Origin: a virus
Length of the DNA stretch: 22,796 nucleotides
IMG/VR virus record: IMGVR_UViG_3300025120_000601
Span: 1-22,796 of that record
Direction: 5' to 3' (one strand)
The notes below the pieces were generated by a model. That model was given only the letters and a program-made list of their open reading frames with translations. It was not told the origin of the DNA and ran no database searches. This document shows, one piece after another, positions 1 to 22,796 of this stretch. The first letter of the stretch is position 1; every line of letters begins with the position of its first letter. A program made the translations under genes and the position numbers.

Positions 1-21
1 AGCCACGGACTTGGTGAGACA

Positions 22-36
22 AGCCCCACCGGGGCT
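22..36 (-). terminator. Short hairpin at scaffold stop codon
   Basis: A 6-bp perfect stem (AGCCCC / GGGGCT) with a 3-nt loop overlaps the stop codon of the leftward scaffold-like gene. It is followed on the minus strand by TTGTCTC rather than a clean T-run. It could be a weak terminator, or a mRNA processing or stabilising hairpin, between this gene and the next late gene beyond the window edge. Confidence 0.3.
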
Positions 37-760
37 ACAAAGAAGCTTCCCTTTCCAGCACAGCTGCAAGTTCAGGCTCCTCTGCTTTTAGTTGCATTTG
101 TCTCGTTATGTTAATACTACCGGCCTTAAATGGATTAGGCATTCCAGGGGCAATAATAGAATTTGGTGTGGGCTTGGCCCCCATGCCAGCAGCACTGCTG
201 GGCTTGAATTGGTGCTCCCAGCCGGAGCCAGGGTTCTTTAAATTACCTAGAAAGTTAGTAATATCTTGTTCGACACCTTTCTCCAAAATTACAACGTCGC
301 CGTTGTCTTTTTTGTGGAGTTTGTTCTGTACCAGCAGCAGCATTTGTTCGGCGTTGATGGCACCGGCTTGGCTGATTGCTGATAAGGCACTGGTACGCAT
401 GGTGGCTTCTTCGTTGGAAACCCTCATGTCTGCTAGCTGACGCTCCAGTGCGCTGATCTGGGTGTCTTTTTCTTGGGCGCTTTTGTTAGCTTCCTCCCAA
501 AGATCTTTCCATTGGCCTTGGTCTTCCAGCGTTTGTTTGCGCTGGTCGTCCTGCTTTTTGTAAACATCGTCCAGCTTGGATTTGATGCCTTGGAAACGTT
601 CCTCGGCTTCAGTTGCCTGCACTTTTAATGCAGCAAGCTGGGTCTCATATTCGGCTTTTACAGCAAGCGCAGGGTCTGGTTGCTGTGGAGCGGTGTCGGC
701 TGCAGCCACGGGCTGGTCAGGATTCGCCACGGGCGTTTCCTGGATGACGTGCTCTTCCAT
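35..760 (-). CDS. Capsid scaffold-like coiled-coil protein
   Basis: This 241-residue acidic protein probably acts as the internal scaffold for procapsid assembly. Residues about 35-115 are a long charged heptad-rich segment (A/E/K/Q rich) predicted to form a coiled coil. The N-terminus is Pro/Ala/Gln-rich and disordered. The C-terminus (about 185-241) has a Gly/Pro linker, then a short helix with 'ITRQMQLK' and an acidic tail, the usual shape of scaffolds that bind the coat protein through their C-terminal helix. It lies downstream of terminase and portal, where scaffold genes are normally found, and the major capsid gene would be expected just off the left edge. Family assignment rests on architecture and position, not on a sequence match; a tail or minor structural coiled-coil protein is the alternative. 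Confidence 0.6.
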   Translation of the reverse strand: MEEHVIQETPVANPDQPVAAADTAPQQPDPALAVKAEYETQLAALKVQATEAEERFQGIKSKLDDVYKKQDDQRKQTLEDQGQWKDLWEEANKSAQEKDTQISALERQLADMRVSNEEATMRTSALSAISQAGAINAEQMLLLVQNKLHKKDNGDVVILEKGVEQDITNFLGNLKNPGSGWEHQFKPSSAAGMGAKPTPNSIIAPGMPNPFKAGSINITRQMQLKAEEPELAAVLEREASL

Positions 761-762
761 AG

Positions 763-927
763 TCAGAAGTCAGAAGTGGTGGTAGGGGTTTCTTCCGCAG
801 GCTTTGATGGCTTGCGTTTACGCACAGCTTTGCATACCTCGGGTTCAGGCTGCGGTTCGCGTAGCTCGACGAGTTCCCATATTTCGGAACCATCGGGCTT
901 AGTAACTTTTTCTAAGGACTTACCCAT
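763..927 (-). CDS. Small hypothetical protein between portal and scaffold
   Basis: This 54-residue protein begins MGKSLEKVTKPDGSEIWELV and has a basic middle (KAVRKRKPSK) and a Thr-rich tail. Its stop lies 3 nt upstream of the scaffold-like start, so the two are probably co-translated. The start at 927 is preceded by GGAG at an 8-9 nt spacing. An in-frame upstream ATG at 942 would add MEYAY but has no obvious ribosome binding site. The function is unknown; position suggests a head-assembly accessory protein. Confidence 0.6.
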   Translation of the reverse strand: MGKSLEKVTKPDGSEIWELVELREPQPEPEVCKAVRKRKPSKPAEETPTTTSDF

Positions 928-992
928 GTAGGCATACTCCATGTACTTGTTTAGTCTACTTATGTAGTTTACAAGAGACTATGCCTCGGCGT

Positions 993-2471
993 TTATTCCT
1001 CAGTTGGGTCGGGCTCACTGTCCTCAGCTTCAGTACCAGCCTTTTGTTCCTCACTAGCGGTAGGAAGGATTTCACCTTGGACCAGGATTTGGCGGAACTC
1101 GTCGCGTCCCAGCACACCTTGGTCGAACAATGCCGTCAGCGCGGTTACGTCTTGCCCGATTAAACGGTCGATGTCGAAATCTCGGCTGATCTTTACTTCG
1201 GGTGGTGCGATTCCTACATAGTCGGCAGCTAAATTAAACGCTTTCTGTAGGGCTTGTTCCAGGTCAAGAGATACCATCGACAGCATTGAGTTTGTGTCAA
1301 CACGATCCAGGCGGCGTGCGTCGGCAGATTCGGCAACAAACTTTTGTTGGCTAAGTGTGCTGATGCCAAGAGTGGCCATCTGCATCTGTAGCTCGCGGAT
1401 TTCGTTGGACTGTGACTCAAATGCGCTGGCAGCCGGTTCTACGTAGTAGACCTTATTACCCGGCTGAGTTGCCATTGCGTAGTTTACGCTGGTGGCTACG
1501 TCTTTGGATTGGTCGTCCCAGCCTTCGAGGACAAGGATTGGCTGGCTAGCGATGTGCAGGCTGTGGATTAGGTCAGCCTGGCGTTGGAAATGGGCCAGGT
1601 TTAAATACGCAATGTCAAGTAAGGGTGGTTTACTTGTAAGGGTGTCTACTTTGCCTGCATAGGTTGTTACTAGGGGGATTTGACCCAGGCTGTAGTCGCC
1701 TGATTCCACTAGCTCGTAGTCCGAGGTGGCGTCCGTTGCGTCGAAAGCGTTTGGATAGGGGTAGCCGCCTTGTAAATCTTTCTTTGTTTCGGCTTGGCGG
1801 TAGACGCGGTATTGGCCCGGTTCGATTACACGGATCTGATCATATACTTTCTCGCCAAATTCGCCGTCAGGGACTACTGCTTTTTCTTTGATGCGAACCT
1901 GTACGAGGTTGCCGTAGTTGACTTCACGGTCCAAGCGCCAGCCGTAGATATTATCGGGGTCAATCTCAATCCAGTACGGGCGGCGGTTAAGTTCGCGCTC
2001 TTCCGCAAGGCTGCGGGCACCCGTTGGTGCAGGGAAATCTACTAATGTATGACAATGCCCGTAGGTTAGTGAGCACAGCAGCAACCGGCGGGCGTACTCG
2101 TCTAAATCTGAACCACAACCATCAACGTCCTTTGCGAAAATATCCGTCCAGTACGGGTCACCCACCAAACTGATTGGTTTACGCAGGATTAGTCCTGCAG
2201 CAGCACGCACCAGGCGCTGGGTAAATGGTGAAAATACGGCCCGGTTTACACGCGCTAAATACGCCGTGTAGTCCTCGCGGGGTTCGATTGGTAAAAATGT
2301 TTCGCTGTTTTCACGCAGGTATTCCGTTCCAAGGCTCACGGCCTTCATAATTTCCCAACCCCTCATCATGTCCAGCACCGCTTGCGTGCGGGTGAATGGG
2401 CTGTCTGCTCCACCGAGCGTGTTGGAACTTACAAGGTGGGTGCGGATCTGGCCGGGAACTGAATAGGTCAC
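993..2471 (-). CDS. Phage portal protein, DUF4055-like
   Basis: This 492-residue protein resembles the DUF4055 family, found as portal proteins in many podo- and siphophages. The portal forms the dodecameric ring at one capsid vertex through which terminase pumps DNA and to which the tail attaches. The N-terminal part (about 60-110) contains 'FLPIEPREDYTAYLARVNRA' and 'RLVRAAAGLILRKP', which I recognise as characteristic of the family. The middle is rich in beta-strand segments. The C-terminal part (about 350-440) is helical, with 'NEIRELQMQMATLGISTLSQ' resembling a portal stem/wing segment, and ends in an acidic Glu/Asp-rich tail. It starts with GTG 4 nt after the upstream stop and lies downstream of terminase in a leftward late operon. 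I am confident it is a portal and less certain of the exact subfamily. Confidence 0.85.
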   Translation of the reverse strand: MTYSVPGQIRTHLVSSNTLGGADSPFTRTQAVLDMMRGWEIMKAVSLGTEYLRENSETFLPIEPREDYTAYLARVNRAVFSPFTQRLVRAAAGLILRKPISLVGDPYWTDIFAKDVDGCGSDLDEYARRLLLCSLTYGHCHTLVDFPAPTGARSLAEERELNRRPYWIEIDPDNIYGWRLDREVNYGNLVQVRIKEKAVVPDGEFGEKVYDQIRVIEPGQYRVYRQAETKKDLQGGYPYPNAFDATDATSDYELVESGDYSLGQIPLVTTYAGKVDTLTSKPPLLDIAYLNLAHFQRQADLIHSLHIASQPILVLEGWDDQSKDVATSVNYAMATQPGNKVYYVEPAASAFESQSNEIRELQMQMATLGISTLSQQKFVAESADARRLDRVDTNSMLSMVSLDLEQALQKAFNLAADYVGIAPPEVKISRDFDIDRLIGQDVTALTALFDQGVLGRDEFRQILVQGEILPTASEEQKAGTEAEDSEPDPTEE

Positions 2472-2475
2472 TTAG

Positions 2476-2748
2476 TCACCATTTCTCGCGATTTGCCCAG
2501 TAAGCGGCGGACATTTTACCTCTTTTAATATTAGCGGCATGGCGTTTCTTAAATGCTTCGCGGCGTTTGCGGGAGGATTCGCTTTCGTTGTCTTTTTTTG
2601 GGCTGCCTGTTACGCCCTGTTGGCCGAAACGGATCAGTTTTACTGCCTCGCCTTCTTTGGCGAGCACCGCATGGCTTTTGTTTGCATGGCCTGGTGTGCG
2701 TTTTGGCTTGTTGTAGCCGCTAAATTTTTCGCCACGGTATTCAATCAT
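2476..2748 (-). CDS. Small basic conserved phage protein
   Basis: This 90-residue, Lys/Arg-rich protein carries 'IRFGQQGVTGSP', then 'SRKRREAFKKRHAANIKRGK' and ends 'MSAAYWANREKW'. I recall similar small basic proteins with the FGQQGVTGSP and AYWANxxKW signatures near terminase and portal in T7-like marine phages; their function is not known to me. ATG 2748 is preferred over an ATG 18 nt upstream because GAGG lies 6 nt before it and it overlaps the upstream stop, which suggests coupling. The strongly basic helical half suggests nucleic-acid contact, possibly inside the head. Confidence 0.75.
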   Translation of the reverse strand: MIEYRGEKFSGYNKPKRTPGHANKSHAVLAKEGEAVKLIRFGQQGVTGSPKKDNESESSRKRREAFKKRHAANIKRGKMSAAYWANREKW

Positions 2749-2920
2749 CGTCGTCCTCGACTTCAATCATTACTTCGATGCCGCTGGCAAGCCGTACCAT
2801 CAGACCTGCAAAGTCTTCGGGGTCTTGCGGTGTCATAAATGCAAAGGAGGCTTCGGTGGTGCGGCTTTCTGAGTCCACCTCAAGGTGGGTGCAGAAGCCG
2901 GTGATGATGCGGGTGCCCAC
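2741..2920 (-). CDS. Small acidic hypothetical protein
   Basis: This 59-residue protein starts with GTG (MGTRIITGFCTHLEVDSESR) and ends in EVEDDDD. The reading frame is bounded by a stop just upstream of the GTG. Its start overlaps the upstream TAG by one base, and its end overlaps the next ATG by 8 nt, so it sits in a translationally coupled chain. A short beta-rich fold is plausible. I do not recognise a function. Confidence 0.6.
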   Translation of the reverse strand: MGTRIITGFCTHLEVDSESRTTEASFAFMTPQDPEDFAGLMVRLASGIEVMIEVEDDDD

Positions 2921-3087
2921 TACTTTTTACCCTTTGGTTTGCGCTTTTTCGCTGTTTTGGCTGATTTTTTGAACGCTCCAGCGGTTGGCGCGCCCTTTGA
3001 GCCTGGTTGGCGCATGTTTTCGTCCGCGCCAGCCTTGATGCGCTTACGCTTGGCGTGGATATTGGCGTATAAACCGCGTTTTGCCAT
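2920..3087 (-). CDS. MAKRGLYANIHAKRKR-type basic protein
   Basis: This 55-residue, very basic protein begins MAKRGLYANIHAKRKRIKAG and continues with 'GSKGAPTAGAFKKSAKTAKK'. This signature is familiar to me from small proteins encoded beside terminase and portal in many marine T7-like and related phages. The function is unproven; charge and conservation suggest a DNA-binding or virion-internal component. It lies between a tiny Lys-rich protein and an acidic protein with one-base overlap, within the leftward late operon. Confidence 0.75.
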   Translation of the reverse strand: MAKRGLYANIHAKRKRIKAGADENMRQPGSKGAPTAGAFKKSAKTAKKRKPKGKK

Positions 3088-3112
3088 GGAAATCGCGACA
3101 GCTGTTCATATT

Positions 3113-3178
3113 CTACTTCTTGGTTCCCTTCTTTCCCTTGGGTTTCTTCTTTTTGCCTTGGCCGTATTGTCCGGGCAT
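3113..3178 (-). CDS. Tiny Lys-rich peptide
   Basis: A 21-residue open frame, MPGQYGQG followed by a Lys/Gly/Pro-rich tail ending KKGTKK, sits between the terminase small-subunit-like gene and the MAKRGLY-type gene. Its start is 4 nt after the preceding stop. Similar tiny MPG-K-rich peptides occur at this place in related phages from memory, but at this length the reading frame alone is weak evidence. Lys-rich composition fits its neighbours. Confidence 0.45.
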   Translation of the reverse strand: MPGQYGQGKKKKPKGKKGTKK

Positions 3179-3182
3179 TGAT

Positions 3183-3677
3183 TTATGGGGCGGGTTCAAC
3201 TGAATCTAACTCTTTTTGCGGTGTTATTTCTGCTTCGATTACGTCGCTTTGGGGTAGTTGGGCGGTAGCTACTTTGGGCTCTACTTGGATACTTAGGGAG
3301 GGTACTTGGATTGATATTTGTTCCGGGGTGTTTTCGCCGAGGACACGTCCCAGGGAATCCAAAACTTGCGCGGCGACTTGGTAGTGGCCCTTTTTCATTG
3401 CGGCGTGGACGACGCGGAGACGCATGGTTTGGATGCGGCCCAGCATGGCATCGCGGTCGCGGATCCAGTCCTCTTCCGTCCAGCTTTTTACTTGGTCCCA
3501 GTCGCGCCAAGCAGTTGGGATGCTGACTCCTTCGCGGGCGCTGTGTTCATATACGATTTGGCGTACGCTGTGGCCGTCTAGTTGGTGGCGGTACATCCGG
3601 CGTTGTCGGGCCTCGATGTATTCTTGGGCGCGTTTATCGCCACGGGTTCGCTTTTTTGGTCCCTCGTAATTAACCAT
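3183..3677 (-). CDS. Terminase small subunit-like DNA-binding protein
   Basis: This 164-residue protein lies immediately downstream of the large terminase. Residues about 20-65 ('EARQRRMYRHQLDGHSVRQI' and 'REGVSIPTAWRDWDQV') look like a helix-turn-helix of the kind that recognises the packaging site. Residues 70-115 are a basic and helical segment that could mediate oligomerisation. The last 50 residues are acidic and probably flexible. The gene order here is large then small subunit, the reverse of lambda, which occurs in many phages. Assignment is by position and the HTH-like N-terminus; another HTH regulator is possible. Confidence 0.6.
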   Translation of the reverse strand: MVNYEGPKKRTRGDKRAQEYIEARQRRMYRHQLDGHSVRQIVYEHSAREGVSIPTAWRDWDQVKSWTEEDWIRDRDAMLGRIQTMRLRVVHAAMKKGHYQVAAQVLDSLGRVLGENTPEQISIQVPSLSIQVEPKVATAQLPQSDVIEAEITPQKELDSVEPAP

Positions 3678-3690
3678 TAGTTTATGTAGC

Positions 3691-4944
3691 TCAATACAAC
3701 CTATATGAAGTTGTGCCCATTACGCCTGATTTTGCCAGGTTGAATTGTTGTAGGCATAGGTAACCGAAAGCGTCGAATGCGTGGTCTACGCCTAAATTTT
3801 TGTTTGGTAGGCCCGTTCCAGGGGCATAGGTCAGGCTGCGGAATGATTTGATTAGTTCCTTGCAGCGTGGGTGGATGAAACAGCGGCGGGTGTTGGTGGC
3901 GTCTAAAAGGGCGGTATTTACGGCGGTGATTTTGTCGCGTACTTTCCATGGGCTGCGGGGGGAGCAGACCCGGAATCCCGATTTTCGTAAAATGTTGTGG
4001 TCTGTGACGCCTACGCCTTGGGTTTTGCGCGCACCACCCGTGGGGTCGGGGCAGGCCATTATGCGCCGTTCCAGGCCGAAGCGGCGGATTACTTCTTCCG
4101 TGAAGTCCCAGGTGGTGGCACCGCCTGTTAGGTGGATTTCGTCGAAAACATAGAGGATGTCGTCGGTTTTTACTGCGCAGATGCCTGTCATCGGGTCCAC
4201 GTTGAAATCCACGCCTAGTAGCAGCGGGAGGATTGGGATGTCCTTCGCGTCTGTGGTGATATTTGCGTCGCCAAATGAGACGGCAACGAGGCCGGATAGG
4301 TTTTCAAAGCTGGCCTCGAACTCTTGGCGGAAAGTTCGTGGGTCGAGTTGGCCTCGTGCAGCTTCGATTTCTTCCGCCGGGACGTTGCCGCCCTCGATTG
4401 TAGTAAAGCTCCACCGTTTCCAGTTTGTGTCGCCCGTGATGCAATACTGCCAAAGTTCGTAGAACCAGCTGGCCGTTCCATCGGGTGTGGAAATGAATAG
4501 GGACCAGCCCTGTTTGTCGGCTAATGCGGGGCGGATCACCTCGAACCAAACTTCGGCGTCCATAAATGCGGCTTCGTCGAGTACCACGCCGGAAAGGCTG
4601 CGGCCTCGTAATGCCATTGCGTTTTCGGTGCCCTTTAGTTCGATAGTGGAGCCGTTGACAAGCTCCAGCTTGAGGTCCGTTTCGTTCTTGGATTTGATCC
4701 ACGCTGCGGGGACAATGCGTTTCATCACCTTCCAGGCGATGTCTTTTGCCATTCGGTAGGTCGGGGCGCAGTAAAAGAAGGTTTCGCCTGGTTTGGCAAT
4801 CGCTCCACGCAAGAGTTCGATGCAGGCTAGGTAGGACTTTCCGAAGCGGCGGCCTGCGACCAGTACGCGAAAGCGTGCGTCGCTGTTGAAAACTTCACCC
4901 TGTGCGTGCCGTAGCGATAGCGGGGGTGGTGTACGAACGGCCAT
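3691..4944 (-). CDS. terL: Terminase large subunit (packaging ATPase/nuclease)
   Basis: This 417-residue protein drives DNA translocation into the procapsid and cuts concatemers. Walker A is at residues 31-38 (GRRFGKSY) and Walker B with the catalytic glutamate at 120-126 (VVLDEAA). An adenine-contact/coupling region 'ISTPDG' follows. The C-terminal RNase H-like nuclease begins at 'LLGVDFNVDP', with further acidic positions near 'ACPDPTGG' and 'GVDHAFDAFGY'. Length and motif order match Terminase_6-type large subunits. It is the first gene of the leftward late operon, with about 220 bp of non-coding DNA upstream that contains a Fur-like box and a perfect 13-bp palindrome. Confidence 0.95.
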   Translation of the reverse strand: MAVRTPPPLSLRHAQGEVFNSDARFRVLVAGRRFGKSYLACIELLRGAIAKPGETFFYCAPTYRMAKDIAWKVMKRIVPAAWIKSKNETDLKLELVNGSTIELKGTENAMALRGRSLSGVVLDEAAFMDAEVWFEVIRPALADKQGWSLFISTPDGTASWFYELWQYCITGDTNWKRWSFTTIEGGNVPAEEIEAARGQLDPRTFRQEFEASFENLSGLVAVSFGDANITTDAKDIPILPLLLGVDFNVDPMTGICAVKTDDILYVFDEIHLTGGATTWDFTEEVIRRFGLERRIMACPDPTGGARKTQGVGVTDHNILRKSGFRVCSPRSPWKVRDKITAVNTALLDATNTRRCFIHPRCKELIKSFRSLTYAPGTGLPNKNLGVDHAFDAFGYLCLQQFNLAKSGVMGTTSYRLY

Positions 4945-5162
4945 GTATTACAAAAGAAAGTATTTGGTGCGTATTTTTTTGGGCCTGTACTACAGGATAG
5001 TTGACTTTTCGGCGATACCCCCTTAGTATTACAGTAACAGATGTTTCCCACGTACCAGCAGGTTCCCTATGTCCTACGCCACGCTGCCCTTGTTGCGAAC
5101 CCGCCCCCCTTATTGCGAACGGGTCAATTGTTACATTCTGTGACGATATTTGAGAATCATTC
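4945..5162 (-). promoter_or_regulatory. Leader/control region upstream of late operon
   Basis: No gene is supported here. The region contains a Fur-like palindrome at 5151-5165, which runs 3 nt into the next gene, a direct repeat of CTTRTTGCGAAC at 5089-5100 and 5109-5120, and a perfect palindrome at 4984-4996. A possible leftward promoter (TTCTCA, 17 nt, TAACAA on the minus strand) would have its -35 inside the Fur-like box. The promoter assignment is tentative. Confidence 0.45.
4984..4996. promoter_or_regulatory. Perfect 13-bp palindrome, operator candidate
   Basis: CCTGTACTACAGG is a perfect 6-1-6 inverted repeat 40-52 nt upstream of the terminase start. Such a site could bind a dimeric repressor, or form a short hairpin in the late mRNA leader. 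It resembles half of a LexA operator only superficially. Confidence 0.4.
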
Positions 5163-5165
5163 TCA
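5151..5165. promoter_or_regulatory. Single Fur-family box
   Basis: TGAGAATCATTCTCA is a perfect 7-1-7 palindrome matching 12 of 14 informative positions of the Fur 7-1-7 consensus TGATAATNATTATCA. It lies at the end of the leftward 70-residue gene and about 200 bp upstream of terminase. It has the same TGAGAAT half-site as the array at 8053-8246. Which Fur-family member (Fur, Zur, PerR) would bind cannot be told from sequence. Confidence 0.6.
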
Positions 5166-5375
5166 GTCGTCAGTAGCTGCGCCGGCTGCGAGGGCCAGAC
5201 AAGTGCCGCTCAAACTCGTGCAGGCTATCAGTGCCACGACACGTCCAGTTGTGTCTTGTCCCTTGGGATTGGCTGACAACAGGCTGGCCAGTGCAATGCC
5301 CATACAGGCTGCTGTGACACCGCTGACACCAAAAGCGAAAACTGATACGAATTGTGATCGTGTTGATGAAGTCAT
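5163..5375 (-). CDS. Small two-helix membrane protein
   Basis: This 70-residue, Ala/Gly/Ser-rich hydrophobic protein has two likely membrane-spanning helices, about residues 8-32 (FVSVFAFGVSGVTAACMGIA) and 46-66 (VVALIACTSLSGTCLALAAG), joined by a short polar loop. It is the last gene of the leftward accessory block. Its stop codon overlaps the Fur-like box. Size and topology fit a holin-like or inner-membrane accessory protein, but it is far from the lysozyme gene and the function is not established. The opposite-strand frame here is a shadow. Confidence 0.5.
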   Translation of the reverse strand: MTSSTRSQFVSVFAFGVSGVTAACMGIALASLLSANPKGQDTTGRVVALIACTSLSGTCLALAAGAATDD

Positions 5376-5440
5376 GTTAAATCGGATCGATGTAAAGAGT
5401 TGTGATAGCTGAGGCTGATCTCAGAAAACGTGCGCAGCGC

Positions 5441-5638
5441 TCAAAGTACGTAAATTCCGTGGGCATTAAAAAACGCCGGACTTGACGCTTGCCAGCCTGC
5501 CTGCAGCTTGCACAACTCAGCTGTGGAAGCATTGCTCCACTTCTGCCACACCCACGTATAGACCTCAGGATCGCAGCCATTTTGCTTACCGAGCATCTCG
5601 GTAATAGAAGCGATCAAGCGAGTGTTTAAACCAGTCAT
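5441..5638 (-). CDS. Small hypothetical protein
   Basis: This 65-residue protein begins MTGLNTRLIASITEMLGKQN and contains four Trp and two Cys, with 'ELCKLQAGWQASSPAFFNAH'. It looks like a compact helical soluble protein. It is preceded by promoter/leader cassette copy 1 and so is probably expressed as its own transcript, perhaps with the downstream membrane protein. No family is recognised. Confidence 0.6.
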   Translation of the reverse strand: MTGLNTRLIASITEMLGKQNGCDPEVYTWVWQKWSNASTAELCKLQAGWQASSPAFFNAHGIYVL

Positions 5639-5654
5639 AATTTTTTAGCTTGGA

Positions 5655-5735
5655 TTGTGCGGGTGTGTCCCGCTTGTCTGTATTGTAGTAGTTTACAAGC
5701 GGGTGACAACGTCTAGATTGTTAAAGAAACATTAA
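5655..5735 (-). promoter_or_regulatory. Promoter/leader cassette, copy 1
   Basis: Two conserved blocks (5655-5686 and 5704-5735, 32 nt each) are identical to blocks in copy 2 at 6043-6123, separated in both by exactly 17 unrelated nt. On the minus strand this reads TTGTCA, 16 nt, TACAAT, a good sigma-70 promoter, with the divergent segment being the spacer. Downstream, GCGGGACACACCCGC forms a 5-bp hairpin in the leader before the gene at 5638. Confidence 0.7.
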
Positions 5736-6031
5736 ATTCTCACAAGCGTGTGTCCGAGAAACGCTTGCCGTGCTTCAAAGGAAGCTTCATAAACCAAATC
5801 GAATTTTGAGTACCTACTGGACTTGATACCCGTTAAATCTTGGAGTTGACGTTTAGTCATTGAGTCCAGTTTTTCAACAGCTGTGACATAAACCTGTATT
5901 GCTTTCTTCTTTCCCTTGTTCAGCAGGTAATCAGCATCATGAAAACCAGCTGCTTGATTAATCAGCCAGCAGGCAGACTCAAAACTAAAAAGAAGGAAGG
6001 CAAGAAGAAGATCGATTGGTGAATTGTTCAT
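5732..6031 (-). CDS. Small membrane-anchored hypothetical protein
   Basis: This 99-residue protein has a hydrophobic N-terminus (residues about 5-30, 'PIDLLLAFLLFSFESACWLI') that could be a signal anchor. A basic region follows (KGKKKAIQVYVTAVEKLDSM), then 'KRQLQDLTGIKSSRYSKFDL', which may be a small helix-turn-helix-like segment. Its promoter is cassette copy 2, and its stop overlaps the upstream edge of cassette copy 1. The function is unknown. Confidence 0.65.
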   Translation of the reverse strand: MNNSPIDLLLAFLLFSFESACWLINQAAGFHDADYLLNKGKKKAIQVYVTAVEKLDSMTKRQLQDLTGIKSSRYSKFDLVYEASFEARQAFLGHTLVRI

Positions 6032-6042
6032 TGTTTTTTAAG

Positions 6043-6123
6043 TTGTGCGGGTGTGTCCCGCTTGTCTGTATTGTTGCACAGTACAGGCAGTTGACAACGT
6101 CTAGATTGTTAAAGAAACATTAA
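6043..6123 (-). promoter_or_regulatory. Promoter/leader cassette, copy 2
   Basis: This shares 32-nt blocks at 6043-6074 and 6092-6123 with copy 1. The minus strand reads TTGTCA, 16 nt, AACAAT, followed by the same GCGGG-ACACA-CCCGC hairpin, directing transcription into the 99-residue gene. The 17-nt segment between the blocks differs completely from copy 1, as expected for an unconstrained promoter spacer. Confidence 0.7.
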
Positions 6124-6127
6124 GTCG

Positions 6128-6319
6128 TCACAGCCGTGTGATTTGGTAGTCAAACCGTTCGCACAGCCTCACAACTTCAGCAGCGCCTATCGGTTTACGA
6201 CAGATAGGGAGCCCTTGCTCCCAGCCAGTGACGCACCAACCTGTAGGGGAATCTTCCGAACGTTCGGCGCTCACACGCTGGCCAGTGAAACGGATGGAAA
6301 GAATGTTGTTAAGTCGCAT
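6128..6319 (-). CDS. Small hypothetical protein
   Basis: This 63-residue protein begins MRLNNILSIRFTGQRVSAER and contains 'GWCVTGWEQGLPICRKPIGA'. It looks like a small beta-rich domain with a C-terminal helix 'AAEVVRLCERFDYQ'. It starts 3 nt downstream of the stop of the next gene upstream, so they are co-transcribed. It ends just before promoter cassette 2. No family is recognised. Confidence 0.6.
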   Translation of the reverse strand: MRLNNILSIRFTGQRVSAERSEDSPTGWCVTGWEQGLPICRKPIGAAEVVRLCERFDYQITRL

Positions 6320-6322
6320 AAT

Positions 6323-6535
6323 TCAGTAACCGTTAGCGTCAGTGATTGCATCCTGTTCGGTCTTAAAAGGTCCGCTAGGATTGCCGTCTGGCATACATCC
6401 TGGAAAGCAAGCGTGCCAATACCAACCTGAAGGAGCTACTTCCTCTCCGATGATATTGTGCTGTTCGACAGTCCAGAATACTTCAAACGACCCGTAAGTT
6501 TCGCCGGTTTCGTTCGTGAATTGATAATAAGTCAT
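6323..6535 (-). CDS. Small hypothetical protein, Trp-rich
   Basis: This 70-residue protein begins MTYYQFTNETGETYGSFEVF and contains 'SGWYWHACFPGCMPDGNPSG' followed by 'PFKTEQDAITDANGY'. The pattern of a beta-rich segment and 'GPFxTExxAI.DA' resembles small phage and bacterial proteins that describe 'G.F.t..eA...A' motifs, of unknown function. It forms a two-gene unit with the 63-residue gene downstream. Confidence 0.65.
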   Translation of the reverse strand: MTYYQFTNETGETYGSFEVFWTVEQHNIIGEEVAPSGWYWHACFPGCMPDGNPSGPFKTEQDAITDANGY

Positions 6536-6567
6536 AACTTAAACATGTTGAGTTTAGATTTAAAAGA

Positions 6568-7218
6568 TTAGCAATAGCAAGGTCCAACTGGGGTCAGCAC
6601 TACAGGAAATGGGACATCCTGCAACCGTGCCAGCCATGTCTTACGGGTATCGCACCAAACAGGTTCCTTGCTCGCCAGGGCATCCCGAACCTGGCCAGTG
6701 GGCCAAGAACTGTAACCTTGAGAGAATCGATCATTCCAGCTAACAAGGTCAGGATGATCAGCATCGGCATCGATTGACATCGGCGATGCGTGCCATCCGC
6801 AGACCCAATCTAGGAAACCAGAATCCGCAATCGAGTCAACACGAAATACGCTGAAGTTGCCATAGTTGCCGCGGACATCACCGCCTAAGTGTTTTTCAAC
6901 GGTTACAAAAATGTCATTCTGCCAGCACCAATCGGAACAGTCTTCAGGCACATAAACGGTAAAGACGAAGTTTGCCGTAAAATTGTTTTCTGAGTTGTAC
7001 GTATTGTCTCGTAACTCGGCGCGATACTGCTGGCACGTCTGGCGTGCGAACCAGCTCAACAGCGCGGGCTCTTCCTCGCTGACCCAATTGCTGGCGTCAA
7101 TGTAGGCAGGCAACGCTAAGGGCTCGCCCAGGCTATTCAGGATATGTAGATCAGTGTCTAGTTCGGGGCAGTCCCAACATGTGGGGTCTGCTTTAACGGC
7201 TTCGATGGGGTTAGGCAC
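6568..7218 (-). CDS. Hypothetical protein, Trp/Cys-rich
   Basis: This protein is about 216 residues and rich in Trp, Cys and Asp, for example 'CSDWCWQNDIFVTVEKHLGG' and 'SGFLDWVCGWHASPMSIDAD'. It has no obvious membrane helix. The GTG at 7218 (MPNPIEAVKADP) has AAGG 5 nt upstream and is preferred. An upstream GTG at 7254 would add 12 residues without a clear ribosome binding site. It is divergent from the rightward gene at 7365, with a shared 146-bp regulatory gap. I do not recognise a family. Confidence 0.65.
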   Translation of the reverse strand: MPNPIEAVKADPTCWDCPELDTDLHILNSLGEPLALPAYIDASNWVSEEEPALLSWFARQTCQQYRAELRDNTYNSENNFTANFVFTVYVPEDCSDWCWQNDIFVTVEKHLGGDVRGNYGNFSVFRVDSIADSGFLDWVCGWHASPMSIDADADHPDLVSWNDRFSQGYSSWPTGQVRDALASKEPVWCDTRKTWLARLQDVPFPVVLTPVGPCYC

Positions 7219-7364
7219 GGGTGACCTTGGTGTGGTTCCCGTTAATCGTCCCACACAATAGAAGAAACCGCAACCCCCCCAACCCGAAACGCACCAACAT
7301 CCACCAATCGTCTTGTTTTTCTCGTCTTTCCTGTTATTGTATTAGGGCAGTTAATCGCCACATC

Positions 7365-7730
7365 ATGGCAACTCACCTTGAAATCGAGCAGCGCCAATCA
7401 GTCATTCGTGGATGGCTGGAATCAGGAATTACTCACAGCAGTGCGGCTACCATGGCATCAGTCCGATTTCATATCAGCCGATCCGTAAGTTATGACGCTA
7501 TACGTCAAGCCCAGCAAACAATAGATTCCAGTGACGACGGACCAGCAGAATCCGAACAAGACTTGGAACCGCTTTCGATTCTCGGTACGTTGCAGCACCA
7601 CTTCAACATCGCGGCCGCAAGTGGCGACGTGCCAGCCATGGCGAAGTTGGTTCAATCCATGGATAAGGCCCGTTCATGGCGCGGCTTGAGGCAAGAGAAA
7701 GTTTCACCGCTGCAATCGCCTCACGCTTGA
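7365..7730 (+). CDS. Small HTH-like hypothetical protein
   Basis: The ATG at 7365 gives 121 residues (MATHLEIEQRQSVIRGWLES). Residues about 10-50 ('IRGWLESGITHSSAATMASV' and 'RSVSYDAIRQAQQ') resemble a helix-turn-helix used by phage small terminases or transposition-type regulators. The rest is helical and acidic. An upstream frame extension to 7221 exists but lacks features of coding sequence. A weak promoter (TTGTTT, 16 nt, TATTGT) lies just upstream. It heads the short rightward unit that ends at the strong terminator after 7932. It may be a DNA-binding regulator; this is inference. Confidence 0.55.
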   Translation: MATHLEIEQRQSVIRGWLESGITHSSAATMASVRFHISRSVSYDAIRQAQQTIDSSDDGPAESEQDLEPLSILGTLQHHFNIAAASGDVPAMAKLVQSMDKARSWRGLRQEKVSPLQSPHA

Positions 7731-7764
7731 AACCATTTTAATTAACACCACCAACCGCAAGACA

Positions 7765-7932
7765 ATGACAACGCCAAACGAAACAATTTCACGTAAGGAT
7801 TTACTAGCTGAAATCGACAAACGCTTTCTACATGCAGTGGGAACAGCTCCCCTAACAGCAGACTACAAGAAAGCGTTACAACTGCTTGAAATACGTAAAA
7901 ACATTCCAATAGATAGCGACGTTATCAAATAG
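7765..7932 (+). CDS. Small helical protein
   Basis: A 55-residue open frame, MTTPNETISRKDLLAEIDKR to DSDVIK. It begins 34 nt after the previous stop and ends 14 nt before a strong terminator, so it is the last gene of a two-gene rightward unit. The sequence looks like two amphipathic helices. The function is unknown. Confidence 0.5.
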   Translation: MTTPNETISRKDLLAEIDKRFLHAVGTAPLTADYKKALQLLEIRKNIPIDSDVIK

Positions 7933-7946
7933 CTTGTGTTAAATGG

Positions 7947-7980
7947 GCCAGCGCCTAGGTTAGGCGCTGGCTTTATTTTG
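7947..7980 (+). terminator. Strong intrinsic terminator
   Basis: A perfect 10-bp stem (GCCAGCGCCT at 7947-7956, AGGCGCTGGC at 7962-7971) with a 5-nt loop is followed by TTTATTTTG. It ends the rightward two-gene unit. Confidence 0.88.
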
Positions 7981-7989
7981 CTAATTCGT

Positions 7990-8052
7990 GGGGCCTAGTT
8001 TCTATCATTGGGCAAAAACAAAAATAAAGGCCCCGTTTTTTGACGGTTTTTT
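7990..8052 (+). terminator. Second terminator-like inverted repeat
   Basis: GGGGCCT (7990-7996) and AGGCCCC (8028-8034) form a 7-bp stem with a 31-nt A-rich loop. GTTTTTTG and another T-run follow, immediately before the first Fur-like box. It may be a back-up terminator insulating the repeat region; the loop is long, so confidence is moderate. Confidence 0.45.
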
Positions 8053-8246
8053 GATAATGGTTATCATTTTCATTTTTTACTGAGAATGATTATCATTATC
8101 ACTTTTGTGCTATTAAATGAGAATGATTATCATTATCACTTTTGTGCTATTAAATGAGAATGATTATCATTATCACTTTTGTGCTATTAAATGAGAATGA
8201 TAACCATTATCACTTTTGCTAGGTCTTGATAATGGTTCTCATTATC
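8053..8246. repeat. Tandem array of six Fur-box-like palindromes
   Basis: Six 19-bp sites lie at 8053-8071, 8082-8100, 8119-8137, 8156-8174, 8193-8211 and 8228-8246. Sites 2-4 are identical (GAGAATGATTATCATTATC) and match 17 of 19 positions of the classical Fur box GATAATGATAATCATTATC. Site 5 matches 17, and sites 1 and 6 match 16. Sites 2-5 have an exact 37-bp period with an identical 18-bp linker (ACTTTTGTGCTATTAAAT). The linker contains TGCTATTAA, which could be an extended -10. The region is very A+T-rich and lies between the 3' ends of convergent genes. Confidence 0.85.
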
Positions 8247-8321
8247 GTTTTGGCTACCTGTTGCTGTTGAGAAGCATTTGCAATAAGCAAGACCACAGCG
8301 ATTTGTCGAGGGCCGCTAGGT

Positions 8322-8389
8322 CCGAAACCACGTTCCAGCCGAAACCACGTTCCAGCCGAAACCACGTTCCAGCCGAAACCACGTTCCAG
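8322..8389. repeat. Four tandem 17-bp repeats (iteron-like)
   Basis: Four exact head-to-tail copies of CCGAAACCACGTTCCAG start at 8322, 8339, 8356 and 8373, with no spacer. Each ends in the octamer CGTTCCAG found throughout the window. A 17-bp period is not a multiple of 3, which argues against coding, and is typical in size for replication-origin iterons. Together with the adjacent A+T-rich array this is a candidate origin or partition/packaging site. Confidence 0.7.
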
Positions 8390-8705
8390 TTGCTGGCGTG
8401 CGTGTCCATAGCTACCCTTGTATGCAAAAGCCAGCCGGTCATTTTTGCATGTCAGCCGGTCATTTTTTTGCGTGCCCACGTCTAGTGCTGCTCACCATGG
8501 GCGATGGACGTTCCATCCTGCAATATTTCGTAATGTCCACATCGGTGCATCATGCGACGCGCTGTGCGCTGGCGGCATGTGGAAGCACGTTCCAGCTGCT
8601 TGAATGGCAAATCCGGCCATGGCCGCTTGAATGCGATGACCTCGGTAAAGGCGAATTTTTAGCGTCTTGCTATTCCTAGTGAATGCAAAATTAGGACTTG
8701 CGGCG
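8390..8705. other. Gene-free region with short direct repeats
   Basis: Two copies of CAGCCGGTCATTTTT start at 8432 and 8453, a 21-bp period. A segment at 8588-8608, CGTTCCAGCTGCTTGAATGG and one more base, recurs with two changes at 8851 inside the nuclease gene. A 93-residue rightward open frame here crosses the repeats and shows no coding character. I see no convincing gene; the region continues the candidate control region. Confidence 0.5.
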
Positions 8706-9527
8706 CTATGAATGGCATTCGGGCTGTTCTGCTACGAGCGAAGCGAAGTAGCGTTCCACGCGATCTTTGAATCGCGTTTCAGCGCCGATCAGTTCCAGTG
8801 CGGAAAGCTCGCGGACTTGTGGTGCTCCGGTACGGCGTGCCACCACGATTAACGCTCCAGCTGCTTGAATGCCGGTATTTTCACGTAGCCCCAGCGAGTA
8901 TGCGCCGCATTGGTCTATGTAGTTTTGTAACATGTCCTCGTTTCTTTCGCGGACGCTGGTCTTCCAGTCCACTACATAAAGTCCTTTACGGTCCTTTACC
9001 TCCAGCAGGGCGTCTGCCGTTCCAGCAAAACCAAGCGGATGCCGGACGCTGAACTCAATCGCATGAATGGCCGCCAGGTTGGATTCGATCCACCCTCGTA
9101 GGCCGCGTGCATAGCCTGATGCGCTCCAGGCAACCCTAGGGGCGCTTTGAATGGCTTTGTCGAGTGCCCAGCTGGTGATGGCTGGTGGACAACGTTCCAG
9201 GCCCTCCTTGTTGTCTTTTAGGCTTTTTCTTTTTGTGGCGGTTTGAATGGCAAGTTTTCTGGTGACTCGTAGTAGACGTTCCGCGTGATCATGGGCAAGC
9301 GTTCCACGCCGTGCAGCCATGTCTCGGTCCTCACTAGCAGTCGGTCTAGATAGCCACCGTTCCAGGGCTTGTTGTTGCCATTCGGGTGCAGTTTCTTTGA
9401 GGATATGCGTAACGCTGTGAAAAACGCTGCCAGCGTCATCCCGATACACGCGGAAAGGACCAGAATCATCACGTACCAGGGTATTTCTACCTAGGTTATT
9501 CAGTCTTTCCTGTGTTTCGCTAGCCAT
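8706..9527 (-). CDS. PD-(D/E)XK exonuclease, RecB/Cas4-like
   Basis: This 273-residue protein is probably a DNA exonuclease used in phage recombination or host DNA degradation. It has an N-terminal helix motif 'RRGTLAHDHAERLL' (about 74-87), the family's RGT-H signature. The catalytic core is 'GFAGTADALLEV' with the Asp of motif II, then 'YVVDWKTS' as the (D/E)xK motif, followed by 'YIDQCGAYSLGL', the Q-x-x-AY motif IV. No helicase domain or Fe-S cysteine cluster is evident. It lies downstream of the ssDNA-binding-like gene, as recombination nucleases often do. Its coding strand carries many CTGGAACG octamers, giving repeated Leu-Glu-Arg. Confidence 0.85.
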   Translation of the reverse strand: MASETQERLNNLGRNTLVRDDSGPFRVYRDDAGSVFHSVTHILKETAPEWQQQALERWLSRPTASEDRDMAARRGTLAHDHAERLLRVTRKLAIQTATKRKSLKDNKEGLERCPPAITSWALDKAIQSAPRVAWSASGYARGLRGWIESNLAAIHAIEFSVRHPLGFAGTADALLEVKDRKGLYVVDWKTSVRERNEDMLQNYIDQCGAYSLGLRENTGIQAAGALIVVARRTGAPQVRELSALELIGAETRFKDRVERYFASLVAEQPECHS

Positions 9528-9706
9528 GCGTTTATAAGCTGATTTTCCTTCGGGACTATTAAGTGGTATGAACTAACCCAGCCGACCTTATCGCCGACCG
9601 TGATACGTACCATCGAGTCGGGTTCGGTGTCAATTTGTGTTTCCGGCACCTTGCTTGAGTCCGGTGAACAATCTGTGGTATGGGTGCTTGGGGTCGTCTC
9701 GGCCAT
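9500..9706 (-). CDS. Small hypothetical protein, start uncertain
   Basis: A frame of up to 68 residues overlaps the nuclease start by 28 nt. The last 37 residues, from an internal ATG at 9613 (MVRITVGDKVGWVSSYHLIV), look like a small beta domain followed by a helix. The first 31 residues are Thr/Ser/Asp-rich and overlap the 48-residue gene at 9630-9776 in another frame. The shorter form is therefore plausible. The function is unknown. Confidence 0.45.
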   Translation of the reverse strand: MAETTPSTHTTDCSPDSSKVPETQIDTEPDSMVRITVGDKVGWVSSYHLIVPKENQLINAWLAKHRKD

Positions 9707-9776
9707 CGTCCATGTACATACGTTCCAGCCTATTCTGCTGTTCTCGTTGTTCTTGTACTTGTTCCCTAGTGGTCAT
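9630..9776 (-). CDS. Small conserved phage protein
   Basis: This 48-residue protein begins MTTREQVQEQREQQNRLERM and contains 'DDGRDDPKHPYHRLFTGL'. From memory, small cyanophage proteins carry a similar 'GRxDPxHPxHGLYTGL' signature; the function is unknown. GGGAAAGAG precedes the ATG. The gene begins downstream of the terminator of the ssDNA-binding-like gene, so it needs its own promoter or read-through. Confidence 0.6.
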   Translation of the reverse strand: MTTREQVQEQREQQNRLERMYMDDGRDDPKHPYHRLFTGLKQGAGNTN

Positions 9777-9807
9777 AAAATACTCTTTCCCATATCTACT
9801 ATAGCTA

Positions 9808-9840
9808 CTAAAAAGCCCCGTGCCATAAGAACACGGGACT
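9808..9840 (-). terminator. Intrinsic terminator after ssDNA-binding gene
   Basis: On the minus strand, AGTCCCGTG (9840-9832), a 9-nt loop and CACGGGGCT (9822-9814) pair with one mismatch, and TTTTTA follows. It lies 10 nt beyond the stop of the leftward gene at 9850. Confidence 0.8.
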
Positions 9841-9849
9841 TGTTAGGTG

Positions 9850-10425
9850 CTAGGCAGCTTCCTTGAATGGATTACCACCAGCAATCAGCCTGGTGATGTC
9901 AAAACCAGCCTTTAATGCTGCGTCCCATGCCTTATCCATCACTGCTTGGCTGGTCTTACGGGGTACAGGCCGTAGCGTGTATTCCGTGTTTAGTCCTGAG
10001 CCCTCTTTGACAAGAACAAAGTCCCATTCCATCAGGTTTTCGTAGTCTTCCATTTGGGAAAGGCTGTCAAACTCCTTAATAATTGACTTCTGGGTGATGC
10101 TCAGAACCTGAATAGTTCTTGATTCGTGGTTGTAGCAGGGCACAGCAATTGCGAACTTCACTGCTTCCGGTCCAGTGCCTTCCCGGTTCATCCGGCGTGA
10201 ATAGCCTGGTCCCATTTCCTGCTCAACATCAGCAGGTGATGGATCGTCAAGAAAACGGAATGGTCTCACAGTCATGTCTGAAGCTTCGCCCCAGCACTCA
10301 TAAAATTCCAGTGGCTCTTCGGCGAGTAGCGCAAAACGAACCTGGCTGCCTGCAGCGATCTTGCTGGGATTCAAATAACCGCCTGCGCCGCCTGCAACGG
10401 CCTCTTTGTTCTTCAGGAAACTCAT
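9850..10425 (-). CDS. Single-stranded DNA-binding-like protein
   Basis: This 191-residue protein resembles proteins annotated as ssDNA-binding in T7-like cyanophages, from memory. Features are the N-terminal 'GGYLNPSKIAAGSQVRFALL' beta segment, 'PFRFLDDPSPADVEQEMG', 'VKFAIAVPCYNHESRTIQVL' and 'ITQKSIIKEF', and a C-terminal 'FDITRLIAGGNPFKEAA'. The alternating beta strands fit an OB-type fold. It would coat single strands at the fork and recruit polymerase or nuclease. It is divergent from the primase-helicase, across a shared promoter region, and has its own terminator. The fold assignment is moderately secure; the exact role is inferred. Confidence 0.65.
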   Translation of the reverse strand: MSFLKNKEAVAGGAGGYLNPSKIAAGSQVRFALLAEEPLEFYECWGEASDMTVRPFRFLDDPSPADVEQEMGPGYSRRMNREGTGPEAVKFAIAVPCYNHESRTIQVLSITQKSIIKEFDSLSQMEDYENLMEWDFVLVKEGSGLNTEYTLRPVPRKTSQAVMDKAWDAALKAGFDITRLIAGGNPFKEAA

Positions 10426-10468
10426 TTTGTGGCTTTAGCTGTGGGCTACAACTGCCCGGTGCTTGGCA

Positions 10469-10508
10469 ATAGTAGCACACTGACGAGGGTGGACAGGTCC
10501 GCTACAAT
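10469..10508. promoter_or_regulatory. Divergent promoters for SSB-like and primase genes
   Basis: Rightward: CTGACG (10480-10485), 17-nt spacer, TACAAT (10503-10508) precedes the primase leader. Leftward: TGCTACTAT on the minus strand (10477-10469) is an extended -10 without a strong -35, about 45 nt upstream of the SSB-like start. The two overlap face to face, so their activity may be mutually exclusive. Confidence 0.55.
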
Positions 10509-10513
10509 GAAAA

Positions 10514-10544
10514 GCGCCCCAGAGTTGGTCAGACTCTAGGGCGC
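10514..10544 (+). promoter_or_regulatory. Leader hairpin before primase-helicase
   Basis: A 12-position stem, GCGCCCCAGAGT with ACTCTAGGGCGC, has one mismatch and a 7-nt loop. It begins only a few nt downstream of the predicted transcription start. No T-run follows, so it is not a simple terminator. It could stabilise the mRNA or serve as a protein-binding control site. Confidence 0.55.
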
Positions 10545-10575
10545 ATGTCCATGCAACCCTGTAGGAGTTTAGCAA

Positions 10576-12972
10576 ATGAATCTGCTGTCGTTTGTTCGGT
10601 CTTTGCCGAACCAGTGGGCAACAGCGCCGATCTACAAAAAAGGCGTTCCAATGGCAAAAGGCGGTGAAGCCTGCGGCAAGAATCCGCTTGGTAGGGCGCA
10701 CCACGACAAGCTGTCGCCCGAAGCCACGGCGATGGTCATTGAACGTGAGCCCGAAAAGTTCCAGGCTGTTGGTGTCTTCACCGGACCACGCTCTGGAGGG
10801 CTGGTCATCCTTGATGTGGACGCCAATCTCGGCGCTGTTGAGGCCAAGTGGGGCAAGGATTTAACTAACGCTCCACGCATTACGTCGCCTAAGAAAGCGG
10901 CTGCAAAGTTTCTGTTCACCGTTCCGCAGGAACTTTGGACGGAAGTTTCAGACATAAGCCTCGCTGCTAGCGGTGAAGGCTGGGAAGTTCTGTGGGGCCG
11001 TCAAGGGCTTCTAAACGGTGCCTACCCCGCTGGTGGTACATACACGCTTGAAGGTGACCTAAACGCCATTCCAGAGGCTCCTGGGTGGCTTGTAGAGCAC
11101 ATGAAGCAGTCGTTCAAGGCCAAGAACGACAAAAAGGTCACTAAATCAGCCCGTGATGGCCGCTGGTCAATGCGTTCCACCGAAGAACGGATCGCCATTG
11201 CTCAGTCCTGTCTGTCGGTTATCCAGCCACAAGGCCGGGGCTCTGAACAGCTTTGGTGGCAGATCGGAGCCATGCTCCAGTCCGACCTGCCTGGTGACGA
11301 AGGTCTCAACCTGTGGCGTGAATGGTCGCTCCAGGATTCTGAATACGAAGATGACTGGGCTGATGGCAAAGACCCCTGCCAAAGCCGCTGGGAAAATGGC
11401 TTCAAGGTTAACGGTGGTCTGGGCTTTGGAAGCCTTATCCGGCTGGCCGATCATTACGACCCAGAACGGGCACGTTTCACTCGTGATGGCTGCGGTGCAA
11501 TTGTTGATGAAGTTGAAGCCAAGCCGGTTTTATATCAGCGTGTTTCGCTGTCCTTTGAGGAAGTAATTCAAAAGGCTCGTTCCTATCTGGAGCTGGATAA
11601 CCCCGCTGAAGCGAACTTCAAGCTGAATAGCTTGGCTCTTGATGCTGGTTATCGGGACCAGTTTGCACTTGAAAAGCTGATTGTTGATCAGATCCAATTT
11701 GAAGGCGCTAAGGGGCTTATGGATATGACTGCACTCCAAGCTTTAGAGGGCCAGCGTGACTACCTGATCCCTGATGTGCTTCCACATCCTTCGGTTGTCC
11801 TGATCTATGGCGCTGGTGGTGATGGCAAGTCCATGTCTGCCTGGACCCTGGCAAAGCACATCGCTACTGGAGCACCCTTTGTGGTCCGTGGGAAGCACGT
11901 TCCAGTCCGGCGTGGCCCTGTGCTGATTCTGAATGGTGACCAGCCACTCATCCAGCTCAAAGAGCAGCTGGAAGAAGTTGATTACCCCATGGACTCCCAC
12001 ACCATGCTGCTCACGGACTGGTCGCTCCAGCGTTATGCCCAGTTCATCAAGCTGATGGACACGGTCCAGCCCAAGCTTGTTGTTATTGACTCGCTAATTG
12101 GTTGCTCTGGTGGTAGAGCATTTGATGAAAACAAGTCTGATTTTGCGACGCCGTTGTATTGGCTGACCAGGAATAACGGGGTGCTGTTTCCAGCAACAAC
12201 CATCCTGATCATTCACCACGCCAACAAGCAGGGTGGATTCCGTGGCACCTCTGCCATTCGGGATGCTGTCGATGAAACATGGTCACTTCGTAAGCCCAGC
12301 AAGGAGGAACTGCAACAGGATTCCGCTCCAGCGCACAGCCGGATCATCACGATTGAGAAGTCCCGGTCCGGTAGAGCTGGTACGGCGCTCATCATGCGCC
12401 AGGAGGACGACCTGAGCTTCTCCGTGGCTGATTTCACCCCAGAGGTCGATAAAAACAACACATCGCCCTCCAGCGTCACTGACAAGGTGCTCCAGAGGCT
12501 TCGTATTGGACACCCCCGTGCCTTTTCCAATACAGACCTCGATTCCGATCCAGTAGTGGGTGGAAAAACGGCGGCTATCCAGAAGTCGCTCCAACGGTTG
12601 GTAAAGCGTGGGCTTATTTCTGAGATTCCTGGAACTGGTAGGTATGGAAAAAAGACGTACCAGGCTGTCCTCGCGTATGGGGTGCCTCCGTATAGGTGTC
12701 CATCTAAAGAGAACCCTTCCACTGGAAAGGATGTCAGGGTGGACAGCACCCCAGAAGTAGAAGAAGTGTCCAGCCTGGAACTAGGTGTGGATGCCGAGGC
12801 AGGACACATTGCAGCTGATATAGGGGGCTGTCCAGCCTCAGAACCCAGTGGTGGTGCGGGTTCTGCCCAGACTGGACGCTCAGGGCAATATCCCCGCGCA
12901 AGGCAGATGGACCGTACCGAGGAAGAATCAGACGCTCTGATGAACACAGCCTGGAATAAGTGGTCCGACTGA
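10576..12972 (+). CDS. Primase-helicase (prim-pol, PriCT-2, RepA-like ATPase)
   Basis: This 798-residue replication protein combines several activities. Residues about 1-185 are an AEP-type bifunctional primase/polymerase domain with the metal-binding DxD (D80, D82 in 'VILDVDAN') and 'LLNGAYPAGGTYTLEG'. Residues about 205-300 are a PriCT-2 domain (GRGSEQLWWQIGAML, 'LWREWSLQDSEYEDDW'). From about 390 comes a RepA/DnaB-like AAA domain with Walker A GAGGDGKS (412-419), Walker B ending at D505 (VVIDSLIG), and 'HHANKQGGFRGTSAIRDAVD'. Residues about 650-710 form a winged-helix-like segment; the tail is low-complexity. It primes and unwinds DNA for the family A polymerase encoded downstream. AGGAG precedes the ATG. 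Confidence 0.92.
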   Translation: MNLLSFVRSLPNQWATAPIYKKGVPMAKGGEACGKNPLGRAHHDKLSPEATAMVIEREPEKFQAVGVFTGPRSGGLVILDVDANLGAVEAKWGKDLTNAPRITSPKKAAAKFLFTVPQELWTEVSDISLAASGEGWEVLWGRQGLLNGAYPAGGTYTLEGDLNAIPEAPGWLVEHMKQSFKAKNDKKVTKSARDGRWSMRSTEERIAIAQSCLSVIQPQGRGSEQLWWQIGAMLQSDLPGDEGLNLWREWSLQDSEYEDDWADGKDPCQSRWENGFKVNGGLGFGSLIRLADHYDPERARFTRDGCGAIVDEVEAKPVLYQRVSLSFEEVIQKARSYLELDNPAEANFKLNSLALDAGYRDQFALEKLIVDQIQFEGAKGLMDMTALQALEGQRDYLIPDVLPHPSVVLIYGAGGDGKSMSAWTLAKHIATGAPFVVRGKHVPVRRGPVLILNGDQPLIQLKEQLEEVDYPMDSHTMLLTDWSLQRYAQFIKLMDTVQPKLVVIDSLIGCSGGRAFDENKSDFATPLYWLTRNNGVLFPATTILIIHHANKQGGFRGTSAIRDAVDETWSLRKPSKEELQQDSAPAHSRIITIEKSRSGRAGTALIMRQEDDLSFSVADFTPEVDKNNTSPSSVTDKVLQRLRIGHPRAFSNTDLDSDPVVGGKTAAIQKSLQRLVKRGLISEIPGTGRYGKKTYQAVLAYGVPPYRCPSKENPSTGKDVRVDSTPEVEEVSSLELGVDAEAGHIAADIGGCPASEPSGGAGSAQTGRSGQYPRARQMDRTEEESDALMNTAWNKWSD

Positions 12973-12994
12973 CACAGGCTTGTCTGTGTAGTAT
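12972..12994 (+). promoter_or_regulatory. Small hairpin and possible -10 after primase gene
   Basis: ACACAG and CTGTGT form a 6-bp stem with a 6-nt loop overlapping the primase stop codon. TAGTAT follows and could be a -10 element for the gene at 13018. No clear -35 is visible. Confidence 0.3.
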
Positions 12995-13017
12995 GTGAGG
13001 GCCTTACCAGCCTTCAC

Positions 13018-13551
13018 ATGCTGTCGCAAGAAACTGAGCTTAACTTTAAGGTGGGCAGGTACGCTGATAGCCTGCCTGTTGAAGTTTGTGTAACTTTTGC
13101 CGCTGCTGATAGTAATAAGCGCCCGTATATTGAAGGTACAATTACCAGTCCTTCAGCTCAAATCTATGATCGCTTAAATAACCCTGCTACAAGTATGCGG
13201 TGTTACTGCCATAGCGATATGCCCCTGCAGCAGCAACAGGAAACTATTGCCAGTATTGAGCCTGGCACTACGATCAAGGTACTTGCACAGCAACCGTCTA
13301 CAAAGTACGACAACAAAGCGTTTGGTACGCTCATTAGTTCTCTTCATACTTTTAAATCCGAAAATAAAAAATTGCAGTTACTTACGACCGGACCAGCGCA
13401 AAAACAAACCTTTACCGTGAGTAACATGCCTGCGGATTTGGTGGAGCGTATGGATGCAAAGTTGAATGCTATAGATGTAAAGAGGACGTACTTTTTGAAG
13501 AAATTAATAAATAAATTCTTGGTAGGTGACTTTGACGAGGACTTCGTGTAG
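13018..13551 (+). CDS. Hypothetical replication-region protein
   Basis: This 177-residue protein begins MLSQETELNFKVGRYADSLP. Its beta-rich first 120 residues ('RPYIEGTITSPSAQIYDRL', 'GTTIKVLAQQPSTKYDNKAF') could be an OB- or beta-barrel-like fold. The C-terminus is helical and basic (LVERMDAKLNAIDVKRTYFL) with an acidic last segment (GDFDEDFV), as in many ssDNA-binding proteins. It follows the primase-helicase by 45 nt. No family is recognised; a DNA-binding accessory role is only suggested by context. Confidence 0.65.
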   Translation: MLSQETELNFKVGRYADSLPVEVCVTFAAADSNKRPYIEGTITSPSAQIYDRLNNPATSMRCYCHSDMPLQQQQETIASIEPGTTIKVLAQQPSTKYDNKAFGTLISSLHTFKSENKKLQLLTTGPAQKQTFTVSNMPADLVERMDAKLNAIDVKRTYFLKKLINKFLVGDFDEDFV

Positions 13552-13592
13552 GATTCTGATGGTCCACTACTCTAGTAAACCTACCTACACTC

Positions 13593-13913
13593 ATGCCTAC
13601 TTTTGATCTGCCCGAAAACGTCCTTGCAGCTTCTGAAAACGTCCTATTAAGGGATCTTTTAGAATCACCTGTTTTTTCCTACTGGATGGTTAGCTCTCTA
13701 AGCAATGGAGTTCAGGCGGCCCACAAATCTACCGAACAGGTCAGTGAAGACGAAGAGTTTTTTGTTTTTAAGGTGCAAAAGCTTCTTGCAGCTATTCCGT
13801 TTGAAACAAGACGGGCCTGTTTTAAACAAACTGCAGAGCAGGTTGTAGCTAGTAAAAACGCACGTTATGCTGCTAACCGCGAACGTTTAGCGGGCGTCAG
13901 AGTCATCGGGTAA
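13593..13913 (+). CDS. Hypothetical helical protein
   Basis: This 106-residue, mostly helical protein begins MPTFDLPENVLAASENVLLR. It is acidic in the middle (EQVSEDEEFFVFKVQKLLAA) and basic at the C-terminus. It follows the previous gene by 41 nt, and its 3' end overlaps the 3' end of the opposite-strand gene at 13887-14075 by 27 nt. The function is unknown. Confidence 0.6.
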   Translation: MPTFDLPENVLAASENVLLRDLLESPVFSYWMVSSLSNGVQAAHKSTEQVSEDEEFFVFKVQKLLAAIPFETRRACFKQTAEQVVASKNARYAANRERLAGVRVIG

Positions 13914-14075
13914 ATCGGGTAGCCAGCCCTTTTTGATCAGACCTTCCACCGTTTCTTGCTGTGTTAGGTAGAGGCGGAAAAACTTGCAGGCCAGCTCTTG
14001 CAGTTTTTTCGTATCTTCACAGCTGGAAATTTGACGGGCATACCGCTCGTAAACAAATTCGCGATTCGGGTCCAT
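13887..14075 (-). CDS. Two-helix small protein, weakly NblA-like
   Basis: This 62-residue protein, MDPNREFVYERYARQISSCE to the acidic end DLPDDSDAR, is the only leftward gene inside the rightward replication block. It has two helices, 'REFVYERYARQI' and 'DTKKLQELACKFFRLYLTQQ', ending 'LIKKGWLP'. The order F-x-x-x-R-x-x-x-Q, then a long helix, then 'L.K..W' is reminiscent of NblA, the phycobilisome-degradation adaptor carried by some cyanophages, but the similarity is weak. GTG 14090 is an alternative start. It may instead be an unrelated small regulator. Confidence 0.55.
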   Translation of the reverse strand: MDPNREFVYERYARQISSCEDTKKLQELACKFFRLYLTQQETVEGLIKKGWLPDLPDDSDAR

Positions 14076-14089
14076 TGTACAAATGCTCA

Positions 14090-14151
14090 CTACTACATTA
14101 TGCTTACTGATTGGCGTCTGCTACTACATTATGCTTACTGATTGGCTTCTG
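14090..14151. repeat. 31-bp tandem duplication at divergent gene starts
   Basis: Two adjacent 31-bp copies (14090-14120 and 14121-14151) share ACTACATTATGCTTACTGAT and flanking bases, with only two differences. The copies contain an ATG in the rightward direction; only the second gives the long frame of the 14131 gene. The first opens a 13-codon frame that stops inside copy 2. The minus strand of each copy carries CATAAT, a possible -10 for the leftward gene. Confidence 0.8.
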
Positions 14152-14436
14152 AGCCAGACTGATGTCAGGTGCTGCGGTCCAATGCGAGAATGGGCCACCA
14201 TCACGTATTACGAGCTAAAAAAACCGACGCCTTATTTAGCAATTGTTCGTTACACAGCGTATGGAACGGACCTGCTGCCGTTCGGTCTTTGTGAAGATTT
14301 GTATCACGACACCCCTGATGACTTTTGCCGCTTGGAACGCGACATAGAGATTGCGCTTAATTCTGGTATTGATGCCAGCGTCCTGAGCACCTATGCGCAT
14401 GAGTTCTTTCCCAGCATTACGGCGCATCTGACATAG
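14131..14436 (+). CDS. Hypothetical protein
   Basis: From ATG 14131 this is 101 residues (MLTDWLLSQTDVRCCGPMRE). An in-frame ATG at 14083 would add 16 residues translated across the 31-bp duplication; these (LTTTLCLLIGVCYY) look like a by-product of repeat translation. The core contains 'YLAIVRYTAYGTDLLPFGLC' and 'FCRLERDIEIALNSGIDASV', a beta then helical pattern. The function is unknown. Confidence 0.55.
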   Translation: MLTDWLLSQTDVRCCGPMREWATITYYELKKPTPYLAIVRYTAYGTDLLPFGLCEDLYHDTPDDFCRLERDIEIALNSGIDASVLSTYAHEFFPSITAHLT

Positions 14437-14471
14437 TGTGCTAATGTAAGCAAGTCGTTCGGAGCCCCACC

Positions 14472-14735
14472 ATGGCCCACGCTCAATTAATCAGCTACAG
14501 CTACACCAGAGGATCAGATCTTCTGCATGTCCAGGCCACTGTTGATGATGCTGTTCAGGTCTTACCTGCAACTCACTTAGATCCACCTGAGTTTGACTCC
14601 GCACACTGTCAAGCAGTCATTGTCTGGGACGAGCCCCTAGACCATACAAATGCACCAACACGAGAACAGGTGCTACGCATGTTGCCCTGGATTACTGATT
14701 GGTGCGTTATTCCCCCGATTGAATTTGATGACTGA
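14472..14735 (+). CDS. Small hypothetical protein
   Basis: This 87-residue protein begins MAHAQLISYSYTRGSDLLHV. It is mostly beta in the first half ('SDLLHVQATVDDAVQVL') and ends with 'LPWITDWCVIPPIEFDD'. Its stop overlaps the start of the DUF3310-like gene (ATGACTGA), so the two are translationally coupled. No family is recognised. Confidence 0.65.
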   Translation: MAHAQLISYSYTRGSDLLHVQATVDDAVQVLPATHLDPPEFDSAHCQAVIVWDEPLDHTNAPTREQVLRMLPWITDWCVIPPIEFDD

Positions 14736-14979
14736 TTCTGTTAATTTTCCAGCGCACTACCAAAGCACTAACGGTGTGGAGTGTATTGAAGCGATCAAGG
14801 CCGCAATGACAACCGAAGAGTTTTTTGGTTATCTGCGCGGCAATTGCATCAAATACATCTGGAGGTATCGCCAAAAAAATAGCTCTGATCCTAGTGAAGA
14901 CCTTCGCAAAGCCAGGTGGTACTTATGCCGCTTGATTTTGGAATTTGAAACCAGTCCTTATGACGACTCTCTTGCATGA
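14728..14979 (+). CDS. DUF3310-like small phage protein
   Basis: This 83-residue protein matches the pattern of DUF3310 proteins: 'HYQSTNGVECIEAIKAAMTT', then 'EEFFGYLRGNCIKYIWRYRQ', then 'SEDLRKARWYLCRLI'. DUF3310 proteins are widespread in phages, often near nucleotide or replication genes; their function is unresolved. The ATG at 14728 overlaps the preceding stop and gives the domain's usual start, so upstream in-frame extensions are not used. Its own stop overlaps the next ATG (ATGA). Confidence 0.85.
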   Translation: MTDSVNFPAHYQSTNGVECIEAIKAAMTTEEFFGYLRGNCIKYIWRYRQKNSSDPSEDLRKARWYLCRLILEFETSPYDDSLA

Positions 14980-15212
14980 ACTGCCCCCACTGCAACCGCA
15001 AACCACAGCGCGGCGATCAGTGGGTCACTCAAACCAAGCCTCGGTTTGAAACAAGCATTGTAAGATGCCGCAAGTGCCCAGGCTGTGGCCACAAGTGGTT
15101 CACAGCTGAGGTTCCAATTGTTTGCGACATGCAGTCCGCTGATCGCATCACAGACTTAGAAACCACCGTAAAAAGTCTTCTCAAAGCTTCTTACGAAACT
15201 TTCCCTCTTTAA
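14976..15212 (+). CDS. NrdR-type zinc-ribbon protein, no ATP-cone
   Basis: This 78-residue protein has four cysteines as C3-x2-C6 and C31-x2-C, in 'MNCPHCNRKPQRGDQWVTQT' and 'IVRCRKCPGCGHKWFTAEVP'. This arrangement, with basic residues before the second cysteine pair and 'FTAE' after it, closely follows the N-terminal zinc ribbon of NrdR, the repressor of ribonucleotide reductase genes. NrdR is about 150 residues with a nucleotide-binding ATP-cone, which is absent here; a short coiled-coil-like segment (DRITDLETTVKSLLKASY) replaces it. It may bind DNA as a stand-alone zinc ribbon. Translationally coupled to the DUF3310-like gene. Confidence 0.7.
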   Translation: MNCPHCNRKPQRGDQWVTQTKPRFETSIVRCRKCPGCGHKWFTAEVPIVCDMQSADRITDLETTVKSLLKASYETFPL

Positions 15213-15214
15213 TC

Positions 15215-15637
15215 ATGTCTACACACCCATTCGATACAAGCAGCTTTGCAAGCGTAAAACTCAAGAACGTTCCAAGCTACTTACAAAGTGAGGCCGCCGA
15301 TTACAACCTTCGGGTTGCGGCTTGGTTTGATAACTATGCTGTGAACGCTGCTCAGTTTGATGCTGCTATGGCTGATCAAGACAAGCGTTGGAAAATGCGT
15401 ACCGCAGAAGGCTGGGAAGCTGATGAAGGCGGCTGGTACACACCCACTGGCATCAGTGAACACGACTGGGAACACGACTACGGAAATCCTTTTCCTGAAG
15501 AACCTGTCTGGGAAAATTACAAGGCGTTAAAGCGTTTTACAGCTGGCTGGCGTATTGATGACACCGGCTGGTATAGTCCCGAAGGCCAGCACGAGTCCGA
15601 ATGGACAGGCCCACTTCCTGAATACACACTTCTTTGA
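15215..15637 (+). CDS. Trp-rich protein with internal repeat
   Basis: This 140-residue acidic protein has a helical N-terminal half and a C-terminal half with two copies of a 20-residue unit, residues 66-85 (GWEADEGGWYTPTGISEHDW) and 111-130 (GWRIDDTGWYSPEGQHESEW), identical at 10 positions. The conserved GW, GWY, P, G and W pattern suggests small beta-hairpin modules that bind a ligand or partner. It begins 3 nt after the zinc-ribbon gene and ends 10 nt before DNA polymerase. No known family is recognised. Confidence 0.65.
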   Translation: MSTHPFDTSSFASVKLKNVPSYLQSEAADYNLRVAAWFDNYAVNAAQFDAAMADQDKRWKMRTAEGWEADEGGWYTPTGISEHDWEHDYGNPFPEEPVWENYKALKRFTAGWRIDDTGWYSPEGQHESEWTGPLPEYTLL

Positions 15638-15646
15638 AGACCACCC

Positions 15647-17584
15647 ATGTCTGACTACAACTTGTTTTTTGGTGTCGAGCACCTGCACAGGATCTCGACA
15701 TCAATTTCTATCGCCTTCGATACTGAAACGCTCCAGCTACAGCCTGAAATAGGCAAACTGCGCTTAATCCAGCTGGGCTGCGAAGTTAGCAAAACCATTG
15801 TCATCATTGACTGTTTTGAACTAGATACGGATGGCTGGCAAAAGCTTCGCCTGTTCTTCACCAATGGTGAGCGTTACTGGTTAGCTCACAACGCGGTGTT
15901 TGACCTTGGCTGGCTTCAAGAGCATGGCATCTATGTGCGTGGCCGAATTGGCTGCACCATGCTTGCCAGTAAGCTCCACCACAATGGAACGCCCAACCTC
16001 AGGCACGGACTAGCCCATGTCGCCAAGCGTGTCCTCAAAATTGAACTGGACAAGGAACAGCAACGGTCTGATTGGAGCGTTCCAGTCTTAAGTGGAGAAC
16101 AGTTGGTCTATGCCGCTAAAGATGTTGAGGTGCTGCTGCAGCTTGATTACCCACTTACAGCGGCGCTACAGAATGCAAGGCTTTCCGAAGCTTATACATT
16201 AGAGTGCAGAGCACTTCCCGCTATGGCCCAGATGTGGCGTACCGGGCTTCCTTGGAACCGTTCCGGTCTTGAGCAGCTTTGTAATGATTACCAACACGAC
16301 ATTCATGCGCTCGGTAGAGACTTTTTACGGGAACTTGATAATGCGCTTCCGGCGAAACACAAACTCCCAAGAGAAGCAGCAAATACTCAAAGACTTTCAA
16401 AACTTCGAGACCTTGTCACGCAAATGGGGCACGAAGACTCAGACTACGAAAAGTGGTATGCGGAAATTGAACAAATTGAAACCGCGCCGCAAACGTTTAA
16501 CCTCAGGTCAAAAGCTACGGGTGATGCTCGTCGTGGGACCAAGCTAGAAGCAGGCTTCAACTTAAGCAGCCCTAAGCAATTGTTAGAAAAATTCACAGCA
16601 CTTCTGGGGACAGTGCCAAAGGACAATAAAACGGGTAAGCCTAGTGCTAGTAGGGCAGCCCTTCAGGATTACGCTGCGGACCACCATGTCATACAGACTT
16701 ATTTGGCATGGAAAAAAAGTGAAAAGCGTCGTCAAATGGCTGAAGGGATCCTTGAAAAGATGGACCCGGATGGCTTTGTACGTGCCAGCTACCTCCAGCT
16801 TGGATCGGAAACAGGCCGTATGTCGTGCATCAAACCCAATAACCAGCAAATTCCCCGTGATACAGAGTTTCGGCAATGTGTTGAGGCTCCTGATGGTTGG
16901 CTGCTTGTGGATGCTGATTTTGGTCAGATGGAACTTCGACTCGCTGCAGCAGTGGCGCAAGATGAAAAGATGACCAAGGCGTTCCAGGCTGGTGAAGATC
17001 TACATACGGTTACCGCTGAGGCAATTGGTTGTTCTCGCCAGATCGCAAAAAGTGCCAATTTTGGCTTGCTGTATGGGTCGGGTGCTAAAGGTTTGCGGAA
17101 TTACGCTGCTAGCTCTGGTGTCACCATGACTGTGGAGGCAGCTGCAACAATTCGTAACCAATGGTTGAGCACTTATGCGGGTGTGAAACAGTGGCAAAAT
17201 CAGAATGCCGCAGACGCATCAAAAACAGCAAGTAATCGGTGGGCCGAAATTCGTATTCCCGGCTCTGATATGCGGCGCTTTCTGCCAGGTGACATGAACC
17301 GCCTTACGGTCAGGTGCAACACTCCAATCCAAGGAGCTGGTGCGGCCATCCTTAAATGCGCCTTAGGCAACCTTTGGCCAAAGGTTATGGACGCGGGTGA
17401 ACAGGAAGTAAAAATTGCAGCTTGTATCCACGATGAAATTCTCTTATTAGTTCGTGAAGATAAGGCACAGCAGTGGGCGGACCAGCTAAAACAAGTAATG
17501 GAAAGCGCCGAAGCTAGGTGGTTGGGAGACATTCCGCCTCTAGCTGAACCTTCTATAGGGAAGCGTTGGTCCGAGATTCATTAA
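15647..17584 (+). CDS. polA: Family A DNA polymerase with 3'-5' exonuclease
   Basis: This 645-residue phage replicative polymerase has a complete proofreading domain: Exo I with D25 and E27 (FDTET), Exo II with N82 and D86 (HNAVFD), and Exo III with Y155 and D159 (YAAKD). In the polymerase domain, motif A has catalytic D422 (DADFGQMELR). Motif B has R464, K468, F472 and Y476 (RQIAKSANFGLLYG). Motif C has H595-D596-E597. F472 is the position that is Phe in E. coli Pol I and Tyr in T7. There is no 5'-3' exonuclease. Length is near T7 gp5. It works with the primase-helicase and the SSB-like protein. Confidence 0.96.
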   Translation: MSDYNLFFGVEHLHRISTSISIAFDTETLQLQPEIGKLRLIQLGCEVSKTIVIIDCFELDTDGWQKLRLFFTNGERYWLAHNAVFDLGWLQEHGIYVRGRIGCTMLASKLHHNGTPNLRHGLAHVAKRVLKIELDKEQQRSDWSVPVLSGEQLVYAAKDVEVLLQLDYPLTAALQNARLSEAYTLECRALPAMAQMWRTGLPWNRSGLEQLCNDYQHDIHALGRDFLRELDNALPAKHKLPREAANTQRLSKLRDLVTQMGHEDSDYEKWYAEIEQIETAPQTFNLRSKATGDARRGTKLEAGFNLSSPKQLLEKFTALLGTVPKDNKTGKPSASRAALQDYAADHHVIQTYLAWKKSEKRRQMAEGILEKMDPDGFVRASYLQLGSETGRMSCIKPNNQQIPRDTEFRQCVEAPDGWLLVDADFGQMELRLAAAVAQDEKMTKAFQAGEDLHTVTAEAIGCSRQIAKSANFGLLYGSGAKGLRNYAASSGVTMTVEAAATIRNQWLSTYAGVKQWQNQNAADASKTASNRWAEIRIPGSDMRRFLPGDMNRLTVRCNTPIQGAGAAILKCALGNLWPKVMDAGEQEVKIAACIHDEILLLVREDKAQQWADQLKQVMESAEARWLGDIPPLAEPSIGKRWSEIH

Positions 17585-17597
17585 TAAGTAGCGCAGC

Positions 17598-17786
17598 ATG
17601 GTCAGCATCTATCGCACGGTCAACGGGTGGTCCTTCCGTACCCCTCAGGAAACGGGTTCTTACTGTAGTCTTTCGGAAGTGATGGATGCTGCCTATGCAA
17701 CCGCAGACAGGGCGGCAGATAATCATGAAGTTCCTGCAGTACGAGATAGCGCGTGCCACCACTGCAGATCTGCTCCGCGCAGCTAA
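17598..17786 (+). CDS. Possible small protein after polymerase
   Basis: A 62-residue frame begins MVSIYRTVNGWSFRTPQETG, 13 nt after the polymerase stop. The first 45 residues, with a beta segment and helix 'LSEVMDAAYATADRAADNHE', look coding; the Cys/His/Arg-rich end overlaps the next frame by 62 nt and may be incidental. The function is unknown. Confidence 0.4.
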   Translation: MVSIYRTVNGWSFRTPQETGSYCSLSEVMDAAYATADRAADNHEVPAVRDSACHHCRSAPRS

Positions 17787-17901
17787 TTTTCTTGAAGGTG
17801 CTAGGGAAGTAAGGCGGGGCTGTCGTAAACAGCGCACAAAAGCTCGTAAGGATCAGCAGACTGGCTGGCGCAAACATGTTGATGGCTCCATTCTTTGGTA
17901 G
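17725..17901 (+). CDS. Possible small basic protein
   Basis: From ATG 17725 this frame encodes 58 residues, MKFLQYEIARATTADLLRAA, then a very basic segment 'EVRRGCRKQRTKARKDQQTG'. The helix-plus-basic-tail layout is plausible for a nucleic-acid-binding peptide. It overlaps the preceding frame, so one of the two may be spurious. Confidence 0.45.
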   Translation: MKFLQYEIARATTADLLRAANFLEGAREVRRGCRKQRTKARKDQQTGWRKHVDGSILW

Positions 17902-17938
17902 CACAATGCTAGACTAAAATCTACTGGGCTACTACTTG

Positions 17939-18205
17939 ATGGCAATTCGGCACGGAAATAAAACGTATATGCAGATTCTTCTTGATCCGCACAGGGCAAA
18001 ATTGCTGCTTGACCTAGCTGAACAGACTAGCACACGTCCCACCGCTTGGATTCGCAACGCAGTTTACAGGGCATTGGAACGGGAATACCCTGCCGCAATT
18101 TACAACGAGGCAGTTGCTAAGGATGAAGCTGCTTGGCGGGCTTCTGTTCGTAAACGTGTGGAAGGCCGTATTAAGTCACGTAAAGCTCCTGAAGATTCCG
18201 AGTAA
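17939..18205 (+). CDS. Ribbon-helix-helix-like DNA-binding protein
   Basis: This 88-residue protein has a short strand (KTYMQILLDP), then two helices (HRAKLLLDLAEQTSTRPTAW and IRNAVYRALEREY), the layout of CopG/Arc-type ribbon-helix-helix repressors. The C-terminal half is basic. ATG 17939 is preferred over the TTG 3 nt earlier. CTACTACTTG lies directly upstream and is repeated near 18238. It may be a phage transcription regulator preceding the sigma-factor unit. Confidence 0.6.
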   Translation: MAIRHGNKTYMQILLDPHRAKLLLDLAEQTSTRPTAWIRNAVYRALEREYPAAIYNEAVAKDEAAWRASVRKRVEGRIKSRKAPEDSE

Positions 18206-18298
18206 AAGGCTTTGTACTGTGCTACTCTTCCTGGGTCTACTACTTGCCGACTATTGACAAAAAGTAATCACAAGATCAGCGACAAAAAACTCAAAGAC

Positions 18299-18358
18299 AT
18301 GGCTAAACAAATAGCCAAAGCCATTAAAGCAATGCGCCCTACACAGGAGAACTCATGA
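18299..18358 (+). CDS. Possible 19-residue leader peptide
   Basis: MAKQIAKAIKAMRPTQENS ends with an ATGA overlap with the next gene. An in-frame TTG at 18254 would extend it to 34 mostly Lys-rich residues. The overlap suggests translational coupling, but at this length the evidence is weak. Confidence 0.3.
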   Translation: MAKQIAKAIKAMRPTQENS

Positions 18359-18561
18359 CACGTTACGCACTAGCCTGCTCTACTCCTAATGGAATGCGGT
18401 ATTTAGCAGCTGCTTATGATAACTCAAAAAGTGGCGTCGTTTACACACTTATGCGTACTGATGCTTGCTCCTATGTCACTATTGAAAAAGCCAGCCAAGT
18501 GGCACGTAGCCTTAAAGACAGCATGGACTGCATACCAAGTATTGTGGAGGTTTCTTACTGA
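18355..18561 (+). CDS. Small hypothetical protein before sigma factor
   Basis: This 68-residue protein begins MTRYALACSTPNGMRYLAAA. It looks like an alpha/beta domain: two strands, then 'VTIEKASQVARSLKDSM' helix, then 'IPSIVEVSY'. AGGAG lies 6 nt upstream of the ATG. Its stop overlaps the sigma factor start (TGATG). The tight coupling raises the possibility that it modulates the sigma factor, but nothing in the sequence shows this. Confidence 0.65.
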   Translation: MTRYALACSTPNGMRYLAAAYDNSKSGVVYTLMRTDACSYVTIEKASQVARSLKDSMDCIPSIVEVSY

Positions 18562-19421
18562 TGGAAGGTTTTAGTCAATACCTGAAAGACATTGTCCGGT
18601 ATCCGCTCTTAAATAAAGAGCAAGAAATACTGCTGGCACGGCAGGTACAAGTTTGGGTTACATCTGAACACCCTTCCGTAAGAGAAATTAAGATGGGCAA
18701 GCGGGCCTATCAAAAGCTCATCAACTGCAACCTAAGGCTTGTCGTATCTATTGCAAAACGTTACACATTACGTTCTAGGCGCACAGAAATGTTTGACATT
18801 GTGCAAGAAGGAAACATTGGACTTGCTCATGGCATTAAAAAATTTGACCCGGAACGTGGGTATGCCTTATCTACTTACGTTTATTGGTGGATCAGGCAGT
18901 CCATCAGCCGTTATTTGAGTTACCACGACCGGATGATTCGCATTCCGTCCCATGCGGGGGAAATACTGCTCAAATTGCGGCAGTGGGCACCTCAATTCGA
19001 GCTAGCGCATGGCAGACGCCCCACGCTAGAAGAAAGCGCAGAGTATTGTGCTACAACCCCTAAACGGTTGCGAGAGTACCTGGAACGTAGTGAGGATTGC
19101 CTTAGCTTGGATAAAACTAGAACCGGGATGGATTCTCAAGAGCATGCTCTGGTTGAGATTATTACTAATGGTGAGCATCCCATGGAAAAGCTTGACAACC
19201 TTTTCTGTAGTGATACAGTAAACAGGCTGCTGATGTCTTTGGATTCTGTGGATCGCACCATCGTTGAACGTGTTTTTGCTTTTGATGGTGGTGAAGCTCA
19301 AACCTACATAAAAATCTCAAAAGATTTAAACATGTCCAGAGAACGTGTAAGGCAAAGATACCATAGAGCCTTAAAAAAACTTCATGTGCTGGCAAAGCTT
19401 GGTACTTGCGGGCCTTTATAG
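18561..19421 (+). CDS. Phage-encoded sigma-70 family factor
   Basis: This 286-residue RpoD/SigB-like factor would direct host RNA polymerase to phage promoters. Region 1.2 is at about 5-30 (QYLKDIVRYPLLNKEQEILL), in a form typical of cyanobacterial group 2 sigmas. Region 2.1-2.2 is at 55-98 (NCNLRLVVSIAKRY, 'DIVQEGNIGLAHGIKKFDPE'). Region 2.3-2.4, for melting and -10 recognition, is at 100-120 (GYALSTYVYWWIRQSISRYL). Region 3 spans about 127-190. Region 4.2 is at 250-275 (KISKDLNMSRERVRQRYHRA) for -35 contact. Region 1.1 is absent, as in group 2 and 3 factors. No phage RNA polymerase was seen, so this factor is likely a main transcription switch. Coupled to neighbours on both sides. Confidence 0.92.
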   Translation: MEGFSQYLKDIVRYPLLNKEQEILLARQVQVWVTSEHPSVREIKMGKRAYQKLINCNLRLVVSIAKRYTLRSRRTEMFDIVQEGNIGLAHGIKKFDPERGYALSTYVYWWIRQSISRYLSYHDRMIRIPSHAGEILLKLRQWAPQFELAHGRRPTLEESAEYCATTPKRLREYLERSEDCLSLDKTRTGMDSQEHALVEIITNGEHPMEKLDNLFCSDTVNRLLMSLDSVDRTIVERVFAFDGGEAQTYIKISKDLNMSRERVRQRYHRALKKLHVLAKLGTCGPL

Positions 19422-19645
19422 TGAATTGCTCTAACTGCGGTGCCTCAGGTAGAGGGGTCGTAAAAACCATCAGCACTCGTAACTCGCACGAAGTGGCGAA
19501 GACACGGGTTTGGAAATGTACGGTGTGCTCCACGCTTTCATATTCAGTAGAAATTCCAGTGGATGAAAACCACATCTACTGTCAAATTCACTACCACGCT
19601 AAAAAAAGTGTGGTGAAACGTTTGATCTCTGCGCTTTATTCATGA
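19421..19645 (+). CDS. Second small zinc-ribbon protein
   Basis: This 74-residue protein starts with GTG that shares a base with the sigma factor stop, and reads MNCSNCGASGRGVVKTISTR. Cys pairs C3-x2-C6 and 'VWKCTVCSTLSYSVEIP' give a four-Cys zinc ribbon with the spacing of the NrdR N-terminal domain. The C-terminus is basic. It has no ATP-cone. It is flanked by sigma factor and ThyX, so roles in transcription or nucleotide control are both possible. Its stop overlaps the ThyX start (ATGA). Confidence 0.65.
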   Translation: MNCSNCGASGRGVVKTISTRNSHEVAKTRVWKCTVCSTLSYSVEIPVDENHIYCQIHYHAKKSVVKRLISALYS

Positions 19646-20280
19646 GCAATGTTGAATTAGTTTGGGTAACTCCAAACGCTGAAAAGCTGATCGTGCGTAT
19701 GGCACGTGTTAGTAATCCGTCCAATGAAGACAACTGGGAAACTGGACCAGGGCTTCTTAGATACCTTGTTAAACACAAGCATTGGTCACCCTTTGAGATG
19801 GTCAATATGTGCGTTCAAATCGATACCGAACGTGACATTGCTGCACAGATTTTGCGGCATCGGTCCTTTTCGTTCCAAGAATATTCCACCCGCTACAGCA
19901 AGACCGCACCAGCTGAAGTACCGTATTTCCGGCGGCAAGACACTACAAATCGACAGAACAGCGTTAATGACCTGCATCCAAAGCATCAGGAAGAATACCA
20001 AGCAGGTGCTGGTCGCGTTATTGCTGATGCCTTTCTGTTTTATGACTCCCTACTGGAACGGGGCGTTGCCAAGGAGACGGCTAGACGCATCTTGCCGCTC
20101 TGTACTCCTACCACCCTTTACATGCAAGGGACACTAAGGTCTTGGGTGCATTACATCAAGTTGCGGGCTCATGACGATACACAACTGGAACACCGGCAAA
20201 TTGCGTTCCAATGTGCAGCTGTGTTTAAGGAGTGCTTTCCAACGGTGTACCAGGCTGTTTTTCCTACACTGAACCTATGA
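19642..20280 (+). CDS. thyX: Flavin-dependent thymidylate synthase
   Basis: This 212-residue protein makes dTMP from dUMP using methylene-tetrahydrofolate, FAD and NADPH. The ThyX signature RHRxxSxxExSxRY is present at residues 72-85 (RHRSFSFQEYSTRY). Other family features are 'WSPFEMVNMCVQIDTERDIA' near 48-67 and the C-terminal 'WVHYIKLRAHDDTQLEHRQI', which carries the conserved Arg and Asp/Glu around the active site. Length is typical. Supplying dTMP favours rapid phage DNA synthesis; ThyX is common in cyanobacteria and their phages. ATGA overlaps on both sides place it in the sigma-zinc ribbon-ThyX unit. Confidence 0.96.
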   Translation: MSNVELVWVTPNAEKLIVRMARVSNPSNEDNWETGPGLLRYLVKHKHWSPFEMVNMCVQIDTERDIAAQILRHRSFSFQEYSTRYSKTAPAEVPYFRRQDTTNRQNSVNDLHPKHQEEYQAGAGRVIADAFLFYDSLLERGVAKETARRILPLCTPTTLYMQGTLRSWVHYIKLRAHDDTQLEHRQIAFQCAAVFKECFPTVYQAVFPTLNL

Positions 20281-20513
20281 AAGTTATTTTTTTAAACTGG
20301 CTTGAGCGGGCGGCTCTTTATGTCTTGGTGCGTAGTCCACGCATTGGGATGCTTGCCGTTAAAGAAATGGATGGGTCGCTGCTTTTTATCGCTAACGATC
20401 CTCTTGATGGAATGCCCATCGGCGATAGTAATCCTGTGACAAACCAGTTAGAACGCATATATCGCAACTCGTCTAACGAACCAGAGTGGGGTCAAGATTC
20501 GGGTGTTACCTGA
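20277..20513 (+). CDS. Small hypothetical protein after ThyX
   Basis: This 78-residue protein begins MKVIFLNWLERAALYVLVRS and contains 'VKEMDGSLLFIANDPLDGMP'. ATG 20277 overlaps the ThyX stop (ATGA). The N-terminus could be an amphipathic helix. The function is unknown; it is the last rightward gene, converging with the HNH gene 8 nt away. Confidence 0.6.
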   Translation: MKVIFLNWLERAALYVLVRSPRIGMLAVKEMDGSLLFIANDPLDGMPIGDSNPVTNQLERIYRNSSNEPEWGQDSGVT

Positions 20514-20521
20514 ACAATGGT

Positions 20522-20836
20522 TTACTGCTCCGTCCATTCAGAAATGCGGGCTTCGCGGGCTTCGTTCCAGTAGTCACGTTCTCTGTACCATTCCTGCCAG
20601 TCATGGCCTGATTTGTGGCTATTGCAGGAAAAGCAACAGCCCACTAAATTGCGTTGTTCTGTTATTCCGCCTTTCCACTTTGGGACTACATGATCCAACG
20701 TTGCGTTCTTGCCTAGCGGTTCAGCGCAGTAGGCGCAGCAGTAGTTCCATTGCTGCAAAATATGGTCCCGAAAGCGCACCTTGGCTTTTTTACGGGATAC
20801 CAGCTCGGACCCGTCAATCTGGTGGTCCACTACCAC
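20522..20836 (-). CDS. HNH endonuclease
   Basis: This 104-residue protein has a compact HNH motif: 'CCAYCAEPLG' (first Cys pair), 'ATLDHVVPKWKGG' (the DH of the active site), 'RNLVGCCFSCNSHKSG' (Asn and second Cys pair, with Lys-Ser-Gly), consistent with a zinc-stabilised beta-beta-alpha metal fold. Phage HNH proteins act as homing endonucleases or as packaging cofactors. This one sits at the junction of replication and lysis genes, away from terminase, so a free-standing homing-type enzyme is somewhat more likely. Confidence 0.88.
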   Translation of the reverse strand: MVVDHQIDGSELVSRKKAKVRFRDHILQQWNYCCAYCAEPLGKNATLDHVVPKWKGGITEQRNLVGCCFSCNSHKSGHDWQEWYRERDYWNEAREARISEWTEQ

Positions 20837-20898
20837 TGCTCAATAGACCGCAACAACCTATTTGACTTGCAGCTATCTATATGGTAACGCCGAGAAAA

Positions 20899-21525
20899 TT
20901 ACGGTGTTGACCAGATTCGGCCTTCTTCTATACGACGACGGCGTAGTCCTTCCTCAAAATGCGATCCAGGGTTTCTGTAAAGTAATAAAGCATCGGGTAC
21001 TTTGCTCCATTCGTGGTTCTTTAATATCCTGCTAATTGTGCTAAACCCTGGCAGGCCGTAGAAGTACGCTCCAAGGTTAAATGCAAAACTTATGACCGCT
21101 GATTTTTGGTTGGAACTCATGTCTTTCCAAAACGGTATATCGTTTTCAAGAATTTCTGCGGTTCGCTCTATTTCTAAGCTCAACATTTCTTCTGCCCTTT
21201 GCTGGCTAATTCTTTCGCCAAGCCTTACGCTTTGGCCTTCGGGATACCGGGTATTTCCGTAGCCAATCGTTGGTACGCCAGCAGGACATAAGTATGCAGT
21301 TAAATGACAGCCTTCAAATTCTTTGATAAGCTCCACTGCCGCGCCGTAATTTTTGTCGTTTACAGCTGAAATCCATGTCCCGTACCAGGGCTGGTCACGG
21401 TTAAGGATGTCTGGCTGCATACTTAAAATTGCGGCTTCAAGCTCTACTAGCGCAGCACTTTGATGCGGCAGTTTCCGGTAGTAACGGAATAGGTCATTTA
21501 GGTGAACCGGAGTGTTTGGACTCAT
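20899..21525 (-). CDS. GH24 lysozyme (endolysin) with N-terminal extension
   Basis: This 208-residue protein is a T4-type muramidase that cuts peptidoglycan to lyse the host. The catalytic region is 'LIKEFEGCHLTAYLCPAGVP' and 'TIGYGNTRYPEGQ', giving E71, C80 and T86 at exactly the spacing of E11, D20 and T26 of T4 lysozyme; the Asp is Cys here. Residues 105-205 carry the helical lobe ('KSAVISFAFNLGAYFYGLPG', 'GLRRRRIEEGRIW'). Residues 1-58 form an additional helical N-terminal domain of unknown role, perhaps substrate binding. There is no signal peptide, so a holin is needed; the small membrane proteins just upstream are candidates. Confidence 0.9.
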   Translation of the reverse strand: MSPNTPVHLNDLFRYYRKLPHQSAALVELEAAILSMQPDILNRDQPWYGTWISAVNDKNYGAAVELIKEFEGCHLTAYLCPAGVPTIGYGNTRYPEGQSVRLGERISQQRAEEMLSLEIERTAEILENDIPFWKDMSSNQKSAVISFAFNLGAYFYGLPGFSTISRILKNHEWSKVPDALLLYRNPGSHFEEGLRRRRIEEGRIWSTP

Positions 21526-21549
21526 GCCGTAGTGCGCGAAGGTGCAGGG

Positions 21550-21702
21550 TCAGCCTTTTTTTGGCTTTAATGATCGCAAGACTGAAAATAGCAACTGAAC
21601 AACAGAATTGGATTTGAGCTTTGGCGACAGAGCGATCAGCTCACTTGCTGATGCTATTACGATCCAGAAGGCTGGGTGCGAAAAAATTTCTTCTACGTTC
21701 AC
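21550..21702 (-). CDS. Small membrane protein, holin-like candidate
   Basis: A 50-residue frame starts with GTG, AAAGG 4 nt upstream. It begins MNVEEIFSHPAFWIVIASAS and continues 'ELIALSPKLKSNSVVQLLFS', ending in LKPKKG. It has a hydrophobic N-terminal helix, a polar turn and a second amphipathic helix with a basic end. I recall closely similar short proteins beside lysozyme genes in cyanophages. Size and position fit a holin or holin partner. Confidence 0.65.
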   Translation of the reverse strand: MNVEEIFSHPAFWIVIASASELIALSPKLKSNSVVQLLFSVLRSLKPKKG

Positions 21703-21722
21703 GAGACCTTTAACCCAACTGT

Positions 21723-21995
21723 TTAGATTCTAGGGGTGGAGCTTTCTAATGCTGTAATCCGGTTGCCATGGTCATTAAGGCGTTCGTAAATCTCCCTGCG
21801 ATCCGCTGAGGCTTGAACTTTCTCAACCTTCATATCTTGATGTAAATCTTCAAGCTTTGTTGCAATCGATTCCACCCCAGCGCTTAGTCTAATGACTGCC
21901 TCTCTTGACTCGCTGGTGCGTCTATTGAAACCACTTAGGCCCATGCCAGCCATGCCAATGGCCGCGCCTAGGATTGCTGCGACGATTTCGATCAA
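21723..21995 (-). CDS. Membrane-anchored coiled-coil protein
   Basis: This 90-residue protein has an N-terminal membrane helix (about 3-23, IEIVAAILGAAIGMAGMGLS) and then a coiled coil ('VESIATKLEDLHQDMKVEKV', 'REIYERLNDHGNRITALES'). The layout resembles inner-membrane spanins, XhlA-type proteins and other lysis accessory factors. It lies in the lysis cluster. The exact role is not determined; an N-in/C-out topology would suit an i-spanin. Confidence 0.65.
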   Translation of the reverse strand: MIEIVAAILGAAIGMAGMGLSGFNRRTSESREAVIRLSAGVESIATKLEDLHQDMKVEKVQASADRREIYERLNDHGNRITALESSTPRI

Positions 21996-22016
21996 GGCTC
22001 TGCAACCGCTTCAAGA

Positions 22017-22145
22017 TCATGTTAGCGGGTCTGGTTTACCTGCAACAATCGCGCACGCTCTTCGATAAAACATGCAGTCGGTCTTGCCAGCCTTTTCAAG
22101 TGCTGCCTTGATTTTGGCCCAATTTTTTAGCTCTGATTCCGTCAT
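22017..22145 (-). CDS. Small conserved phage protein
   Basis: This 42-residue protein, MTESELKNWAKIKAALEKAG then 'KTDCMFYRRACAIVAGKPDP', is two helices. I recall similar 'WAKIKAALExAGKTDxxYYxRA' proteins in cyanophage virion or lysis regions. The function is unknown. Its ATG overlaps the stop of the preceding gene (ATGA). Confidence 0.6.
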   Translation of the reverse strand: MTESELKNWAKIKAALEKAGKTDCMFYRRACAIVAGKPDPLT

Positions 22146-22315
22146 TCCCTTACCGATCCAATAATATTGTCACCTGATTGAGTGATGATTTGATCCTCGC
22201 CTTGGGTTATTAAAAACTTGTCCACTAAAGTAGTAGACGCAGCATTGCTTGAAATGCTTTGGCGCAATCCAGCATTTAAACCTAGATTAAGGCTATCCCT
22301 TAAAGAAACTGGCAT
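22142..22315 (-). CDS. Small virion-region hypothetical protein
   Basis: A 57-residue protein, MPVSLRDSLNLGLNAGLRQS then 'FLITQGEDQIITQSGDNIIG'. The second half looks like a beta hairpin. It starts 3 nt after the 107-residue gene's stop and overlaps the next gene by 4 nt. Position suggests a tail or baseplate accessory protein. Confidence 0.55.
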   Translation of the reverse strand: MPVSLRDSLNLGLNAGLRQSISSNAASTTLVDKFLITQGEDQIITQSGDNIIGSVRE

Positions 22316-22318
22316 TTA

Positions 22319-22642
22319 TTAAAGTGCTCCAACGACTGTTGCAACAGTAGGCGTTCCACCGTTAATGCTTACTAAACGCAGCCGTACATACTCAACAGGC
22401 GTTCCAGTTAAAGAATATCCGGTTGTTGAATTTGTAGTAATTGTTGTATCTGTACCTTCATCATCTAAATTAAAATAGTTAGTATCGTCAAGTGACGCCT
22501 CAAATCTGACAACAACATCTGTTGAAACGCCGGTCGTTGTAACCTGAAAGGTAATTTCACTGGCGTTGACCTTAACTGACGCCGTAACGCTAGCTGATGT
22601 CAGGCTGTCTAAAGCGGCTGTCGTAAAAGGGTAAAGCGCCAT
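22319..22642 (-). CDS. Beta-sandwich virion protein (tail/head decoration-like)
   Basis: This 107-residue, Thr/Val/Ser-rich protein is almost entirely predicted beta: 'SASVTASVKVNASEITFQVT', 'STDVVVRFEASLDDTNYFNL', 'VEYVRLRLVSINGGTPTVAT'. The 'F.ASLD...F.LDDEGTD' pattern is common in small phage Ig-like structural proteins. It probably decorates the capsid or tail. It sits in the leftward late block directly upstream of the lysis cluster. Confidence 0.6.
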   Translation of the reverse strand: MALYPFTTAALDSLTSASVTASVKVNASEITFQVTTTGVSTDVVVRFEASLDDTNYFNLDDEGTDTTITTNSTTGYSLTGTPVEYVRLRLVSINGGTPTVATVVGAL

Positions 22643-22657
22643 GGTGAATCATTACAG

Positions 22658-22756
22658 TTAGTTCATTTTACGAGCTAACTGCCGTTTACGCTTCCTCTCA
22701 AGCCGCCGCAAAAAACGACGGCTGGCTCGGCGCTCCTTTCTAAGCCGTCGAATTAT
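22658..22756 (-). other. Possible -1 frameshift extension, Arg/Lys-rich
   Basis: An open -1 frame continues past the stop of the gene at the right edge, encoding about 32 residues that begin IIRRLRKERRASRRFLRRLE and end RKMN. There is no ATG at its start. The heptamer A-AAA-AAA at 22762-22756 is in the phase required for -1 slippage, and a hairpin begins 5 nt later. It could instead be a non-coding terminator region that is open by chance. Confidence 0.45.
22710..22750 (-). terminator. Hairpin with T-run; terminator or frameshift stimulator
   Basis: On the minus strand, CGACGGCT (22750-22743) pairs perfectly with AGCCGTCG (22723-22716) across a 19-nt loop, followed by TTTTTT. It begins 5 nt after the A7 run. 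The T-run suits an intrinsic terminator; the spacing to the slippery run suits a frameshift stimulator. Both roles are possible. Confidence 0.55.
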
Positions 22757-22796
22757 TTTTTTGCTGGTTCAGCCTCAGCTTTAGGAGTTTCCTCTG
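22753..22796 (-). CDS. C-terminal end of an unidentified late protein (partial)
   Basis: Only the last 13 codons are in the window, ending EETPKAEAEPAKK. The Pro/Glu/Lys-rich tail is typical of a disordered C-terminus. The gene lies in the leftward late block, and its final codons contain the A7 run discussed at 22756-22762. Confidence 0.55.
   Translation of the reverse strand, partial: EETPKAEAEPAKK

Follow-up and report, generated by a model that had tools for sequence, protein, structure and literature searches.

A group 2-like sigma factor in a conserved gene cassette with a clade-specific candidate promoter motif in a siphovirus-like cyanophage

The phage DNA analyzed here encodes a sigma-70 factor of cyanobacterial group 2 type within a conserved cassette of overlapping genes, which is preceded by a promoter-like motif found throughout its clade. 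The sigma protein itself is of a known kind, and what is new is the conserved cassette together with the clade promoter motif; our literature search, made mainly among journals open without subscription, turned up no previous account of this gene unit as a fixed arrangement or of the pattern of start signals around it. The explanation that we favor, with a confidence slightly better than even, is that a captured group 2 sigma factor would direct the host core polymerase to phage promoters in an early-to-late switch.

Origin and layout of the window

The window, i.e., the whole stretch of DNA analyzed, is the 22,796-nt viral record IMGVR_UViG_3300025120_000601 (positions 1 to 22,796). Its portal protein is closest to those of cyanophages S-2L (37.5% identity) and S-H1 (32% identity), which indicates that the window belongs to a siphovirus-like cyanophage; judging from the sequence, its hosts are probably marine picocyanobacteria. 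Relatives of the sigma factor are encoded on 103 IMG/VR contigs, and the sigma ORF is therefore not a chance one; the best 80 of the 103 contigs were kept, with sigma identities of 54-92%. A cultured representative of the window's clade did not turn up. The features in and around the cassette are as follows.

17936..18205, plus strand: 89-aa gene before the cassette, possibly encoding a ribbon-helix-helix protein (weak DUF6290 match, 0.0038)
18218..18228, plus strand: candidate cassette promoter, extended -10 TGTGCTACTCT (motif conserved in relatives)
18355..18561, plus strand: up68, 68-aa candidate partner gene with the family motif DACSYVTxEKA (linkage, AlphaFold2)
18561..19421, plus strand: phage sigma-70 factor, 286 aa, group 2-like, regions 1.2-4.2 (ORF, Pfam, PHROG, PDB, tree)
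19421..19645, plus strand: 74-aa zinc-ribbon gene with two CxxC pairs (CxxC count, Pfam on orthologues)
19642..20280, plus strand: thyX, FAD-dependent thymidylate synthase (Pfam Thy1, 2.9e-45; TIGR02170 over cut-off)
20522..21525, minus strand: HNH gene and lysozyme gene, which face the sigma cassette as the distal end of a convergent late module

Domains and contact residues of the sigma factor

Our Pfam analysis detected regions 1.2 (4.8e-8), 2 (4.8e-19), 3 (1.2e-5, barely over the cut-off) and 4 (8.4e-11) in this order, each passing its gathering cut-off, which confirmed the full sigma-70 factor with regions 1.2 to 4.2 that the initial annotation had placed at 18561-19421. Region 1.1 is absent, and the protein begins at region 1.2. 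The best PHROG was phrog_351, RNA polymerase sigma factor (2.1e-60), and the matching PDB chains were SigA/HrdB/RpoD/RpoS proteins (top match, 3e-39). Identity as a T4-type late sigma factor (gp55) was ruled out because the window sigma has full regions 1.2-4 and is not reduced. The sigma scored 241.4 bits against the cyanobacterial RpoD/SigA family TIGR02997, under the curated cut-off of 384.5; by its sequence, it is a derived relative of this family and not a standard member.

Alignment with host sigmas revealed that the core-binding region 2.1/2.2 (NLRLVV and DIVQEGN), the -10 contact position WWIRQ, the extended -10 contacts H..E in region 3.0 and the -35 contacts RERxRQ in region 4.2 are all kept, the contact positions being assigned by analogy with E. 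coli sigma-70. We infer that the protein binds core RNA polymerase and supports promoter-specific initiation. The window-clade sigmas also carry changes of their own: YALSTY replaces the host YKFSTY in region 2.3, two additional residues lie between 2.1 and 2.2, SHA(V/G)E (SHAVE/SHAGE) replaces VHLYE in region 3.0 of most members, and RQRxHR or a similar sequence replaces RQIEAK in region 4.2 of many members.

Phylogeny

The tree included the sigma repertoires of five cyanobacterial genomes and the cyanosiphovirus sigmas of P-SS2, S-CBS1/2/3, S-LBS1, KBS-S-2A and the window's clade. The sigmas of the window's clade, S-CBS1, S-CBS3 and KBS-S-2A were monophyletic with a support of 100/99, or 100/98 after two of the longest rows were dropped, and in the tree without these two rows the group 2 and phage sigmas were split from group 1 by a branch with a support of 96/87. 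When P-SS2, S-LBS1 and S-CBS2 were added, all 24 phage rows formed one clade (98/99), within which the placement of these three is unsure owing to their long branches. The phage clade was nested among picocyanobacterial group 2 sigmas with an enclosing branch of 100/99, and its exact sister received moderate support only (96/79).

These results support a cyanobacterial group 2 ancestry of the sigma factor, with the caveat of long branches, and the cyanosiphovirus sigmas apparently constitute one old, diverged phage lineage of single origin. The comparison with cyanobacterial sigmas that the initial annotation had proposed thus placed the phage clade inside group 2. Its suggestion of capture from the host holds with respect to ancestry; the capture is not recent, since the long phage branch indicates an old event. 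Likewise, the resemblance to cyanobacterial group 2 sigmas that it had noted is borne out by the tree, although the TIGR02997 score marks its limit.

The sigma cassette and the up68 gene

The genes of the cassette are tightly packed. A18561 is common to the up68 stop codon (TGA, 18559-18561) and the sigma ATG, and G19421 is common to the sigma stop codon (TAG, 19419-19421) and the zinc-ribbon GTG, so that the sigma gene, as had been claimed, overlaps each neighbor by one base; the zinc-ribbon gene and thyX overlap by 4 bases in the window. The coupling to these neighbors proposed at the outset extends to the relatives. A gene of 64-71 aa lies immediately upstream of sigma in 79/79 loci with coverage (the window included), with a one-base overlap in 51 of the 79 and a distance of a few bases in the others, and a reverse search found sigma downstream of up68 in 78/78 loci with enough flank. 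By a CxxC-based check, 68/71 loci have, at the sigma stop codon, an overlapping or directly adjoining gene with two CxxC pairs, and ThyX is located downstream of sigma at less than 2 kb in 46/52 loci. The order of the 89-aa gene upstream of up68 is also conserved.

The strict linkage of up68 in both directions and its overlap with sigma in most loci raise the question of whether it encodes an anti-sigma or co-sigma protein controlling the phage sigma, a reading that the initial annotation had put forward and that is compatible with the explanation we favor. The gene had no match among 50,697 phage records and therefore seems confined to the window's clade, a point that we count in favor of this reading. 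However, no credible Pfam match was obtained across 23 members, and the AlphaFold2 model (pLDDT 88; beta-beta-beta-alpha-beta) resembled many small uncharacterized phage proteins in a BFVD fold search (best E, 0.003) and no PDB entry significantly. Furthermore, up68 is absent beside the related sigmas of KBS-S-2A, S-CBS1 and S-CBS3. A controlling role of up68 is thus possible but doubtful. Neither a known family nor a known fold of anti-sigma factors could be assigned to it, for lack of a credible Pfam match or a significant PDB fold match. No significant up68 paralogue was detected in the compared phages.

In the window itself, approximately 200 bases (~18250-18450), comprising the up68 leader and the N-terminal half of the gene, are only ~20-65% identical to close relatives, whereas the flanks are mostly 80-97% identical, which suggests a local replacement or insertion in the window phage.

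In Pfam, diverse orthologues of the zinc-ribbon protein hit PF22811, the zinc ribbon at the N terminus of NrdR; the copy in the window has diverged too far to do so. A full NrdR repressor was rejected, as the proteins have no ATP-cone and are mostly 71-99 aa long. A second gene for an NrdR-type zinc ribbon is present in the early module at 14976-15212 (PF22811, 6.7e-5, under the cut-off).

Promoter motifs

The motif TGnTAnTnT occurs within 75 nt before the up68 start in 70/79 loci, compared with 1.2% of random windows; it lies 27-36 nt from the start in the examples listed, and a TTGAC-like sequence is often found 16-17 nt ahead of it. The cassette promoter is displaced in the window (18218) because the ~200 bases described above differ from those of all the close relatives examined. 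The same extended -10 motif was also mapped elsewhere in the window.

10469..10479, minus strand: TGTGCTACTAT, extended -10 motif preceding the leftward gene 9850-10425 (kept in orthologous intergenic regions)

The form TGTGnTAnnnT, which was chosen after inspecting the sequences, was counted 26 times in 269 kb of sequence from the clade, and 13 of the 26 sites, several of them orthologous to one another, were intergenic and upstream of a gene as called by a simple ORF rule. For 200 permuted motifs the same placement was found 1.5 times on average and 6 times at most. The motif occurred 4 times in five cyanophages (KBS-S-2A, S-CBS1, S-CBS3, S-2L and S-H1) and 3 times in 264 kb of picocyanobacterial DNA, an AT-rich sample of mostly low-GC Prochlorococcus, and in neither set was it intergenic and upstream of a gene. 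A scan of the window with the sigma-70 consensus gave 25 promoter-like sites against 17.5 expected and is uninformative alone.

Other noncoding elements

The start of the packaging and structural module is marked by a conserved noncoding element.

4985..5005, minus strand: GTCAACTATCCTGTAGTACAG, upstream of terL (also in L290, L291 and L292)

The element was present in these four genomes only among those searched, and it may be a late promoter or a packaging site. The same two functions may be considered for a conserved noncoding G-run element, GGGGGnAGGG..TCAA, which follows an ACTGT-like sequence upstream of terL/terS in the window (~4985-5050) and in L293, L294, L296 and L075. A 770-bp stretch without clear genes contains two arrays of tandem repeats, one at 8081-8218 (37-bp unit x3.7, TGAGAATGATTATCATTATCACTTTTGTGCTATTAAA) and one at 8322-8389 (17-bp unit x4, CCGAAACCACGTTCCAG), which are possibly an origin or a regulatory site. 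Two small genes are each preceded by a promoter-like leader on the minus strand (5639-5731 and 6032-6127; TTAATGTTTCTTTAACAATCTAGACGTTGTCA...ACAATACAGACAAGCGGGACACACCCGC), and the two leaders are nearly identical.

Possible roles of the phage sigma factor

In the explanation that we favor, the phage sigma would take the place of the host sigma on the host's core RNA polymerase in infected cells, and the resulting holoenzyme would be directed to phage promoters with a -35 element and an extended -10 element (TGTGnTAnnnT). It would thereby help to switch transcription from the early replication module, which runs rightward, to later genes, among them the leftward module for packaging, structure and lysis. 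Expression of the sigma itself would start at a promoter of its own within the early operon, and up68, a small alpha/beta protein, and the NrdR-type zinc ribbon would probably modulate how active it is or which promoters it selects. The core binding, promoter target, timing and partner roles in this scheme are extrapolated from the domains, the conserved contacts, the tree, the position between the early and late modules, the motif of the cassette promoter and the clade motif, all of which we count in its favor. With respect to position, the sigma gene is found at, or close to, the far end of the early module and faces the lysozyme gene of the late module not only in the window but also in S-CBS1, S-CBS3 and S-LBS1, where a lysozyme gene is likewise near sigma; this arrangement, a positional argument, is consistent with a function in the transition from early to late.

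Several observations stand against this explanation. The motif precedes the sigma cassette, whose first transcription must depend on the host holoenzyme; KBS-S-2A, S-CBS1 and S-CBS3 have related sigmas without the motif; the host sigma could read the motif, given its likeness to a common extended -10 element; and the region upstream of terL in the window has no exact match to TGTGnTAnnnT. An autoregulated early-to-late switch, in which the sigma would need up68 and the zinc ribbon as two dedicated partners and would read TGTGnTAnnnT as a phage-specific class of extended -10 promoters that includes its own, seems rather unlikely to us.

Alternatively, the protein might be an auxiliary sigma acting mainly on the host by reprogramming stress, carbon or nucleotide genes and not phage promoters. 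Its DNA-contact residues closely resemble those of host sigmas, and precedents exist: a review (PMC10452541, citing Sawa 2019) reports enhanced growth and a 1.9-fold rise in acetyl-CoA in S. elongatus expressing RpsD4 of S-CBS3, and Bacillus phage sigmas alter host sporulation, one of them being dispensable for the phage (PMC9429907). The location at the early/late junction, the strict retention in the clade and the clade-wide promoter-like motif favor phage transcription instead, and we regard a mainly host-directed role as unlikely. It is equally improbable that the protein is a general stand-in for the host sigma, maintaining transcription from canonical promoters without any switch, the host holoenzyme reading the motif equally well. 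The conserved promoter recognition residues would suit such a function; the authors describing P-SS2 thought that its group 2 sigma recognizes canonical sigma-70 promoters (PMC2784084), and Ma-LMM01 has been proposed to do without a sigma of its own and to use SigA-like promoters in all phases (PMC5780444). However, a stand-in would not be expected from the long branch, the clade-specific changes in regions 2.3, 3.0 and 4.2 and the clade-specific motif.

The timing of transcription in siphoviruses of marine cyanobacteria has been little studied. Since the sigma cassette is strictly conserved and is accompanied by a candidate promoter motif, the question of timing becomes testable, and the cassette offers one protein, two putative partners and a defined set of candidate promoters that lend themselves to transcription in vitro with cyanobacterial polymerase.

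Comparison with known phage sigma factors

The initial annotation had considered a full sigma-70 factor to be rare in phages, which is at odds with the literature: among 4,350 phage genomes, 13.4% have a sigma of some kind (PMC9429907), and a putative sigma is present in 65/153 cyanophages (PMC10452541). Group 2-type sigmas in cyanophages have been reported since 2009; one was annotated in P-SS2 (PMC2784084), and a diverged RpoD-like sigma was described in S-LBS1 (PMC6157547). S-CBS1 gp27 and S-CBS3 gp29, annotated as rpsD4, 'group 2 RNA polymerase sigma factor', belong to the same clade as the window sigma (43% and 36% identical to it, respectively) and occupy a similar site, the early/late junction near the end with lysozyme; unlike the window clade, these phages lack up68, have different neighboring genes and show no TGTGnTAnnnT upstream of genes. 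The RpoD-like CPKG_00011 of KBS-S-2A is also in the window sigma's clade (37% identity) and lies at the end of the early module, but an HNH gene takes the place of up68 immediately before sigma, and the clade promoter motif is absent. The siphovirus sigmas P-SS2 ORF113, S-CBS2 gp061 and S-LBS1 A33 fall within the same phage clade (98/99) and differ by their very long branches and other gene context. The S-2L record (L297) contains, at 6951-7271, only the opening portion of a related sigma, which ends in an undetermined stretch (XXX); a search for the remainder of this sigma in the record found none.

Picocyanobacterial group 2 sigmas (TIGR02997 family) form the sister lineages and have regions 1.2-4 in common with the window-clade sigmas, which differ by their own substitutions in regions 2.3, 3.0 and 4.2. 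Sigma factors of the T4 gp55 and SPO1 gp28 types are reduced and highly diverged and redirect the host core polymerase. The window sigma, in contrast, keeps all regions from 1.2 to 4.2, and it would redirect the core polymerase likewise.
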